Part shown: piece after piece, positions 1 to 64,000 of the stretch | How positions within the stretch are numbered: position 1 is the stretch's first letter | How the letters are laid out: every line of letters starts with the position of its first letter | NCBI GenBank assembly: GCA_949927415.1 | Contig: CATLFB010000002.1 | Location: forward strand, 310,001-374,000 | Direction: 5' to 3' | Source of the DNA: an uncultured Candidatus Melainabacteria bacterium | GTDB taxonomy: Bacteria; Cyanobacteriota; Vampirovibrionia; Gastranaerophilales; Gastranaerophilaceae | DNA: 64,000 nt | Notes under the pieces: model-generated | Database searches by the model: none | Told to the model about the DNA's origin: nothing | The model's input: the letters and a program-made list of their open reading frames with translations, nothing else | Made by a program: the position numbers and the translations under genes

Positions 1-282
1 TTCTTCGGTTTCTTCCTGAATTTCTGCGGTTATTGTCAGAAAATCATTATCCAGTTCAACTTCGATGTCGTCTTTCTTAACCCCCGGAAGCTGCACCTTT
101 ACCTTGTAGTTCTTGTCGTTCTGCTTTACTTCTATTGCAGGACGCCAGGTCGTCATTTTTTTAATATTCAGAGGATTCGCGAACGCGTTTGTCATGAATG
201 TGTCGCGCAAAAAATTATTCAATTCCTGATGTATGCTGTCAAAATACAGTTCAGGTTCTCTTATCATCAAATCGTATTTCAT
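1..282 (-). CDS. Hsp20 family small heat shock protein, C-terminus cut by window edge
   Basis: This is the first 94 codons of a minus-strand gene that runs off the left edge. The start ATG is preceded by AAAGGAG, which fixes it. The visible protein begins MKYDLMIREPELYFD and reaches the alpha-crystallin segment (VKVQLPGVKKDDIEVELD, then FLTITAEIQEE). That is the beta-sandwich core by which Hsp20 holdases bind unfolding proteins in the cytosol without ATP. The short N-terminal arm of about 45 residues is usual for bacterial Hsp20. The C-terminal IxI motif would lie outside the window. The gene is divergent from the dehydrogenase that starts near 429. Confidence 0.85.
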   Translation of the reverse strand, partial: MKYDLMIREPELYFDSIHQELNNFLRDTFMTNAFANPLNIKKMTTWRPAIEVKQNDKNYKVKVQLPGVKKDDIEVELDNDFLTITAEIQEETEE

Positions 283-428
283 AAGAACTCCTTTCACATT
301 TTCAGAATAACTTTTTTTTCAGCCGGCAACATTGCCGGAACCGACTAAAATTTCATTCATCAAATATGCACATTTGTTTAATAGACATACCCTTTTAAGC
401 GTAAATAATTGTAGAAAAGGAGATATAA

Positions 429-1454
429 ATGACGATAAATATGCTTGTCTTTGACTACAGAGAAAACGAAAGAGAGTTTTTTGAGAATAACGAACTGCAA
501 AACTTTGACTTTACATTTTTCAAAGAAAGCCTGAATCCTCGAACTGTTAAAACGATTCCGCAAGAGGTAAAAGACAAAGCGAATGTTATAAGCGTTTTCA
601 CGAATTCAGAAGTAAATGAAGAGGTCATAAACAGCTTCAAAAATCTCCGCATAATTTCAACCCGCTCAACAGCCTACGAACACATAAGCAAAAAGGCCGC
701 AAACGAGCGGAATATTGCTGTCATAAATGTCACGAAATATGGTGAAACATCAGTTGCGCAATTCACATTCTGCCTGATTCTGGCGCTCACCCGAAAGCTT
801 ATGCGAGCTGTCAAAGACAGCGATAAAAATACAATCGACGATAATGACTTTTACGAACTCACAGGACGTGACATTTCAAAGCTTTCAATCGGCATAGTGG
901 GTACCGGAACAATCGGGGCGGCGGTTTGCAAAATCGCTAAAACTTTTAACATGGACGTATACGGCTGTGATATAAATGTCAAACAGGAATTAATCAACAA
1001 ATACGGGATAAAATATCTTCCTTTTGAAGAACTGATAAAAAAAGTTGATATTGTGACTCTTCACATCCCGTTTACCGGCGATAACCTTCACATGTTTGAT
1101 AAAACGCAGTTTGATATGATGAAAGAAAATTCGTATTTCATAAACACCTCAAGCAGAAGGCTTGTGAATTTTGAAAGCTTATACAATGCACTGAAAGACG
1201 GAAAAATTGCAGGCGCGGCGCTTGATACAACCTGCTGCACATATCTCAATGCAAAATGTTTTGAAAACGGAAAACTTGCGAAAATATGCATGCAGGAATA
1301 CAAATACCTTCACCTGCTCTCAGAAATGGAAAACGCAATTGTCACGCCGCACATTGCATACAACACGCAAGAATCAATAAATTACATTCTCCAAAGCACA
1401 ATTGACCAAATCCGTGAAACAATCAAATGCGGAGATGTTAACGGAATTTTCTAG
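429..1454 (+). CDS. NAD-dependent D-2-hydroxyacid dehydrogenase (D-lactate dehydrogenase-like)
   Basis: A 341-residue oxidoreductase that would interconvert a 2-keto acid and a D-2-hydroxy acid with NAD(H), in the cytosol. Seen: an N-terminal catalytic half, a Rossmann motif GIVGTGTIGAAVC near residue 155, the NTSSRRLVNFESL segment (usually NTARG.L.D) near 240, and a terminal VTPHIAYNT holding the catalytic His. Length matches the family (about 330). The insert CCTYLNAKCFENGKL before the His loop also occurs in D-lactate dehydrogenases. An AAAAGGAG site at about 415-422 precedes the ATG. D-lactate is the most likely substrate, but the paralogs (glycerate, phosphoglycerate) cannot be excluded by reading alone. 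Confidence 0.82.
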   Translation: MTINMLVFDYRENEREFFENNELQNFDFTFFKESLNPRTVKTIPQEVKDKANVISVFTNSEVNEEVINSFKNLRIISTRSTAYEHISKKAANERNIAVINVTKYGETSVAQFTFCLILALTRKLMRAVKDSDKNTIDDNDFYELTGRDISKLSIGIVGTGTIGAAVCKIAKTFNMDVYGCDINVKQELINKYGIKYLPFEELIKKVDIVTLHIPFTGDNLHMFDKTQFDMMKENSYFINTSSRRLVNFESLYNALKDGKIAGAALDTTCCTYLNAKCFENGKLAKICMQEYKYLHLLSEMENAIVTPHIAYNTQESINYILQSTIDQIRETIKCGDVNGIF

Positions 1455-1496
1455 GATTTTAAATTCGGACGCGGAAAAGCAACATCGTATAAAGAT

Positions 1497-2165
1497 TTAT
1501 TTTTTCATAATCTGAACAGAAATCGCGCCTAAAACATAATCTTTTCGCAGTTTAAATTCAAACCCGCTTTTTTCAAAATCCGAAATCAATTCCTGTGGTT
1601 CGGGGAAAACTCTTTTTGATTTAATTAAATATTTATAAGGCTCGGCATTTTTGAGAAAGATTTTTGCAGCCACGGGCGTAAAAATTTCAAAAAATTTTCC
1701 GGCAAGATTTTTTCTCCCGAAATCCAGATGGAGAAATTTGCCGCCCGGTTTTAGAACTCTATAGATCTCTTTTAAAGCTTTTTCCGGATTTGAAATGTTT
1801 CGCAAGCCAAATCCGATTGTTAAAAAATCGAATGTGTTGTCTTCAAATTCAAGATTTGTGATGTCGCCTTTTAAAAGTTTCACGCCCTGCAATTTTTTCT
1901 CGGCCAGAAGAAGCATATTTTCGGAAAAATCTACACCAGTCACATCTGCAAGCGGCTGGATTTTTTTTATAAAAAATGCAATATCGCCCGTTCCTGTGCA
2001 GGCGTCAAGAACTTTTGCATGCGGCGGGATTTCAAGAAGTTTCACACAATCTTTTTTGACGATTTTGTGAAGCCCGAAGGAAATACAATTGTTTAAAAAA
2101 TCGTATTTGCATGCAATTTTGTTAAACAAATCTTGAATATATTCCGGTGCCTTAAATACAGTCAT
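1497..2165 (-). CDS. menG: Demethylmenaquinone/ubiquinone methyltransferase (MenG/UbiE)
   Basis: A 222-residue class I SAM-dependent methyltransferase. It is expected to add the final C-methyl group to demethylmenaquinone. Seen: N-terminal VFKAPEYIQDLFNKIACKYDFLN (UbiE signature I region), the SAM-binding VLDACTGTGDIAFF, the acidic loop VTGVDFSENML, then FLTIGFGLRNISNPEKAL and RVLKPGGKFLHLDF, which is UbiE signature II. Length is typical. No clear Shine-Dalgarno site is visible before the ATG. It faces the dehydrogenase gene tail to tail with a 42-base gap. Presence of menG suggests quinone-linked respiration or a remnant of it; no other men gene is visible here. Confidence 0.9.
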   Translation of the reverse strand: MTVFKAPEYIQDLFNKIACKYDFLNNCISFGLHKIVKKDCVKLLEIPPHAKVLDACTGTGDIAFFIKKIQPLADVTGVDFSENMLLLAEKKLQGVKLLKGDITNLEFEDNTFDFLTIGFGLRNISNPEKALKEIYRVLKPGGKFLHLDFGRKNLAGKFFEIFTPVAAKIFLKNAEPYKYLIKSKRVFPEPQELISDFEKSGFEFKLRKDYVLGAISVQIMKK

Positions 2166-2215
2166 AAAACGTTACCATTTTGCATTATAAGTCAATATTA
2201 ACATATAATAAAATT

Positions 2216-3562
2216 ATGAACATAGGATTTATACCAATAGACAACAGGCCCGTTTGCTGTACATTAGCGCAAGATATTGCAGCAATTGACAGTTCAATCA
2301 ACTTTTATATGCCCCCGCGGGAATTTCTCGGGGATTTAACAAAACCTGCCAACTATGAAGCAATTTTTGAATGGCTTAAAAATCTGCCATCACTTAATTC
2401 CATTGTTGTATCACTCGATACAGTCGCATACGGCGGGCTTATTCCTTCAAGAAGAAGTCCGGAGAGTTTTGAAGATATCAGGACAAGAATTTTAAAGTTC
2501 AAAGAAATTCTCCAATCAAAAAATGCTAAAATCTATGCATTTTCAAGCATAATGCGGATTTCAAACAACAACATCAACGAAGAAGAAAAAGAATACTGGT
2601 CGCGCTGGGGAAAGCGGATTTTCGATTACTCATACCAGACCCACAAACTGGGATGCGAAAGCTGTATTACAAATGTTATCCCGTCAGAAATTCTTGATGA
2701 TTATATGAATACCAGAAAACGGAATTTTGAAATCAACAAAATCTATCTTGAATGGCAAAAGAGTGGATTTTTCGACACTCTCGTATTCTCAAAAGACGAT
2801 TGCGCGGAATACGGATTCAACGTTCAGGAAGCAAGAGCGCTTGAGGCTCTCGGCGGATTTACAAAAACCGGCGCTGATGAAATCCCGCTTACACTATTGG
2901 CGCGCGCAATTTCTGAGGGCAAAAATATTCGCATCGCGCCGATTTTCACAGAACCCGATGCAAAAGATTTAATCTCAAATTACGAAGATGTTTCAATAGA
3001 AAATTCCGTCAAAGGCCAGCTTGAACTTGCCGGCTGCACGATTACAACGCCCGATAAAGCCGATATTTTGCTCTGCATAAATAATTTTCTGAATCATCAG
3101 GGCGAAATAGTTATGAAAGTTCCGACAGAACCGTTTTCGCATGTGTGGAATACCCCTGAAATGCCCTATATGATTGCGGATGTAAGATTTGCTAACGGGG
3201 CGGATAATGCTTTTGTTGAACAGATTTTCAATCGGTCAGCGGATGAAAACTTTTTTGGATTTTCTGCATGGAATACTTCAGCAAATACTCTTGGAAGTCT
3301 GATTTGCGCGGCAATTACAAAATTCACAGCACAAAAATACAACAATGAAGCATTTCAAAAATTACAAACGACGCGAATTCTGGACGATTGGGCATATCAG
3401 GCAAATTGCCGTCAAAAACTCGAAAACACCGATGCCATCGCACTCAAAGGATTGATGAAACCTTATGAAGAAAAATGTGCAAAATTTCTCTGGAAAGATT
3501 TCGAAACATCATACAAATTCCCCTGGAACAGGCTATTTGAGGTAGAAATTGAGTTTAATTGA
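2216..3562 (+). CDS. DUF4127 family protein
   Basis: A protein of 448 residues starting MNIGFIPIDNRPVC, which is the typical opening of DUF4127, a family of unknown function. I chose the ATG at 2216 because the family starts directly at this motif; an upstream in-frame ATG at 2180 adds 12 residues unlike the family, and neither start has a clear ribosome site. Conserved-looking stretches include MPPREFLGDLTKPA near residue 35, SLDTVAYGGLIPSR near 72 and IADVRFANGADNAFV near 320. No signal peptide is visible. The next gene (mntP) begins inside its 3' end, so the two are probably co-transcribed. No function is known to me. Confidence 0.8.
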   Translation: MNIGFIPIDNRPVCCTLAQDIAAIDSSINFYMPPREFLGDLTKPANYEAIFEWLKNLPSLNSIVVSLDTVAYGGLIPSRRSPESFEDIRTRILKFKEILQSKNAKIYAFSSIMRISNNNINEEEKEYWSRWGKRIFDYSYQTHKLGCESCITNVIPSEILDDYMNTRKRNFEINKIYLEWQKSGFFDTLVFSKDDCAEYGFNVQEARALEALGGFTKTGADEIPLTLLARAISEGKNIRIAPIFTEPDAKDLISNYEDVSIENSVKGQLELAGCTITTPDKADILLCINNFLNHQGEIVMKVPTEPFSHVWNTPEMPYMIADVRFANGADNAFVEQIFNRSADENFFGFSAWNTSANTLGSLICAAITKFTAQKYNNEAFQKLQTTRILDDWAYQANCRQKLENTDAIALKGLMKPYEEKCAKFLWKDFETSYKFPWNRLFEVEIEFN

Positions 3563-4091
3563 AATAATATTTTTAAGCATTGCACTCGGAATTGACTGTT
3601 GCGTTGTTTCATTTTCGCAAGGACTTATAATCACTGCAAACAGGCGCAAAAACTCATTCTTGCTGGCGTTCACAATGGGATTTTTTCAAGGATTGATGCC
3701 TGCTGTCGGATATTTTTGCGCAAATCTCATTACCAAATATGTTGAAACTTTCAGCCATTGGATTGTTTTTGTAATATTTATGGCATTGGGTGTGAAATTT
3801 ATTTTTGAGGCGCTGCAACAAAAAAATGAGAAACCTGTTTGTTATATCGGTCTAAAATGCCTGATAACAATGGGTATTGCAACAAGCATTGACGCGCTTG
3901 GCGCAGGCGTAAGTTTGAATTTCAGCGGCACGAAAATTCTTATCCCTGTTTTGATAATTGCCTCGGCTTCATTTGCAATGTCGCTTTTCGGGTTTTGGTT
4001 CGGGAATATGTTTAGGAAATTTCCTGCAAAATATCTTGAAATTACAGGCGGAATAATACTTTGCGGGTTGGCTGTCAATGCTGTGATTTAA
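3549..4091 (+). CDS. mntP: MntP-type manganese efflux pump
   Basis: A 180-residue integral membrane protein with six predicted hydrophobic segments in two homologous halves. Each half carries a conserved acidic signature: ALGIDCCVVSFSQG near residue 12 and ATSIDALGAGVSLN near residue 112 (the family uses D-A-F/G-A-V-S motifs). The family exports Mn2+. The start is TTG, 14 bases inside the preceding DUF4127 gene in another frame, suggesting translational coupling. Length matches MntP (about 185). The first half has IDCCVVS where most members have LDAFAVS, so transport residues are partly altered; the function assignment is by overall layout. Confidence 0.82.
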   Translation: MSLIEIIFLSIALGIDCCVVSFSQGLIITANRRKNSFLLAFTMGFFQGLMPAVGYFCANLITKYVETFSHWIVFVIFMALGVKFIFEALQQKNEKPVCYIGLKCLITMGIATSIDALGAGVSLNFSGTKILIPVLIIASASFAMSLFGFWFGNMFRKFPAKYLEITGGIILCGLAVNAVI

Positions 4092-4308
4092 TCAAAGCCA
4101 TGCCTAAAAGCCTCTCTATGTCGCAATATTTTACAAAAGTTTACATTTTACAAAATCATGGAAACATGCTCCTGACATGGTTTTTCATGGTTTAGAAGAG
4201 CAAAAGCATGTGATAATCTCATTTTTAGACATGTTGACTTTGCAAAACCCGCGTATCAGGCTGAATTCAGGCTATTGTTACATTTATTAATAATCACATG
4301 TTCTGACC
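4092..4308. other. AT-rich intergenic stretch
   Basis: This stretch, upstream of the promoter at 4309, has no ORF with a ribosome site. It holds several scattered copies of ATGG/CATG words around 4155-4220 that can pair locally, but I see no convincing terminator or RNA gene. It separates the mntP stop from the next transcription unit. Confidence 0.4.
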
Positions 4309-4336
4309 TTGAAAAAATATCCTTATTTTCTATAAT
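4309..4336 (+). promoter_or_regulatory. Sigma70-type promoter (TTGAAA-N16-TATAAT)
   Basis: TTGAAA at 4309-4314 and TATAAT at 4331-4336, 16 bases apart, would start a transcript near 4343 that carries a leader of about 100 bases before the small Cys-rich gene. Confidence 0.7.
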
Positions 4337-4342
4337 GTAATT

Positions 4343-4441
4343 AAGAGGTGGTCAAAAGACCGCGAGGGGTGGAGGAAACGGCCTTTTAATAAGCCGTAGA
4401 CCTTGCTATAGTTGTAGAAATATAATTGGAGATAGTATAAA
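4343..4441 (+). other. Structured 5' leader of the small Cys-rich gene
   Basis: The leader contains two short hairpins: GGTC-AAAA-GACC at about 4350-4362 and ACGGC-CTTTTAATAA-GCCGT at about 4378-4398, separated by a purine run GGGGTGGAGGAAA. A GGAGATAG ribosome site at 4428-4435 precedes the TTG start. I recognise no riboswitch class. The length and folding make a regulatory leader plausible, not proven. Confidence 0.4.
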
Positions 4442-4663
4442 TTGTTTAGAAGTAGGGATATGGGAAGAGCGGTTGCAGTTAGAAGATGGACGCCGACCGC
4501 ACTTGAATGTTACAAACGCGGATGCAATTGTGAAGGTTGTTTTTATAAAGATTTTTTCAGCGGTTCATCACAAAAATGCCAGATGAAGGCGTCAGTGCTT
4601 GAGTTGGTAAGGGTTATCGGAACTCCGAACGTTGAATTGCAGCAGTTTATTTTGGAAGACTAA
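4442..4663 (+). CDS. Small conserved-looking cysteine protein, function unknown
   Basis: A 73-residue cytosolic protein started by TTG with GGAG six to ten bases upstream. An internal ATG at about 4460 could be an alternative. The central segment reads ECYKRGCNCEGCFYKDFF and then SQKCQMKASVLELVR, giving five cysteines (C..C.C..C....C) that could bind a metal or cluster. The N-terminus is basic (RAVAVRRWT). It looks like a compact small regulator or metal protein, but I cannot name a family. It sits alone between its own promoter and the hpf gene, with a folded leader. Confidence 0.65.
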   Translation: MFRSRDMGRAVAVRRWTPTALECYKRGCNCEGCFYKDFFSGSSQKCQMKASVLELVRVIGTPNVELQQFILED

Positions 4664-4767
4664 TTCCTGAATCAATTGTTAACACGCATTAGCGAAATAA
4701 AATTTACCCTTTAAAAAATTTGAATATTATGTTATACTGTATAAGCAGTATATAATAGGAGGTTCGA

Positions 4768-5139
4768 ATGCACATTTACGTTAATGGTAGAAACATTGAG
4801 ATTACTGATGCGATTAAAGCTTATGTAAAAGAGAAGATTGGCAAAGTTGCAAACCACTACGACCAGATTCAGGGAATTGAAGTTGTATTGTCGGTTATCA
4901 AAAACCCTTCAGCATCAGGAAAACACGTAGCAGAAGTTTTGTGCAAAACCAACAGCGGCACCATAAAAGTTGAAGAAGCGGCTGAATCAATGTATGCAAG
5001 TATCGACTTGCTTGCAGACAAACTTGACAGACAGGTTAAAAAGCTTAAAGACAAAACTTTAGGCTCAGACAAGTCTTCAATCAGAACAGATGCAGTTGAA
5101 GAAGCTGAGGCTGAAAAAGAAGAAGCTGTTGAAGAATAA
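4768..5139 (+). CDS. hpf: Ribosome hibernation promoting factor (HPF/RaiA family, short form)
   Basis: A 123-residue protein starting MHIYVNGRNIEITDAIKAYV, the standard opening of the S30AE/HPF fold. The domain spans about residues 1-95 (VEVVLSV-like strand, AEVLCKTNSGTIKVEEAAE..MYASIDLLADKLDRQVKKLKD). It binds the 30S decoding region of idle ribosomes and blocks translation in stationary phase. The tail after residue 100 is acidic (EEAEAEKEEAVEE) and lacks the long-form dimerisation domain. AGGAGG lies 7 bases before the ATG. A strong terminator follows. Confidence 0.92.
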   Translation: MHIYVNGRNIEITDAIKAYVKEKIGKVANHYDQIQGIEVVLSVIKNPSASGKHVAEVLCKTNSGTIKVEEAAESMYASIDLLADKLDRQVKKLKDKTLGSDKSSIRTDAVEEAEAEKEEAVEE

Positions 5140-5164
5140 ATAAAATTTATTGATTTTACAAAGG

Positions 5165-5193
5165 GCCGAAATCTGAAAGATTTCGGCTTTTTT
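5165..5193 (+). terminator. Rho-independent terminator of hpf
   Basis: GCCGAAATC-TGAAA-GATTTCGGC followed by TTTTTT, beginning about 25 bases after the hpf stop. Confidence 0.9.
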
Positions 5194-5280
5194 GTGGCTT
5201 GAATTCTCATTAGGAAAGAAAAATGCCGGCATGCCGAAATGATTTCGCCTGGCTTTTAGAAAAGCTATTTATTTAATTCC

Positions 5281-5960
5281 GTTCCAATATGTCTACATCC
5301 GCAATAAACCGTCACTGCTTACGATTATCGTTCCTAGACATCATCCGTCCCAAGCGGCTTCGTCTTAGTTCTGAACTTCTGTGCTTAATTCTTTAGCAAG
5401 CGACTTTTGTATGACATTCCAATATGTCTGGATTATCCGGCCGTCCGGCACCTTGCGTTCGTTCAAAATCACTCCCGTGATTTTGCCGCTGTCTTGCTCG
5501 GCGGCGCTAAACGGGTTTCCAAAGCGTTGCTTCCCGCAAAGCTTTTCAGCCTCTGCCGACTCGCGCTCACTACGGTGCTTCGGATGTGACGAGTTCCGCT
5601 CATCCTCCACGCTAATCGCGTGTAGGCCTCTCTCCACTCTACCGAAAATCCATCTACGTGCGTAGCACCAGACCTCACCCGAATTTCTAAACTCGCACCG
5701 GCTCGTTAAGAAATTCTGCCCTCTCCTAATTCAGGAGAGGGGGTGCGACGATTTTCGTCGAATTTTACAGGCATCGACAGAAGAGATTGTCCTTTATGGA
5801 TTATTCGGTTTTCCTGCACCTGGCTCTTGCTCCAAATCGCTTTCGCGATTTTGTCGGGGTTACGGTGATTTGGATGTGATGAAAATCCATCTTTGTACGT
5901 AATTTTAAACCTAGCGGTCCTGACCTAATTCAGGTCCGAAGTGTCTACGTACGTAGTACT
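5281..5960 (+). repeat. Long intergenic repeat, copy A
   Basis: A modular block with higher GC than its surroundings, shared with copies near 32.0, 47.3 and 51.3 kb. Shared words include CCTCACCCGAATTTCTAA, CGACTCGCGCTCACT with GGTGCTTCGGATGTGACGAG, a hairpin CCTCTCCT..AGGAGAGG near 5722-5740, and ends of the form TCTACGTACGTAGTAC. ORFs in the block lack ribosome sites and are not conserved as proteins between copies, so I regard it as noncoding. Its right end reads into the 3' end of the next gene. Confidence 0.75.
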
Positions 5961-6372
5961 GCTTGCGCTGTTGTTCGTAGATTTGGTTGCGCTCTTTTTC
6001 GGAACTGCGTACACCTTCATAGCAATATGCGCGCTTGTCGTCTGCCAATGTGTTGCAGTGATTTATTGATTTTTCGAAATTAACCCGCCGCTCAGCCCAA
6101 TAATTGCTCTTCGTTCTTTCTGCGTCTACAAAATTTATTACATTCAATATGTTTTTCTTGTCTTTTACCTGAGCATTTTCATATCCCGACTCGCAAAATT
6201 CCTCCCATTTCGGAACTTCCGAGGGCAAAACAGTTACGGCAGATGTATCCGCCTTGTCAATCGTAACCGGAATTTCTGCTTCATTAAGCGTTACCTCTTC
6301 AACTTCCGCTGAATATGCAGGTAAGATGAAAAAAGCTAATAATATCGCGGGTATAACCAATTTTTTACTCAT
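5911..6372 (-). CDS. Secreted or periplasmic protein of unknown function
   Basis: A 153-residue protein with an N-terminal signal peptide (MSKKLVIPAILLAFFILPAYSA, likely cut after AYSA). The mature part is polar and helical, with three cysteines (residues near 59, 109 and 119) and a segment RAYCYEGVRSSEKERNQIYEQQ. I recognise no family. The last 12-15 residues (about VRRHFGPELGQDR) are encoded by the end of intergenic repeat A, so the original C-terminus may have been replaced. It lies 7 bases downstream of the acyl-CoA ligase on the same strand and is probably co-transcribed with it. Confidence 0.6.
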   Translation of the reverse strand: MSKKLVIPAILLAFFILPAYSAEVEEVTLNEAEIPVTIDKADTSAVTVLPSEVPKWEEFCESGYENAQVKDKKNILNVINFVDAERTKSNYWAERRVNFEKSINHCNTLADDKRAYCYEGVRSSEKERNQIYEQQRKQYYVRRHFGPELGQDR

Positions 6373-6379
6373 AATTTTT

Positions 6380-8050
6380 CTATGCCTTTACTAATTCTTT
6401 GACTTCTTTGCGTTTAACTTTTCTTGTCGCTGTGCGCGGAAGCGGATTTCTGCTTACAACAATATTAATCGGACGCTTGTATGGTGTCAAGCGCGCTGAC
6501 AAACGTTTAACCTCGTCCCTGCATAACTTGTCGATTGTTTCATCGTCGTATTTTGTTGTAAGCTCTTCTGAAGGGACAACAACTGCCGCAATGTCTTCCG
6601 TGCCGTCTTTTGAACCGAATGTTCTTGATACTCCAAGTACGCAGACTTCTGAAAAGTAATTGCTTTTTTCAAGAACGGATTCAACTTCTTCCGGAAATAC
6701 CTTTTTGCCGCCCGATAAAACAATCATATTTTTGATGCGCCCTGTAATGTAAATATGTCCGTCCGGCGTAATTTTTGCAATGTCGCCTGTGTGAAGCCAG
6801 CCGTCTGAATCTATCGTTTCTGCCGTAAGTTCCGGCTGGTTGTGATAACCCTTCATCACGCAGTCGCCCTTAACCTGTAACTCGCCGGTTTCCTTGTCAA
6901 TTCGAACGTCAAAGCTCTTCAACGCTCTTCCAACAGATGCCAAATCATGGCGTTTGTCTGTGTTTATTGATACAACAGGGCTGGTTTCAGAAAGTCCGTA
7001 ACCCTGATAAACTTTAATCCCGATTCTTTCGAAAAATTTGCCGACTGAAACATCCAACGGCGCTCCGCCGGAAATGCAGCCGATAAAATGTCCGCCGAAT
7101 TTTTCATGAATTCTTGAAAACATCATTTTCTTTATTCTGTATGAAGGTGTGAATTTTGAAAGCTTAAAAAGAAAGTTGAATATTGCCTTTTCTAAAGGCG
7201 ATAAATCAGATATTTCAGCTTCAATACTCGTTTTCAAAAGTTTCAAAAATGCCGGAACAACTATCATAAAATCGATTTTTTTAGCGCGCATAATGCCTAA
7301 GATATCTTTCGGTTTCAGGCTCGGAGTGTAATAAACGCTGAAACCGGCGCTCAAGAATGTGCTGAAACCTACTGTCATCTCAAAAAGATGGTTCATCGGA
7401 AGAATTGAAAGAATGTTTACATTTCTGTCCGGAAGGATTGTTCTCAAAGCTTCTTCCACATCATCAAGCTGGGTCATCATATTCAAAAAAGATATCTCAA
7501 CGCCCTTAGGGCAACCGGTTGTGCCTGATGTGTAAATAATAAAGGCAGTTGATTTTGAAGAACGCGGTCTCCAGCGGGTTTCGTAATTTTCCGGAAGATT
7601 GTAAAGACTTTTGTATGACTGGTTTGGATGAGGTTCGTCCATAACGATGATGTCTTTGAGGAAAGGAAGTTCTTTTTGCAGTTCAAGTGCCTTTTCCACA
7701 TAGTTCCTCGAAACAAGCATAACGCTCGGTTCGCAGTCTGAAAGTATGTTGTGAAGTTCGTATTTGGTGAGTTTGATGTCTAAAGGAACTGTAATCATTC
7801 CGGCCATGGCAGAGGCAAACACGCATGCGCCGTATTCGGGCTTGGATTCTGAAAGAATCGCCAGTTTGTCGCCTTTTTTGAGTCCCAAATCATCAATCAA
7901 ATAGCAGCCGAGTTTTCTTGACAACAGTCCGATACCTTTGTAAGTAAACTCTTTCCAGCCGAGTGATGTTTTAGTTCCAAGCGCAATTCTTTCGCCAAAA
8001 CGTTTTGTTCTTTCATCTAATAAAAAAAGGATATTTTTTCTTCCTGCCAT
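6380..8050 (-). CDS. AMP-forming long-chain acyl-CoA synthetase/ligase
   Basis: A 556-residue ANL-superfamily enzyme that activates a carboxylate (most likely a fatty acid) with ATP and joins it to CoA. Motifs seen: the P-loop-like AFIIYTSGTTGCPKG near residue 170, GYGLSETSPVVS near 355, the hinge and ATP-contact region GWLHTGDIAKITPDGHIYITGR near 425, and the C-terminal catalytic lysine region PLPRTATRKVKRKE. Length is typical. No signal or membrane anchor is visible. A substrate cannot be assigned from sequence alone; a role in feeding fatty acids to phospholipid synthesis is the simplest reading. No close partner gene clarifies it. Confidence 0.87.
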   Translation of the reverse strand: MAGRKNILFLLDERTKRFGERIALGTKTSLGWKEFTYKGIGLLSRKLGCYLIDDLGLKKGDKLAILSESKPEYGACVFASAMAGMITVPLDIKLTKYELHNILSDCEPSVMLVSRNYVEKALELQKELPFLKDIIVMDEPHPNQSYKSLYNLPENYETRWRPRSSKSTAFIIYTSGTTGCPKGVEISFLNMMTQLDDVEEALRTILPDRNVNILSILPMNHLFEMTVGFSTFLSAGFSVYYTPSLKPKDILGIMRAKKIDFMIVVPAFLKLLKTSIEAEISDLSPLEKAIFNFLFKLSKFTPSYRIKKMMFSRIHEKFGGHFIGCISGGAPLDVSVGKFFERIGIKVYQGYGLSETSPVVSINTDKRHDLASVGRALKSFDVRIDKETGELQVKGDCVMKGYHNQPELTAETIDSDGWLHTGDIAKITPDGHIYITGRIKNMIVLSGGKKVFPEEVESVLEKSNYFSEVCVLGVSRTFGSKDGTEDIAAVVVPSEELTTKYDDETIDKLCRDEVKRLSARLTPYKRPINIVVSRNPLPRTATRKVKRKEVKELVKA

Positions 8051-8273
8051 ACTCCGTCTTAACCCCTTTACAATATATAAACTCTTTCTTCAGCATATAA
8101 TTTTTTCCGGAAAAAGTCAAGCTTGCTACATTCTGCAATGTTTTGTTAAAAATCCGGTTGTGTTAAGTTTTGTAAAAGTGAGTTTTAAAATTCTTCAAAC
8201 CCTGTCAAAATCTGTTGTCTGCAGTGATGAAAAAATTGGCGAGCGGCTTAAAGAAATTCTAAGTTAAGCTTTT

Positions 8274-9176
8274 TCAAAAATGATTGAACAATTTTTTTTC
8301 TACATCTTCCTTTGAAAATTCTTCGACAAGATCGCCGGTTTTGACAGTTACGCCGGAACCTTCTCTGACTTCTCCGATTACGGTGAAATTTTCGGCTATT
8401 TCTTCAGGTACCGTCGCGACAAGCTGATAATCCTCGCCGCCAAAAAATATCAAATCTTTGTAGTCTCTAAATATCTTCAAATCCTTGTCAAACGGAATCT
8501 TTTCAAAATCAATGAATAAATTACCCCCGCTTGCATCCGAAATCTGCGACAGAGCATCTATCAGCCCGTCTGATGTGTCCATCATTGCGTAATCTTCTTT
8601 TATATTTTGAGCAATCTGTTTTGAAAATTCATCCTGAGGTGTTGGCATAAGGTGCGCTGTGATGAACTTTTCAGGCTCGCGTTGCTTACCAATTAAAAGT
8701 CTTAATCCTGCGCCGCTTGCGCCATGTTCTCCGGAGACTATTATTTTATGTCCGATTTTTGCGCTTTTTCTCGATGAAATCCGGCGCCCTTCAGATTTTC
8801 CGATTGCCGTGACAGAGATGAAAATTTTATCGCTGCCGGTGATGTCGCCGCCGACAACTTCAACTCCTCGGCTTACGGCTTTCACGCCTTTGTAAAATTC
8901 TTCTACGAATTCTCCTGAAATTGAGGATGGAAGTGAAAGCGCAATTGTCAGATATTTGGGTTCCGCGCCGCTTGCGCAAATGTCTGAAATGTTCACGGCC
9001 GCAGACTTCCAGCCAAGCTGAAAAGGTGTTGCAAAATCAGTTTTGAAGTGGATATCTTCTATCAGGCTGTCCTGCGTTATCGTGATACCTAAATCCTTCA
9101 AATACGCGCAGTCGTCTCCGATAAGACCGGAATTCAGGGTTGATTTTATTATGTTGATAAATTCTTTTTCTTTCAT
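8274..9176 (-). CDS. thiL: Thiamine-monophosphate kinase
   Basis: A 300-residue protein of the AIR synthase-like fold. It phosphorylates thiamine monophosphate to the active cofactor thiamine pyrophosphate. Seen: GDDCAYLKD near residue 21 (metal and substrate loop), EDIHF near 40, WKSAAVNISDICASGAEP near 52, VGGDITGSD near 95, the MDTSDGLIDAL motif near 198 and GGEDYQLVATV near 245. These are all standard ThiL landmarks, and the length is normal. It lies 70 bases downstream of the GGDEF protein on the same strand. No ribosome site is visible at the ATG. Confidence 0.92.
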   Translation of the reverse strand: MKEKEFINIIKSTLNSGLIGDDCAYLKDLGITITQDSLIEDIHFKTDFATPFQLGWKSAAVNISDICASGAEPKYLTIALSLPSSISGEFVEEFYKGVKAVSRGVEVVGGDITGSDKIFISVTAIGKSEGRRISSRKSAKIGHKIIVSGEHGASGAGLRLLIGKQREPEKFITAHLMPTPQDEFSKQIAQNIKEDYAMMDTSDGLIDALSQISDASGGNLFIDFEKIPFDKDLKIFRDYKDLIFFGGEDYQLVATVPEEIAENFTVIGEVREGSGVTVKTGDLVEEFSKEDVEKKLFNHF

Positions 9177-9246
9177 AATTTTTGTGATTGCCGCTGTTTT
9201 GCAGGCTCGATTTCGCCGCGTTTTTTGGGCGAGGTTTTGTGCGTTG

Positions 9247-11151
9247 TTAATTCAAATCCTGTCCGATGAGTGTGACAAATTCCTGAACAAGCGCTTCGCT
9301 CCACTTTTTGCCGGTGTCTTTTTTAATCTCGTTTAAGGCATCAATCGCTGAAAGTTTTGCCCTGTATGGCCTATGCTCAGTGAGCGCGAAATAGGCATCG
9401 ACTATGAGAATTATTTGGGAGGTTATCGGAATGTCGTCTTTTGCAATTTTTCCGGGGTAGCCTGTGCCGTCCCAGTTTTCATGGTGGTGTTCGATGATTG
9501 GGATTATGTCTTGAATGTATGAAATCGGCTGAAGGATTTCGCGCGCGGCAATCAGCGGATGCATCTGTATTTGTGAGCGCTCTTCATCTGTCAGGGGTGA
9601 TGATTTTTGCAAAATCTCTTTTGGAAGCATAAGGTTTCCGATATCATAAAGCAGGATTGCAATACGGAGTTTGTCGATTTCGTCTTTCGAGAGGTCAAAG
9701 CGTTTCGCAAGCGATGAGGCAAGAAGAATTTTTGATTTCACAACGCCTTGCTCATGCAGCGGGTTGTAACTTTTGGTGAGCATATCCGCGGTGGAATAGA
9801 GAATCTCTTTCGGCATTTCGGTTTGTTCGTTTATGCTTTGGAGTTTTGCGCTCAACTCTTCTGATAGAGATTTTTCAATATGAACGTTGTGTTTGGATAA
9901 AATATCCAAAAACGTGTTGACTGCGATTTCCTGCCAGCTTGTTTCGGTTATGGGTTTTGCAAGTGTGACCTGATTGCGGCCGTTTCTTTTTGACTGATAC
10001 ATGGCTTGATCTGTCAGTTCAAGAAGTTCATCCAAACTGTCTGAGTGCTCCAAAAAAGTTGCGGCACCTATGCTTGCCGTGATGTGCCCTATAGTGTCAA
10101 GTTCTCTTTCCTCAATTGCTTTTCTGATTCTTTCCGCCGCCGCCATAGCACCAGTTGAATCAATCCCGGAGAGAAGTATGTTGAATTCTTCTCCGCCCAT
10201 GCGTGCTGCAACGTCGATTGAGCGGGCGTTTTTCTTCAAAACATCCGCAACGGTTTTGATTGCCAAATCGCCATAGGCATGTCCGTATTCGTCGTTAATT
10301 TTTTTCAGAAAATCCAAATCCAGCCCGATTACGCTGAAAGGCTGTTTTTGGCGAAGCGAACGCGTGACTTCTTTTGAGATATATTCTTCAAAATATCTTC
10401 GGTTATAGAGTCCTGTGAGCGCGTCTGTCACGGCCTGTTCGCGGACGGCTTGGAAAAGGTCTGCAATTGTGATTGCCATTTCGATTTGCTGGGCGAAAAT
10501 TGTCAGAAAATCGGTTTCGCTCTCAGCCAACTCGTCGCGCGATGAAAATACGCAAAAAAGTCCAAACGGCCGGTTTCTTGTGTAAAGCGGAATATTAATC
10601 AGTAATTTGCTCCGCATTCCGCGCATAACCTGATTGAAGGTGTCTTCAGGCATATCCGGAATAATTTCTCTAAGCGCGCGGTCAATGTTTTTGATTGTCG
10701 TAATTTTTTTTTCGTTGAGCGCTTCTGCGTAAATGCTGTTTTCGATGTAATTCAGCCGACGCATTTGCATCGGGATGTTGATTATGTTGTTAACCCTTTT
10801 TATTACAGGATTTTCGGCTTCTGCGATGACTGAAAGAAACTCGCCTTTCTCATCAGTCTGTTTTCTCAAAATTGTGCTGTGAAGATACCCTAATTCTCCC
10901 TGAAGGCTGTTTACAATGGTTTCCAGAACGCTTTCAAGTGGTCTTGCCGAATTCATCATCTCCCAGATGTGCTGTAGGGTCAGCATTCGCTTGTTTGCAA
11001 TGTTCAATTCCTGCGTGCGCGCGGCAATTTCTTTTTCCAGTTCAAGATTGCGTTCGTAAATTTCCAGATAATCCTGTTTGTTTCCGTAAACGCTGTTTTC
11101 GATTTCAGTTATGGTTTTTCTGTATTCGCGTAATTTGTCGAAAAAATTCAT
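9247..11151 (-). CDS. Cytosolic GAF-GGDEF-HD-GYP cyclic-di-GMP protein
   Basis: A 634-residue signalling protein. Order: N-terminal coiled coil (about 1-50), a GAF-like sensor (about 55-220), a GGDEF domain (about 235-400) and an HD-GYP-like domain (about 450-630). The cyclase signature GGEEF is intact, and an RSID inhibitory site lies five residues upstream, so product feedback is expected. In the HD-GYP domain, EHHHENWDGTGYPGK is present but the usual HD is YD (LLYDIGNLMLPKE), so the first metal ligand is missing and phosphodiesterase activity is doubtful. There are no membrane segments. AGAGGAAC precedes the ATG. Confidence 0.88.
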   Translation of the reverse strand: MNFFDKLREYRKTITEIENSVYGNKQDYLEIYERNLELEKEIAARTQELNIANKRMLTLQHIWEMMNSARPLESVLETIVNSLQGELGYLHSTILRKQTDEKGEFLSVIAEAENPVIKRVNNIINIPMQMRRLNYIENSIYAEALNEKKITTIKNIDRALREIIPDMPEDTFNQVMRGMRSKLLINIPLYTRNRPFGLFCVFSSRDELAESETDFLTIFAQQIEMAITIADLFQAVREQAVTDALTGLYNRRYFEEYISKEVTRSLRQKQPFSVIGLDLDFLKKINDEYGHAYGDLAIKTVADVLKKNARSIDVAARMGGEEFNILLSGIDSTGAMAAAERIRKAIEERELDTIGHITASIGAATFLEHSDSLDELLELTDQAMYQSKRNGRNQVTLAKPITETSWQEIAVNTFLDILSKHNVHIEKSLSEELSAKLQSINEQTEMPKEILYSTADMLTKSYNPLHEQGVVKSKILLASSLAKRFDLSKDEIDKLRIAILLYDIGNLMLPKEILQKSSPLTDEERSQIQMHPLIAAREILQPISYIQDIIPIIEHHHENWDGTGYPGKIAKDDIPITSQIILIVDAYFALTEHRPYRAKLSAIDALNEIKKDTGKKWSEALVQEFVTLIGQDLN

Positions 11152-11201
11152 TGTTCCTCTGTACGTTTATGGATTTATGTCAAATCCATTTGCATTATAA
11201 A

Positions 11202-12257
11202 CTATTTTTCGACCGTGGTGTTATTTTTCAATAATTTATTTACAATAGTTAGTATTTGCGCAGGCGTCGGAGTGCGCGTGCAGGCTTTGAAATTTTCGCC
11301 TTCATTTGCGCAATGTTTTACCCCACATGGTTGGCAGGGAATTCCTCCATTAACTGCTGCGTATTTGTCGTCGTTTCCAAATGGACCGAAGAATGTAGGA
11401 GGTGTGCAGGTAAATATTGCAACGACTGCGGGTTTTCCGCTTGCCCATGCAAGGTGAGCGCTTCCGCTGTCGGGCGCCATTACGAGATTTACGCGTGAAA
11501 ACAATTCTCTCAAACCTTCAAGATTTGTCTTGCCGCACAAATTAGTGTGTCTTTCGGCACCTATGTAGTTCAAAAGTTCTCTGTCAGCCTCAGTTCCCGT
11601 GAAAATAAGCGAACAGGTTTTCTCAAGTTCATTCACAACAGCCTTCCAGTTATCCCTGTCCCAGAATTTCAATTCGCGTGTTGTTGCAGGTGCAATTGCA
11701 ACAAGCGGCCTTGTTTTGTCGACGTCTTTTAAAAGTTCGTCGATTTCCTTTTTTATTTTTTCTGATGTTTCCGGAAGCGTAAATTTGATTTCGTCAGTTT
11801 TTAACCCTAAATGTTTTGCAAATTCAAAACTGTTTAGCATAACATGTCTGTGAAAACCTATCATGATGCTCGGAATTATTTCGTTTGCGCCAAATTGTGC
11901 AAATTCTTTCGCGTTTCCGGCGCAAATCCTTCTTTTGGCACCGCAGAATTTCATCCAGTACATTGTTTTAAACATCATCTGGGTGTCGATTGCGATGTCG
12001 TATTTTTCTTTGCGGATTTCTCTTAGAATTTTCAGGTATTCAAAGAAGTTCAAAATATTCAAACCGCGCTTTTTCCATTTTTGAACCGGCGCAAGAAAAA
12101 CTTTGTCTACGCAAGGATTTCCTTTCAACAAATCATATCCTTTTTCAGACACAATCCAGCCCACTTCATAACCCTGGCTTTTGAAAAGATTCGCCAGCGG
12201 AATATGGAATATAATGTCTCCCATTGATGATAATCTTACAATTAAAACTTTTTTCAT
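11202..12257 (-). CDS. Glycosyltransferase family 9 (heptosyltransferase-like)
   Basis: A 351-residue GT-B fold enzyme of the lipopolysaccharide heptosyltransferase family. Seen: N-terminal KKVLIVRLSSMGDIIFHIPL, GRPLVAIAPATTRELKFW-type central strand near residue 183, and VMAPDSGSAHLAWASGKPAVVAIF near 258, the nucleotide-sugar binding region. A Cys-rich tail (PCQPCGVKHCANEG) near 308 is common in this family. It would add a sugar (heptose or analogue) to a lipid-anchored glycan on the cytosolic face of the inner membrane. The start lies one base after the ROK kinase stop, so the two are translated in one operon. Confidence 0.85.
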   Translation of the reverse strand: MKKVLIVRLSSMGDIIFHIPLANLFKSQGYEVGWIVSEKGYDLLKGNPCVDKVFLAPVQKWKKRGLNILNFFEYLKILREIRKEKYDIAIDTQMMFKTMYWMKFCGAKRRICAGNAKEFAQFGANEIIPSIMIGFHRHVMLNSFEFAKHLGLKTDEIKFTLPETSEKIKKEIDELLKDVDKTRPLVAIAPATTRELKFWDRDNWKAVVNELEKTCSLIFTGTEADRELLNYIGAERHTNLCGKTNLEGLRELFSRVNLVMAPDSGSAHLAWASGKPAVVAIFTCTPPTFFGPFGNDDKYAAVNGGIPCQPCGVKHCANEGENFKACTRTPTPAQILTIVNKLLKNNTTVEK

Positions 12258-12258
12258 A

Positions 12259-13218
12259 CTATAACTTTCTGCACTCTAAAAATGCGGCGCCGATAACGCC
12301 TGAAAAATCGCCCAATGCTGCTTTCTTAAATTCAATTTTACTTGCCGGAACCGGCAGTGATTTTGCCCTTGCTTTTCTGACGGTGTTTTTATAGAAATAA
12401 TCAACCGCATCAATCAGCCCGCCTCCCAGAACAACGAGTTTCGGATTGATAAAATTGATTATGCTTGCAATTCCGCCGGAAAGATATTCGCTTGCCTCAT
12501 CAACGCAGGCCGTGACAAGTTCGTCTTCGCGCTCGATTGATTTTCGAATCATTCCGGATGTAATCGACTTTCCGCTCTCCAGATAATCGAGAATCACAGA
12601 ATGCCTGCCTTTTTTGAGCGCACCTTCAATCCGCTTTTCGATTGCAGAGCGCGATGCGTAAGCTTCAAGACATCCATGTGCTCCGCATGCACAGGGGCGT
12701 CCGTTCAAATCCACAATGATATGCCCGATTTCGCCGGCCGTTCCGGTGGCACCTGTTATGATTGAACCGTTTTTCACAATTGCAGAGCCGACTCCTGTCC
12801 CGACAAAAACGCAGACAAAATCGTCACATCCTTTTGCCGCTCCAAATGCCATCTCGCCCATGGCAGCAATTTCAACGTCGTTTCCAAGATAAACAGGAAT
12901 TGAAAATCGGCTTGAAATATGTTCTTTGATATTCAAATCATAACAGTCAAGATTAGGCGCCCCTATGATAATCCCGTTTTCGCGGTCAATCTGGCCTGCT
13001 GCCCCGATGCCGATTGAAGAAATTTCGTCTTGGGGTATGTTGGTTTCGTCAAAAAGTTCCTCAATGCTTTCTATCATTTTTCGAACGATATTTTTAGGTC
13101 CTTTGTCTTTTTTGGTTTTCTTTTTGACTGTTGCGAGAACTTCCCCCGTCTCTTTGTTCACAAGAGCCGTCAAAATCTTTGTCCCGCCTAAATCTATTCC
13201 AACAGAATATTTTTTCAT
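12259..13218 (-). CDS. ROK family sugar kinase (glucokinase-like), copy 1
   Basis: A 319-residue kinase. Seen: ATP phosphate loop SVGIDLGGTKI at the N-terminus, VYLGNDVEIAAMGE near residue 108, the catalytic segment GTAGEIGHIIVD near 160, and the ROK zinc site GRPCACGAHGCLEAYAS near 172. Product is probably glucose 6-phosphate, but ROK members also take N-acetylmannosamine and other hexoses. It leads a minus-strand operon with GT9, the GGDEF protein and ThiL. A paralog lies at 26542-27495. Confidence 0.87.
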   Translation of the reverse strand: MKKYSVGIDLGGTKILTALVNKETGEVLATVKKKTKKDKGPKNIVRKMIESIEELFDETNIPQDEISSIGIGAAGQIDRENGIIIGAPNLDCYDLNIKEHISSRFSIPVYLGNDVEIAAMGEMAFGAAKGCDDFVCVFVGTGVGSAIVKNGSIITGATGTAGEIGHIIVDLNGRPCACGAHGCLEAYASRSAIEKRIEGALKKGRHSVILDYLESGKSITSGMIRKSIEREDELVTACVDEASEYLSGGIASIINFINPKLVVLGGGLIDAVDYFYKNTVRKARAKSLPVPASKIEFKKAALGDFSGVIGAAFLECRKL

Positions 13219-13266
13219 ATACCGTGATTATATATTAAAATTTTTCATTTGGCAAACTATGTTTTC

Positions 13267-13295
13267 TTGCAATATGAAAGTAATTCTGTTAAAAT
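13267..13295 (+). promoter_or_regulatory. Promoter upstream of the GH13-like gene
   Basis: TTGCAA at 13267-13272 and TAAAAT at 13290-13295, 17 bases apart, in the divergent gap between the ROK kinase and the glycoside hydrolase. Confidence 0.55.
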
Positions 13296-13335
13296 TCTGT
13301 TATTCAGATACGTTTAATTAAGGGGATTTTTGTGT

Positions 13336-14895
13336 ATGTTTAATAAGTTTAAGATATTTTTGCTTGCGATGCTTCTAACCTTTGCGATTCCTGTTAAAAC
13401 ATTTGCGTCAGAGGGCCCGTGGGTTAACGATTTGAGGAAATTGTTTCTTTCAAACGGTGCATCTATTTATGAATTAAACATTCGAACATTCAACGCGGAT
13501 GACGTTGACAAAAACGGCATAATTGATTTTGATATGGGTGAAGAAAGCGGAAATTTCATAAACGCAATTGCGCGTCTTGATGAACTCAAAGCGCTCGGAA
13601 TAAACACAATCCATGTTCAGCCGATTACGCCTGTGGGTAAAACCAAAGCTTTGGGAACGGCAGGCTCTTTGTATGCGGCATCAAGTTTTGATACGCTGAA
13701 TCCTCAATTGAAAAGTGCGAAATCAAATTTGTCTTTGGAAGATCAGGCAAGAAAATTTATTGCAGAAGCGCACAAGCGTGATATTCGCGTGATTATTGAC
13801 CTTCCGGCATGCGGGGCGTATGATTTGTATCTTCAGCAGCCCGAACTTTTTGTGAAAGATAAGGACGGCCAGCCTGTTGTTCCGGCTGACTGGACTGATG
13901 TAAGGCTTTTGAATGCCGGAAGTGAAGAAAAAATTAACCGCGATGTTTTTAATTTGTACAAGGGTTTTGTGGATATGGTTATGAACCTCGGGGCGGACGG
14001 TATTCGGGCAGATGTTGCGCCTTTGAAGCCGGCAAAATTCTGGAAAGAATTAATTGATTACTCGAGAAAAAAAGATATGCAGTTTATGTGGCTTGCTGAA
14101 ACCTCTGACAGCTGGATGGAATCTGTTTCAAAGTTTGGTGTTTATACGCCATATAATAAACTTCTTGACGCCGGATTCGACGGGTATTACGGCAGCTGGT
14201 TTGATTTTAAAAACTGGAAGAGTGCAAACGACCTTTATAATCACATCAAATTCAACCGCGCGCTTTTGTCCAAATACAAAGAGCCGAAAGCTGTTATAGG
14301 AAGTTTTACAACCCATGATGAGATGAGTCCGGTTTTGATTGACGGGGTGAAATTCAGCGAAATGATTTTGTGGCTGAATGTGACTTTGCCTTTGAACGCT
14401 TATTTTGTCGACGGTTTTCCGTCCGGTGATAATTATATTTATTTCTGGGCTAATAAAAAAGCGCCAAAAACCTACACAGACGATGATTTCTACTTTGTCC
14501 ACCGCGGCAAAATCGACATTTTCAACTTTTCCAGAAGGCCGGGCGGCAATAATAACGAGTTGTTTAACGATTTTATGCGTGCGGTGAAATTCAAGAAAGC
14601 CATTGCGCCAATGCTTCAAAACGGCAAATTTACTATTCTGAAAACTTCAAAACCGGATGTTTTTGCCTACGCAATCAGCCACAGCGACAGAACGGTTCTT
14701 GTTTTCGGAAATATGAATTTTTCAGATGTAAACGAGGCCACAATCAAAGTTCCGAAGTATTCCGATGATTACATGACCCTTCCTGTGAGAATCACTAAAA
14801 ATGTGCCGGTATTTAAAGACAACAGTTTTAAAGTGAAATTTGAGCCGGGAGAAATTCAGGTGCTTCTGGTTGAAGGTTTTAATCTCTCAAAGTAG
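13336..14895 (+). CDS. Secreted GH13 (alpha-amylase) family protein
   Basis: About 519 residues with a signal peptide (FKIFLLAMLLTFAIPVKTFA, cut near FAS). The TIM-barrel motifs of clan GH-H are visible: VIIDLPACGAYD near 152, GADGIRADVAPL with the nucleophile Asp near 217, MWLAETSD with the acid Glu near 256, and GSFTTHDEMSP near 319 holding the transition-state Asp. The catalytic triad therefore looks complete. The start could be this ATG or a TTG six bases upstream; AGGGG lies 11 bases before the ATG. A calcium-like loop DVDKNGIIDFDMGEE follows the start. Expected to cut or rearrange alpha-glucans outside the cytosol. It heads a plus-strand cluster with TPR and phosphoesterase genes. Confidence 0.85.
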   Translation: MFNKFKIFLLAMLLTFAIPVKTFASEGPWVNDLRKLFLSNGASIYELNIRTFNADDVDKNGIIDFDMGEESGNFINAIARLDELKALGINTIHVQPITPVGKTKALGTAGSLYAASSFDTLNPQLKSAKSNLSLEDQARKFIAEAHKRDIRVIIDLPACGAYDLYLQQPELFVKDKDGQPVVPADWTDVRLLNAGSEEKINRDVFNLYKGFVDMVMNLGADGIRADVAPLKPAKFWKELIDYSRKKDMQFMWLAETSDSWMESVSKFGVYTPYNKLLDAGFDGYYGSWFDFKNWKSANDLYNHIKFNRALLSKYKEPKAVIGSFTTHDEMSPVLIDGVKFSEMILWLNVTLPLNAYFVDGFPSGDNYIYFWANKKAPKTYTDDDFYFVHRGKIDIFNFSRRPGGNNNELFNDFMRAVKFKKAIAPMLQNGKFTILKTSKPDVFAYAISHSDRTVLVFGNMNFSDVNEATIKVPKYSDDYMTLPVRITKNVPVFKDNSFKVKFEPGEIQVLLVEGFNLSK

Positions 14896-14921
14896 TGCAT
14901 TATTTGTGATATAATATGGTT

Positions 14922-15839
14922 ATGAAAAAATTAATTTTATCTTTAATAATAGCTTTGACGCTCACAATCGGCGCGCAATCTGCGTTTGCTGAAAATGAGA
15001 TTATTGAAGACTATCTTGATATTGCAACCAGCTACGCCGTTGGCGGAAATTATGCTTCTGCGATGGAATATCTGGACAAAATTCTTTTGATGGAGCCGCA
15101 AAATAAGGAAATTGCTGGGCTTAAAAATACGCTCAGACAGATGCAAAACGGCAGAATAATTTCGCCGATGGTGAAGTCGGATGCGAAATTATCTCAGGCA
15201 CAAAGCGCCAAAGCGGCCGGAAACAAGGCGGTCGAACTTCAAGTTTTGACGGCAAACGCAAATACAGGCGGATATTGGGCAAATATGTTTGCGGCAGATT
15301 TTTTCAAGAACGCAAAACAGTATTCTAAAGCAATTCCGTATTATCAAAAGGCCGCAAATTCAACTAATTCATCTTCTGCGCCGCTCTTGGGGCTTGGAAC
15401 ATGCTATTTTTATCTGAAAAATTACAACGAAGCATATCCGGTTTTGACCCAATTTATTGCGCACAATCAGCAGGAATCTTATGCTTATGCAATGCGCGCA
15501 AGAGCGCTCACTGAAATGGGGCGCTACAATGATGCGGAAACCGATATCGTGACGGCAATTGCGCTTGAAGATTCGATTGAATACAGATATTTAGAGGGGC
15601 TTATTCTTTTTAAGCGCGGAAATTTCAAAAAAGCGCAGGTGACTTTAGAAAAAATTGCACCTCAAATTCAAACGTCTGATGTGTACAAATTTTTGGGATT
15701 AAGCTATTATGCGACGGGGGATTTGAAAAATGCGCTTTTGAATCTTGATAAAGCAATCCTCCTGTCTAATGATGATAATGATTTGAAACTCAAGTATAAT
15801 GAAGTTAAATCGAAACTAACCGCTCAAGGGCAAAAATAA
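14922..15839 (+). CDS. Secreted TPR-repeat protein
   Basis: About 305 residues with a signal peptide (KKLILSLIIALTLTIGAQSAFA). The mature part is made of about six tetratricopeptide repeats, for example YASAMEYLDKILLMEPQNK near 40, YSKAIPYYQKAANSTNSSS near 130 and GDLKNALLNLDKAILLSNDD near 275. Such repeats form superhelical binding surfaces, so this is probably a periplasmic scaffold. A second ATG six bases upstream is possible; a TATAAT lies at 14910-14915. It begins 26 bases after the GH13 stop, and its stop is immediately followed by the next start, which indicates one operon. Confidence 0.8.
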   Translation: MKKLILSLIIALTLTIGAQSAFAENEIIEDYLDIATSYAVGGNYASAMEYLDKILLMEPQNKEIAGLKNTLRQMQNGRIISPMVKSDAKLSQAQSAKAAGNKAVELQVLTANANTGGYWANMFAADFFKNAKQYSKAIPYYQKAANSTNSSSAPLLGLGTCYFYLKNYNEAYPVLTQFIAHNQQESYAYAMRARALTEMGRYNDAETDIVTAIALEDSIEYRYLEGLILFKRGNFKKAQVTLEKIAPQIQTSDVYKFLGLSYYATGDLKNALLNLDKAILLSNDDNDLKLKYNEVKSKLTAQGQK

Positions 15840-16820
15840 ATGGGAAAGAGAAGTAAGAAAAAGAGAGAACCTTTAATATTAAAACTTGCAAATGCGCTGT
15901 TTACGGTGACGCTTGCGGGAATAATGGCTTACGGGCTTCAGTGCTATAGTGCTGCAAGTTCTCTGAAGTTTGCCCACATCAGCGATGTTCATTTTTATAC
16001 AGGCCAGGATAATACATCGTTCAAATTGCGCGCGGAATCGGCTAAACTTTTGGACGATGCCATTTCGCAGGTTAACGAAACCCCGAACATTAACTATGTA
16101 ATGTTTACGGGCGATCAGATTGACAAATCTTTTGAAAAAGAATTGCGCGCATTTCTTCCCTATGCCGAAAAACTTAATTATCCGTGGTTCTTCGCATTCG
16201 GAAACCATGATACATGTATTGGCGGATATTTGACGCCTGAAGTTTATCTGGATATGGTCTCCAAATCCAATCCTAATTTCAATTACAAAAAACCGTACTA
16301 CTCTTTTGTTCCGCAAAAAGGTTACAAAGCAATCGTTCTTGACACAATCATCCGCGACAGGCTGACTTCAAACGGAAGAATTGACGCTGAACAGTTGAAA
16401 TGGTTTGAGAAGGAACTTGATTCAGCCGGCAATGATACTGTTTTGATATATATGCATGTTCCGATTGTGGAGCCTTTCCCGAGCGACGGGCACAGGCTTC
16501 TTAATGCCGATGAGGTTCGCGGGATAATCGAAAAACACAAAAATCCGATTGCGGTTTTTCAAGGGCATTACCATGCGGCGATGATTAAACAGATTGATAA
16601 TGTTTTGTATGTCAGCACGCCTTCTCTTGTGTCATATCCGAACGCTTTCAGAATTGTAACGGTTACAAATCACAGGAAAAAAGTCGTTTTTGATATTGAA
16701 TTCAAAGAAACCCGATTGAAAAATATCCAGAAACTTGCAAAAATCATGGTTTTTGCCTCAAAACTTTACTCGGGCGAAGAATCAGACCAATCAGGCACTT
16801 TCGAACTTAAAAGAAATTAA
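15840..16820 (+). CDS. Membrane-anchored calcineurin-like metallophosphoesterase
   Basis: A 326-residue protein with an N-terminal membrane anchor (ANALFTVTLAGIMAYGLQ) after a very basic start (GKRSKKKREP). All metal-binding motifs of the family are present: HISDVH near 46, MFTGDQID near 90, FGNHDT near 120, IYMHVP near 205 and FQGHYHA near 242. The two-metal centre hydrolyses phosphoesters; the catalytic domain would face the periplasm. Substrate is unknown. The ATG directly abuts the stop of the TPR gene. Confidence 0.87.
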   Translation: MGKRSKKKREPLILKLANALFTVTLAGIMAYGLQCYSAASSLKFAHISDVHFYTGQDNTSFKLRAESAKLLDDAISQVNETPNINYVMFTGDQIDKSFEKELRAFLPYAEKLNYPWFFAFGNHDTCIGGYLTPEVYLDMVSKSNPNFNYKKPYYSFVPQKGYKAIVLDTIIRDRLTSNGRIDAEQLKWFEKELDSAGNDTVLIYMHVPIVEPFPSDGHRLLNADEVRGIIEKHKNPIAVFQGHYHAAMIKQIDNVLYVSTPSLVSYPNAFRIVTVTNHRKKVVFDIEFKETRLKNIQKLAKIMVFASKLYSGEESDQSGTFELKRN

Positions 16821-16833
16821 TCCGGAGGGAAAA

Positions 16834-17766
16834 ATGAGCGAATTTAAAATAAAATTCAGAGGAGTCAGAGGAAGCTATCCGATTGCAAAGAAAAATTTTC
16901 TTGAATACGGCGGCAACACTTCCTGCGTTGAAGTAAACGCCGGCGGGCACCTTATAATCCTCGATGCCGGTACAGGCCTGATAGATTCGGGCAACGACCT
17001 GATTGAAAAATACATCTCATCAGGCGTCTCAACGTCAGACAGAGAGCCGGTGAAAGCAACGGTTCTGCTTTCGCACATCCATCAGGACCATATTCAGGGA
17101 TTTACGTTTTTCAGACCATTGCATATCCCATCGACTGTTTTGAATGTTTTCGGCAATGCAAATTACTCGGAAACCTTGTCGGACGAACTTGCGGGTTTGC
17201 TTTTCGGAAAATCTTTTCCGCTTGATTTGGGCGATATTGCAGGATGTTTGAATATTACGGATATAAACGAATGCGAAGGAATTCTTCTGAAGAAAAATTC
17301 AGAACCCGTTGTGAAAAGAATTGAAACAGCGGAAGATGAAAAAATCGGCAAAGACGATGTTTTGATAACTTTTTACCGCTCATACGCCCATCCGCAGGAA
17401 GGGGTTTTGATATACAAAATCAAATACCGCGACAAGGTTCTGGTTTATGCGACAGACAAAGAAAGTTATCTTGGGGGAGACGCCAAACTTACCAATTTTG
17501 CGCGCAATTGCGATTTGCTAATTCATGATGCGCAATATACAACAGAAGATTATCTGAACAGCTTTTCACCAAAACAGGGCTTTGGCCATTCGACTTTCGA
17601 TATGGCAATGGAATGCGCAAAACAGGCATCTGCGAAAAAACTCGTGTTTTTCCACTTTGACCCATCTTATGATGACAAAAAATTAGATTCCGTTAAAAAA
17701 CATTATGAAAAGATTTCAGAAAATGTTCAACTCGCATACGAAGGGCTTGAAATCAACTTGCTTTAA
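16834..17766 (+). CDS. Metallo-beta-lactamase-fold hydrolase
   Basis: A 310-residue cytosolic protein starting MSEFKIKFRGVRGSYP. The ATG is fixed by GGAGG six bases upstream. Metal motif LLSHIHQDHIQGF near residue 82 matches HxHxDH. Further ligands are likely in VYATDKES near 208, the IHDAQY Asp near 231 and HFDPSYDD near 287. This arrangement is typical of the RNase Z/phosphodiesterase-like branch that has PDE-type members. Substrate cannot be fixed; a cyclic nucleotide or phosphodiester is reasonable. It follows the metallophosphoesterase by 13 bases. Confidence 0.82.
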   Translation: MSEFKIKFRGVRGSYPIAKKNFLEYGGNTSCVEVNAGGHLIILDAGTGLIDSGNDLIEKYISSGVSTSDREPVKATVLLSHIHQDHIQGFTFFRPLHIPSTVLNVFGNANYSETLSDELAGLLFGKSFPLDLGDIAGCLNITDINECEGILLKKNSEPVVKRIETAEDEKIGKDDVLITFYRSYAHPQEGVLIYKIKYRDKVLVYATDKESYLGGDAKLTNFARNCDLLIHDAQYTTEDYLNSFSPKQGFGHSTFDMAMECAKQASAKKLVFFHFDPSYDDKKLDSVKKHYEKISENVQLAYEGLEINLL

Positions 17767-17897
17767 ACTGCCGCGGGCGTTTCGCTTGTAAAGCCACGGG
17801 CATGAAAAGGTGTCAAATTTTAAAACTTCGGCAAAGGCGGATTTTTGAATTTCGGAGCAGGCTTACATAAAAAGCCAAAAACTTTTTGAAAGGTGTT

Positions 17898-18455
17898 ATG
17901 AAAAAGACAACAATAATTTTGTTTTTACTGTTATTTTCGTTTTTTACATCGGGTTATAAAAAGCCGGATTATTACACCATTGATTCAGTCAAGAATGCTC
18001 AAATTCATAACAACAAAGGGCTTTATTACGTGCGCGAGAGAATGTATTATCCGGCGATTCAGGAATTCAAAACCGCTATCAGCCTGAATCCGGATACACA
18101 GGCGACGGCGGTTTATTATAATAATTTGGGTGAAGTTTATATGACGGTGGGCGCACCTGATTTGGCGCTTGATTGCTTTGAGCGCGCAATTCTTCAGTAC
18201 AGCCTTAATTTTAATTACTATCTTAACCTTGCGGATTGTTATGCTGAATTGAAGATGACTGATAAAAAATTAAAAGAAACGCTTTCGGATTCTACGCCCC
18301 TGAACCTTGTTATGCGCGGAATTCTTTACGAAAAAACGGGCAATATCAGAGAGGCAATCACAACACTTGATGAATTCACATACAGAGAGCCCGATTTGAT
18401 AATCACGCCATCAGTGAGAGCGCATATTAAAAGCCTTGTGAGAGAAAGGCTTTAG
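17898..18455 (+). CDS. Small secreted TPR protein
   Basis: About 185 residues with an N-terminal hydrophobic signal (KKTTIILFLLLFSFFTSGY). It has two to three TPR motifs: KGLYYVRERMYYPAIQEFKTA near 40, AVYYNNLGEVYMTVGAPDLAL near 72 and FNYYLNLADCYAELKMTDKKL near 108. AAAGGTG precedes the ATG. It is separated from the MBL gene by 131 bases with no clear terminator and may belong to the same unit. A scaffold role is inferred from the repeats only. Confidence 0.72.
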   Translation: MKKTTIILFLLLFSFFTSGYKKPDYYTIDSVKNAQIHNNKGLYYVRERMYYPAIQEFKTAISLNPDTQATAVYYNNLGEVYMTVGAPDLALDCFERAILQYSLNFNYYLNLADCYAELKMTDKKLKETLSDSTPLNLVMRGILYEKTGNIREAITTLDEFTYREPDLIITPSVRAHIKSLVRERL

Positions 18456-18586
18456 ATTTTTTCTCGCAATTTTTTATGCAAAATACAGGATTATAATCTT
18501 AAATCAGCGGGTGCTGAATTTTTTTCATCAAAAATTCCGTTTTCTGTAAAAATTTGGTTTTGTTGGAAAGTTTTTGAAAAATCAGT

Positions 18587-19003
18587 CTAATGTATCTGAA
18601 AAACGCATTTTTCGCAGTGCGCTTTAGGGTGCAAAACAAGATTGTCTTCCAAATCGTACATCCGCTCGACTTTTGTGATTAAATTTGCGCCGCATTTAGG
18701 GCATTTAAGACCGCCTGCGCCGTTCAGAATTAAGTCTTTTAAGCTTTCAATAATTTCATACGATACAAAATCCGTGCTGAAATCTTTTTCATACTTTTTG
18801 ATTTCTTCCGGAAGACATTTCAAGCCCTTTGCCAGATTCTGGCGGACCGTCACCGGCAAAAACAATTCCTTGCCGCTTTCGATTTCTTCTATGATTTCAG
18901 GCAAAAGATTCGTCTTTTTCGCAAGCCCTGTTACCGACAATCCTACCTGTTCTCTTCTTTCCTGTACAAATCTCGCTAATGTTTTCATAACAAAATTATA
19001 CAT
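18587..19003 (-). CDS. XRE-type helix-turn-helix protein with C-terminal zinc ribbon
   Basis: 138 residues. Residues 8-62 form a lambda-repressor-like HTH (RFVQERREQVGLSVTGLAKKTNLLPEII in part, then IESGK). The C-terminus has CPKCGANL near 104 and CEKCVF near 132, a four-Cys zinc ribbon. It is probably a DNA-binding regulator. The first ATG has AAAGGAG eight bases upstream. That ribosome site lies in the 3' arm of a terminator-like hairpin (19005-19043), so translation may be controlled by folding. A second ATG 15 bases inside (MKTLAR) lacks a ribosome site. Confidence 0.7.
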   Translation of the reverse strand: MYNFVMKTLARFVQERREQVGLSVTGLAKKTNLLPEIIEEIESGKELFLPVTVRQNLAKGLKCLPEEIKKYEKDFSTDFVSYEIIESLKDLILNGAGGLKCPKCGANLITKVERMYDLEDNLVLHPKAHCEKCVFQIH

Positions 19004-19004
19004 G

Positions 19005-19043
19005 AAAAAAACTCCTTTATCTAAATGTAAAGGAGTTTTTTTT
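19005..19043 (-). terminator. Terminator-like hairpin that contains the next gene's ribosome site
   Basis: On the minus strand the order is AAAAAAACTCCTTTA, loop, TAAAGGAGTTTTTTT, then C and ATG. It can end transcription from the upstream gene (19070-19963) and hides the AAAGGAG site of the HTH gene in its stem. It is symmetric, so it could also work on the plus strand. Confidence 0.75.
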
Positions 19044-19069
19044 ATATTTTGACGCTTTTTCTTGAAATC

Positions 19070-19963
19070 CTAGTCCGGATCGCCTTTTATGACGTTCCAT
19101 TCTCTCAAATCCCATTCGCTGTTATGCGGGTTTGTAACAGTCACTGCCTGATCAACCATCGCTGATTTGAGTGAGAATCCGTTTGAAAGATTTACAATTC
19201 CGTTTTCTGCGCTCATGAAAAATGCATTTGCATCTTCCCAGTTGCCGGGAGTTGAAAGTGTGCCTTTGGTGAATGCGCCCCAGCTTGATTTGCCTTCTGT
19301 TCCGGCGGGTTTTATGTCGACTTTCGGCTGGAGAATTTTCATTCCTAATTCACGTTTGTCTTCTGACAGGTAAACAAGATGTTTTTCGAATTTTTCGTTT
19401 TTGCCAAGCACAACCCCTTCCGATTCGTCGTCCCATCTGGTTTTGATGACGTTGTAGACTAGAATGCTGCCGTCGCGCGAGCTTGATTTCCCGTTAAGGT
19501 GTCTTTGTACAAGTTCATTGTTTTTTCTGTCGTAGAATGATGTTGAAAGTATGAATTTGCCGTTTCCGGTTGTTTTGATTCCCAAATTGTCGAGGATTTC
19601 TTCTTCTTTTGGCGGAACGTCTGACTTCCAGTCGTCTTTTATGAAGACCGTATCGCCGGGGATTTGAATTGTATCGCGAAGCGTTACTGTATCTCCCGGA
19701 AGCTGGGTTTCGATAAAGATAATCTGCGGAGGAACCGGTGTTGGTACAAGTTCTTTCTGCGTGAATGTATCTGTCGGAATTTCGAAATAGTGATTGTGGA
19801 CATAGTTTTCTTTTTCGCAGCTCTGGTGCATTGGCGCTAATGCTGAAAGGGCAGTTGCTACCATTGCGGCTTTTGCTGCGTTTTTCATTCCGTTTCTTTT
19901 ATTGTTTTCTCCGTTGAAGTTAAGGTGATTCGTTGTAAATGCGTTTAGTGAATTTATTCGCAT
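19070..19963 (-). CDS. Tagged protein of unknown function (lineage-type N-terminus)
   Basis: 297 residues starting MRINSLNAFTTNHLNFNGE, which fits the short N-terminal motif found in several unrelated proteins of this window. A hydrophobic stretch (AAKAAMVATALSALAPM, about residues 28-44) ends in QSCEKE, which resembles a lipoprotein or export signal displaced by the tag. The middle has a proline- and threonine-rich linker (PGDTVTLRDTIQIPGDTVF). The C-terminal part looks like a folded beta-rich domain (GNGKFILSTSFYDRKNNELV). No family recognised. Probably exported. Confidence 0.65.
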   Translation of the reverse strand: MRINSLNAFTTNHLNFNGENNKRNGMKNAAKAAMVATALSALAPMHQSCEKENYVHNHYFEIPTDTFTQKELVPTPVPPQIIFIETQLPGDTVTLRDTIQIPGDTVFIKDDWKSDVPPKEEEILDNLGIKTTGNGKFILSTSFYDRKNNELVQRHLNGKSSSRDGSILVYNVIKTRWDDESEGVVLGKNEKFEKHLVYLSEDKRELGMKILQPKVDIKPAGTEGKSSWGAFTKGTLSTPGNWEDANAFFMSAENGIVNLSNGFSLKSAMVDQAVTVTNPHNSEWDLREWNVIKGDPD

Positions 19964-20144
19964 GATTTTCCCTCCGATTGTTTATTTCGTAATCATATTA
20001 AAGCGCGAAATAATTTTTTTTGCTATGCTTACTCTCTTATCTTAATATATCGTAATAGAGGACATTTGATTTTATAGCTTTCAAAATTTTTCTGACTGCT
20101 TAAGAGAGAAAAATTTTCACTGAAATTTTTCGCAATTCTGACAA

Positions 20145-20175
20145 AATAAAAAGCCCGATTTTTTAATCAGGCTGA
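20145..20175 (-). terminator. Terminator of recA
   Basis: On the minus strand AGCCTGATTAAAAAATCGGGCT is followed by TTTTTATTTTG, 30 bases after the recA stop. Confidence 0.8.
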
Positions 20176-20205
20176 ATTTTGCTATGATAATTTATTTTTA
20201 CGTTA

Positions 20206-21231
20206 TTATTGTTGTGCTAATTTTTCTCTTACAAGAGTTTCTACCTGATTTAAGATGTCAGGATTTTCAGAAAGGAAATCTCTTGCTTTGTCGCGGCCCT
20301 GTCCGAGTTTTTCTTCATTAAAGCTGAACCATGAGCCTGCTTTTTTCACGATGTCAAGGTTAACCGCAACATCCAGAATGTTGCCGATTTTGCAGATGCC
20401 TTTTCCGAAAATAATGTCGAATTCGGCTGTTCTGAAAGGAGGCGCAACCTTGTTTTTCAAAACCCTTACTCTAACGTGGTTTCCGACATCTCCGTCATCC
20501 CCTTTAACGCCTTCTGTGCGTTTGATTTCCATACGTACGGAAGCGTAATATTTCAAAGCGTTTCCGCCTGTTGTTGTTTCAGGGTTTCCGTACATAACGC
20601 CGATTTTCATACGAAGCTGGTTGATGAAAATAACTGTTGTGTTTGTTTTTCCGATAACACCTGTCAATTTTCTCAAAGCTTTACTCATCAAACGAGCTTG
20701 AAGCCCCATTTGCTGATCTTCCATAGAACCTTCGATTTCAGCTTTCGGAACAAGAGCCGCAACCGAATCCACGACAACCACGTCGACTGCGCCTGAGCGA
20801 ACCAATTCTTCCGTGATATCAAGAGCCTGCTCGCCTGTGTCAGGCTGTGAAATCAGCAAATCGTCAACCTGAACGCCTAAATTTCTTGCATATTCAGGGT
20901 CAAGCGCATGTTCAGCGTCGACAAATGCAGCGATTCCGCCGCGTTTTTGGCATTCTGCAACAATGTGCTGCGCAAGTGTTGTTTTACCGGAACTTTCGGG
21001 ACCGTAAATCTCGATGATACGACCGCGCGGGATTCCGCCGATACCAAGCGCAACGTCAAGCGCTAATGACCCTGTCGGGATTGCGTCGACGTTTACGGTT
21101 GACTTGTCGCCAAGTTTCATGATTGAACCTTTGCCGAAGTCTTTTTCAATTTTTTCTATCGCAAGTTTTAACGCCTTGCTTCTTTCATCAGTATTTGACG
21201 GTGTACTTATTTCTTTTTCCTTTGCAGCCAT
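20206..21231 (-). CDS. recA: Recombinase RecA
   Basis: A 341-residue DNA-dependent ATPase that forms filaments on single-stranded DNA, drives strand exchange and triggers LexA self-cleavage. Seen: [17 protein letters not shown] near 24, Walker [15 protein letters not shown] near 68, [11 protein letters not shown] near 120, [17 protein letters not shown] near 142, and the L2 region [24 protein letters not shown] near 195-218. Length is standard. The C-terminus ([12 protein letters not shown]) is less acidic than in E. coli. A clear terminator follows. Confidence 0.97.
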
Positions 21232-21355
21232 TGTTTGTTCCTTGATTTATAACTTCTAAAATCCGTTTTTGACGGATAAATTTGATTTCAATTTTAATAT
21301 CAACGAAAAAGCACGCTGATATTATTCTTTAATCGGATAACAGTTTAAAAAACGC

Positions 21356-21898
21356 TTAATCCCAGATGCTGCGTTCTTTTTTTCTGTACATGCCAAGACC
21401 GACATGCTTGAAGCTGTTAACGTCATTTTTAAGCTGGTAGATTTCTTTGTTAAGGTCGATAATTTTTTGTCTTAAAGTTTCGTTGTCAGTTTTGCAGCGG
21501 ATAAGTTCTACAACAACTTCATCCATGCCTTCAAGTTTTTCGTCGATAACTTTTGCAATTCTGTCGCTTAATTTAGTTTCCATTTCTTTAAGCGAAGAGA
21601 GAATATTTCTGATTGCAGAATCAGGTTTTTGCGAAACTGCTGCATTTGCGGCAGTTGAAATTGCAATTGCATTCACGGCTTGTTTTTTCGCCTGAAGTTT
21701 TCTCAAATTGCGAACTTCGTCGTATGAAAAATATGTTTGACCTTTAGTATTTTTTTTAGGAAGGATTGAAGCTCTTTTGCAGAGTTCAACGATTTCCTTG
21801 TTGTCAGCATTAAGAATAGCTCTTACCTGCTGCGGTGATAAAGTTTTTTCTTTAACCTCTTCTTTTAACATATCAATATTGTTCCTCAAATTTCCCAA
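21356..21898 (-). CDS. MerR-like HTH protein with long coiled coil
   Basis: 180 residues. The N-terminal half (about 18-68) reads LSPQQVRAILNADNKEIVELCKR with SYDEVRNLRKL, a winged-helix/MerR-like DNA-binding pattern. Residues about 95-165 form a coiled coil (SLKEMETKLSDRIAKVIDEKL, then ETLRQKIIDLNKEIYQLKN). The tail GLGMYRKKERSIWD is basic and aromatic. It could be a DNA-binding or cell-architecture protein. No operon partner: recA lies 125 bases downstream and the divergent secreted-protein genes upstream. Confidence 0.65.
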   Translation of the reverse strand: MGNLRNNIDMLKEEVKEKTLSPQQVRAILNADNKEIVELCKRASILPKKNTKGQTYFSYDEVRNLRKLQAKKQAVNAIAISTAANAAVSQKPDSAIRNILSSLKEMETKLSDRIAKVIDEKLEGMDEVVVELIRCKTDNETLRQKIIDLNKEIYQLKNDVNSFKHVGLGMYRKKERSIWD

Positions 21899-22000
21899 TT
21901 ATATTTTATTATAGTTTCAAAAAAAGAACAAATTATTTCACAATCTTGTAACATCACTTAATATAAAATTTTTGAATTTTGAAAATAATTCGTTAAAAAC

Positions 22001-22029
22001 TTGCACAAGGAAATGTTTACTATTATAAT
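22001..22029 (+). promoter_or_regulatory. Promoter of the TonB-C-like gene cluster
   Basis: TTGCAC at 22001-22006 and TATAAT at 22024-22029 with 17-base spacing, 27 bases before the first ATG of the cluster. Confidence 0.65.
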
Positions 22030-22056
22030 GTTAAAAGATAATTAAGAGGGTTAGAT

Positions 22057-22824
22057 ATGAAAAAGAAATTATTAATTTTAGCGATGTGCTTATTCAGCGC
22101 CCTGTCTGCAAATGCGGCAAACTGGGTTGCACTTGACGGCGGAAGCGACGATGCTCAGGTATTTATTGATACCGAATCAATAAAGTTTATTAAAGCAGAT
22201 ACTTGCACGTACGCACTTCTTCACAAAAAAGGCAATGAGGCGGCAAAAGCTGTTTATATTAAATCGAATTATTCAAATGATACTGCCGGAATTATAAGAG
22301 TTGAAGATTTCTCTGAAGAAACTTACAATCCGGGATTTTACAGCAAACACACTTCTGCATTTATGAAAGATGCGATGTCTAATTCTTTGCTGAATGCGGC
22401 TCACAATTTTGCGCTTTCTACATACAGTGATAATTTTGCGGCCGGTTCATCATCTGAGTTTGGCATAACTAATCTTAAAAATGTCAGCAATTATCTTCCG
22501 GATAATGCAAAATTAGGCTTAAGTGATGAAGAATACAACGCTTATGTTGACGGTATCAAATCAGCACTTTTTGAGAACTGGAAGACTAGCGTTCACACAG
22601 TTTTTACAGATATAAATCTTGTTATAAGCGTTAATTCTGACGGAAGTTTTAACGGATACAGAATTCTTAAATCAACAGGCGACGACAGGGCTAAAAGAGC
22701 GGCTATTGCTGCTGTAAATCTTTCTGCACCGTTTACACCGTTTCCTGACAATGCAGGTTATATGAGAACTGTTAATATTCCGGTTACTTTTGAACAAAAA
22801 TTCTTTAAAAAACGCGTAAAATAA
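22057..22824 (+). CDS. Secreted protein with C-terminal TonB-C-like domain, member 1
   Basis: 255 residues. Signal peptide KKKLLILAMCLFSALSANA. The first half (NWVALDGGSDDAQVFIDTESIKF) resembles the surface-adhesin-like WxxL fold seen in bacterial secreted proteins. The last 95 residues (EEYNAYVDGIKSALFENWK, then VISVNSDGSFNGYRILKSTGD and ALAAV-type end) match the TonB C-terminal layout. There is no N-terminal TonB anchor or Pro-rich spacer, so it is not a normal TonB. It starts a run of three similar genes. Confidence 0.75.
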   Translation: MKKKLLILAMCLFSALSANAANWVALDGGSDDAQVFIDTESIKFIKADTCTYALLHKKGNEAAKAVYIKSNYSNDTAGIIRVEDFSEETYNPGFYSKHTSAFMKDAMSNSLLNAAHNFALSTYSDNFAAGSSSEFGITNLKNVSNYLPDNAKLGLSDEEYNAYVDGIKSALFENWKTSVHTVFTDINLVISVNSDGSFNGYRILKSTGDDRAKRAAIAAVNLSAPFTPFPDNAGYMRTVNIPVTFEQKFFKKRVK

Positions 22825-22833
22825 TTTTATTTC

Positions 22834-22875
22834 AGGAAATCACCATTTGAAAAAGTGATTTCCTTTTCGGTTTTA
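22834..22875 (+). terminator. Hairpin between the first two TonB-C-like genes
   Basis: GGAAATCAC-CATTTGAAAAA-GTGATTTCC followed by TTTTCGGTTTT. The stem is strong and the T-run is imperfect, so it may attenuate and not fully stop transcription. Confidence 0.7.
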
Positions 22876-22890
22876 TAATGAGGATGTTTT

Positions 22891-23652
22891 ATGATTAAGA
22901 AAATTGCCCTTTTGAGCATTATTTTACTATCCATGAATTCTGCGGTTTTTGCAGCAGACTGGATTCGGCTGAATATTACAAACACAGCACGATACATTTA
23001 TCTTGACCATGATTCTATATTTAGAGATGAAAACAATTTGTATTATGTAATCAGATTCAAAGATGATTCCGGAAGCCAGAAGCTTGCCTATATCAAGTAT
23101 AACGCGGATGATGATAAGGTTGGAATTGTGAAAATGAAAGATTACAGTTCTGATAAATACGTTTCAGAAAAATATTGGAAACATTCTTTTGTAACTATGA
23201 AAAAAGTTGATGACAATTCTTTTTTCAACAGTATAAATAATTTTGTAAAAGATGATAAAATGGTGAAAACGCTTTTCACAACGCGCGAACTTCGCCAGCA
23301 GTCTACAGCAACGACAAACAATGAGTTGATAAAAAAATACAATGAAAAATATCCCGGAATGGGTGAATACATCGCCTCAGTTGAGATGAAAGTCAAAAAG
23401 AACTGGAAACTTCCGGTTACAAATAATGGCGGAGTGGCGAAAGTTCAGTTCAAAATAAACCGTGAAGGAAAACTTCTCTCATGTGATATTAAGCAGAGTT
23501 CAGGGAATAAAGATAATGACAACAGTGCATTGGCGGCTGTAAAAAATACGGAACCGTTTGAGCGTTTTCCTGATACTGCGGCAAAGGATTTGAAAGAAAT
23601 CAATATCCTTATGACCTTTGACTATTATGTTCTGGACGTAAATAAAAAATAG
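22891..23652 (+). CDS. Secreted protein with C-terminal TonB-C-like domain, member 2
   Basis: 253 residues with signal peptide KKIALLSIILLSMNSAVFA. The same two-part plan as the upstream gene: a beta-rich first half (DWIRLNITNTARYIYLDHDS), then a TonB-C-like end (EYIASVEMKVKKNWKLPVTN, VQFKINREGKLLSCDIKQSSG, AVKNTEPFERFPD). The pattern matches TonB C-terminal domains, where this fold binds outer-membrane receptors, but the usual anchor is missing. It probably arose by tandem duplication of its neighbour. Confidence 0.75.
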   Translation: MIKKIALLSIILLSMNSAVFAADWIRLNITNTARYIYLDHDSIFRDENNLYYVIRFKDDSGSQKLAYIKYNADDDKVGIVKMKDYSSDKYVSEKYWKHSFVTMKKVDDNSFFNSINNFVKDDKMVKTLFTTRELRQQSTATTNNELIKKYNEKYPGMGEYIASVEMKVKKNWKLPVTNNGGVAKVQFKINREGKLLSCDIKQSSGNKDNDNSALAAVKNTEPFERFPDTAAKDLKEINILMTFDYYVLDVNKK

Positions 23653-23663
23653 AAAGAAAATTT

Positions 23664-24161
23664 ATGATAAAAAAAATATTAATCTTATTTGCAATGTTTT
23701 TAATGTTTGCGGGCGGTGCGTTTGCGTTTGATTTGTCGGATGCGCAGATTCTGGCATCCGGTTTGAATTCAAACCCGCAAACCCAGCAGTATTCTCTGAA
23801 AGTTGCGCAAAAGATTATCTCAAATTTTGTTATGCCTCAGACTGATGAAAATCTTGCGACGCTTGTCGTATTTGAAGTCGACACAAACGGAAAGCTGAAG
23901 AAATATGAGATTACACAATCTTCCGGCAGTAAAGACTTTGATGACAGGGTTATTGCTGCCATAAAAAAATCTTCTCCGTATCCGGTGCCGCAATTTGAGG
24001 GGGCTGAAGAATTTGCCATTGTTTTGAATATGGATTTGTCAATTATAAGGCTTATCAAAATGCTCTCAAACGGAAATCTTGATATGAAGGATTTGCCTGT
24101 AACGCCGGAAGTTAAACAGCCTGCAGGCAAAAAGTTCGTGAATCCGTACGATTATGAATAA
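23664..24161 (+). CDS. Short secreted TonB-C-like protein, member 3
   Basis: 165 residues with signal peptide KKILILFAMFLMFAGGAFA. It has only the TonB-C-like half (VVFEVDTNGKLKKYEITQSSG, DFDDRVIAAIKKSSPYP) and lacks the beta-rich first half of its two upstream neighbours. It follows the second by 11 bases, in the same transcription unit. The tail has an added linker (LPVTPEVKQPAGKKFVNPYDYE). The C-terminal domain of the large protein at 55607-58429 is similar. Confidence 0.72.
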   Translation: MIKKILILFAMFLMFAGGAFAFDLSDAQILASGLNSNPQTQQYSLKVAQKIISNFVMPQTDENLATLVVFEVDTNGKLKKYEITQSSGSKDFDDRVIAAIKKSSPYPVPQFEGAEEFAIVLNMDLSIIRLIKMLSNGNLDMKDLPVTPEVKQPAGKKFVNPYDYE

Positions 24162-24196
24162 TTTTTGTCGACGTGATTTAGGATTAAATTCCGCAT

Positions 24197-24227
24197 AAAA
24201 AAAGAGCCTTTTAAAAGACTCTTTTTT
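24197..24227. terminator. Bidirectional terminator between convergent genes
   Basis: AAAAAAAGAGCC-TTTTAAAA-GACTCTTTTTT, symmetric. It lies between the TonB-C-like cluster (plus) and rpmB (minus) and can serve both. Confidence 0.85.
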
Positions 24228-24244
24228 AGTTGTTTGTTCAAACC

Positions 24245-24436
24245 TTAAACAGCTTTTTGAACTTTGCCTGCTCTCAAACAAGATGTGCAAACTTTGATTC
24301 TTTTAGTTGTGCCGTTAACGCAAACTTTTACAGACTGCAAGTTCGGCAATTGACGGTGCACGATTTGTTTATGAGAGAAAGTTAATTTCGCTGCTTTAAT
24401 CGGTTCTTTTCCACATACATCACATTTTTTAGACAT
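24245..24436 (-). CDS. rpmB: Ribosomal protein bL28
   Basis: 63 residues of the large-subunit protein bL28. Seen: N-terminal KKCDVCGKEP, HKQIVHRQLPNLQSVKV and C-terminal KRIKVCTSCLRAGKV. The two CxxC pairs show the zinc-binding (C+) form. Length is standard. It is a monocistronic gene with the shared terminator 18 bases downstream. Confidence 0.96.
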   Translation of the reverse strand: MSKKCDVCGKEPIKAAKLTFSHKQIVHRQLPNLQSVKVCVNGTTKRIKVCTSCLRAGKVQKAV

Positions 24437-24575
24437 AATAAATTTTCCTTTTCTAGCTAGTTGTGTAATATTATAATATATTAAAAATCAAATAAATCAA
24501 GTGTCATGTTAAATTTAATTACGAACGTGTTCATGATACAATGTTTACAGAGATAGTTGTAAAGGTTTTTAAGAG

Positions 24576-25232
24576 ATGAAATTTAGCGCGATAATAACGG
24601 CCGGGGGAACTTCTTCAAGATTCGGAAATAAAAACAAGCTGCTTGAAAAAATTTATGATAAAGAGGTTATAAAATACACCCTTGACGCGTTTGAAGCCTC
24701 AAATGTCGATGAAATTATTATTTGTTCTCACATTTCGATTATGCAGGAATTGAAAGAATTGTTCGCCAACTACAAAAAAGTCAAAATCACAGAAGGCGGA
24801 CAAACCCGTCAAAAATCAGTTTACAAAGGCCTTCTCGCCTCCTTCGGTTGTGATTACGTCATAATTCATGACGGCGCGCGCCCGATGGTTTCCGTTGAAA
24901 TGATTAACAACTGTATCGAAATGGTAAAAGATATGCGCGCTCTGACTGTTGCCACAAAAACAATTGATACAATAAAAGAAGTTGAAAACGGCAGAATTGT
25001 CAGGACAATTGACCGCGCAAAGCTTTACAATACGCAGACCCCGCAGGCTTTTGAATATGATTTAATCAAAAGAGCGCATGAAAAACTTATGGACAGAAAT
25101 TTTACTGACGATGCCGGAATGCTTGAAGAACTCGGTGAAACAGTATACATTCTTGACGGAAGTTACAGAAATATTAAAATCACAACCCAGATTGATATAG
25201 AAACAGCTAAAATATATTTAAAACAAATGTAA
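24576..25232 (+). CDS. ispD: 2-C-methyl-D-erythritol 4-phosphate cytidylyltransferase
   Basis: A 218-residue enzyme of the non-mevalonate isoprenoid pathway. It transfers CMP from CTP to methylerythritol phosphate. Seen: the nucleotide-binding start SAIITAGGTSSRFGNKNK, GGQTRQKSVYKGL near 76, the VIIHDGARPMVSVE motif near 92, and RTIDRAKLYNTQTPQAF near 146, all standard IspD landmarks. Length is typical. It supports MEP-pathway isoprenoid synthesis, feeding menaquinone and undecaprenyl phosphate used by genes elsewhere in the window. Confidence 0.95.
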   Translation: MKFSAIITAGGTSSRFGNKNKLLEKIYDKEVIKYTLDAFEASNVDEIIICSHISIMQELKELFANYKKVKITEGGQTRQKSVYKGLLASFGCDYVIIHDGARPMVSVEMINNCIEMVKDMRALTVATKTIDTIKEVENGRIVRTIDRAKLYNTQTPQAFEYDLIKRAHEKLMDRNFTDDAGMLEELGETVYILDGSYRNIKITTQIDIETAKIYLKQM

Positions 25233-25245
25233 AATATTTTACGAC

Positions 25246-25274
25246 TTGTTACAATTCGGAATTTCATTTATAAT
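25246..25274 (+). promoter_or_regulatory. Promoter of pilin-like gene 1
   Basis: TTGTTA at 25246-25251 and TATAAT at 25269-25274 with 17-base spacing. It lies 33 bases before the ATG of the poly-G pilin gene, which has AAGGAG as its ribosome site. Confidence 0.65.
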
Positions 25275-25307
25275 CAATTTGTACAACTTTAAAATAAGGA
25301 GCAACGT

Positions 25308-26136
25308 ATGAAAAAGTACATTATCACTGAATTTCAGGGGGGGGGGGGCAACTAAGAAGCACACCTCTCAAAGGTTTGAGGAAAATTTAGCCGCAAAAAA
25401 TCTTTCACTATGGCGCACTGCCATTTTTGATTTTTTAGAAAGATTTGAAAAACATCCGGCATTTACTCTGGCAGAAGTTCTTATAACTCTGGGGATTATA
25501 GGAATAGTTGCGGCGATGACTTTACCCGCGATTATCGGCAACAGCAAAAAAGTCGAAGCGTCTTCAAGATTGAAAAAATTCAGTTCATCTATGTCGCAGG
25601 CGCTTTTAATGGCGCAGATTGAAAATGGCGATATGAACGATTGGGAATATGGCGGGAAGACAGTAACAGATGAAGATGGAAATCATGATTATGAAGCAAA
25701 CGGCAAAATAACAAAAGATTTTTTCATGAGATACTTGGCTAAATATTTTAACTATACAACAATTCTCGACGGAAAAAATGCTATTCTTGATGATGACGGT
25801 GAAATTCAGACACCTGCAAATAATACAACGATTTATTTTGAAGATAGTTCTCAGTTAATAATTTTTAATGGCAATTGTATGGATTTAATTTTTGATGTAA
25901 ACGGTGATAACAGGCCGAATTTGAGTGGGCGGGACCGATTTCGATTTCTTTTTTGTCCTTTAAAAAATTATCGGGCAAGAAATTGCGGGAATACTGCATT
26001 TTGTTCTTACATGGCCCAACTTTACAAAACTCGCGAATCTGCACTTGCCGCATGCAAAGTCAATGCTGTAACTTGTGCGCGGCTTCTGGAAATCGACAAT
26101 TGGGAATTTAAAAAAGATTATCCTTACAAGTTGTAA
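25308..26136 (+). CDS. Prepilin-like protein 1, interrupted by a 12-G tract (off phase)
   Basis: The SD-supported ATG at 25308 (AAGGAG upstream) reads MKKYIITEFQGGGG then AAC TAA, so translation stops after 15 codons. The pilin body is in another frame: after the tract it reads KKHTSQRFEE, then FTLAEVLITLGIIGIVAAMT, a class III signal region, and a C-terminal domain ending near 26136 with several cysteines (CSYMAQLY, ACKVNAVTC). One G fewer (11) or two more (14) joins the frames. In that state the leader is about 51 residues, longer than normal, with Ala before the cleavage Phe. No in-frame ATG, GTG or TTG lies between tract and pilin domain. A downstream-only start (ATG 25516) would cut the signal region. 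Confidence 0.75.
25337..25348 (+). repeat. Poly-G tract (12 G) in pilin-like gene 1
   Basis: A run of 12 G directly after ATTTCA in an AT-rich genome. It lies in the coding start of the pilin gene, ten codons after the ATG, so a one-base change in length switches the reading frame. Confidence 0.95.
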
Positions 26137-26164
26137 AAATTTTTGAGCGCAAGGAAGTTTTAAT

Positions 26165-26207
26165 AAAAACCGCAGCTACAAATCTTCAATGCACCTGCGG
26201 TTTTTAT
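26165..26207. terminator. Terminator after pilin-like gene 1
   Basis: AAAAACCGCAG...CTGCGGTTTTTATT with a loop of about 19 bases. It is symmetric and can also serve the convergent gene at 26222. Confidence 0.8.
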
Positions 26208-26221
26208 TTCAATAATGAAAT

Positions 26222-26467
26222 TTATTTTACTGTTCCGGTAAAAGGAAGTTTAATCAGCTGTTCAATGTTTTTCATCTGTGCCATCACAAATCCTAAACAG
26301 CATGTCGGGCTTTGTGCGGAAAATCTTTCGTATTTGTTTGCCAGGTTCGGCTTAAAATAAATGCGGTTATTCTCTTTAATTGCACCGATTAGTTGCTTTG
26401 CCTGTTTTATCCTGTTTCCGCTGAAAGCCGGAGATTTTCCGTTTGGTTGTACTGCTGAAATTGTCAT
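26222..26467 (-). CDS. Small tagged protein of unknown function
   Basis: 81 residues starting MTISAVQPNGKSPAFSG, one of the proteins sharing the short N-terminal motif. After the tag come RIKQAKQLIGAIKENNRIYFK and a region with two cysteines (SPTCCLGFVMAQ). It is basic overall and has no clear membrane segment. GGAGG lies seven bases before the ATG. Function unknown. Confidence 0.6.
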   Translation of the reverse strand: MTISAVQPNGKSPAFSGNRIKQAKQLIGAIKENNRIYFKPNLANKYERFSAQSPTCCLGFVMAQMKNIEQLIKLPFTGTVK

Positions 26468-26541
26468 TATATTTCCTCCATATTTTGTTTAAAACTCTTG
26501 AATAAAAAATTTGCGTTTATTCAACAATTTATTAAGGAAAT

Positions 26542-27495
26542 TTAACTTTCAATCAGCAAACTTGCGCCGATAACGCCTGCTGTGTTGCCCAATTGTGCCG
26601 GAACAACTTCAACAGCGGAGCCTGCGATTTTCATGGCGCGTTTTTTGAGAGTTTCGCATAACGGCTCAAGAAGTAAGTCTCCGGCATCAGCAACGCCGCC
26701 GCCGATGATGATTTTTTCAGGGTTCAAAAGGTTCACAACGCTTGCCAAACCTATTCCGATGTATTCGCCCATAATTGTGAAAATTCTTTGTGCAACAGGA
26801 TCGCCTGCTTTTGCGGCTTCACATACAATGTATGGTGTGATTGCGCCGCCGTTTGCCATTTCTCGGAATTTTGTAGACTTTCCGCCTTTGATGTAATCTT
26901 CTGCCATTGCAACAATTGAGGGGCCTGATGCAAAAGCTTCCAAACATCCTGTATCTCCGCAGCCGCAAATCGGGCCGTCGTGCATTTGGAGTTTTATGTG
27001 GCCGATTTCACCTGCCGCATTTGATGCGCCGCGAACAAGTTTGCCGTTAACAATCAAACCTGAGCCGATACCTGTTCCGACAGTTATACATATCATATTT
27101 TCGCATCCTTTGCCGGCGCCGTAGTTTAATTCGCCGAGTGCCGCGCATCTTACGTCGTTGTCTACGCGTGTCGGGATGTGGAATTCGTCTTCAATTAGTT
27201 TTGCAATCGGAACTTCTACCCAGCCCGGAATATTCGGCGCATTGCGCACGATTCCGGCTTTGTAGTCGACTTGACCCGGGAATCCGAATCCGATGCCTTC
27301 AATATCTTTTGTTGAAAGTTTTGTCTCTTTCATTAGGTCATAAATCGCCTGTTTGATGTTGTTTACGGTGTATTCATAGCCCATTTCGGCGCGTGTCGGA
27401 ACTGAATTTGAGTAAATTATATTGCCCTTGTCATCAACAAGCGCGATTTTTACGTTAGTTCCGCCAACATCTATTCCAATTCTGTTTTTAGCCAT
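26542..27495 (-). CDS. ROK family sugar kinase (glucokinase-like), copy 2
   Basis: 317 residues. Seen: RIGIDVGGTNVKIALVD phosphate loop, RVDNDVRCAALGE near 115, NAAGEIGHIKLQ near 162 and zinc motif GPICGCGDTGCLEAFAS near 175. The two motif sets match bacterial glucokinases of the ROK type more cleanly than copy 1 does. It stands alone on the minus strand between small tagged genes. AGGGGAG lies upstream of the ATG. Having two ROK kinases suggests either different sugars or one kinase and one regulator; neither has an N-terminal HTH, so both look catalytic. Confidence 0.88.
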   Translation of the reverse strand: MAKNRIGIDVGGTNVKIALVDDKGNIIYSNSVPTRAEMGYEYTVNNIKQAIYDLMKETKLSTKDIEGIGFGFPGQVDYKAGIVRNAPNIPGWVEVPIAKLIEDEFHIPTRVDNDVRCAALGELNYGAGKGCENMICITVGTGIGSGLIVNGKLVRGASNAAGEIGHIKLQMHDGPICGCGDTGCLEAFASGPSIVAMAEDYIKGGKSTKFREMANGGAITPYIVCEAAKAGDPVAQRIFTIMGEYIGIGLASVVNLLNPEKIIIGGGVADAGDLLLEPLCETLKKRAMKIAGSAVEVVPAQLGNTAGVIGASLLIES

Positions 27496-27593
27496 TTCTT
27501 ATCTCCCCTTTTTTAAACTTATGTATTTATTTTAAGACAAACATAGAATTTTTGAAACAGATTTTTTTAACTTTGCGCTTGATTTGAACACGG

Positions 27594-27620
27594 AAAAAGA
27601 CGACCGCAGCCGTCTTTTTC
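27594..27620. terminator. Terminator of the helical tagged-gene homologue
   Basis: AAAAAGACG-ACCGCAGC-CGTCTTTTTC, beginning about 23 bases past the 27644 stop; symmetric. Confidence 0.8.
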
Positions 27621-27643
27621 TTAAATTTACAAGATTTTTGAAT

Positions 27644-28582
27644 CTATGCTAATGTGCAAACAATTGCCTGAATGGTAGAGTTATCTTTTCCGAATACTTC
27701 TGACAAATTTTCTAAAATTTGGTTAAGATAAATTGTATTATCGTCCGAAAGTTTTTTCTGATTTAAGATTTTTCGGATTTCTTGGTCGAAGATTTCTTCT
27801 GCTTTGGCCTTGTTTCCCTGAGCTTTTGCGGATTCAAAAAGGGTTTCGAATGCATTTATTTTCTCCAATTTTGCTGCAGAGTTATCGTTAATTATTTCCA
27901 GCGCAAGTTTTTCTGCAGAAGAGTAATCTTGTTTAACCCATTTAATTTGAGCCAATGCCGATTTTGCACTTATCAAGTCTTCTTTAGATATAACTTCGCA
28001 GTATGTGGAAAGTATTTTTTCCATAACGGCATCTTGAAGAGTAATATTGTTTTCAAAAATGTTATCATCCACATCAAATCGCGTCATATATTTATGTATA
28101 TTGGCGTATGCTTCTTCGGTTGAAGAAGATGTCTTTTCAATCTCTTCAAAATCAGATAAGATGCGGGTTGTCTGTTCTGAATATGATAAATTTTTAACTT
28201 CATCAGCACTTAAAAATTTGTGCGGTTCTGTTTTTATTGCAGTTTCAGGTTCCGCTTTTGCTGAAGGGTTAATTTCAGTGTTTTCTGATACCGGTTTTTG
28301 CAAAGGTTCAGCGGCGGGCTTGACTTCCGGCACTTCTGTCTTAATTTCCGGTTTGATTTCGGGAGTTTCGGAACCTTTATTAAGCGACGGAACTTCCGGA
28401 GTTTCAGCTTTTTTAAGGTTTACGTCAGATTCTTTGGCTAAATTTTTTGCCGCATCTTCAGCTCCGCCCAAAAACTTTTGTATTCCTTTTCCTAAATGAC
28501 CTTTATATCCCAGATAACCCAGTCCTGCAAGGGCAACGGCGGCTGTGACTACACCTGCTGTAATTTTTTGGTTTTTGCTCAT
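27644..28582 (-). CDS. Helical protein of unknown function with a broken N-terminal tag
   Basis: 312 residues from the internal ATG. Order: a hydrophobic segment (AGVVTAAVALAGLGYLGYKG, about 9-28), a repetitive Pro/Lys/Glu linker (PEIKPEIKTEVPEVKP, about 60-120), then a long helical domain that looks TPR-like (AKSALAQIKWVKQDYSSAEKL). The good ribosome site lies about 100 bases upstream at another in-frame ATG (28684), and a TAA at codon 7 separates the two. The internal ATG has GGGA touching it, too close for an efficient start. The gene may thus be silenced or weakly expressed. Confidence 0.6.
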   Translation of the reverse strand: MSKNQKITAGVVTAAVALAGLGYLGYKGHLGKGIQKFLGGAEDAAKNLAKESDVNLKKAETPEVPSLNKGSETPEIKPEIKTEVPEVKPAAEPLQKPVSENTEINPSAKAEPETAIKTEPHKFLSADEVKNLSYSEQTTRILSDFEEIEKTSSSTEEAYANIHKYMTRFDVDDNIFENNITLQDAVMEKILSTYCEVISKEDLISAKSALAQIKWVKQDYSSAEKLALEIINDNSAAKLEKINAFETLFESAKAQGNKAKAEEIFDQEIRKILNQKKLSDDNTIYLNQILENLSEVFGKDNSTIQAIVCTLA

Positions 28583-28684
28583 TCCCTGATTTTCTGAAAC
28601 GTTAGTTTCAGGCTGTGATTTGTTTTCTTCTTGTTTGAAAGAAATTTTGTTAAAATGATTTGGTTAAATTGCTGAAAGTTTCAT
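28583..28684 (-). other. Original start and tag of the preceding gene, with in-frame TAA at codon 7
   Basis: From ATG 28684 (AAGGAG five bases upstream) the frame reads MKLSAI, stop (28664-28666), PNHFNKISFKQEENK and continues without further stops into MSKNQK at 28582. The tag of the protein at 26222 reads SAVQPN where this reads SAI-stop-PN, so TAA most likely replaced CAA (Gln). Confidence 0.75.
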
Positions 28685-28780
28685 GTTTACTCCTTGGTTT
28701 TGAATTATTTTTATATAAACATGAAAATAATCTTTTTTGCGGTCAATTTGTGGTTTTGTTGCAATAGTTTACAAAACGGA

Positions 28781-29176
28781 TTAAAGCTGTATTTTAGTTA
28801 TTTTGTTGTACAAAATTTCGATTTTTTTTATATCATCGTGTAAGTTCTTTTCAAATTCATTTATGCTTTTTTTAATCTCGTTAAGTCTACTCTCCAAATC
28901 GTCAAGATTGTTTTCAAAGTTGTTCTTGTTAAAAGGTTTATCCTTTCGGGTTTCGGCGGGATTGTTAAATTTGATATCTTCAAATTGAACATCCACTATG
29001 TCGGCAGTTTGTTTGATAATTTTTCTTTTTGGAGCGCAATTTATTATTTTATCAGGATTTAAAGCTTTTTGGCTTGCAAAATTGATTTTGTTTGTCTTGT
29101 ATTTGCCGGAATTTGCGGCATTATTTGGGGGTAATAGGCCGTTTATACAACAGGTCTGGATTGATGAAATTTTCAT
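28781..29176 (-). CDS. Small tagged coiled-coil protein
   Basis: 131 residues starting MKISSIQTCCINGLLPP, with the shared tag pattern and a later NKINFASQ. The rest is charged. The last 60 residues (LDDLESRLNEIKKSINEFEKN, then LHDDIKKIEILYNKITK) form a coiled coil. No signal peptide. It may work with its tagged neighbour at 27644. Function unknown. Confidence 0.6.
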   Translation of the reverse strand: MKISSIQTCCINGLLPPNNAANSGKYKTNKINFASQKALNPDKIINCAPKRKIIKQTADIVDVQFEDIKFNNPAETRKDKPFNKNNFENNLDDLESRLNEIKKSINEFEKNLHDDIKKIEILYNKITKIQL

Positions 29177-29282
29177 AATGGGTATTTTTCCAATTCTAAT
29201 TTTATTATTTGTTTTTATTCTAATATTCTAACACAAAAGAACTTTTTGCAGAGCCGGAAAACTTTATCATCAAATTCGCAAC

Positions 29283-29311
29283 AAAAAGACGGCCAATTTG
29301 GCCGTCTTTTT
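29283..29311 (-). terminator. Terminator of the GGGtGRT gene
   Basis: AAAAAGACGGCC-AATT-GGCCGTCTTTTT, a near perfect palindrome 25 bases after the stop; symmetric. Confidence 0.9.
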
Positions 29312-29335
29312 GAAAATATTTAAACGCTTTTATAA

Positions 29336-30340
29336 TTATTTGCTCAAAGCGCCTGCAACAGCAACTGCAACTGCAACAGTTGCACCAACCATCGGGTTGT
29401 TGCCCATGCCGATTACGCCCATCATTTCAACGTGAGCCGGAACTGATGATGAACCTGCAAATTGAGCATCACCGTGCATTCTGCCCATTGTATCTGTCAT
29501 ACCGTATGAAGCAGGACCTGCAGCAACGTTATCAGGGTGAAGAGTTCTGCCTGTACCGCCGCCTGATGCTACTGAGAAGTATTTTCTGTCGTTTTCATAA
29601 CACCATTTTTTGTATGTGCCTGCAACAGGGTGCTGGAATCTTGTCGGGTTAGTTGAGTTACCTGTAATAGATACGTCAACGCCTTCTTTAATCATGATTG
29701 CAACGCCTTCTGATACGTCATCTGCGCCGTAGCATTTAACTTTTGCTCTTTCGCCTTCTGAGAACGGAGTTTCTTTAACGATTTTCAATTCGCCTGTTTT
29801 GAAATCGTATTTTGTTTCAACAGCTGTGAAACCGTTGATTCTTGCGATAATGTAAGCCGCGTCTTTTCCAAGACCGTTCAAGATTACTCTCAAAGGTTCT
29901 TTTCTTACTTTGTTAGCGTTTCTTGCAATACCGATAGCACCTTCTGCAGCTGCGAAAGATTCGTGGCCTGCAAGGAAGCAGAAACATTTAGTTTCTTCTC
30001 TCAAAAGCATTGCGGCCAAATTACCGTGGCCGATACCAACCTGTCTTCTGTCGCCGACCGATCCCGGGATTGCAAATGCCTGCAAGCCCAAACCGATTGC
30101 TTCAGCGGCTTCTGCTGCTGATTTAACTTCTTTTTTCAACGCAATTGCACAACCTAATGTGTATGCCCAAACTGCGTTTTCGAATGCGATTGGCTGAATG
30201 CCTTTTACAATCGCATCAACATCAATTCCTTTTGATACGCACAAATCGCGTGCTTCTTCTAAAGATTTGAAACCGTATTCAGGCAAAACTTTTTTCAAAG
30301 AAGCTTCACGTCTGTCTTGTCCTTCAAATTTTATAGTCAT
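29336..30340 (-). CDS. GGGtGRT family protein
   Basis: About 334 residues. The family is named for a motif seen here as VASGGGTGRTLHPDN near 265. Other landmarks: IAFENAVWAYTLGCAIALKK near 50, VGIGHGNLAAMLLREE near 100 and HVEMMGVIGMGNNPMVG at the end. The start at 30340 is chosen because AAAGGA lies 10 bases upstream; a Met five codons earlier lies over the ribosome site. The family has no firm function, but it is regularly found beside a NifU-like iron-sulfur scaffold, as here (30485-31195). A role linked to iron-sulfur proteins is inferred. Confidence 0.88.
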   Translation of the reverse strand: MTIKFEGQDRREASLKKVLPEYGFKSLEEARDLCVSKGIDVDAIVKGIQPIAFENAVWAYTLGCAIALKKEVKSAAEAAEAIGLGLQAFAIPGSVGDRRQVGIGHGNLAAMLLREETKCFCFLAGHESFAAAEGAIGIARNANKVRKEPLRVILNGLGKDAAYIIARINGFTAVETKYDFKTGELKIVKETPFSEGERAKVKCYGADDVSEGVAIMIKEGVDVSITGNSTNPTRFQHPVAGTYKKWCYENDRKYFSVASGGGTGRTLHPDNVAAGPASYGMTDTMGRMHGDAQFAGSSSVPAHVEMMGVIGMGNNPMVGATVAVAVAVAGALSK

Positions 30341-30366
30341 AATTTTATTTCCTTTCATTAGTAATT

Positions 30367-30479
30367 GTGAAAAGTGAAAAGATATAGGTGAAAAGACCGC
30401 TACAGTGCTAACGCACTAAAATTATTTTTGAGCGAAGCGAACGAAATCGACCTTTCACTTCTCACCTTTCACTTTTCAC
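30367..30479. repeat. Small inverted-end intergenic element, copy 1
   Basis: About 113 bases with ends GTGAAAAGTGAAAAG and CCTTTCACTTTTCAC that are inverted copies of each other. Inside is GTGAAAAGACCG and a small hairpin AGTGC-TAA-CGCACT. It ends five bases from the stop of the NifU-like gene, inside the operon gap. Related elements lie at 35140 and 49890. Confidence 0.7.
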
Positions 30480-30484
30480 TAAAC

Positions 30485-31195
30485 CTATTCTTCTCTCGGG
30501 TCAATATATTTAACCGCGTCTGCAAATCTGCCGTAAGTACCGGTGAATTTTTTCATAGCTTCTGTTGCATCCATGCCTTTTTTAACAGCTTCCATGAATT
30601 TGCCGAGGTTTACAAACTGGTATCCGATAACTTCGTCATTTTTGTCTAAGCCGAGTTTCAAGATATAACCTTCTGTCAATGCAAGGTATCTTACGCCTTT
30701 TTGTTTAGTTGAGTGAATAGTACCTGTCATAGAGCAGAGGCCTTTGCCTAAATCTTCAAGACCTGCGCCGACCGGAAGACCGTTTTCTGAGAATGCAGAC
30801 TGAGTTCTTCCGTAAACGATTTGGAGGAACAATTCTCTCATTGCAACGTTAATAGCGTCGCAAACAAGGTCAGTATTCAAAGCTTCAAGGATTGTTTTGC
30901 CGGGCAAAATTTCGCCTGCCATTGCAGCAGAGTGAGTCATACCTGAACATCCGATAGTTTCAACAAGAGCTTCCTGAATAATACCGTTTTTAACGTTAAG
31001 AGTTAATTTGCAGGTACCCTGCTGAGGTGCGCAGCATCCGCAGCCGTGAGTTAAGCCTGAAATTTCTTCGATTTTTTTAACCTTAGTCCATTCGCCTTCC
31101 TGAGGGATAGGAGCAGGTTCACCTTTTACGCCGCGTTTAACACAGCACATTTGTTCTACTTCATGTGTAACTTGTATACGATCCAACATTTTCAT
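30485..31195 (-). CDS. NifU-like iron-sulfur cluster assembly scaffold
   Basis: 236 residues. The central part reads VETIGCSGMTHSAAMAGEILPGKTILEAL, the IscU/NifU-N fold with a conserved Cys. An N-terminal Cys-rich region HGCGCCAPQQGTCKL near 50 is an extra feature absent from ordinary IscU, as is QMCCVKRG near 16. The tail (KFMEAVKKGMDATEAMKKF) is helical. It would hold clusters in transit. It is the first gene of a unit with the GGGtGRT gene. Confidence 0.82.
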   Translation of the reverse strand: MKMLDRIQVTHEVEQMCCVKRGVKGEPAPIPQEGEWTKVKKIEEISGLTHGCGCCAPQQGTCKLTLNVKNGIIQEALVETIGCSGMTHSAAMAGEILPGKTILEALNTDLVCDAINVAMRELFLQIVYGRTQSAFSENGLPVGAGLEDLGKGLCSMTGTIHSTKQKGVRYLALTEGYILKLGLDKNDEVIGYQFVNLGKFMEAVKKGMDATEAMKKFTGTYGRFADAVKYIDPREE

Positions 31196-31221
31196 TACTC
31201 CCTTCGGTTATATACAAGATT

Positions 31222-31249
31222 ATTGTACGTGCTGAAAGGGGTTAGTCAA
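31222..31249 (-). promoter_or_regulatory. Promoter of the NifU-like/GGGtGRT operon
   Basis: On the minus strand TTGACT (31249-31244) and TACAAT (31227-31222), 16 bases apart, 27 bases before the ATG. Confidence 0.65.
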
Positions 31250-31290
31250 GAATTGTTTTTTATGCTATTATTACAAAAAAGGAATGTCTT

Positions 31291-31710
31291 ATGAAAAAAT
31301 CGGATTTGAATTTGAATGTTTTGAAAAAAAGACTTTCGACATTGAAAGAGTGTTATGAAGATTTGAACGCTCAGGAAGATGAAAAGATTAAGAATTACAT
31401 AAAAGATTCCTGTGTGCAAAGGTTTGAATACACCTATGAAACATCAAAAAAATTGATGAATAAATTCTTAAAAAAAGAGTATGACAAAACAGAAAAAGAT
31501 TTGACGATAAACAATATTTTCCGCGAAATGTTCGGGCTGGGGTTAATCAAAAACTTTGAAAACTGGACTGGTTATCGTGAAAAACGAAACCTGACATCTC
31601 ATGAGTATAACATTGAACTTACATATCCGATAATTGATATAATTCCGAATTTCATAGCGGATGTTGATTATTTGATTGAAAATTTTGAGAAAGTTTTGAC
31701 AGATGATTAA
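31291..31710 (+). CDS. HEPN-domain protein of a HEPN/MNT toxin-antitoxin pair (HI0074 type)
   Basis: 139 residues, all helical. The RNase-like motif of HEPN proteins is visible as RNLTSHEY (R-x4-H) near residue 114. The preceding region has FEYTYETSKKLMNKFLKKEY and NIFREMFGLGLIKNFENW, typical of the HI0074 nucleotidyltransferase-substrate family. In characterised homologues HEPN is the toxin and the MNT partner inactivates it by adding AMP near the active site. AAAGGA precedes the ATG. Its stop overlaps the start of the MNT gene by eight bases, as usual for such pairs. Confidence 0.88.
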   Translation: MKKSDLNLNVLKKRLSTLKECYEDLNAQEDEKIKNYIKDSCVQRFEYTYETSKKLMNKFLKKEYDKTEKDLTINNIFREMFGLGLIKNFENWTGYREKRNLTSHEYNIELTYPIIDIIPNFIADVDYLIENFEKVLTDD

Positions 31711-31990
31711 GGGTATAACCGAAAAAGAAGAAAAATTTATAAAAAATATTCTTGCAAAATATCCTTACGAATTTTTTGCCTACGGTTCACGTGTAAAAGG
31801 TGACTTTACAATGGCTTCTGACCTTGATGTGCTGCTTGTATCAGACGCTGAAGTTTTGCAATCAGATATTGAAAAACTCGAAACTGAATTCAATGAAAGT
31901 CTGATTCCGTATCGTGTAAACATCAGACAACGCTCTAAAATGGATGATTATTTTTATGAACTTATTGAAAAAGATTTGGTAAAAATTTAA
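31703..31990 (+). CDS. MNT-type minimal nucleotidyltransferase, antitoxin of the HEPN pair
   Basis: 95 residues. The pol-beta motif is clear: FAYGSRVKGDFTMASDLDVLLVSD near residues 26-49, with GS(x)10SDLD providing two metal-binding Asp. The third carboxylate is probably in PYRVNIRQRSKMDD. It is expected to AMPylate and neutralise the HEPN toxin. Length matches minimal nucleotidyltransferases. It is followed directly by the intergenic repeat B. Confidence 0.88.
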   Translation: MIKGITEKEEKFIKNILAKYPYEFFAYGSRVKGDFTMASDLDVLLVSDAEVLQSDIEKLETEFNESLIPYRVNIRQRSKMDDYFYELIEKDLVKI

Positions 31991-32008
31991 TCTTTTGTTT
32001 TTATTATA

Positions 32009-32646
32009 TCTACATGCGTAATAAACCCGTCACAATTTCACATTAACCGTCAGAAGACGTCGGCCTCTGCAAGCGCCTCCATCCTGCTTCTGAACTTCCA
32101 GCGCCTAATCCTTGCAAAAGCGGCTCCTGTATGACAGCCCCAATATGTCTGGATTATTCGGCTTTCCCGCACCTAGCGTTCGCTCCAAATCGCAGGAGCG
32201 GTTTTGCCGCTATCTTACTCGTCGGCGCTAAACGGGTTCCAAAGCATTGCTCCCCGCAACGCTTTTCACCCTCTGCCGACTCGCGCTCACTGCGGTGCTT
32301 CGGATGTGACGAGTTTCGTTCGCTTCCGCTCACTTCACGTAAGCGAAAATCCGTCTACGTGCCTAGCACCCGTAGTACCTCACCCGAATTTCTAACTTTC
32401 GCACCGCCAAAAGCGGGCTTAAGTTGAAATTACCTCTCACAAAACAATATTTAATTGTTTTGCTCGGCAGAGTCCTCTCCTCTACCAGGAGAGGGGATGC
32501 GACGATTGTCGCCGGATTTTGCAGGAAGCGTCAGAAGACGTCGGTCGTCCCCAGCGCCTCCGTCCTAATTCTGAATATCCAGCGCATAATTCTTGTAAAG
32601 CGGACTTCTTCTAATTCAGTTCCAATATGTCTACGTGCGTAGCACC
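32009..32646 (+). repeat. Long intergenic repeat, copy B
   Basis: Shares long words with copies A, C and D: TCACAATTTCACATTAACCG, CGTCAGAAGACGTCGG, CGACTCGCGCTCACT with GGTGCTTCGGATGTGACGAG, CTCACCCGAATTTCTAA, and a hairpin CCTCTCCTC-TACC-AGGAGAGG near 32474-32496. It contains the CGTCAGAAGACGTCGG module twice (near 32046 and 32527), so the block itself is built of repeats. Its right end runs into the 3' end of the TsaC gene. Most ORFs inside have no ribosome site. Confidence 0.78.
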
Positions 32647-33213
32647 ACCCTGGCGGAAGATTTTGATTTCATTGTCGAAAACGCCGGCGACTGTTGATTC
32701 CAAACCTTTGGCAAAATACCCGTAATCAGGTATTACTAAATCCGCCAAATCCTTCATATTTTCAAGCGCTTGTTCGTAAGTCTTTGCACTCGGCTGATGA
32801 GAAAGGTTCGCGCTCGTTGTTGCAAGAACATGTCCCGGTGCGATTTCACAGATTTCTTTGAAAATCTCGTTATCCGGAACGCGGATTCCGACAGTGTTCA
32901 TTCCCGATGTCACAAAGTCCGGCGTAAGCCCGCTTTTTTCAACAACGAGAGTGAGGGCGCCCGGAAAATATTTTTTGATAAGTTTTGAGGCTGTTTTTGA
33001 AAGCGGTTGTTTGACGTATTCAAGCAAGTGATATGCCTCATTCGACATTAAAATCAATGGTTTTTGCGCTTCGCGTTTTTTTATGTCGTAAATCTTTTTG
33101 ACGGCTTTTTCGTTATTCGGAAGGCAGCCAAGACCCCAGACCGTGTCGGTTACAAATGCGATAACACCGCCGTTTTCTAAAATTTTTCTTATTTCTTCTT
33201 TGTTTTCGAGCAT
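32611..33213 (-). CDS. Threonylcarbamoyl-AMP synthase (TsaC/Sua5/YrdC family)
   Basis: 200 residues. The YrdC fold makes threonylcarbamoyl-AMP from Thr, bicarbonate and ATP, for the t6A modification of tRNAs reading ANN codons. Seen: GGVIAFVTDTVWGLGCLPNN near 14, KKIYDIKKREAQKPLILM near 38 and FVTSGMNTVGIRVPDNE near 102. There is no C-terminal Sua5 domain. The last 10 or so residues (ATHVDILELN) are encoded by the end of repeat B, after the usual ending (KIFRQGG), so the tail is a graft that likely does not harm the enzyme. Confidence 0.9.
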   Translation of the reverse strand: MLENKEEIRKILENGGVIAFVTDTVWGLGCLPNNEKAVKKIYDIKKREAQKPLILMSNEAYHLLEYVKQPLSKTASKLIKKYFPGALTLVVEKSGLTPDFVTSGMNTVGIRVPDNEIFKEICEIAPGHVLATTSANLSHQPSAKTYEQALENMKDLADLVIPDYGYFAKGLESTVAGVFDNEIKIFRQGGATHVDILELN

Positions 33214-33235
33214 ATTCTTTTCCTTATTTTCCCAC

Positions 33236-33263
33236 TTGAAATTTTTATAATATAGGTTATAAT
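33236..33263 (+). promoter_or_regulatory. Promoter opposing tiny ORF 1 (antisense RNA promoter)
   Basis: TTGAAA (33236-33241), 16 bases, TATAAT (33258-33263). It points toward, and is antisense to, the tiny ORF at 33320-33400. The same motif pair with the same spacing occurs at the second tiny ORF locus. Confidence 0.7.
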
Positions 33264-33269
33264 AAAAAT

Positions 33270-33348
33270 ACAGGGTGGCAGTTACCAGCTGCCGGATACT
33301 CTTAGAAGGTCAACGGTTCTTAACTATTTAGTTTAGAGCCGTTTTTTA
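33270..33348 (+). ncRNA. Candidate antisense RNA (antitoxin-like) of locus 1
   Basis: Predicted from the promoter at 33236 and an intrinsic terminator at 33312-33348 (ACGGTTCTTAACTA / TAGTTTAGAGCCGT then TTTTTT). The RNA of about 75-80 bases has a second hairpin GGCAG-TTACCAG-CTGCC near its 5' end and is complementary to the 3' third of the tiny ORF and its 3' UTR. Ends are estimated. Confidence 0.5.
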
Positions 33349-33400
33349 ATATGTACAAAATCAAAAATATTAAAAATAAACTAATATTGAAGTTATCCAT
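33320..33400 (-). CDS. Tiny hydrophobic peptide 1 (candidate type I toxin)
   Basis: A 26-residue ORF, MDNFNISLFLIFLIL then YILKNGSKLNS: a short polar start, one hydrophobic helix (SLFLIFLILYIL) and a charged tail. AAAGGAGG lies five bases before the ATG, one of the strongest ribosome sites in the window. A small hairpin (CGGG-TTAGTT-CCCG) sits just upstream of it. The 3' end is covered by the candidate antisense RNA. This matches the plan of type I toxins, but the sequence resembles no named family that I recognise. Confidence 0.55.
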   Translation of the reverse strand: MDNFNISLFLIFLILYILKNGSKLNS

Positions 33401-33510
33401 ATCGACCTCCTTTCTAGTCGGGAACTAACCCGAAGGCCTACAACAAAATTGTCGGTCAGTTTCCAAGTAAAAAAAGTATCTTTTACCCTGTATTAAATTT
33501 TCAATGTTCA

Positions 33511-35118
33511 CTATTTTTTAAATCTTGTAAGAATTCTTCCGGCAAGTTCTGATGCGTAATCCATTTTCATCAACAAATTCAACGGTACATAAACGCCAAG
33601 ACAAATTCCCGCAATCAACCCGATTTTAACCACCTCAAACGCTATTTGCGGCAGTTGAACGTATTTGTCATACGCAAACGCCAACAACAGGCAAACTCCG
33701 AATGCCGCGGCACCCGCAACAATCATTTTGAATAGATTTACAAATAAAGATTTATAATCCATTTCCATTTTTTTCTTCATCAGAACCCCTAAAACGCAAG
33801 CGTTGAAAAGTGTCACAAGAGACGTTGAAAGCGTGATTCCGCCGATTCCCATTCCGAGTTTTGTGATGAAAATTACGTTAAGCAAAAATTTCAAAACAAT
33901 TGACGAAAACGCAACAACAAAAGGAGTTTTGCTGTCATTAAAAGAATAATAAACCCTTGTTATAGAATCTCTGAAAACATACGGCAAAATCGAAACCGAT
34001 AAAAACCACAAGGCTTCTGCCACCATAAAAGTGGCTTCTTTATCGAAAGCGCCGCGCTCAAAAACGAGTCTTACGCTGTCGAGTCCGACAACGAGAATTC
34101 CTATGATAATCGGAATTGCCGCAAAAAACAACACACCGACACCTTTGTTGAAGTATTTTCTTATCCCGTCATAATCTTTATTCGCCACAAGCCTTGCAAA
34201 AATCGGGAATAACGGCACCAGAAAAGCAGTCACGAGAATTCCGACCGGAAACTGGAAAACCCTGTTGGCATAACCGATTGCTGTCCAGGCGCCCTCTGAA
34301 ATCGAGGATGTGAAAAACATATCAACATAAATATGTATCTGGCCGACGGTTGAACTCAACACCGCAGGAAAAAGAAGTTCGCAAATTTCTTTAAAATGCG
34401 GATTGTTTGTGAATTCAAAGTTCGGACGAAGTTTGAATCCCAGTTTTCGTATATTCGGATACTGAATTACGAGTTGCAATATCGCACCGATTGTCGTTGC
34501 CCACGCAAGCGCATAGCCTTTCTTATCATCAGGCGCCGCGGCAACGGAAATCCCGATTATTGCCGCGCTCATGATTATCGGCGACAAATTCGGCAGCATA
34601 AATTGTTTATAAATAATCAAAATTCCGTAATAAATCCCGACAATTCCGCCGATTACAAGGAGCGGCGTCATTATTTTCAAATGTTCGGCCGCAAGCGTAA
34701 TCATTTCGGCTGAACCGCCGTTTATGATTAACCCCATAATTTCACGCGGAAAAAGAAACAACAAAACCGAAAGCGTTAAAAAAAACAAAATCGTTGCGCT
34801 CATAAATGTTGAATAAAGTTTATTTACTTCAAAAGAGGGCTTATCTTTCAGATTCGGAATAAGTTTTGAAAAAATTGCAACGGTTGCGCTGTGGAAAGGC
34901 CCTCCGACGCCGCCAAGCAAAATCAAAGAGAGTGAAGGAATCTGATACGCATAATAATACGCATCGGAAACATAGGTTGCGCCGTAATAATTTGCGATAA
35001 CCACATCCCGCACAAATCCTATTAATTTGCTCACAATTGTCACAACTGCAATAAGCCATGCTGCCTTTAAAACGCTTATTGTCTTGCTGTCTTTTATTAC
35101 TTCCGTTTGGTTTTCCAT
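33511..35118 (-). CDS. murJ: Lipid II flippase MurJ
   Basis: 535 residues with about 14 membrane helices, the MviN/MurJ fold of the MOP superfamily. It moves lipid II across the inner membrane for cell-wall synthesis. Seen: AAWLIAVVTIVSKLIGFVRD at the N-terminus (the conserved S-K-x-x-G-F-x-R-D), GGVGGPFHSATVAIFS near 54, and the charged loops of RVFQFPVGILVTAFLVPLFP near 285. Length is normal. Suggests a lipid-II-based wall. Confidence 0.93.
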   Translation of the reverse strand: MENQTEVIKDSKTISVLKAAWLIAVVTIVSKLIGFVRDVVIANYYGATYVSDAYYYAYQIPSLSLILLGGVGGPFHSATVAIFSKLIPNLKDKPSFEVNKLYSTFMSATILFFLTLSVLLFLFPREIMGLIINGGSAEMITLAAEHLKIMTPLLVIGGIVGIYYGILIIYKQFMLPNLSPIIMSAAIIGISVAAAPDDKKGYALAWATTIGAILQLVIQYPNIRKLGFKLRPNFEFTNNPHFKEICELLFPAVLSSTVGQIHIYVDMFFTSSISEGAWTAIGYANRVFQFPVGILVTAFLVPLFPIFARLVANKDYDGIRKYFNKGVGVLFFAAIPIIIGILVVGLDSVRLVFERGAFDKEATFMVAEALWFLSVSILPYVFRDSITRVYYSFNDSKTPFVVAFSSIVLKFLLNVIFITKLGMGIGGITLSTSLVTLFNACVLGVLMKKKMEMDYKSLFVNLFKMIVAGAAAFGVCLLLAFAYDKYVQLPQIAFEVVKIGLIAGICLGVYVPLNLLMKMDYASELAGRILTRFKK

Positions 35119-35139
35119 TTATTTATCCCTATTGTTTTT

Positions 35140-35265
35140 GTGAGAGGTGAAAGGTGAGGGGTGAAAGGTCCGTTACATAATAGATATAAGTAAAATCCGG
35201 CGCGTACTGCTTCACGAAATGAACTTATTCACCTATTTCCATATTTACTTATTTACCTCTCTCAC
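35140..35265. repeat. Small inverted-end intergenic element, copy 2
   Basis: About 126 bases, ends GTGAGAGGTGAAAGG and TTATTTACCTCTCTCAC, imperfect inverted copies. Inside, GGTGAAAGGTCCGTTACA corresponds to the GGTGAAAAGACCG segment of copy 1. The right end overlaps the stop codon (TGA) of the SpoIID-like gene. Confidence 0.65.
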
Positions 35266-37004
35266 CATATATCTGCCGTCCCTTCGCTTTTGACAATTTC
35301 CACAAAAAGACGGAGCGCCTTTTTTGAACCTTCCTCTGACGGATAGCGGAAAGTTACGGTATTTAACCCTTTTTTCAAATGTTTTGAAATGTCGATTCTG
35401 CAAACGCGGTTTGAGCCAAGGAAACCTTTGCAAAGTTCAAATTCGTACTCTTTTCCGTTTATATCAGCAAGAAGTTTTGACACCTGAAATTTGTTGTCGA
35501 CAACGATTTCAGTCTTTTTGTCATTGGTGTAAAAATGCTGGGTAGTTTCCTGCTGGCTTTCGTCAGCCGATAATATCACAGGCTTTGTGCCGAGTGTAAT
35601 TCCTGTGTAATAGTGCTGGAGAATTTTTTCATATGGAAGTTTCAATTCGCTTCCCATAAACCCTGCGCCAAACTGGCTCATACCGACTCCATGGCCGAAA
35701 CCGCCGCCGTATGCCTTAACAGATACAAGTTTTCCGTTGTCGTCATAACCTGTTTCAAATACAACGTTGGCGCTTGGCAGAGCCTTGCCGTCTTTTGTGA
35801 TTAAGCGGCGAATTACGAGTTCTTTGAAAATTTTGTAGGTGCCGTTTGCTGTTGTAATGTCCAGTTCGACAATTTTTCCGGATTCACCGCGTTTTTTAAC
35901 ATCAATTGACTGAATTTCGCCTAATTTTTCGCCTTTGACAAACGCCGGCTTCACAAATCCTGTCGCAGATTGTGCTATAAGAGTGCTTTCGAGTGCTTTT
36001 CGAAATTCTTCAGCGCTCCATTCGCGCGTCCATCTGAAATACGGCGAGCGCACATCGTATGAATCCGGTTTTGACTTGTAAAATTCGGCGGCGGCTTCTT
36101 CCGTATTCAAAGGCGGCTGGCTTAAAATGTCCGGTTTTGCAATTAAATAAGGCTTGCCTTCAGAGGGGAAAGCTTTTGTTTTAGGGTCAGAAAACGCATA
36201 AGCATAACTTTCCGTATATCCGCCGGCGGTTGAAGAATATTGCGCTAAGATTAAATCCCAGCCGTAAAGTGCGACAATTCCGGTTGTTTCAAGAACCGCT
36301 TCATCCGAAAGCGTTGTTTCTGTGTTTGCGCCGTAATAAACCTGACTTGCGACAGAATCCACCACATCATAATTAGGAGATGCCTTTGTGCGTGGCGAAA
36401 GCACGTAGTTTCTGGCGGCAACGCTTTGCGCTTTCAATGCTTCCAGCCCAAACCTTACGGGCATTTCGTTTGGAACAACGCCTTTGAGATAATCTTCTAC
36501 TTCAATCAGGTTTACAAGATTAAACAGCGTGCTGTTTTTCGGAGTTAACTGTAAAGCACCGTGATAAAGCGCATTTTTGCCTGCACGTTTCAGGCCAGTG
36601 ACGCCTAAAAGCCCGTCGTTGCATGTGAAAGTCGGTGTGCCGGAAATTTCTTCGATAATACTTCCGTCAGTATCAAAAATTCGGTATTGGCCGTCGTTAT
36701 AAGAGACTTTTATATGATAATTTGCCGGAAATTTTGCAATGAGTGAATGGCCGTTGTAAATTTGGATTTCGTCGGTTCCGTAGATGGAAATTTCTTTGTA
36801 GTCGTAAGTTTTGAAACCGGTTGTTGCGATTCCGACTCGAACGACTTCTGATGATGGTTTCAAGTGAGCGGTTCGAATTTCGGCCTCTTTGGCTATTTGC
36901 ATTGTGGCTTGCGGAATGACGGGTTTGAACGAGGCTGCGTATGTCTGTGCACAGGCGAGCGATATAACTGACGCTATTAATATAATTTTTCTAAAGTTTT
37001 TCAT
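35262..37004 (-). CDS. SpoIID/LytB domain protein
   Basis: About 580 residues. The start at 37004 is chosen because it opens the signal peptide (KNFRKIILIASVISLACAQTYA); an upstream ORF extension to 37142 overlaps the pilin promoter and has no ribosome site. Conserved region: VEDYLKGVVPNEMPVRFGLEALKAQSVAARNYVL (about 195-230, written here as a family feature), then YSSTAGGYTES near 285 and the end of the domain at GFGHGVGMSQFGAGFMG near 460. SpoIID enzymes cut glycan strands lacking peptide stems, so it is likely an exported peptidoglycan-modifying protein. Its divergent neighbour is pilin 2. Confidence 0.87.
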   Translation of the reverse strand: MKNFRKIILIASVISLACAQTYAASFKPVIPQATMQIAKEAEIRTAHLKPSSEVVRVGIATTGFKTYDYKEISIYGTDEIQIYNGHSLIAKFPANYHIKVSYNDGQYRIFDTDGSIIEEISGTPTFTCNDGLLGVTGLKRAGKNALYHGALQLTPKNSTLFNLVNLIEVEDYLKGVVPNEMPVRFGLEALKAQSVAARNYVLSPRTKASPNYDVVDSVASQVYYGANTETTLSDEAVLETTGIVALYGWDLILAQYSSTAGGYTESYAYAFSDPKTKAFPSEGKPYLIAKPDILSQPPLNTEEAAAEFYKSKPDSYDVRSPYFRWTREWSAEEFRKALESTLIAQSATGFVKPAFVKGEKLGEIQSIDVKKRGESGKIVELDITTANGTYKIFKELVIRRLITKDGKALPSANVVFETGYDDNGKLVSVKAYGGGFGHGVGMSQFGAGFMGSELKLPYEKILQHYYTGITLGTKPVILSADESQQETTQHFYTNDKKTEIVVDNKFQVSKLLADINGKEYEFELCKGFLGSNRVCRIDISKHLKKGLNTVTFRYPSEEGSKKALRLFVEIVKSEGTADIW

Positions 37005-37067
37005 AAAAGTATTATATGACAAAAATTCTTCATCACATAAGGTTTTGGTCAGCAATTTTTTCAAATA

Positions 37068-37096
37068 TTGAAAATCTTGTACGAATTTGCTATAAT
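37068..37096 (+). promoter_or_regulatory. Promoter of pilin-like gene 2
   Basis: TTGAAA (37068-37073), 17 bases, TATAAT (37091-37096), followed by GGGAG about 10 bases before the ATG at 37131. Confidence 0.75.
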
Positions 37097-37130
37097 TATA
37101 TAGTACAAAAATATATGGGAGTATAAAAGT

Positions 37131-38004
37131 ATGAAAAAGCACACTATTACTGAATTTCAGGGGGGGGGGGGCACCTGTAACTAACGCTCCTGTTGGGTTT
37201 TCGCCTAATTTATTTGGCGTTCAAAGAGCCTTTACTCTCGCTGAAGTTCTGATAACTCTCGGCATAATCGGAATTGTTGCTGCGATGACACTGCCTTCCT
37301 TAATAGGGCATTACAAGCAAAAGGCTCTTCAGGAGCAATTTAAAGTTTCATATTCGCTTTTGCAGCAGGCGTTTTTAAAAATTGAGGCTGACTGGGGTTA
37401 TACGCCCAACTGTTATTATTGGGATACAAATCCCTATGGAGGTCAGCAGTGTGTTGAATATAAAGAAAACGGTGATTGTAATAAATGGGTTCTTGAAGAC
37501 GGCAGTGCGCTGCCAAAGGACTACAACGGGTTAATGGGAGATTGTTCGGCTGTTTACGGCGCGTTGGAAAAAACATTGCAGGTTATAAGCAAATGTGAGG
37601 GGCAGGCTTTTGCAAAAAATTGCATTCCGGAGTATGAGGGTTTGGATACTGTCACAAAGAGCAATAATCCGGATTTGAGCGATACCGAAGCTAAGAGTGC
37701 AAATGCAGGCTGTGCCGCATTTTTTAAAGAAAGACTTCTCACTACCCAAACCGCGTATGTCTACAAAAACGGAATGATTATGATACCTTATAATGTGACA
37801 AGTTATCCGATAATTCTTGTTGATATTAACGGCAAGAAAGGACCGAATAAATGGGGACATGACCTTTTTGCTTTCCAACTCCGCGGAAGTATGAAAACCT
37901 CTCTTAAAGTCAGCGCTTCTGATCGCTGTTGGACCGTTGAAAAAGGCGGAATTTCAACAAAAGAAATGCTTGAAAATATGTACGGCGTAAAATATACGAA
38001 ATAA
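37131..38004 (+). CDS. Prepilin-like protein 2, interrupted by a 12-G tract (off phase)
   Basis: The ATG at 37131 (GGGAG upstream, promoter at 37068) opens MKKHTITEFQGGGG then TCN and a TAA. As in pilin 1, the pilin frame lies one base away: after the tract it reads APVTNAPVGFSPNLFGVQ and FTLAEVLITLGIIGIVAAMT, then a C-terminal domain of about 240 residues with many Cys. Again 11 or 14 Gs would join the frames. In that state the leader is about 33 residues long with Ala before the cleavage Phe. ATG 37285 would start after the signal core and is an unlikely true start. The gene faces CysS and shares its terminator. Confidence 0.75.
37160..37171 (+). repeat. Poly-G tract (12 G) in pilin-like gene 2
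   Basis: Twelve G at the same position in the gene as in pilin 1, after the same GAATTTCA context, so both genes share a mutable start module. Confidence 0.95.
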
Positions 38005-38048
38005 CTGAAGTTAAATCCTTTGTGCAGTTTTCCGGCTCTAAAAAAAAT

Positions 38049-38089
38049 AAAAAACAGGTGGCATAATTTCATAACACCTGTTTTTTTTA
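38049..38089. terminator. Bidirectional terminator between pilin 2 and cysS
   Basis: AAAAAACAGGTG...CACCTGTTTTTTTT with a 14-base loop; symmetric A/T flanks serve both convergent genes. Confidence 0.85.
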
Positions 38090-38185
38090 TTTAATATTGT
38101 CGAAAACTTTATTTTGGTCGTTGGTTTTCTTAAAATCCGGCCGTTTCAAGTCTTTTGGCATAAAAGTTTTGCGGAATTTTTGTGT

Positions 38186-39559
38186 TTATTTGATTTCCCA
38201 TGTTGTGCCGTCTTTTGTGTCCTTTAGAACTATATTTTCAGAATCAAATGCCGCGCGGATTTTATCTGCAATATCCCAATTCTTTTCATCACGCGCCTTT
38301 TTGCGGTATGCAAGAATTTCATCCATCGAGTTGAAATCTTCGCCAAGTTTTTCTGAAATTCTGACTACAACTTCTTTGACTTCATCATCAGAAAGCGTTG
38401 CCTTTTCAAAACTGAAACCGAGCGCACCTGCAAGTTTGAAAAGAATTGTGAATGCGCCATCTTCACCCTTGTTTGCCCTGTTTGCCAAATCAAAAAGAAC
38501 CGCAAGCGCCCGTGATGTATTCAAATCATCATCCATTGCCTCAACAAATTCTTTGTAAGAATCGGTTTTGGTGATGTCAAGATTTTCATCAATTGCTGTG
38601 CGTTTTGCATTAAGCATTCTTTTGACCCCTGCGGCTGCCGATGCGAGCGATTCGTCGCTGAATTCAACCGGCATTCTGTAATGGTTAGTCAAAATGAAGA
38701 ATCGAATTGTGTTTGCGTCATATTTTTTTAGCAAATCGTCGATTGTCAGGAAGTTTCCGAGCGATTTGGACATTTTTTCCTTATTAATTGTCACAAAACC
38801 GTTGTGAAGCCAATAGTTAACGAATTTGCAGCCGTTTGCGCATTCTGATTGTGCGATTTCGTTTTCATGGTGGGGGAAAATCAAGTCTGCGCCGCCTGCG
38901 TGAATGTCAATTGTTTTGCCCAAATATTTGCGGCTCATCGCTGAGCATTCGATGTGCCAGCCCGGACGGCCAACGCCCCAGGGGCTTTTGTAACCGAATT
39001 TTTCGTCTTTTTTCCAGAGCGCAAAGTCAAGCGGGTCTTCTTTTTTGTCGCCGACTTCTATTCTGGCGCCGCTTTCAAGCTGGTCAATCGGTTGTTTGGA
39101 AAGACTTCCGTATTCGGGGAATTTTTTTACCCTGAAATATACATCTCCGTCGACTTCGTATGCGAATCCTTTATTTATCAAATCTTTTACCATTCCTATC
39201 ATTTCGCCGAGTGTCTTTGTTGCAAACGGTTCAACGTCGGGTTTTAGCGTGTTCAAAGCCTTCATTGAGTTTTCAAACTGTTTGTACCAGTATTGCGAAA
39301 CTTCTTCGGGTGTTTTGCCTTCTTTGTCTGCTTTTTTGAGAATTTTGTCGTCGACGTCAGTCACGTTTCGGCAATAAGTTACGTCAAATCCTTTGAACTT
39401 CAAATATCTGTAAAGCACATCCCATGTAATATAGCATCTGGCATGGCCAAGGTGTGCAAAGTCATACACGGTCGGGCCGCAGACATACATTTTTACTTTA
39501 TTTTCTTCAATTGGCTTGAACTCTTCGATTTTGTTTGTAAAAGAATTGTGTAACTTCAT
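38186..39559 (-). CDS. cysS: Cysteinyl-tRNA synthetase
   Basis: 457 residues. Class Ia aminoacyl-tRNA synthetase charging tRNA-Cys. Seen: YVCGPTVYDFAHLGHARCY near 26 with the HIGH-type motif (HLGH) and a zinc Cys, the zinc-binding GWHIECSAMSRKYLG near 205, HENEIAQSECANG near 230, and KEKMSKSLGNF near 265, the KMSKS loop. Length is standard. It is monocistronic in layout, with the shared terminator downstream. Confidence 0.97.
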   Translation of the reverse strand: MKLHNSFTNKIEEFKPIEENKVKMYVCGPTVYDFAHLGHARCYITWDVLYRYLKFKGFDVTYCRNVTDVDDKILKKADKEGKTPEEVSQYWYKQFENSMKALNTLKPDVEPFATKTLGEMIGMVKDLINKGFAYEVDGDVYFRVKKFPEYGSLSKQPIDQLESGARIEVGDKKEDPLDFALWKKDEKFGYKSPWGVGRPGWHIECSAMSRKYLGKTIDIHAGGADLIFPHHENEIAQSECANGCKFVNYWLHNGFVTINKEKMSKSLGNFLTIDDLLKKYDANTIRFFILTNHYRMPVEFSDESLASAAAGVKRMLNAKRTAIDENLDITKTDSYKEFVEAMDDDLNTSRALAVLFDLANRANKGEDGAFTILFKLAGALGFSFEKATLSDDEVKEVVVRISEKLGEDFNSMDEILAYRKKARDEKNWDIADKIRAAFDSENIVLKDTKDGTTWEIK

Positions 39560-39706
39560 TTATAAATCCCTCTTTTTTCACTCATATTAACACAAAAAAG
39601 AATAGAATGAAGTTTTATTAAGCTAAAATTACAAAAAGCGCAATTATGAAACAAAATAAAACTTATATATATTATATAACGAGGATATAATATAAGGAGA
39701 ATTACT

Positions 39707-40459
39707 ATGGCAGAAATAAGCGCAGCGCAAGGAGCACAAGGGGCCTCAGCCGCAAGCGGAAGCGCAACACCTCCGCAGAATGCGCGAAAGAAGGAAAAGG
39801 CGCCAAACAGTGTTATGAATAACGGTGCAGGAAATGCAAATCAAGCGCCAAAAGAGCCGCAAAGAAAAGAAATTACGGTGACAGCGGTTCCCGGAACCTC
39901 GTTATTCGGACTTGCGATGAAATACGATGTTTCTGTTGATGATATTAAGAAATTGAACGGGCTGACAAGCGATAATATTCGTGAAGGTCAAAAGATTCGC
40001 ATTATGGCTTTTGACCCGAAAGAAAAAGAAGCCTGGGATAATTATCAGGACGAGCTTTCTGAGCAAAAATACGAAGCCGAAAGAAAAGCTGATATTGAAC
40101 GTAAAAATAAATTAGCTGAAAGCCGTATTGCAGAAGCGATTGAATATGGTTTAGACGACAAATATTCGTTTTCTATACAAAAAGAAACCGGCAACATCAT
40201 CATTACCTTAAAAGAAGGCCGGCAGCTGTATGATGTCAAGCAGGATTTTAATATTCCTGACGGAGTTTTGAGGGCATATAACAACGATTTAAACAAATAT
40301 GAAATCCCGAAATTTGATACAGAACGGGGTATGGTTGAAAATGCCGACAATGTCAAGGCTAAAAAAGGCGATACGCTTGTAATTGACACAGATTCATTCA
40401 AACCTGACAAACCATTTATGCAAAAACTTGCAGATGTTTGGAACTGGCTCTGGAACTAA
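39707..40459 (+). CDS. LysM-domain protein
   Basis: 250 residues. The start is low-complexity and Ala/Gly/Ser rich (AEISAAQGAQGASAASGSAT) with no signal peptide. A clear LysM repeat lies at about residues 55-103 (VPGTSLFGLAMKYDVSVDD, LNGLTSDNIREGQKIRI). A second divergent repeat may be at about 155-240 (GRQLYDVKQDFNIPDGVLRAY, KKGDTLVIDTD). LysM binds peptidoglycan glycans. Lack of a signal suggests another export route or a cytoplasmic role. AAGGAG precedes the ATG. Confidence 0.75.
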   Translation: MAEISAAQGAQGASAASGSATPPQNARKKEKAPNSVMNNGAGNANQAPKEPQRKEITVTAVPGTSLFGLAMKYDVSVDDIKKLNGLTSDNIREGQKIRIMAFDPKEKEAWDNYQDELSEQKYEAERKADIERKNKLAESRIAEAIEYGLDDKYSFSIQKETGNIIITLKEGRQLYDVKQDFNIPDGVLRAYNNDLNKYEIPKFDTERGMVENADNVKAKKGDTLVIDTDSFKPDKPFMQKLADVWNWLWN

Positions 40460-40469
40460 GAATTTGGGA

Positions 40470-41123
40470 CTAAGAAATCGAATTGAAAATTTCAAATACC
40501 GGCGGGAGTAAATCTTCAACCGGTATTTTTTCGTCCAGTTCAAGAGTTATTGTCGGGATATTGCGTTCGACGCCTGAGTAAGTCCCAAAACTTCCGGGGG
40601 TCGGATAGCCGATACTTTCTTCAACCGGATAGCCGATTATTTTGGAAATTTTTTCGGCAAGTTCACGCGCCGGCCCGTCGAAATTCACGATTTTGTAGGG
40701 CGCATGAAGAGTTAGTATTGCCTTTGGTTTGTATTCATTGATTACATCAATACAAAATCCGGTTTCGATTTCGCTTCCTGCCGATTTTCCGCCGAAATAG
40801 TCTGCGGCATTGGGGCCGGCTTTAGATGTATCTTCGCCCCAGTTTCGGGTCGGGAAATTTCTGTTCAAATCGACGCCTGCGGCGTTTGTTCGTGTTCCGG
40901 CAAGCATTCCGTCTGGGTTCAGGCAGGGGATGAAAAGAAGGTTTTTTGAAGTTTCATCGGAAATTTGTTTCAAATATTCTTCAATCAAAAACTTTCCCTG
41001 CGGCTCGTCGCCATGAAAAACCCCGATAATTAATACTTTCGACTCTCTTCGCGGAGCGGATTTTGCACCGATAAGACAAATCTCATTTCCAAGTTGTGTT
41101 TTTGTTGTTTTAAGCTTCTCCAT
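40470..41123 (-). CDS. M14-family zinc peptidase, MpaA-like
   Basis: 217 residues. Motifs: GVFHGDEPQGKFL near 33 (His and Glu zinc ligands), GVDLNRNFPTRNWGED near 84 (Arg-Asn substrate site), ILTLHAPYK near 136 (third zinc His) and TLELDE near 198 with the catalytic Glu. The layout fits the murein peptide amidase A group, which recycles cell-wall peptides by cutting D-Glu to diaminopimelate bonds in the cytosol. No signal peptide. It lies 14 bases downstream of FtsY on the same strand. Confidence 0.83.
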   Translation of the reverse strand: MEKLKTTKTQLGNEICLIGAKSAPRRESKVLIIGVFHGDEPQGKFLIEEYLKQISDETSKNLLFIPCLNPDGMLAGTRTNAAGVDLNRNFPTRNWGEDTSKAGPNAADYFGGKSAGSEIETGFCIDVINEYKPKAILTLHAPYKIVNFDGPARELAEKISKIIGYPVEESIGYPTPGSFGTYSGVERNIPTITLELDEKIPVEDLLPPVFEIFNSIS

Positions 41124-41137
41124 AGGCGAAAACCTTT

Positions 41138-42055
41138 TTATTGTTCAAAAAGTGCGTTAATAAATTCTTCGCCGTCGAAGCTTTTCAAATCTTCCATCTT
41201 TTCGCCGACACCGATAAGTTTCACGGGCAGTTTCATCTCTTTTGCCACCGCAAGCACGATTGCGCCCTTTGCAGAGCCGTCAAGTTTTGTGAGCGCAACA
41301 GATGTAATATTCACGGCCTCAAGAAAAACTTTTGCTTGCTGTAAACCGTTTTGGCCGGTGTTTGCGTCTAGTACAAGCATTGTTTCGCGCAAATTTTCCG
41401 GCGCGTTTTTGTCGATTACCGATTTGATTTTCGAAAGTTCTTCCATCAGGTTGAATTTGTTCTGAAGTCGTCCTGCCGTGTCAACCAGAATGATATCGTA
41501 ATTTTCTGATTTTGCTTTTTGAATCGCTTCATAAACAACTGATGCAGGATCAGCCTTGTCGCGGCGAACAATGTCTGCACCGGCGCGTTTTGACCAGATA
41601 TCAAGCTGTTCTTCGGCGGCGGCGCGGAATGTATCGCCTGCAGCGATTAGAACTTTTTTCCCTTCAAGTTTGAATTTGTATGCAAGTTTGCCGATTAAAG
41701 TCGTCTTGCCGACCCCGTTTACGCCTGCTATAAAATAAATGTTCAGTTCGTTTTCTTTGTAGCCGAGTTTTGTGTCGCCGGCTGTTTGAAGTGTTTTTAA
41801 AAACTCTTCACGGAGGTAATTTTTCACATCCGCCGGTTTGATTTTGTCCTGATTGCGAAGTTTGTCCACAAGTTCAGATGCATAATTCACGCCCAAATCG
41901 GCGCTTATAAGCATATCTTCCATATCGTCAAGCACAAATTCCGAAAATTCTTCTTCCTCACAAACTGTGTCTGTGACGTTTCCGACAAGATTTTGCGCAG
42001 TGTTTGAGACGGTTTGTTTCAGGTTATTAAATTTATCCGCGAAGAATTTAAACAT
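41138..42055 (-). CDS. ftsY: Signal recognition particle receptor FtsY
   Basis: 305 residues. It has the helical N domain (LISADLGVNYASELVDKL) and the G domain with GVNGVGKTTLIGKLA near 109 (G1), DTFRAAAEEQLDIWSKR near 139, LVDTAGRLQNKFNLMEEL near 192 and ALTKLDGSAKGAI near 254. The long acidic A domain of E. coli FtsY is missing; that is normal in many phyla. It docks SRP-bound ribosomes at the membrane. Its ATG overlaps the NusB stop by one base. Confidence 0.95.
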   Translation of the reverse strand: MFKFFADKFNNLKQTVSNTAQNLVGNVTDTVCEEEEFSEFVLDDMEDMLISADLGVNYASELVDKLRNQDKIKPADVKNYLREEFLKTLQTAGDTKLGYKENELNIYFIAGVNGVGKTTLIGKLAYKFKLEGKKVLIAAGDTFRAAAEEQLDIWSKRAGADIVRRDKADPASVVYEAIQKAKSENYDIILVDTAGRLQNKFNLMEELSKIKSVIDKNAPENLRETMLVLDANTGQNGLQQAKVFLEAVNITSVALTKLDGSAKGAIVLAVAKEMKLPVKLIGVGEKMEDLKSFDGEEFINALFEQ

Positions 42056-42711
42056 TATTTAAGTCCGTTTTCGACAATAACTTTTGCAAGAATTCCGTTG
42101 ATAAATGATGCGCTGTCGTCTGTTGAATATTTTTTCGCAAGTTCCAACGCTTCATCTATAACAACCTTCATTGGCGCGTCTTTGATATAAAGAAGTTCGA
42201 CGATTGCAATTCGCAAAATGTCTTTGTCCATTTTGACTAAGCGCTGAAAATCCCAGTTTCTTGCATGTTTTTGGATAATTTCGTCGATTTCTTTGTTGTG
42301 TTTTTGGAAGTATTCTGCGATTTCGATTGCGTAACCTTTAACTTCGTTTTGTGAATCGAGTGTTGTGAATTCTGCGATTTCAAGCGCGAGAAGGGTTTTT
42401 TCCGCAATGTCAATCATTTCGGTTACTCTTGCAGACATATCTGATGTCATATAAGGAACAGGAACGTTTGTAACGCCCAGCGGACGGTTAAGATTTGTTT
42501 CGTGTTCCGCTTCGTAAGTTTCAATATTGTCGCGCATTGCAACGAGCGAGCCGACTGCGGTTTTCAGTTCGTCGCTTGCGTTGCTTGTCAAAATTCTGAC
42601 TGATTTAAGAATGATGTCTTCAAGGTCAGATTTTGAATAGTTTGTAATTTTTTTATCAAACTGTGAAAACAGTATAAAAGCCAGTTCTCTGGCGGCTCTG
42701 CGAGCTTGCAT
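42055..42711 (-). CDS. nusB: Transcription antitermination factor NusB (extended form)
   Basis: 218 residues. The first residues (ARRAARELAFILFSQFD) and the end (LVKMDKDILRIAIVELLYIKD then DEALELAKKYSTDDSASFINGIL) are the two ends of the NusB fold, which binds boxA RNA with NusE. The central portion (about 35-130) is longer than in E. coli NusB (139 residues), with an inserted helical segment around NLNRPLGVTNVPVPYMTSD. Such extended NusB forms also occur in Cyanobacteria. It overlaps ftsY. Confidence 0.9.
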   Translation of the reverse strand: MQARRAARELAFILFSQFDKKITNYSKSDLEDIILKSVRILTSNASDELKTAVGSLVAMRDNIETYEAEHETNLNRPLGVTNVPVPYMTSDMSARVTEMIDIAEKTLLALEIAEFTTLDSQNEVKGYAIEIAEYFQKHNKEIDEIIQKHARNWDFQRLVKMDKDILRIAIVELLYIKDAPMKVVIDEALELAKKYSTDDSASFINGILAKVIVENGLK

Positions 42712-42802
42712 ATATTTACCTCTTTACTTGTAATTGGTTTAGTCTACAGAAAAAATGTATCATGAAAAAAAAATCACGACAATAGAGTTTATGGAATGAC
42801 GC

Positions 42803-42830
42803 TTGAAATTTTTGGAAAGTGAGTTATAAT
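42803..42830 (+). promoter_or_regulatory. Promoter opposing tiny ORF 2 (antisense RNA promoter)
   Basis: TTGAAA (42803-42808), 16 bases, TATAAT (42825-42830), with the same -35, -10 and spacing as at 33236. It faces the tiny ORF at 42880-42945. Confidence 0.7.
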
Positions 42831-42836
42831 ATAAGA

Positions 42837-42945
42837 AAGGGCGGGACAAGTTCCAGCTTGCCCCATTAAAAGCCCGCGATTATTTGTTTGTAAGAACTAG
42901 CAGTATTAACAGAATTATTGCTAGTTCTTCTGTGTTTACAAACAT
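42837..42945 (+). ncRNA. Candidate antisense RNA of locus 2
   Basis: Predicted to start near 42837. It begins with a folded GC-rich part (GGGCGGGACAAG, CTTGCCCC, GCCCGC) and can then form a long hairpin (GTTTGTAAGAACTAGCA paired with TGCTAGTTCTT and TTTACAAAC), which is the inverted-repeat ORF itself. The 3' end is unclear because no T-run follows at once. Confidence 0.4.
42880..42945 (-). CDS. Tiny hydrophobic peptide 2 (candidate type I toxin)
   Basis: A 21-residue ORF reading MFVNTEELAIILLILLVLTN then Lys. It has a polar acidic start, a single hydrophobic helix (LAIILLILLVL) and a short polar end. AAAGGGGG lies seven bases before the ATG. The coding sequence is nearly an inverted repeat, so the mRNA itself can fold. 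It lies between nusB and lipA, with a convergent promoter downstream, like locus 1. The two peptides share layout but not much sequence. Confidence 0.5.
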   Translation of the reverse strand: MFVNTEELAIILLILLVLTNK

Positions 42946-42960
42946 CTTATCACCCCCTTT

Positions 42961-43193
42961 CCTAAAAGTCTTGCAAATTTCAAGTTCGTGCTCTCAGGAT
43001 TGAAAAGTGAAAAGGGCTTGCCCTTAATGATATAATAACAACAAATCCCATAAATTCATCATATATTTACGGGATTTATTATTAATATTTGTTTTGGCTT
43101 GTTATATTTTTCTTTGGGGCTTGAAACTATAAAGAATATCTGTTACAATAGTAATAGCAGTTAAAAATATTGCTTAAAGTTCATTTTATGATG
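42961..43193. other. Intergenic region upstream of tiny ORF 2
   Basis: Contains a hairpin at about 43043-43082 (AAATCCCATAAAT / ATTTACGGGATTT followed by ATTATT on the plus strand), a TATAAT at 43031-43036 and the word TGAAAAGTGAAAAGGGC, which recalls the ends of the small repeat family. The promoter of the tiny ORF presumably lies here but I cannot place it firmly. No other gene seen. Confidence 0.4.
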
Positions 43194-43216
43194 GAAAGGG
43201 GCGAAGAGCCCCTTTC
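43194..43216 (-). terminator. Hairpin after lipA
   Basis: GAAAGGGGC-TCTTC-GCCCCTTTC on the minus strand, just past the lipA stop. It is strong but has no T-run, so it may be a 3' stabiliser rather than a classic terminator. Confidence 0.5.
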
Positions 43217-43234
43217 TTCTTTGTTAAAAATCTT

Positions 43235-44077
43235 TTACACCAATTCTGCCGCGCGATAAGAACTTCTGACCAAAGGTCCGATTTGGCGGTGCGAAAATCC
43301 GATATCTTCAGCAAGTTTGTCGAGTTCTTGAAATTCTTCAGGCGTGTAGTATTTTGCAACCTCAAGGTGCGCCTTCGACGGCTGAATATACTGACCGATT
43401 GTGACGATATCAACGCCCGCCGCTTTCAAATCTTTTAAGGTCGCCGATATCTCTTCAATCGTCTCTCCAAGCCCGACCATCAAACCTGATTTTGTGAGAA
43501 TTTTGCTGTTGTTCTTCACGTATTCCAAAACCTTTAGCGAACGTTCGTAATTCCCTTGCGGGCGTGCAGTTTTGAAAAGTTCCCTGACCGTTTCGATGTT
43601 GTGGTTGAAAACTTCCGGATTCGCTTCAATAATTTTGTCTAATGAACTCTTCTCGCCCTTAAAATCAGGTGTCAGAATTTCGATTTTAACTTCTGGTGCG
43701 ATTTTTCTTATTTCGTAAATGCATTGAGCAAAATGTCCCGCGCCTCCATCCATCAAATCGTCGCGCGTCACTGATGTGATAACTGAATATTTTAACCCCA
43801 AATCTTTCACTGCTTTTGCAATATGTAACGGTTCTTTAACATCAAGAGGTTCAGGTTTTGCGCAAGTTATATTGCAGTAGCGGCAGTTGCGCGTGCAGGC
43901 TTCTCCCATGATGAGAAAAGTGGCTGTATTACTGCTGTAGCACTCATTTTTGTTCGGGCACCTCGCGTTTTCACAAACAGTATTCAGGCAATTTGTCTTC
44001 AAAATTCTTCTTACATTTCTCGTTTTTTCCGTGTCGATAATCGGCCTTTTTAAATATTCCGGCAGTCTTTTTTGCAT
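43235..44077 (-). CDS. lipA: Lipoyl synthase
   Basis: 280 residues. Radical-SAM enzyme that inserts two sulfurs into octanoyl groups on E2 and H proteins. Both cluster motifs are visible: CENARCPNKNEC near 36-47 (auxiliary cluster) and CTRNCRYCNITC near 61 (CxxxCxxC radical SAM cluster). Later TSVTRDDLMDGGAGHFA near 101 and the end RSSYRAAELV, whose RSSY is the conserved Arg-Ser-Ser-Tyr involved in the auxiliary cluster. Works with the dihydrolipoyl dehydrogenase encoded nearby. Confidence 0.96.
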   Translation of the reverse strand: MQKRLPEYLKRPIIDTEKTRNVRRILKTNCLNTVCENARCPNKNECYSSNTATFLIMGEACTRNCRYCNITCAKPEPLDVKEPLHIAKAVKDLGLKYSVITSVTRDDLMDGGAGHFAQCIYEIRKIAPEVKIEILTPDFKGEKSSLDKIIEANPEVFNHNIETVRELFKTARPQGNYERSLKVLEYVKNNSKILTKSGLMVGLGETIEEISATLKDLKAAGVDIVTIGQYIQPSKAHLEVAKYYTPEEFQELDKLAEDIGFSHRQIGPLVRSSYRAAELV

Positions 44078-44135
44078 TTCCCACTTCCCTTTTTTTAATT
44101 TGTATTATATAATAAAAATTACAAGGAGATACATT

Positions 44136-44576
44136 ATGAAAAATTTATTTTTAATACTTTGTTTGCTTGCATTTACAGGAACGGCAGCCCTTGCGGAAGT
44201 GGATTACAACAGAAATTACAGTCCTCTTTCAGTGGGCGAGACCGATAAATATTTTAAAGATTTGAATTCATGGGATTCGCGCAACCTATATGTTCCGGGC
44301 CAACCCTATAACCAGCCATACGATTACAGCTATCAGGGCGGTTATGACCCGTCGCAGTTCGGTTATCGCGAAACCTCCTACACAACAAACTCTGCCCAAA
44401 ATCCCAATCAGGGGCAGAACGTCAATGCAAAAACAGACGAAACTGCGCAGGCCGCTAAAAAAGGCAGAGGCACGGGCTACAGATGGGGCAAAAACCCTTA
44501 CGAAATTTATTACAACTTCGGCGCAACCGGATTTAAAAGCAAAGGCTACAGCAATAGCAGTGCAGGACAATATTAA
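44136..44576 (+). CDS. Small secreted Tyr/Gln-rich protein of unknown function
   Basis: 146 residues with a signal peptide (KNLFLILCLLAFTGTAALA). The mature part is low in complexity: repeated Tyr, Pro and Gln (VPGQPYNQPYDYSYQGGYDP) and a tail KNPYEIYYNFGATGFK. No domain recognised; a surface or envelope protein is plausible. CAAGGAG lies seven bases before the ATG, and a terminator follows. Confidence 0.7.
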   Translation: MKNLFLILCLLAFTGTAALAEVDYNRNYSPLSVGETDKYFKDLNSWDSRNLYVPGQPYNQPYDYSYQGGYDPSQFGYRETSYTTNSAQNPNQGQNVNAKTDETAQAAKKGRGTGYRWGKNPYEIYYNFGATGFKSKGYSNSSAGQY

Positions 44577-44603
44577 GTTGTAATCAGAATACTTTGTATG
44601 AAT

Positions 44604-44636
44604 AAAAACGCGGTTTATTTTTAGCCGCGTTTTTAT
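44604..44636. terminator. Bidirectional terminator
   Basis: AAAAACGCGG-TTTATTTTTAG-CCGCGTTTTTATTTT between the convergent secreted-protein and lpd genes. Confidence 0.85.
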
Positions 44637-44675
44637 TTTTCTGTGTTTTTAAAGTCGTAGACAATGCCGGATTTG

Positions 44676-45989
44676 TTACTTAAGATTGCAGAGGCACTCA
44701 AAAATCCCCTCTGAATATGTCGGGTGCGCAAAGCAAACCTCCTTAAGCTTTTCGACCGGAATATTGTTCTGCATTGCAATAATTATTTGCTGAATAAGTG
44801 CAGACGCTTCTTTTGAGATAATGTGCGCGCCGATAATCAATCCGTTGCGCGAAAGAATTTTTATAAACCCGTCCGTGCAGTTGTCGCAGTGAGATTTGCC
44901 AAGCGCTGATACAAGATATACTGATTTTTGAAAACTTCCGGCCTCCAAATCCTGCTCTCTTTTTCCGACCCAGGAAATTTCCGGACAACCGTAGATTACT
45001 GACGGAATAAGGCTTTCGCAAAATTGAATGTCTCCGCTTTCAAAAAGCGCCTGCTTAATCGCAAAATGCGCAAGCTGAATTTTTCCCGAAACATCCCCGA
45101 TATATTTTACGCCGTCGATTTTTTTGTGCTCAAGCGGTTTTCGACCGGCCGCAAACAATACAATATCAGTTTGCAGAGTTTCGCCGCTCGATAGCTTGAC
45201 GCGCAAAATGGGCGATTCGCTTTTCTCGTCAGCCAAAGGTTTTCCGGACTCTGAATTATTATCCGCCGGCGCCGGAGTTTTCGCAATTTCGATGTTCTGA
45301 ATCATTGTTGAGGTGTGGAATTTTATTTTCTTTGTTTTAAATATTCGCTCCAGCCGTTTTGATACCTCAAAATCCGCTGATGGCAAGAGCCTTTCTGCTG
45401 CCTCAACGACCGTTACATCAACTGTGAATGAGGATAAAATCCGCGCCCACTCCGTTCCAATCGCGCCGGAGCCTGCGATAACAATGCTTTTTGGAAGTGT
45501 TTTTAAATTCAAAATATCATCCGAACTTAATATGAATTTCCCGTCATGTCTGAACTCCGCCGGAATTGCGGGTTCTGAGCCGATTGCGCAGATTATTTTT
45601 TCGCATTCGTAGATTTCACCCGCGGCTTTGATTGTTTTAGAATCAACAATCTGTGCGAATTCTTTCACGATAATAGCGCCGGAATTTTTCAGCGCAAGTT
45701 CAAGGTTTTTGCGAATTTTAGAAACAACTTCATCTTTTCGCGCCATAACCTTCTCAAAATCAATTTTGACATCAGACGCCTCAATTCCAAGGCTTGCGGA
45801 ATTTTTCATTTCCTCAAAAATTTCAGCCGAATGCAGAATAGTTTTTGTCGGAATGCAGCCGCGGTTGAGACATACGCCGCCGATTAAGTCTTTTTCAAAA
45901 AGCACAACTGTTTTTCCGGATTTTCTTGCCTGAAAAGCTGCTGTGTATCCTGCCGGGCCGCCGCCGATGATGCCTAAATCGAATTTCAT
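44676..45989 (-). CDS. Dihydrolipoyl dehydrogenase-like flavoprotein
   Basis: 437 residues. Seen: FAD-binding LGIIGGGPAGYTAAFQAR at the start, the redox-active disulfide GGVCLNRGCIPTK near 37, NAD loop IAGSGAIGTEWARIL near 172, and the C-terminal CFAHPTYSEGIFE (normally HAHPTLSE) with the catalytic His. The protein is slightly short for Lpd (about 460). A segment with charge-rich residues near 240-262 (TPAPADNNSESGKPLADEKSE) looks like a linker insertion. It would reoxidise dihydrolipoyl groups on E2 or glycine-cleavage proteins and match LipA encoded nearby. Confidence 0.87.
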   Translation of the reverse strand: MKFDLGIIGGGPAGYTAAFQARKSGKTVVLFEKDLIGGVCLNRGCIPTKTILHSAEIFEEMKNSASLGIEASDVKIDFEKVMARKDEVVSKIRKNLELALKNSGAIIVKEFAQIVDSKTIKAAGEIYECEKIICAIGSEPAIPAEFRHDGKFILSSDDILNLKTLPKSIVIAGSGAIGTEWARILSSFTVDVTVVEAAERLLPSADFEVSKRLERIFKTKKIKFHTSTMIQNIEIAKTPAPADNNSESGKPLADEKSESPILRVKLSSGETLQTDIVLFAAGRKPLEHKKIDGVKYIGDVSGKIQLAHFAIKQALFESGDIQFCESLIPSVIYGCPEISWVGKREQDLEAGSFQKSVYLVSALGKSHCDNCTDGFIKILSRNGLIIGAHIISKEASALIQQIIIAMQNNIPVEKLKEVCFAHPTYSEGIFECLCNLK

Positions 45990-46023
45990 TGTTTTGCCTT
46001 TCTGTTGTAGTAAAACGGAGTTT

Positions 46024-47148
46024 TTATCTTGTGTAAACGCGCGGCAGGCGGACTTTCAGCCTGCATGTCAACTCGTAATTGATTGTGCCCAAAAGCTTTG
46101 CCCACTCATCTATCGAATTGTTTTCATCAAGCAGCGTGATTACATCTCCCGCTTTTGCCTCAATTCCTGTGATGTCAAACATCATTTGATCCATAGTTAT
46201 ATTGCCGATTTGCGGAACTTTTTTGCTGTTTAGGGTGCCTTTGATTTTGTTTGATAGTCCGCGCGGAATTCCGTCGGCATAGCCAAGCGGCACGGTTGCG
46301 ATTTTTCGTGTTCCGTTTGCGGTGAAAGTGTGGCCGTAGCTTACGCCTTCTTTGTCTTTTGCCTCATGGATATGTACAATTCGGCCTTTTAGCGACAGAA
46401 TTTGTTTGAGTTTCGGGATGTGTTTCTCTCCATCCTCCGGAAGGTCAGGATATAGCCCGTAGAGCGCGATTCCGGCTCTTCGCATATTGGAATTCGGAAT
46501 CGAATAGCACATTTGACCGGCGGTGTTTAGGATGTGGAGCAAAAGCCCGTCTGTGTTTATATTTTGTATAACCTGATTCCATTTGTCGATTTGGGTTTGA
46601 GTTTTTTCGCGTATTTCCGCGTTTGCAAGGTGCGTGAAAACACCTTTGAAATCTATAAATTCACTATTTCTGACTTTTTGTATGAATTCAACGGCATTTT
46701 CGACAGAAACCCCGATTCGATTCATTCCGGTGTCGATTTTGACATGAACTTTCGGTCTGATTCCGGTTCGCTCAAACGCCTGGCGGCAGGCTGTGATGTG
46801 TTCTTTTGAAAAAATTGATATTGCCAAATCTAATTTAACAGCACTTTCAACCGCCCAGACCGGAACTGCACCCAGAACAAGGATGTCGGCTGTGATTTTG
46901 GCGTTTCTCAAATCCGCGCCCTCATCTATGGAGGCAACTCCGAGCATATCGGCTCCGCTTGCAAGGAGCGTCGGCGCAAGCATAACAGCGCCATGTCCGT
47001 AGGCGTCTGCTTTTACGACCGCAAGAAGTTTGTCTTCGGGGGGTGTGTTTTTGCGGATTTCTTTAATATTTTGTGCGAGATAATCCAGGTTAATTTCAAC
47101 CCAGCTGTCTCTGTGGATGTTTATGTTTGATTGTTTTACGTTTTTCAT
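46024..47148 (-). CDS. alr: Alanine racemase
   Basis: 374 residues. PLP enzyme making D-alanine for the cell wall. Seen: WVEINLDYLAQN at the start, LLAVVKADAYGHGAVML near 42 with the PLP Lys, VHVKIDTGMNRIG near 135, SNMRRAGIALYGLYP near 224, KEGVSYGHTFTANG near 270 holding the catalytic Tyr, and NITMDQMMFDITG near 315. Full length, all key residues visible. It lies 34 bases downstream of repeat-flanked DNA; AATTTAATTG upstream gives no obvious ribosome site. Confidence 0.95.
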   Translation of the reverse strand: MKNVKQSNINIHRDSWVEINLDYLAQNIKEIRKNTPPEDKLLAVVKADAYGHGAVMLAPTLLASGADMLGVASIDEGADLRNAKITADILVLGAVPVWAVESAVKLDLAISIFSKEHITACRQAFERTGIRPKVHVKIDTGMNRIGVSVENAVEFIQKVRNSEFIDFKGVFTHLANAEIREKTQTQIDKWNQVIQNINTDGLLLHILNTAGQMCYSIPNSNMRRAGIALYGLYPDLPEDGEKHIPKLKQILSLKGRIVHIHEAKDKEGVSYGHTFTANGTRKIATVPLGYADGIPRGLSNKIKGTLNSKKVPQIGNITMDQMMFDITGIEAKAGDVITLLDENNSIDEWAKLLGTINYELTCRLKVRLPRVYTR

Positions 47149-47264
47149 AGAATTTATTATAGAACGAAATTTTTGAAGTGCAATTTTATTAAAATAATTG
47201 ATAATTGAAGACGCTCATGCAAAATTTCGGCTCGCTTTATTTTGCTGTGTGAATAATTTCACGC

Positions 47265-47277
47265 GGGGGGGGGGGGG
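47265..47277 (+). repeat. Poly-G tract (13 G) at the edge of repeat C
   Basis: Thirteen G between AATTTCACGC and CGTCAGAAGACGG. In other repeat copies the corresponding spot reads AATTTCACATTAACCGTCAG, so the G run replaces a short segment at a module joint. It is outside any supported gene. Confidence 0.9.
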
Positions 47278-47826
47278 CGTCAGAAGACGGTGACTGTTCT
47301 ATGGATTATTCAGTTGTCCCGCACCTTGTGCTCGCTTCAAATCGCTCTCGCGATTTTGCCGCTATCTTACTCGTCGGCGCTAAAAGGGTTCCAGTCGCTC
47401 ACGCTCCTTTCACGTATGCGAAAATCCACCTACGTGCGTAATAAAACCGTCACAATTTCACATTAACCGTCAGAAGACGTTGCCCTTTCCAAGCGCCCTT
47501 GTCCTAATCTGCATTTCCAACGGCCTAATTCTTGCAAAAGCGGTTCCGTTATGACATTTCCAATACGTCTACGTACGTAGTACCTCACCCGAATTTCTAA
47601 CTTTCGCACCGCTTTAAGCGGGCTCAAGTTGAAATTCCACCTTCTCCTCTATCAGGAGAGGGGATTACGTAGATTGCCGTCGGATTTTGCAGACATAGTC
47701 AGAAAACGTCGACCGCTCCAAGCGCCTCTTTCCTAATTCCGGACATCCTTGTCTAATTCCTTCACAAGCGGCCTTTACCTCATTCCGTTCCAGTATATCT
47801 ACGTACGTAGTACCGTGCGTAGCACA
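47278..47826 (+). repeat. Long intergenic repeat, copy C
   Basis: Carries the CGTCAGAAGACG module more than once (near 47278 and 47468), ACCTCACCCGAATTTCTAAC, AAGCGGGCTCAAGTTGAAAT and a hairpin TCTCCTCTATCAGGAGAGG near 47643-47664. The segment 47575-47740 closely matches copy D in the opposite orientation. The C-D pair flanks three genes. Confidence 0.78.
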
Positions 47827-47855
47827 GAAGGGGACGATGGTGGAATCGTCCCCTC
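47827..47855 (-). terminator. Hairpin after the tagged gene, at the end of repeat C
   Basis: AGGGGACGAT-TCCACC-ATCGTCCCCT, strong stem, T-run weak on the minus strand. It may stop transcripts from the 47892 gene. Confidence 0.55.
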
Positions 47856-47891
47856 TTGTGGTTTTTGACTTTAGTAAATTTTGCTATTTAT

Positions 47892-48599
47892 TTATGCTTC
47901 GGTCTTGTGTGTAAAAACATTGTGTAAAAACGCGGCCGCAAAACCGGCTACCGCACCAGTTATTACCAGCGGTGCCGCATAACGTTTGCTTTTTAAAGTG
48001 TTGTGGCAGCCTTTTATGCATTCTCTTGATGCGGTTGCTGCGTTCTGGTCAACTTCTTTTATTATTGTGCGGAATTCTTTGCCTGCAACAGATTCTTCTC
48101 CGCCTAATTTTCTTACAATCATATTAAGGTTTTCGCGCGCAAATGCATTCTGCAATTTTGAAACACGCTTAAGTTCTTTTGCCTCTGTTGTATCTTTGCC
48201 AAGCTTTTCAACAAGATTGCTCAAGCCGATGCCAGCTTCGCTTTCTTTGATTGCATTAAGAACTTTCTTGCCGATTTCAGTTGTTTCGCCGCCGAGTCTT
48301 TCTGCCAAATCTGTCAGCGCCGGGTGTTTGAAAGGTGTTTTGTTGTCAATCATTTTGACAAATTCATCCTGAGCCGCAGTTCTTGATTTTAATACTTTGA
48401 AGGAATTGGCTTTCTGAAGATTTGCCGCTTTGCGGTTGACATTGACAATCGCTCTATACGGAATGTCTTTTTTCTCCCTCGCACGCAAAGGAATTGCGCC
48501 TTTTGCACCATATCCGATAATGCCGCCTACTACTGTCGAACTCAAAATGTTCGAAAAATTGTTGTTGTTTCCGTAATTCTGTACTGCATTTACACCCAT
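47892..48599 (-). CDS. Tagged helical protein with C-terminal membrane segment
   Basis: 235 residues starting MGVNAVQNYGNNNNFSN, a variant of the shared N-terminal motif, then a weak hydrophobic stretch (ILSSTVVGGIIGYGAKG). The middle is helical and charged with repeats of the form GGETTEIGKKVLN, KLGKDTTEAKELKR and KLGGEESVAGKEFR, near 95, 130 and 160. This is an internal three-fold repeat. The C-terminus (APLVITGAVAGFAAAFLHNVF) is a membrane helix. Function unknown. Confidence 0.65.
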   Translation of the reverse strand: MGVNAVQNYGNNNNFSNILSSTVVGGIIGYGAKGAIPLRAREKKDIPYRAIVNVNRKAANLQKANSFKVLKSRTAAQDEFVKMIDNKTPFKHPALTDLAERLGGETTEIGKKVLNAIKESEAGIGLSNLVEKLGKDTTEAKELKRVSKLQNAFARENLNMIVRKLGGEESVAGKEFRTIIKEVDQNAATASRECIKGCHNTLKSKRYAAPLVITGAVAGFAAAFLHNVFTHKTEA

Positions 48600-48779
48600 A
48601 GTTAATAAACCCTTACTTAACTAATACCACGTAAATTTATACTCCACTCACCAGAGATTTTCATCCCGGTTCACAAAATATATATTGCAGATTTACACTT
48701 AAATATTTTAAGCAAGTGTACACTAAAAACACTTGACCAAAACTGAGTAATTAAATCCACAGAGGATAATAGCACATAA

Positions 48780-49817
48780 TTATTTTTTTGTCAATACTTT
48801 TATAAAATTTAGTAACAACATGATAAAAACAATTACCAGAATATAGACAGCGTAATGCTTGATTGTGTTCGGCCCCATAATCAAAGACGCGATAGCGCCG
48901 GCAATAATAGCAACGGAAGTCAAAATCAAAACAGTTTTCTTCTGCGAAAAACCTGCATGAAGAAGTTTGTGATGAATATGTTCAGCATCCGCCACAAAAG
49001 GCGATTTGCCTTTGCAAATTCTTCTGATACTGCTGAATGCGATATCCATAATCGGAACGGCAAGAACAACAAACGGCAGAAGAATTGTCAAAGTCGCCGC
49101 TTTCATAACGCCTGTAATAGAAATCGCGGCAAGTAAAAATCCCGAAAATAACGCGCCGCTGTCGCCCATGAAAATTTTTGCCGGGTTAAAGTTATAAGTC
49201 AAAAATGCAAGCATGGAACCTGCAAGGATGAACCCGATTAATGCAACAATCGGATTTGAAGGGGTCATGGCGATTGCGATAATCGCAAGAGTTATAGAAT
49301 TTACCGTAATCACAGATCCCGCAAGTCCGTCAACGCCGTCGATAAAATTAACGGCGTTGGAAATCCCGACAATCCACAGCAAAGTTATCGGATATGACCA
49401 AAAGCCTAAATCAATTCCGCCAAAAAACGGGATTGAATGAATTTTAACACCCAAAAGATAGACAACCGTCGCAATTGAAATTTGTATAAAGAGTTTAAAT
49501 TTCGCATCAAGATTGTAAACATCATCCACAAGCCCGAGAAGAAACATCAAAGAACTTCCCAGAAGAATTCCTGACAAAAGGCTTCCGTACGGATAATAAC
49601 TCAGAAAAACCAGCGCCAGAAAAGTAAGCATTGTGCTTGCCCAAATCGCAACCCCGCCAAGCCTTGAAACCGGTATTGTGTGAATTTTTCTTTCGTTTGG
49701 TAAATCCACCAGCCCCTCTTTTTTAGAGAAAGAAATTACCAGAGGTACAAGAAATACCCCGAAAATATACGCAATAATTGCTCCGATTATATGTGCATGG
49801 CTTAGTTTTATTAGCAT
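48780..49817 (-). CDS. WecA/MraY-family undecaprenyl-phosphate sugar-1-phosphate transferase
   Basis: 345 residues with about ten membrane helices. It moves a sugar-1-phosphate from a UDP-sugar to undecaprenyl phosphate and starts glycan or O-antigen synthesis. Signatures: GLVDDVYNLDAKFK near 97 (catalytic Asp pair), NAVNFIDGVDGLAGS near 152, FMGDSGALFSGF near 217 and AEHIHHKLLHAG near 270, the sugar-recognition loop of the WecA type rather than MraY. The start at 49817 has AAAGGAC upstream; a longer ORF start is ignored. Confidence 0.87.
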   Translation of the reverse strand: MLIKLSHAHIIGAIIAYIFGVFLVPLVISFSKKEGLVDLPNERKIHTIPVSRLGGVAIWASTMLTFLALVFLSYYPYGSLLSGILLGSSLMFLLGLVDDVYNLDAKFKLFIQISIATVVYLLGVKIHSIPFFGGIDLGFWSYPITLLWIVGISNAVNFIDGVDGLAGSVITVNSITLAIIAIAMTPSNPIVALIGFILAGSMLAFLTYNFNPAKIFMGDSGALFSGFLLAAISITGVMKAATLTILLPFVVLAVPIMDIAFSSIRRICKGKSPFVADAEHIHHKLLHAGFSQKKTVLILTSVAIIAGAIASLIMGPNTIKHYAVYILVIVFIMLLLNFIKVLTKK

Positions 49818-49889
49818 AAATTGTCCTTTTTTGATGTGAGTTAAAATGCGAGGCAAACCCGATACGCTGATAAAAATATCAATTAAATT

Positions 49890-49943
49890 TTACTGCAACA
49901 GCACCTGAAACGGTCTTTTCACCTCTCACATTTCACTTTTCAC
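49890..49943. repeat. Small inverted-end element, partial copy 3
   Basis: On the minus strand it reads GTGAAAAGTGAAATGTGAG, then GGTGAAAAGACCG and a GTGCTGTTGCAGTAAAA segment matching copy 1 (GTGCTAACGCACTAAAA). It corresponds to one half of the full element and ends three bases from the glyA stop. Confidence 0.6.
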
Positions 49944-49946
49944 TAT

Positions 49947-51182
49947 TTAATACAGCGGATATTTTTTGCACAACTTCAGCGAACGCTCACGCAAGTTGTT
50001 TAATCCGATTTCATTATCTGACGAAAATATTGCAGATGCAATAATTTTTGCAACTTCGACCATATCGTCTTCTTTAAAGCCTCTTGTTGTAACAGCCGGA
50101 GTGCCAAGACGGATTCCGCTTGTAACAAACGGGCTTTGCGGGTCGTTCGGAACAGTGTTTTTGTTTGCGGTAATCCCGACTTTTTCAAGCACATTTGCCG
50201 TATCTTTTCCTGTCTTTCCGACCCTTCTCAAATCAAGAGTCATAAGATGATTTTCAGTCATGCCGCCGACAATATCCATTCCTTCATCCATCAAGCCTTG
50301 CGCAAGCGCTTTTGCATTCTTAATAATCTGCGCGGCATACTCTTTAAACTCAGGTTTTGAAGCCTCAAGAAGAGCAACGGCTTTTGCCGCAATTATGTGC
50401 TCCAAAGGCCCCCCTTGCATTCCGGGGAAAATCGCCTTGTCAATTCCTGCCGCATGTTCGGCGCGGCACATAGTAATTCCGCCGCGAGGCCCGCGAAGTG
50501 ATTTGTGGGTTGTGGTTGTGACAAAATCGGCGTAAGGCGCAGGAGATGGGTGAAGCCCTGCAACAACAAGTCCTGCAATGTGCGCAATATCAGCAAGCAA
50601 ATATGCGCCTACTTCATCAGCAATTTCTCTGAATTTTTTAAAGTCGATAATTTTTGAATAATTAGACGCGCCGCAAATGATAAGTTTCGGCTTATGTTCA
50701 AGCGCCATTTCGCGGACATTTTCGTAATCAATATTACCTTCAGCATCAATTCCGTAGCTTTTCACGTTAAAATACATACCGGAAAAATTGACCGGAGAAC
50801 CGTGAGAGAGGTGGCCGCCGTTGGATAAATCCATCCCCAAAACATTGTCGCCGGGTTTCAGGGCATACATAAAAACAGCCATATTAGCCTGCGCGCCGCT
50901 GTGAGGCTGAACGTTTGCATGATCCATTCCGAAGAGTTCACAAGCGCGTTTTTGCGCCAATTCTTCAATAACATCTATGTGTTCGCATCCGTTGTAGAAT
51001 CTTTTGTGAGGCTTGCCTTCGGCATATTTGTTTGTCAGAACACTTCCTGAAGCTTCCATCACGGCAAGCGATGTGCAGTTTTCACTTGCGATAAGTTCGA
51101 TTGTATTTTGTTGTCTTTCGAGTTCTTTTTCGATTTGTTCCGCAACCGCCGGATCTGTTTGTTTCAAATGTTCTATGTTCAT
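49947..51182 (-). CDS. glyA: Serine hydroxymethyltransferase
   Basis: 411 residues. PLP enzyme interconverting serine and glycine and charging tetrahydrofolate with one-carbon units. Seen: [21 protein letters not shown] near 32, [19 protein letters not shown] near 53, [16 protein letters not shown] near 95, [17 protein letters not shown] near 218 with the PLP Lys, and [14 protein letters not shown] near 255. Length is standard. A well-formed promoter lies just upstream. Confidence 0.97.
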
Positions 51183-51208
51183 AATTCACCTCACTATTCT
51201 TTTTTACA

Positions 51209-51237
51209 ATTATAGTTGAAAATTTATGTTGTGACAA
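51209..51237 (-). promoter_or_regulatory. Promoter of glyA
   Basis: On the minus strand TTGTCA (51237-51232) and TATAAT (51214-51209) with 17-base spacing, 26 bases before the ATG. Confidence 0.7.
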
Positions 51238-51259
51238 TTTGTTTATATTTGTTTAGGAT

Positions 51260-51890
51260 TTTGCGTAGAGTGGAGTGAAGTGAGACACGCGATTAGCGGG
51301 GCGAACGAACGGAACTCGAGGTAGCGCCGAAAAAGTGAACGACCATTTTGCGAATAGCAAAATAGAGTGAACGACTTGAAGGCGTAAAGCAATAATCCTA
51401 GGTGCTACGCACGTAGACACATCGGAACTGGATTAAGTGAAAACCGCTTTTGCAAGAATTAGGCACAAAAGTCAGGAATTAGGGAAGAGGCGCTTGGAGT
51501 GGTCGACGTTTTCTGACTATGTCTGCAAAATCCGACGGCAATCTACGTAATCCCCTCTCCTGGTAGAGGAGAGGGGGGAATTTCAACTTGAGCCCGCTTA
51601 AAGCGGCGCGAAAGTTAGAAATTCGGGTGAGGTACTATGTACGTAGATGGATTTTCGCATACGTGAAGTGAACGTGAGTGAGCGAAACCCGTAAGAGCAA
51701 CAATTCAATGGAGCGGCTTAAAGCCGTAAGGCTTTAAATAGCGGAATGCTTGAATTGTGCGTACCCGAATAATCAAGACATACTGGAACTGTCATAACGG
51801 AGCCGCTAGTAAAAGAATTAGGCTCAGAAGTCAGGAATTAGGACGGAGACGCTGGGAACGGCCGCCGTCTTCTGCGACACCCCGCAAATT
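51260..51890 (-). repeat. Long intergenic repeat, copy D (inverted)
   Basis: The reverse complement carries ACCTCACCCGAATTTCTAAC, GCTTTAAGCGGGCTCAAGTT, CTCTCCTCTACCAGGAGAGG and GGCAATCTACGTAATCCCCT-type words matching copy C (47575-47740). The copy also holds ATGTACGTAGATGG and GTGCTACGCACGTAGAC end motifs. It fills the glyA-52017 gap; I see no gene in it. Confidence 0.78.
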
Positions 51891-52016
51891 CTTTAAACAG
51901 TTATCATATCCCGTCTATTCAAAATCAATTTATTTAAACTATTACTTGTTTTCGAAATTCATAATGAAAACAACGCAGGATTTTAAGCCGCCGGATGCAC
52001 AGCACTGCGGTTCAAA

Positions 52017-54986
52017 CTATTTCTTCATTGCAATATCTATTTTATTAAGCTGGCAAAATGTTTTTAAAACAGCTTTTGCTTTTTGAATACTTGCATGAAC
52101 GCTGTTGTTTTTTGTTTCGCGCACGAGAGATGATGCTTTTTCATACATTTTAGCGGCACCTGTTAAGTAATCTTTCTGACGCGTTGATTTTATAAGTCCG
52201 AGTTCCTGAAAATACTGACCATACTGCAGATAAAGCCTTGATAATAAATCATTCAATCCATACTGACGCGCAGTAATTATCGCGTTTTCAATGTGGATTT
52301 TTGCGCTTTCAAAGTCAGAAAATCCAATGCATGCCTTTGCCATCACCATTTGCAGAAGTATCGCAAAGAAATGGTTGTTAATTTTCGGGTTCTGCGCAAC
52401 GCTGAGTGCCTGCGACGCAATTTCATAAGCCTGTTCAGGCCCCTCTGTTATAATAGCCGCATCCGCAATCAAGAACCATGTCAAAAGCGCGCCAAGTGCC
52501 ATTTTTTCCTTTGAAAAATAGGCTATCTGGTCATTATAAATATCCATTGCCTGACTTGTTTGGTCGTTGCTTCTGAAAATTATGCCAAGAAGTGATTTCA
52601 AAATGTTTTTCGTGAAGTTGTCGCCGTTGTTGTTTGCAAAAGTCACTATCTGAAAAAGGTCTTCCTGAAGTCCGGTGTATTTTTTGCGGAAGATGTTGTT
52701 TATTATGTTGATGAAATTCCATCTGATAACGCTTTCATTCGCCATTGATTTTGTAGCGTAAGCCTTTTGAATTTCTTCAAGAAGTCTTTCGGATTCCGGA
52801 ATATCGCCTTTCATCGTGTTTGCAAATGCCAGCGCAAGCTTACATTTGCACTCAAATGCATCGTCTGTGAAACGGTTTCTTTCTATTATATCAAAAAGGA
52901 TTGTTAAAATTTCAAAACATCTGTTGTTGCCCTGAATTATAAGCGCGTTTGCAAGGACAAGGTATGAATTAACCCATGTTTCAAACACAATATCCATCGG
53001 AATTGTCGGGTGCGTCTCGTTCTTGCCTAAAAATTCGTCAAATGCAGGCATAATTTCGTTGTCTATTAAATTGATTATCTGGCCGCAATTTCCGATATTT
53101 AAAAGGGCGTTGAGTTTTGTTGATTTGACAAGCGCCAATTCCAAACTCTTTTCCGAATCCATTTTGGCTATAACCGCATCAACACATTCAACTTCTCCGA
53201 AATAATTTCCTGTTTTTCTGCAGCAATTTGCCATATACCCGAGAAGCTCGATTTGGCGCGGAGTATCACCGATACTTTCCGCATTTGAAATTGCGTCCGG
53301 AAGATAATCCATGGCTTCTTGGGGGTTGAAATCCCCAAGAAGTTTTCCGAGTCGCTCGCAAATGTTGTAGCGGGTTTTGAGAGTTTCAGTGTCATCAAGT
53401 TCGTTGATTAGGGCAAGGCACTGTTTCTGCGAAATTGCATAGAGATTTGTATCGCCGATGCAGGAGGCTAGGCGGGTATTTTTTGTCCAGATGTCAAGTG
53501 CAAGTTTTGTGTGTTTTAAATTCTGTGCAATTATTCCGAGAATCGCCGTGGAATTCATTGTAAAGCCTGTGAGCGATGTGAAAATTTGTTTGTTGATATC
53601 TTCAAATTTTTCATCCGTTTTCACCGCTTTGACAATGGTTTCCCACAAATAAAGGCTCTTGAACCTATAATAAATATCGTTCATCGGCTCGATATAATTT
53701 CTGCGTTGAAGGTATGCGATTATTTCGCTGAAATCTTCGTCGCGGTATTCGAAAATCTGTTTGATAAGATTCAAATTAATCTTGTCGCCTAAAATAGCGC
53801 ATCCGATTAAAGTCATATATGCCCGAAGATTTTTATCCTTCAAAACCGCAAGGCGTCTTGTTATTATATCAGCAAAAGTCTGCGGGATTACAAAGTTTCC
53901 GCCCTCAGTTTCAGAATAAAGCTGCAAAGCTTGTTCAAGATATGCCGGATTTCCGCCGCTTTGAATAAATAATTGGCGTTTCAAAGTGTCTGCAATTTTC
54001 GGGAAATTTTCTTCCGATTCCCTTGCCTCAGCGAACATAAATATCTGTTTTGCATCCAACGGTGCAAGGCAAACATCCATAAATATTCCGTCAGTTTTGG
54101 ATTCGGGGAAATAGAAAAATCCCTTTGCCGGTTTGTTTTCGTTGTACACCAGAAGGATTTTAAGGTCGTTAAAAATGTAATCTTTTTTGATAAAATTGTT
54201 CAGGAATTCGTAGGAATATCCGTCAACGCATTCAAAATTGTTTATGACAAATACAAAACGGCTGTATTGGATTATTTTGTCGAAGATTTTGTTCAAAAGT
54301 TCAAAGTATTTTGTTTTATCCAAAAGGATTGACTCAAAATTCCCGTTGCGCGTCGGATACAAAAAATTCAACAAATCGCCGACTTCATCCAATGTCAGGT
54401 ATGGAAATTCGTTTTGAAAATATTTTGTGGCGTCTTTTCTGAACTTGTTGTTGCTTATGCAGAAATTCGGCAGGCTGAAAAGGTTCAGAATAATATCCTG
54501 CAAAAGTCCGCCCGGGGTGAGTTGGGTGATTGGCGTACAGTTCCCGTAAAACCAGACGTAATTTTTTTCTCTTAATTCCTGAATTACATGCGATAAAACG
54601 AGAGTTTTGCCGGAACCTTTGGGGCCGCTAAGGGACATAACTTTTTTGTCCTGAGAAAGAATGCTTTTTACAAGAATGTTTTTGGCGCTTTGCTGGGCAA
54701 CCGTGTTTTGCGAGGCGGCTTCAAAGAGGTTTGGGCGCAGGGTTTGTGTTTGAGTTTTTTTCGCAAACGGATGAGCGCATTTACGGCACTTTTCTGCGTT
54801 TGGAAAGTTCACACTTTTACATTGCGGACAAATTTTTAAAATCTCTTTTCCGCAATTTTTACAAACTAAATCAAAAATGGTATTTACTGTGTTGCAATTT
54901 TTACAAACCAATCCGGTGCGGGTTTTGCAATACGGACACTTCAAGGCGTCATCCGGAATCGTTTTTTTGCAAATTGGGCATTTCAT
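52017..54986 (-). CDS. Large zinc-ribbon/P-loop ATPase/TPR protein
   Basis: 989 residues in three parts. First, about 80 residues with six CxxC pairs (CPICKK, CPYCKT, CKNCNT, CKNCGK, CPQCKS, CRKCAH), a tandem zinc-ribbon stack. Second, an AAA/STAND-type ATPase at about 110-400 with Walker A SLSGPKGSGKTLVLS and a Walker B-like FVFVINNFE near 245. Third, a long helical TPR-like region to the end. This is the plan of STAND signalling ATPases or MalT-like regulators, but no effector is visible. It lies 15 bases downstream of a sigma factor gene, and both lie downstream of a TonB-C membrane protein, suggesting one regulatory unit. Confidence 0.75.
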   Translation of the reverse strand: MKCPICKKTIPDDALKCPYCKTRTGLVCKNCNTVNTIFDLVCKNCGKEILKICPQCKSVNFPNAEKCRKCAHPFAKKTQTQTLRPNLFEAASQNTVAQQSAKNILVKSILSQDKKVMSLSGPKGSGKTLVLSHVIQELREKNYVWFYGNCTPITQLTPGGLLQDIILNLFSLPNFCISNNKFRKDATKYFQNEFPYLTLDEVGDLLNFLYPTRNGNFESILLDKTKYFELLNKIFDKIIQYSRFVFVINNFECVDGYSYEFLNNFIKKDYIFNDLKILLVYNENKPAKGFFYFPESKTDGIFMDVCLAPLDAKQIFMFAEARESEENFPKIADTLKRQLFIQSGGNPAYLEQALQLYSETEGGNFVIPQTFADIITRRLAVLKDKNLRAYMTLIGCAILGDKINLNLIKQIFEYRDEDFSEIIAYLQRRNYIEPMNDIYYRFKSLYLWETIVKAVKTDEKFEDINKQIFTSLTGFTMNSTAILGIIAQNLKHTKLALDIWTKNTRLASCIGDTNLYAISQKQCLALINELDDTETLKTRYNICERLGKLLGDFNPQEAMDYLPDAISNAESIGDTPRQIELLGYMANCCRKTGNYFGEVECVDAVIAKMDSEKSLELALVKSTKLNALLNIGNCGQIINLIDNEIMPAFDEFLGKNETHPTIPMDIVFETWVNSYLVLANALIIQGNNRCFEILTILFDIIERNRFTDDAFECKCKLALAFANTMKGDIPESERLLEEIQKAYATKSMANESVIRWNFINIINNIFRKKYTGLQEDLFQIVTFANNNGDNFTKNILKSLLGIIFRSNDQTSQAMDIYNDQIAYFSKEKMALGALLTWFLIADAAIITEGPEQAYEIASQALSVAQNPKINNHFFAILLQMVMAKACIGFSDFESAKIHIENAIITARQYGLNDLLSRLYLQYGQYFQELGLIKSTRQKDYLTGAAKMYEKASSLVRETKNNSVHASIQKAKAVLKTFCQLNKIDIAMKK

Positions 54987-55001
54987 TTTGTTTAATCCTG
55001 A

Positions 55002-55574
55002 TTAATTAAACGCCTGCTTAATCTTTTCCATCAACTTGAACAAACGTTTTGAAACTTCAGACTGCGAAAGATTCAAATCTTCAGCAATTTCCTTCTGGGT
55101 CATACCATTATCATAACGCAATTTATAGATTTGTAAATAGTTTTTGTCAGGATTTTCGTTATTAATTTTTTCAAGCGAATTCATGACATGCTGCAAAATC
55201 TCTTTTTTCAAGAGAATATCTTCCGGAGATGCGTCAATGTCTGCGGATTCGTAAATTATTTTTGCACCGGCGTAATCCTGAGTATTGACAGGCGTCTCAT
55301 CAATCGAAACAACCTTTGTCGGAGTAAAACCTTCTTTTGTGCGGCGCAGTCTGCCGGAATCCTTCAATACATTCAAAATCGAAGTTGTCGCTATCTTTTT
55401 AAGATATGCTTCAAGTGTCGCATCGGAAGTTATTGTTCGGACAATATTCAAAGAACGCTTGCAGGTTTCGTTGAAAAAATCATCGTACAAATCTTCGTTA
55501 TTGGCAAATTTGCGGTCGTTTTTTATTATTCTCTCTATTAAATCTATTTTATCTTGCGTAAATTCCACTATCAA
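55002..55574 (-). CDS. RNA polymerase sigma factor (sigma70/ECF-like)
   Basis: 190 residues. The end (LRYDNGMTQKEIAEDLNLSQSEVSKRLFKLMEKI) is a region 4 helix-turn-helix. The first part (FNETCKRSLNIVRTITSDATLEAYLKKIATTSILNVLKD) fits region 2 weakly. The protein is short, between ECF and sigma-70 lengths. It would direct polymerase to a dedicated set of promoters. It lies immediately upstream of the large ATPase gene (15 bases) and 33 bases downstream of the TonB-C membrane protein, so the three may form one regulatory unit. Confidence 0.8.
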   Translation of the reverse strand: MIVEFTQDKIDLIERIIKNDRKFANNEDLYDDFFNETCKRSLNIVRTITSDATLEAYLKKIATTSILNVLKDSGRLRRTKEGFTPTKVVSIDETPVNTQDYAGAKIIYESADIDASPEDILLKKEILQHVMNSLEKINNENPDKNYLQIYKLRYDNGMTQKEIAEDLNLSQSEVSKRLFKLMEKIKQAFN

Positions 55575-55606
55575 TAATCCTTTAAACTATCCACATTATA
55601 TCATAC

Positions 55607-58429
55607 TTACAAATTTATTATAAGTCCTAATTTGAAATTAGGCGTAGGAATCTCTCCCGGTGCGGGTTTGACTACCTTTAATGTTTCTTTAACAGTTCGT
55701 AACACAATATCATTTATCTGGTTGGAACCGCTGGATTTTGTAATTTGTACATTTTCAACAGTGCCGTCATTCTTAAGTTTCAGCTCTACTCTTACCTGAT
55801 TTGAGTATGCGTATTCGGTTGCAAGCAGAAGGTCGCTGGAAAGAGATAATTTTATGCTTTTTCCGGCAGTCTGAAGGTATTTTTTAACCTTGTCGCTGTA
55901 TGAAAGATAATCCGGAACTTCCCATGTAAGGCTTTTTACTGATACATAAGGAATTGCTGTTGTTGCGGGTTTTGCCGGCTGTGATGTTGCTTGTGCCGGT
56001 TTCGCTGCGGGTTTTTCCGCTTTTGCGGCAGGTTTTTGCGCAGGTGCCGGGGCAGGTGTCTGTATAGGAGCCGGTGTTGCCGCCGGTGTCAGATTTGTGC
56101 CGGCATTTCCGGTCATCAAATCTGTGTTATCAGGAGTGTTTGGAGTTTCTGGTTCAGGTGAAGGCAGGTTTGCGGTGTCGTTTTCGATTGGATTTTGAGA
56201 AAGGACATCGGATGAGCCGGCTTTGTTTTTGAGGAACAAGCCTGCTCCGGTTCCTGCAAGAAGCAATAACCCCAGAGCCGCCGCGATTAGTACAGCTTTT
56301 TTGCCTTTTTCGGGAAGTGCTGCTGTTTGTTCATTGAATTCTTCATTGTTTGTATCAAATTCTTCTGCAATTCCGTCTTCTTCTGACGAAGTTTCAGCTG
56401 AATTAAACAGCATTTTAAGTTTGTCGTCGTTGCCTTCTGATTGTTCGGGTGTTGAGTTTTCATCACCTTCTTCTTCCATAAGTTCATCTATTTCTGCGAT
56501 AAGTTCACCTGTTTCCATTCCGTGGACAGAGTCTTCGGGTGTGAGTTCTTCAATATCTGAACTTATTTCTTTCAAATCGTTTATGTTTATATCTTCTGAA
56601 TCCTGTGAGTTAGAAGTTTCTATTTGTGCGGTGTTTTCCACGGCTGATTTTTCATCAGATATTGCATCAAAATCCATCAGGCCGTTATTTGGCTCTTCCT
56701 GCAATAGTTCGCCGGATTCCGCGCCTGCGCCGCTCATATTAAATTCTTCCATGCCAAGCATTGCGTCAAGTTCTTTGTCCTCATCTGAGATGCTTGCTGT
56801 CGGGGTTTCTTGTGCGGCATTTAATTCCGTTTCTAAAGGCATTAGAGAATCCATGCTCGCAAGGTCATCGCGCGGCTGTAAAATCTCTTCAAATTTGTTG
56901 ACTTCTTTTCGCAAATCTTCGTCGCTGTTGAATGTTTCAAGTTCAGCGTTTGTATCAAGCGATTCTTCATTTTCGGATTCTTCTAACGTTAAATCTTCAT
57001 CAAAGCTTAATTCCTCGCTCAATCCTTCTTCCATAAGTATTTCCGGCTCTGCCGCAAATGTTTCTTCAGTAGCGTCTTCCAAACCTTGAGAATCAGAAAT
57101 GTTTGAATTATCTTCAACGAGGTTTTCATCCTTAACGTTTTCTTCTATATTTTCAAGTTCAAGAGCCGGTTCATCCATTGAAATATCTTCTAAATCTGCC
57201 GAAAGACCGATTTCTTCCAAATCAAAAGTTTCTTCCGTTACGATGTTTTCTGCAGAATCTTCCGGTTCAGAATCTTTTGCGGGCTCATCTATTTCATCAA
57301 AACTTAAAGTTTCAACTTCTTGCACTTCCATAGGAGTTTCGGCTGCGATAGTTTCGATTTCTTCAAGGTCTACGGTTTCTGGCTGAATTTTTTCCGCGGA
57401 TTCTGATGCGTTCAAAGTGTCAGTTTCCGGAATTTCGATATCTTCCAGTGAAATTGTTTCAGCTTGAATTTCTTCGTTGTGAAGTGATTCGTTAACTGTT
57501 TCAAATTCGTCAAAATCTACAGGTTCAGAAAAATCAGACAGGCTGTCAAATCCGGCCGCTGTTTCTGCTGCCTCTATTTCGGCGGTTGCTTCCGCGCTTT
57601 CTTCAACAAGGTCTGACAAGTCGTCAAGAGTGTTGATAGAGGAGGATACCTGATTGAATTTGTCTAAAGCTTCGGCTGTTGCTTCTGCCGCAAAATCCAG
57701 CGTGTTGTCTTGTGCTTTTGCATAAGGCTTTGTGATTTCAGGATCTTGCTGTGCTTTGTAGGCTAAAAGTTCAAAGTTTTCAAACTCAATAAATCTGTCT
57801 CTGAGTTGTGCGGATTTTACTAGTGTCTTTAAAAGCTGTTTTTTCTCTTTTGCATTTATGTCATGGTCGATTAGCGACAGGATAAGCATGTCAGATTCGT
57901 CAATTTCGGATTCGGACAGCTTCATTGCTGTGTTGCCTTTGAAATTAGAAACAAAATCTTTAAGGTTTTCGGGAGAAGTTAATTTTTCTTTTTCAATAAA
58001 GTAATAATCTTCGTTTTGATTGTTTTTATTAATAAGTTTCGGCTCAAAGAAACCTAGAAATTTAACTGATTTTTTGTCGTTTGACATCAAAAGAACCATG
58101 TAAATGTCAGGGAGGATTTCATAGTTAAAATGGCTTTTCGGTACGAAAATAAAGTTTTCGTTAAACACAACACGAACATCAATGTGAATATTGTCGAGCA
58201 TAATATCAGAAATATCGACTTCTTCAAGAATCTTTTGAATAGAATGAATGTTATAAGTGTTTAAGACGTTCACGTTTTCGCTTGCAAGATATTTTTTCGC
58301 CAGCAATGCGCCCAAGTGATTGTAATATGCGCGGTTTCTGGTGTCTTCTTTCGCAAAATTGTTTGCGCTGATGCCTGCATTTCTCTTGTCATTTTCTTCA
58401 ATAAAGATTAAAGTTTCTTTTCCTGTCAT
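55607..58429 (-). CDS. Large acidic membrane protein with C-terminal TonB-C-like domain
   Basis: 940 residues. The start at 58429 is fixed by GGAGAAA upstream. Order: about 1-200 a folded N-terminal domain (ETLIFIEENDKRNAG...), about 230-700 a very acidic, repetitive low-complexity region (for example SLEDIEIPETDTLN and VDLEEIETIAAETP), about 705-725 a membrane helix (GKKAVLIAAALGLLLLAGTG), a Pro/Ala linker (APAPAQKPAAKAEKPAAKPA), and a TonB-C-like end (VRVELKLKNDGTVENVQITKS). The cytosolic acidic part and periplasmic TonB-C end suggest a transenvelope linker or sensor. Not a classic TonB. Confidence 0.78.
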   Translation of the reverse strand: MTGKETLIFIEENDKRNAGISANNFAKEDTRNRAYYNHLGALLAKKYLASENVNVLNTYNIHSIQKILEEVDISDIMLDNIHIDVRVVFNENFIFVPKSHFNYEILPDIYMVLLMSNDKKSVKFLGFFEPKLINKNNQNEDYYFIEKEKLTSPENLKDFVSNFKGNTAMKLSESEIDESDMLILSLIDHDINAKEKKQLLKTLVKSAQLRDRFIEFENFELLAYKAQQDPEITKPYAKAQDNTLDFAAEATAEALDKFNQVSSSINTLDDLSDLVEESAEATAEIEAAETAAGFDSLSDFSEPVDFDEFETVNESLHNEEIQAETISLEDIEIPETDTLNASESAEKIQPETVDLEEIETIAAETPMEVQEVETLSFDEIDEPAKDSEPEDSAENIVTEETFDLEEIGLSADLEDISMDEPALELENIEENVKDENLVEDNSNISDSQGLEDATEETFAAEPEILMEEGLSEELSFDEDLTLEESENEESLDTNAELETFNSDEDLRKEVNKFEEILQPRDDLASMDSLMPLETELNAAQETPTASISDEDKELDAMLGMEEFNMSGAGAESGELLQEEPNNGLMDFDAISDEKSAVENTAQIETSNSQDSEDININDLKEISSDIEELTPEDSVHGMETGELIAEIDELMEEEGDENSTPEQSEGNDDKLKMLFNSAETSSEEDGIAEEFDTNNEEFNEQTAALPEKGKKAVLIAAALGLLLLAGTGAGLFLKNKAGSSDVLSQNPIENDTANLPSPEPETPNTPDNTDLMTGNAGTNLTPAATPAPIQTPAPAPAQKPAAKAEKPAAKPAQATSQPAKPATTAIPYVSVKSLTWEVPDYLSYSDKVKKYLQTAGKSIKLSLSSDLLLATEYAYSNQVRVELKLKNDGTVENVQITKSSGSNQINDIVLRTVKETLKVVKPAPGEIPTPNFKLGLIINL

Positions 58430-58605
58430 GTTTATTTCTCCTCTATAATAAATAAGATGACACGGGAATTGAAAATATTCCACTTTTTGTGTAAACTTTT
58501 GTAACAAATATTGTAAAATACTTCTGTTTAGGACAAAATAATTTATGTTACGGTTTTTATTTTAGTGTGAATCAAGTGTGTAATATTTAATAAGGAGGTT
58601 TTCTC

Positions 58606-59079
58606 ATGATAAGTTCTGTTTCAAGTGTAAGTTTCCGCGGCGAAACTGACAAAAAAGATGTAAATGCTTTAATTAACGATCCCGGTAAATTTTCAAATGC
58701 TGCACCTGCGGCACCGCAAGGATTGGAAAGCGATAAAGTAGATTTTTCAAACTCTGAAAAGAAAGAAAAAAGTAATACAGGAGCAATAATCGGCGGAACG
58801 CTTGCGGCTCTTGCGCTTGCATGGATTGGCCTTGGTATTGCTGTTGGCAGAAAAGGTTCTAACTGGAAGAAAATTGAAAACCCGGAAGGAATTATGCAGA
58901 AAGCTAAAAACGTATTCTATTCAATCGGTGAATCAGCGAAGAAAGCTTATGACAATACACTTGGAAAATGGTTTGGCAAAGCTGAAAAAGCGGCAGATGA
59001 TGCGGCTGATGCGGCATCCGATGCCGGAAAAGCCGGCGGGGCTGCAGCTGATGGCGCCGCTGATACGACTAAAGCTTAA
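58606..59079 (+). CDS. Tagged small protein with Ala/Asp-rich tail
   Basis: 157 residues starting MISSVSSVSFRGETDKK, with the shared N-terminal motif. A hydrophobic helix (GAIIGGTLAALALAWIGLG, near 60-78) follows a polar linker. The C-terminus is Ala/Asp-rich (KAADDAADAASDAGKAGG) and amphipathic. AAGGAGG lies six bases before the ATG. A fragment resembling its last part is repeated downstream at 59330. Function unknown. Confidence 0.65.
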   Translation: MISSVSSVSFRGETDKKDVNALINDPGKFSNAAPAAPQGLESDKVDFSNSEKKEKSNTGAIIGGTLAALALAWIGLGIAVGRKGSNWKKIENPEGIMQKAKNVFYSIGESAKKAYDNTLGKWFGKAEKAADDAADAASDAGKAGGAAADGAADTTKA

Positions 59080-59109
59080 TAAGATTCAGACTTATCACGA
59101 TAAACATAT

Positions 59110-59146
59110 AAAAAATCCGCTTTGTTTAAGGCGGATTTTTTTATTT
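59110..59146 (+). terminator. Terminator of the tagged gene
   Basis: AAAAAATCCGC-TTTGTTTAAG-GCGGATTTTTTTATTTT, 31 bases after the stop. Confidence 0.85.
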
Positions 59147-59329
59147 TGTAAAATTCGGACATGAAATTTTTTGCATATAGTTGAACAAATTTTTGGCAAA
59201 AGATTTTTCGAAAAAACACAGAGGGAAAATTTTGTTTTATGGCCGATAAATGTGTGCAAGATTGATAAAATTTTTACTAAAAATTTGTTTGAAAATAATC
59301 TTGCAGATAATTTTTTGTAAGTCAAAAGT

Positions 59330-59402
59330 TTTTAGACAATGCGGCCGTAGATGCGTCCAATGCCGGAAAAGCCGGTGGTGCCGAAGCTATAAAAAATAAA
59401 GC
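59330..59402 (+). pseudogene. Remnant of a duplicate of the preceding tagged gene
   Basis: A frame here reads NAAVDASNAGKAGGAEAIKN, close to the upstream gene's DAADAASDAGKAGGAAADG, and the DNA (GATGCGTCCAATGCCGGAAA) matches GATGCGGCATCCGATGCCGG there. The remnant has no start and merges into the 3' end of the RNase P RNA gene. The stretch 59147-59329 between has no other feature I can support. Confidence 0.55.
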
Positions 59403-59846
59403 AGCCCGTAAGCCGTGTTCTGTTTATAGATAATCATCTGTCTGGTATTGCGGTTACCCGCAATCTCTAGCGATATTTCTGAAGTGGGCGGACAGCCTTT
59501 AGCCTTCAAGTTAATCTTGCATTCTATCGGGGGTTGCCTGGCCGATGCCTTTCAGCACCGCCGGTGAGCTCTTACCTCGCCGTTGCACCATCGCTCGTAA
59601 AATTTTACAAAAAATGATTTTTTAATCAGTTTTTTCGAATAAATTCGTGTAAAACTTCCGTTAGCAGTATATTTTCTGTGGTCCTATCCACCGGCTTGCG
59701 CCGTCCGGGGTTTCCCCGGCGATTTGTCCTTGAATGCACGGACTTTCCTCACATTGTCGGCCGGTTTGTAATATTAACAAACTCGTATGCAAACGGCTTT
59801 GCCTTTTGCATGTGCCGGCGCAATGCGCGATTATCCGGCTGCTTTA
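59401..59846 (-). ncRNA. rnpB: RNase P RNA (bacterial type A)
   Basis: The catalytic RNA that trims tRNA 5' leaders. On the minus strand the universally conserved GAGGAAAGTCCGTGCA lies at about 59738-59751, and the 3' end has the conserved ACAGAACACGGCTTACGG (about 59405-59425). Length near 440 matches type A. Helix P1 pairs CAGCCGGAT-type ends loosely. Exact ends are estimated. Confidence 0.9.
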
Positions 59847-59936
59847 TTAAGTTTATATTACTATAGTTTTTTTATCTTTTCAACATAAATTTTTACCGGC
59901 ATTGTTGTTGCAGGAAAAAATTTCTTTTCGGCGGAA

Positions 59937-60359
59937 TTAAATTTGTGTTTGCGCGATTTTTTTCATTTCGTCAAGTTCTTCAAACTTTTGCTTCATTGTC
60001 GGGTTGTTTTTTGTTAGGCGTTTTATGCTCAAATCTTCGGCCTTTTTGTTTGCAAGTCGAAGATTGTCTTCTGATGAGAGAAGTGCGGCTTTGGTTTTTT
60101 GAAGATGGTCGATTGTTTTGTCTATTTCTTCGATTGCGGTTTTGAATTTGCAGCTTGCGAGTTCGTAATTTCTGGCAAATTTTTCTTTGAAATCGTTCAT
60201 GTTTTCTTCAAAATTTGAGATGTCGATATTTTGATTTTTTATAACGGCAAGTTCCTGCTTGTATTGTAGAGAATTCAGCGCTGCATTTCGAAGAAGCGTA
60301 ATCATCGGAATGAAAAATTGCGGACGGATTACATACATTTTTGCAAATCTATGTGACAT
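59937..60359 (-). CDS. Truncated DUF2130-like protein
   Basis: 140 residues. The sequence starts in the middle of a recognisable family region ([20 protein letters not shown]), then a coiled coil ([22 protein letters not shown]) and [21 protein letters not shown] recall these from the C-terminal end of DUF2130 proteins, which are about 400 residues, so the N-terminal two thirds is missing. It lies 40 bases after the RhuM ORF and looks like a remnant in a mobile segment. Confidence 0.55.
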
Positions 60360-60399
60360 ATCGACAATTCCTGAATTATAAAATTCGCTTTAGCCCGGC

Positions 60400-61230
60400 T
60401 CAAGAAGTGAGACAAGAACTGCGTATTCGCAATTTTTTTTCTAATTTTGAAATTTTGCCGGGATTGTCCAAAAGTTCACTTCCTGTCATTTTAATGAAAT
60501 CATCGAGTTTTGCTATCCAATCTTTCATTGTCATCGGAATTTGTCGGATTGCCTGCAATTCTGCAAATTCAAGATATGCAGACGTTATTCGGTTCAAAAT
60601 ATTCAATTCTTTTTCGTCAAGATAATTTTTCGCAACTGTTACTTCATCTTTTTTCGGATGGTTTCCTTTAAAAACAGTCAAGCCCATGTTATCTTTTGTG
60701 CTATCAGCCCGTAAGTATACAACTTCGGCAGCGGTATGACCATGTGCTGCAAAATGCATTTTGTTTTGAACGACTTTGAAAAATAATTTAGTTTTCTCCG
60801 CGTTAGGATTGTAATCCGTACTTGTTGCATAAATATCCAAAATTTGGCGGTAAAAAACTTTTTCGGATGAACGAATATCTCTGATGCGTTCTAAAAGTTC
60901 TTTCCAATATCCGCCGCCGCCTGATTGTTTCAACAAATCATCATTCAGTGCAAAACCTTTTCTCATGTATTCTTTAAGGACTTGAGTTGCCCAGATTCTG
61001 AACTGTGTGCCGCGCAATGATTTGACTCGATACCCGACAGAGATTATGACATCCAGATTGTAATGAGTAACATTTCTGGAAACCTTTCTGCCACCTTCAT
61101 TTTGAACTGTCAAGTAATCCTTGACAGTTGAATTTTCCAAAAGTTCACCTTCTTCAAAAATATTTTTAATATGCAAGCTGATATTCTGTTTTGTTGTTTG
61201 AAACAATTCAGCCATTTGATTTTGCGACAA
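60400..61230 (-). CDS. RhuM family protein, 5' end frameshifted
   Basis: 276 residues of the RhuM (virulence-associated) family from the TTG at 61230. Signs: SQNQMAELFQTTKQNISLHI at the start, NVTHYNLDVIISVGYRVKSL near 76, FRIWATQVLKEYMRKGF near 102 and a later MHFAAHGHTAAEVVYLRAD. The usual N-terminal 25 residues are present just upstream in the same frame (61231-61305) but the true ATG (61310) is out of frame by one base, at a run of four A. The true start is lost, so expression is doubtful. RhuM is common in prophages and genomic islands. Confidence 0.75.
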   Translation of the reverse strand: MSQNQMAELFQTTKQNISLHIKNIFEEGELLENSTVKDYLTVQNEGGRKVSRNVTHYNLDVIISVGYRVKSLRGTQFRIWATQVLKEYMRKGFALNDDLLKQSGGGGYWKELLERIRDIRSSEKVFYRQILDIYATSTDYNPNAEKTKLFFKVVQNKMHFAAHGHTAAEVVYLRADSTKDNMGLTVFKGNHPKKDEVTVAKNYLDEKELNILNRITSAYLEFAELQAIRQIPMTMKDWIAKLDDFIKMTGSELLDNPGKISKLEKKLRIRSSCLTS

Positions 61231-61310
61231 CCAAACGGTTTCGTTTTCTATTCTTACATCAATTTTGGTTTGACCATCCTGCGTTTGATAAATTATGATT
61301 CGTTTTCCAT
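61231..61310 (-). pseudogene. Original 5' end of rhuM with a one-base frameshift
   Basis: From ATG 61310 the frame reads MENES, stop. Reading with one more A at 61303-61306 gives MEKRIIIYQTQDGQTK then IDVRIENETVWLSQNQ, the family's usual beginning. This indicates a deleted A. Confidence 0.65.
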
Positions 61311-61346
61311 GCTGTTAATTATAGCATATATTAGGAATAAAAGCTA

Positions 61347-61380
61347 ATAAAAAGCCTCTGTATTTTAAATACAGAGGCTT
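61347..61380 (-). terminator. Terminator of the DUF5681 gene
   Basis: AAGCCTCTGTATTTAAAATACAGAGGC followed by TTTTTATTAG on the minus strand, about 10 bases after the stop. Confidence 0.85.
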
Positions 61381-61391
61381 AGTCGATTTAA

Positions 61392-61883
61392 CTATTCGTT
61401 AAGTTGTTCTTCTCTATAAAGTTTATCCAGAGTTTCATATAAATACTGTCGTAATTTATTTCGCTCTTCCTCAGTAAATTCATCTTCAACCGGATTTTTC
61501 TGCTCAATAAGACTTTTTACAATCTCGTTAAAGTTGCATTTGAACAGATTATTACTTTGCATTAAGAATTTTCTTGAAGGACCGTCATTTTGAATCGCAT
61601 CTTGAACAATCTTTTTAGCAAGAATGCTGAAAACCGGCACTTTTTCTTTCAACCCGTTTGCATTAGTAATAGTTTTAAGCTGGCATAATTCAAGACTCAA
61701 AGCCTGAAACAGCGTGTCAGGAATTACTTTTTTCTTACGCCCTGCCGGATTTCCGGATTGTCCTTTGGCAAAACGGGTATTCTTTGGCGGTTTGCAATAG
61801 CCGATGTCATAATTTTCAGATTTTTTATTTTTTGTATTTATAAGCTCAATAGCTTTGTCTAATTCCGATTTATTATTATGCAT
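61392..61883 (-). CDS. DUF5681 family protein
   Basis: 163 residues. The start at 61883 has GGAGG six bases upstream, so the extra five residues of the longer ORF are dropped. The signature is GYCKPPKNTRFAKGQSGNPAGRKKK near 31-55 (the DUF5681 core), followed by a helical part and an acidic tail. The family is common in prophages and other mobile elements, often beside DNA methylases, as here. The start overlaps the methylase 3' end by eight bases, so the two are co-translated. Confidence 0.8.
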   Translation of the reverse strand: MHNNKSELDKAIELINTKNKKSENYDIGYCKPPKNTRFAKGQSGNPAGRKKKVIPDTLFQALSLELCQLKTITNANGLKEKVPVFSILAKKIVQDAIQNDGPSRKFLMQSNNLFKCNFNEIVKSLIEQKNPVEDEFTEEERNKLRQYLYETLDKLYREEQLNE

Positions 61884-63255
61884 CTTGTACCTCCGCAAAG
61901 TTTCTGATTAATTTAGCAGTTTTGCCGGTTTCTTTTTCCCAACGGTAAATCGTCACATCCACATATTTTGGGCTGATTTCAATAAGTCTCGCCCTGCGTT
62001 TGCAACGTTCTGCTGCTAGTAATATTGAACCAGAACCGCCAAAACAATCGAGAACTATATCGTTTTTAGATGACGCGTCCAGCAAAATCGAGTGGCACAT
62101 TGCGATATTTTTGCATGTTGGATGCAGCTTCAGCAGCTCTAAAGAAGCCGGATTTGTCGCACGAACACCCGGATAATCCCAAACGTTAGTCCTGTATCTT
62201 CCGTTTTTGCCAAGCTGAATATGGTTTTGATGTTTAGCTTTTCCTTTTTTAAATATCGGAATCGTTTCATGCTGGCTTCTATACATAGCCCCCATACCAC
62301 CGACTAATTTGTTCCAGACTGCAATATTTTTCAGTTCGGTGTAATGTTTTTTGCCCTGTGTAAGTAAGGTATTTAATCCAGCCCAGTCCATGAAAATATA
62401 ACTAAGACTGCCGTCACAGGAAAATTTAACAAGGTTCTGCATAAAGTTTGAGATAAACTCGGCAAACTCTGAATCTGTCATTTCACCTGATGCCATTGCA
62501 AATTCTTCGTGCTGTGTTTTACCCAAACCGCAGACGTGACCGTTAATTCTGCAATTATAAGGCGGATCGGTTATAACGATTTGTGCAAGTTCGCCTTGCA
62601 TAAGAATTTCAAAAGATCTGACAAGTAACGAATCTCCGCAATAAACGAAATGATCCCCCAGCCGCCACAAATCACCGAGCTTAACTTTAGGCGGAATGTT
62701 AGCATCAAGCCAGGTTTCGTCTTCTTTCCCGTCATTATGGACTTTGTTTTTCTCAGAATCGTTGACGAGAAATATTTCATCGTAATCAACGGTATCAAAT
62801 CCCAGATCCTCGAAAGTTACGTCGAACTTCATCAATTTCTCTATTTCTTCTTTAAGGTTTTCAAAGTTCCATCCGCCATCTTCTGCGATTTTATTATCCA
62901 AAATTCTGATTGCATCAGCTTCTTCGGGTGTTAAGTTTTCAAGTATAATTGCGGGAATTTGAGTAAATCCGAGTTCTTTAGCTGCCAAAAGCCGCAATTC
63001 ACCCGCTATTATGTTGCGTTTTTCATCAAGTAAAACAGGATTTACGTATCCGAATTTCATAATTGCATTTTTTAACTTTTGAAGTTGTTTTTTTGAATGT
63101 TTTCGCAGGCTTTTGAGTTTTAATACGATTAAGTTGATGTCAATCATCTGTAAGTTACTTGATGAAGGTTTACCTTCTAAAAATGTTTTTTCCAAATGGC
63201 GCAGTGCTTGTGAAATGTCTTCACTGCTGAGAGTTCTTGTGTCATTTTTTGACAT
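61876..63255 (-). CDS. ParB-domain DNA methyltransferase fusion
   Basis: 459 residues. The start at 63255 is chosen for GAGGAGA upstream; the longer ORF start has none. Residues about 30-140 are ParB/Srx-like (KLKNAIMKFGYVNPVLLDEK then IIAGELRLLAAKELG). After a linker, the methylase has motif IV DPPY (VITDPPYNCRINGH near 225) and motif I DCFGGSGSILLAAERCKRR near 410, an order typical of beta-class N6-adenine or N4-cytosine methylases. No restriction gene is visible, so it is an orphan. Such ParB-methylase fusions are typical of phage and plasmid DNA. Confidence 0.88.
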   Translation of the reverse strand: MSKNDTRTLSSEDISQALRHLEKTFLEGKPSSSNLQMIDINLIVLKLKSLRKHSKKQLQKLKNAIMKFGYVNPVLLDEKRNIIAGELRLLAAKELGFTQIPAIILENLTPEEADAIRILDNKIAEDGGWNFENLKEEIEKLMKFDVTFEDLGFDTVDYDEIFLVNDSEKNKVHNDGKEDETWLDANIPPKVKLGDLWRLGDHFVYCGDSLLVRSFEILMQGELAQIVITDPPYNCRINGHVCGLGKTQHEEFAMASGEMTDSEFAEFISNFMQNLVKFSCDGSLSYIFMDWAGLNTLLTQGKKHYTELKNIAVWNKLVGGMGAMYRSQHETIPIFKKGKAKHQNHIQLGKNGRYRTNVWDYPGVRATNPASLELLKLHPTCKNIAMCHSILLDASSKNDIVLDCFGGSGSILLAAERCKRRARLIEISPKYVDVTIYRWEKETGKTAKLIRNFAEVQDA

Positions 63256-63439
63256 ATGTTTCTCCTCATTAATTTGTACGTTCGAATAATTCGAACAGAC
63301 AGGCTTTTCCTGACCAAAACAATATAAAGATGTGTTTGAATAACCTAAAACCAGCATGAATAGTGGGTTTTGCTCAAAATCCACATGTAAGCATGACCGC
63401 TTTTATATAAAAAGCGTTTATTTGTGATATTCTTTTGCT

Positions 63440-63955
63440 ATGAAACAGAAAACTTGCAAAGAAAAATGCGCATATTGTCAAAGCTCAGAAAATGTTGTGT
63501 ATAAAAATAAAAATCAGTGTTATTGCAAAAGCTGCGGTAAGTATTTTAAACCCGGTTCGACACGCAAAGAATATTCAACAACAACGGCTTTGGTTTTAAA
63601 TACAATTTTAAGTTTGTTTTATCCAACAATAACAAAATTCAGCAATTTCAGAAACTTTGTGAAATCTTTAAAAGAAAAATCTGTACCTACAATCCACAAT
63701 GTTAAAATGAAGTATAAAAAAGTTCCTGGAACAACAAATCCCACAGATACTGGTGAATTGAGTATTGAGGGGAAGTTAAAGGATAGTATTATTTTAACCC
63801 GAACGAGTGACGGTTTTGTCATTACACGAGGTTTGGATGTCCGACAAAAAATTCGTTTTGATGATTTTATTATACATACATCTGGAATTGGCAATATGAC
63901 AGCAGATTATCATCTGAATGATGAAATTCAGTTTGGGGATGAGACTTATATATAA
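63440..63955 (+). CDS. Zinc-ribbon protein of unknown function
   Basis: 171 residues. The start KTCKEKCAYCQSSENVVYKN then NQCYCKSCGKYF is a four-Cys zinc ribbon like the DNA-binding end of insertion-sequence InsA proteins. The rest (ITRGLDVRQKIRFDDFIIHT) has no transposase features. It may be a DNA-binding regulator of the accessory segment. It is divergent from the methylase gene. Confidence 0.55.
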   Translation: MKQKTCKEKCAYCQSSENVVYKNKNQCYCKSCGKYFKPGSTRKEYSTTTALVLNTILSLFYPTITKFSNFRNFVKSLKEKSVPTIHNVKMKYKKVPGTTNPTDTGELSIEGKLKDSIILTRTSDGFVITRGLDVRQKIRFDDFIIHTSGIGNMTADYHLNDEIQFGDETYI

Positions 63956-63960
63956 CTGAA

Positions 63961-63986
63961 AAAGCTTGTATATTATTTATACAAGC
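63961..63986 (+). terminator. Hairpin at the right edge, possibly a truncated terminator
   Basis: GCTTGTATA-TTATT-TATACAAGC; the T-run expected after the stem is missing, replaced by CTTCCGATCT. Confidence 0.45.
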
Positions 63987-64000
63987 CTTCCGATCTCTTA

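Follow-up and report, generated by a model that had tools for sequence, protein, structure and literature searches.

The pilin 1 locus occupies positions 25246–26136 on the + strand of the window, the 64-kb stretch of DNA analysed here. A sigma-70-like promoter (TTGTTA-17-TATAAT, 25246–25274; 10/12 consensus match) is followed by the Shine-Dalgarno (SD) sequence AAGGAG (25296–25301) and an ATG start codon (25308–25310), and the SD-ATG-tract layout of the locus is common to its paralogues. The promoter claimed by the earlier sequence-only reading is present as a site, but promoter-like sites in the window show no excess over chance (5 observed vs 4.1 expected). The ATG opens a short ORF of 15 codons (MKKYIITEFQGGGGN; 25308–25355) that starts with MKKYIITEFQ, whose final Q codon contains the first letter of the G-tract (CA-G12), and ends with GGC AAC and the stop codon TAA (25353–25355). 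The G12 tract (25337–25348), defined by sequence and G-run count, is the putative switch of the gene.

The pilin 1 frame begins with GCA at 25348, remains open to the TAA at 26134–26136 and is reached from the ATG by the loss of one G or the gain of two. It encodes a leader (ATKKHTSQ...EKHP) and the pilin core AFTLAEVLITLGIIGIVAAMT, which begins at 25459; the mature part starts at 25462. The class III (type IV) prepilin signal core (25459–25524), an A followed by FTLAEVLITLGIIGIVAAMT, matches PF07963 and TIGR02532. No ATG, GTG or TTG was found in the pilin 1 frame between the tract and the core, so an automatic gene caller would retrieve only a truncated ORF (25516–26136). A single-base change in tract length is enough to connect the start codon with the pilin frame, or to disconnect it, and the gene is intact in other respects. 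The anatomy given by the sequence-only reading (AAGGAG, ATG, 12 G, a stop 15 codons in and the core in another frame) is exact by coordinates, and its statements that 11 or 14 G would join the frames and that no in-frame start lies between tract and core also hold.

The assignment of pilin 1 as a prepilin-like protein is based on its N-terminal cleavage/methylation motif (PF07963, 22.6 bits with a cut-off of 21.2; TIGR02532, 19.0 bits with a cut-off of 16.3). The genome also encodes a prepilin peptidase (PF01478, 27.9 bits at C1:251224; cut-off 26.5) and contains four matches over cut-off to the T2SSE-type assembly ATPase (PF00437). The motif, the peptidase and the T2SSE-type ATPases are shared with type IV prepilins and type II pseudopilins. 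Unlike in those systems, about 80 paralogues are present here, and the leaders are tens to hundreds of residues longer upstream of the cleavage site. Comparison of the pilin 1 body with a 59%-identical homologue from a relative (genome G004) gave a dN of 0.32 and a dS of ∼3.4, which is near saturation, and on these sequences purifying selection acts on the pilin 1 body.

A second copy of the start-tract-pilin design is found in the window at 37131–38004 (+ strand). Its short ORF (MKKHTITEFQGGGGTCN; 37131–37184) ends at a TAA (37182–37184), its G12 tract (37160–37171) has a phase offset equal to that of pilin 1, and its pilin frame (37171–38004), identified by a profile match, is likewise reached by −1 G or +2 G. 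The window contains 13 overlapping matches to G runs of at least 9, against 0.03 expected from shuffled sequences, and three long G tracts, namely G12 at 25337, G12 at 37160 and G13 at 47265. The G13 run (47265–47277) adjoins an alanine-racemase-like gene amid short repeats (TACGTACGTAGTACC) and has no neighbouring pilin.

The stretches around pilins and tracts were then examined in the source genome, a Gastranaerophilales assembly of 2.18 Mb in 22 contigs. A pilin N-terminal query matched 87 places at E ≤ 1, the majority below 1e-8, and the genome contains roughly 80 pilin-like genes. It also contains 64 G runs of at least 9, mainly G12 (38) and G11 (14), most of which sit shortly past an SD sequence and ATG and upstream of a pilin core. 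Using a pilin HMM built from the same genome to find cores downstream of tracts, 41 tracts with a downstream pilin core were identified, of which 39 leave the pilin frame uninterrupted. In all 39 of these genes, whose G or C runs are at least 9 long, the pilin frame does not match that of the start codon chosen by SD score; 36 need −1 or +2, and 3 need +1 or −2. With random phase, the probability of this outcome would be (2/3)^39, or ∼1e-7, although the phase counts come from paralogues of shared ancestry that are not independent. One divergent pilin-like gene with a G10 tract (C5:168466) is in frame, and many further paralogues lack a tract altogether and begin with a short leader of the usual kind. 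In six pilin genes, the tract is a C run with the same offset, which indicates that the homopolymer matters rather than the codon and disfavours an effect specific to the G strand.

Several other features were observed in the source genome. An 18-base G run lies between two genes at C1:388501. The contig ends at C5:6, C7:6, C16:95 and C18:95 fall at near-identical start-leader-G12 units, a pattern expected where repeats break an assembly. Some pilin leaders (e.g. L003, L006 and L090) contain a duplicated core, FTPQKAFTLAEGATHVETSAKKCAHAFTLAEVLITLG.

The OFF phase extends to relatives. Among 164 tract pilin genes from 13 genomes, 90 need −1 (or +2), 56 need +1 (or −2) and 18 are ON. The in-frame share (18/164, 11%, with 146/164 OFF) is well below the one third expected by chance, and random phase was rejected on this basis. 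In the genus of the source genome, 100 genes divide into 80 that need −1, 12 that need +1 and 8 that are ON. Members of the genus are only 72–79% identical in ispD, yet most share the SD-ATG-tract-pilin layout. The modal tract differs between genera: G12, ON at −1, in the source genus; G10, ON at +1, in the genera of genomes G034 and G155; and G13, ON at −1, in that of genome G022. Two of these genera therefore need a shift of −1, and the other two a shift of +1. In genome G034, where G10 is ON at G11, 33 of 40 genes are OFF by the same offset and 6 are ON, with C10 and C11 versions counted. Although the modal length is genus-specific, the commonest state is OFF, at a distance of a single base from ON. 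A simple preference for length 12 is insufficient as an explanation because G13 tracts in the source genus mostly hold the same OFF phase (8 vs 3).

Across the family, 150 of 191 genomes carry a G run of at least 10, with up to ∼129 per genome, the pilin context being established in the inspected genomes only. A tract-independent in-frame start with an SD sequence is present in 17 of 63 genes in other genus members and in 1 of 37 in the source genome. In genome G023, the tract ORF stays separate from the pilin frame and lies upstream of a pilin with its own start; at three of its loci (L119, L128 and L136), the short tract ORF reads MQKLSIERIS-G11-ATD*. A pilin 1 orthologue beside ispD was not found in 13 genus relatives, in which the match stops with ispD (72–79% identity). 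No pilin relatives were found on viral contigs, which contained four pattern matches.

Tract length differs between near-identical copies. A G12 locus in genome G006 (L124) and a G13 locus in genome G012 (L138) are 99% identical over 200 nt and belong to two species. Within G006, a G12 copy (L227) is OFF and a near-identical G11 copy (L146) is ON. Within G034, a G10 copy (L352) has a near-identical G11 counterpart that is ON (L392), and two L388 copies with an identical leader peptide have G10 and G12. These pairs are paralogues and one cross-species pair in relatives rather than isolates of the source species. Judged from these pairs, tract length changes while the flanks stay nearly constant, which argues that the tracts slip.

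The reading frames around the tracts point to selection. The pilin frame is open through leaders of ∼10 to >200 codons, some of which resemble translated repeat sequence; it is open through the tract in 39/41 genes of the source genome, 40/41 in G034, 18/24 in G012, 17/22 in G155 and 0/3 in G023. The remaining two frames of the open leaders contain stop codons at 6–10% per codon, a figure that covers only genes preselected as open. In the OFF frame, a stop codon occurs within six codons in 48 of 54 cases, against 28.5 expected from synonymous recoding, and in G034 in 18 of 19 cases, against 8.4 expected. No such excess over synonymous recoding was found in G155, and in the source genus the third frame showed none (9 vs 9.1). 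A reading of the tract genes as degenerate, or of their phase as an assembly or base-calling artefact in which 12 was called for 11, would draw on the error-prone nature of homopolymers and on the MAG origin of the named Gastranaerophilales records found by the scan. Tract lengths in such records are probably a population consensus. However, many species with separate assemblies show the same offset, at lengths of 10–15, the pilin frame is rarely closed in the source genome (2 of 41), dN is far below dS and the OFF-frame stop is enriched; these findings disfavour both pseudogenes and base-calling error and make this reading extremely improbable.

The early stop and the OFF phase in 146/164 genes could also be produced by programmed recoding, in which the DNA length is fixed, the OFF frame is normal and RNA-polymerase slippage or ribosomal frameshifting supplies a little pilin at a steady level. 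The excess of early stops in the OFF frame would fit a recoding site, and the offset survives an adjacent substitution that extends the tract (TTCA-G12 and TTC-G13 are each off by one). As in known transcriptional slippage genes, which involve A/T runs and IS elements (PMC1088944), a homopolymer joins two frames; unlike in those genes, the run here is G or C and the required direction varies among genera. Programmed transcriptional slippage uses A/T runs of ∼9 or more, and in the Escherichia coli and Buchnera transcriptomes the slippage insertions all fell in A/T runs, G/C runs being reported not to share this tendency (PMC5574713). Programmed ribosomal frameshifting would combine one fixed direction with a stimulatory signal. 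Against recoding as a whole, two genera require a shift of −1 nt and two require +1 nt. Moreover, C runs can take the place of G runs, an in-frame phase is seen in ∼11% of genes and near-identical copies differ in length. The RNA-polymerase slippage route raised by the sequence-only reading, which accords with the fixed OFF phase and early stop, is weakened by the behaviour of G/C runs and the genus-dependent direction and is the less likely route. We consider it unlikely that dozens of pilins owe a steady, low expression to recoding at G12 or C11 tracts of fixed length, with a selected stop, a direction that differs among genera and no DNA switching.

The tract-bearing unit is separable from the pilin body. 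The two closest homologues of the pilin 1 body (in genomes G004 and G009) have no tract, which suggests that the switch has been gained or lost separately from the pilin, and further members of the same body family in the source genome and G009 carry one. Two tract units with flanks that are 84% and 96% identical are located on bodies of only 32% identity. In addition, some relatives' leaders hold an apparent older SD and ATG just before the core (e.g. KEGFMKKSGFTLAEV in L134). The start-leader-tract unit therefore appears to have become attached to a variety of pilin genes. The sharing of similar 5' units by unlike bodies, tract presence uncoupled from the body and several contig ends at tract units would also suit a silent archive, in which OFF pilins donate to an expressed pilin by recombination and the G run would act, as at Neisseria pilE, as a site of recombination or of a G-quadruplex. 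Donors in such an archive would need neither an SD sequence and ATG nor leaders kept open in a frame that can be joined, some copies are ON, and C-run versions hold the same offset; a silent archive is thus very unlikely.

The G12 tract of pilin 1 is probably a slipped-strand phase switch of the simple sequence repeat (SSR) type on a type IV prepilin-like gene that is OFF by default, one of ∼40 in the genome. As in SSR switches, the homopolymer lies near the coding start and is longer than expected by chance. With the default 12 G, translation from the SD sequence and ATG would end a few codons past the tract. If replication dropped one G (11 G) or added two, the start would be joined to the pilin frame, giving a prepilin whose N-terminal leader is unusually long. 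Prepilin peptidase presumably removes this leader, in which case the tract-encoded residues would be absent from the mature pilin. Because the leader-plus-tract unit can be gained or lost apart from the pilin body, many different pilins would come under the same kind of switch. We infer that switching occurs within cells, that a minority of cells express any one pilin and that the cleaved product is displayed on the surface.

The phase-variable locus proposed by the sequence-only reading stands insofar as slippage is the best reading of the 39 genes, the open frames, the copies that differ in length and the tracts in surface-glycan genes; the phase is non-random and OFF by default, which stochastic switching as first proposed did not include. 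The recurrence of the layout throughout the genome is likewise absent from that reading. The OFF state of 39/39 genes here and 146/164 overall, with the early OFF-frame stop, indicates a default-OFF switch. Some other tracts of the source genome lie in a surface-glycan cluster (C2:177–184 kb) whose genes were judged by eye to be glycosyltransferase-, pyruvyltransferase- and acyltransferase-like. G/C runs of 11–12 are located in or at the ends of glycan genes at C2:177647, 180800 and 183289 (L041–L043 and L110), and an acyltransferase-like C-terminus in the cluster appears out of frame at a tract. Default-OFF slippage best accounts for the recurrence of the design, the one-base distance in both directions, the use of G and C runs, the copy length differences, the ON minority and the glycan-cluster tracts.

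Neisseria pilC and opa have few SSR switch loci, located in the leader region. They resemble the present genes in that the repeat falls where a surface protein's cleaved leader or signal peptide is encoded; unlike these few loci, ∼40 pilin paralogues are involved here, with a long prepilin leader. Campylobacter jejuni poly-G/poly-C loci are similar in having many G/C tracts in surface genes that are turned ON or OFF by single-base slippage, and 29 loci with tracts of 7 or more are found in strain NCTC11168 (PMC4965091). In contrast to C. jejuni, mainly one family (pilins) is involved here, with a shared type of 5' unit and tracts mostly of 11–12, and one genome contains 64 runs of at least 9 with the consensus OFF almost everywhere. 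Campylobacter tracts switch at ∼1e-3 per division (PMC4965091); if rates here were similar, the 39/39 OFF genes and the ∼80% in one phase in the genus would imply either that OFF is selected or that a strong attractor acts on tract length. PCR slippage led to a 20–35-fold over-estimate in the same study. Two MutS-family genes are present in the genome, and MutS may lower slippage rates, so slippage does not have to be extreme.

No paper on phase variation in Gastranaerophilales or Melainabacteria was found in a search limited to an open-access library. Here, 39 pilin genes with the same type of switch are found in one gut genome from the non-photosynthetic sister group of Cyanobacteria. Gene callers may truncate tract pilins, which may therefore be under-annotated. 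The genes appear to form a large surface-fibre gene library, silent by default and switched on at random. If switching does take place, individual cells would display small, randomly drawn subsets of an extensive pilin repertoire whose tracts are one base from ON.
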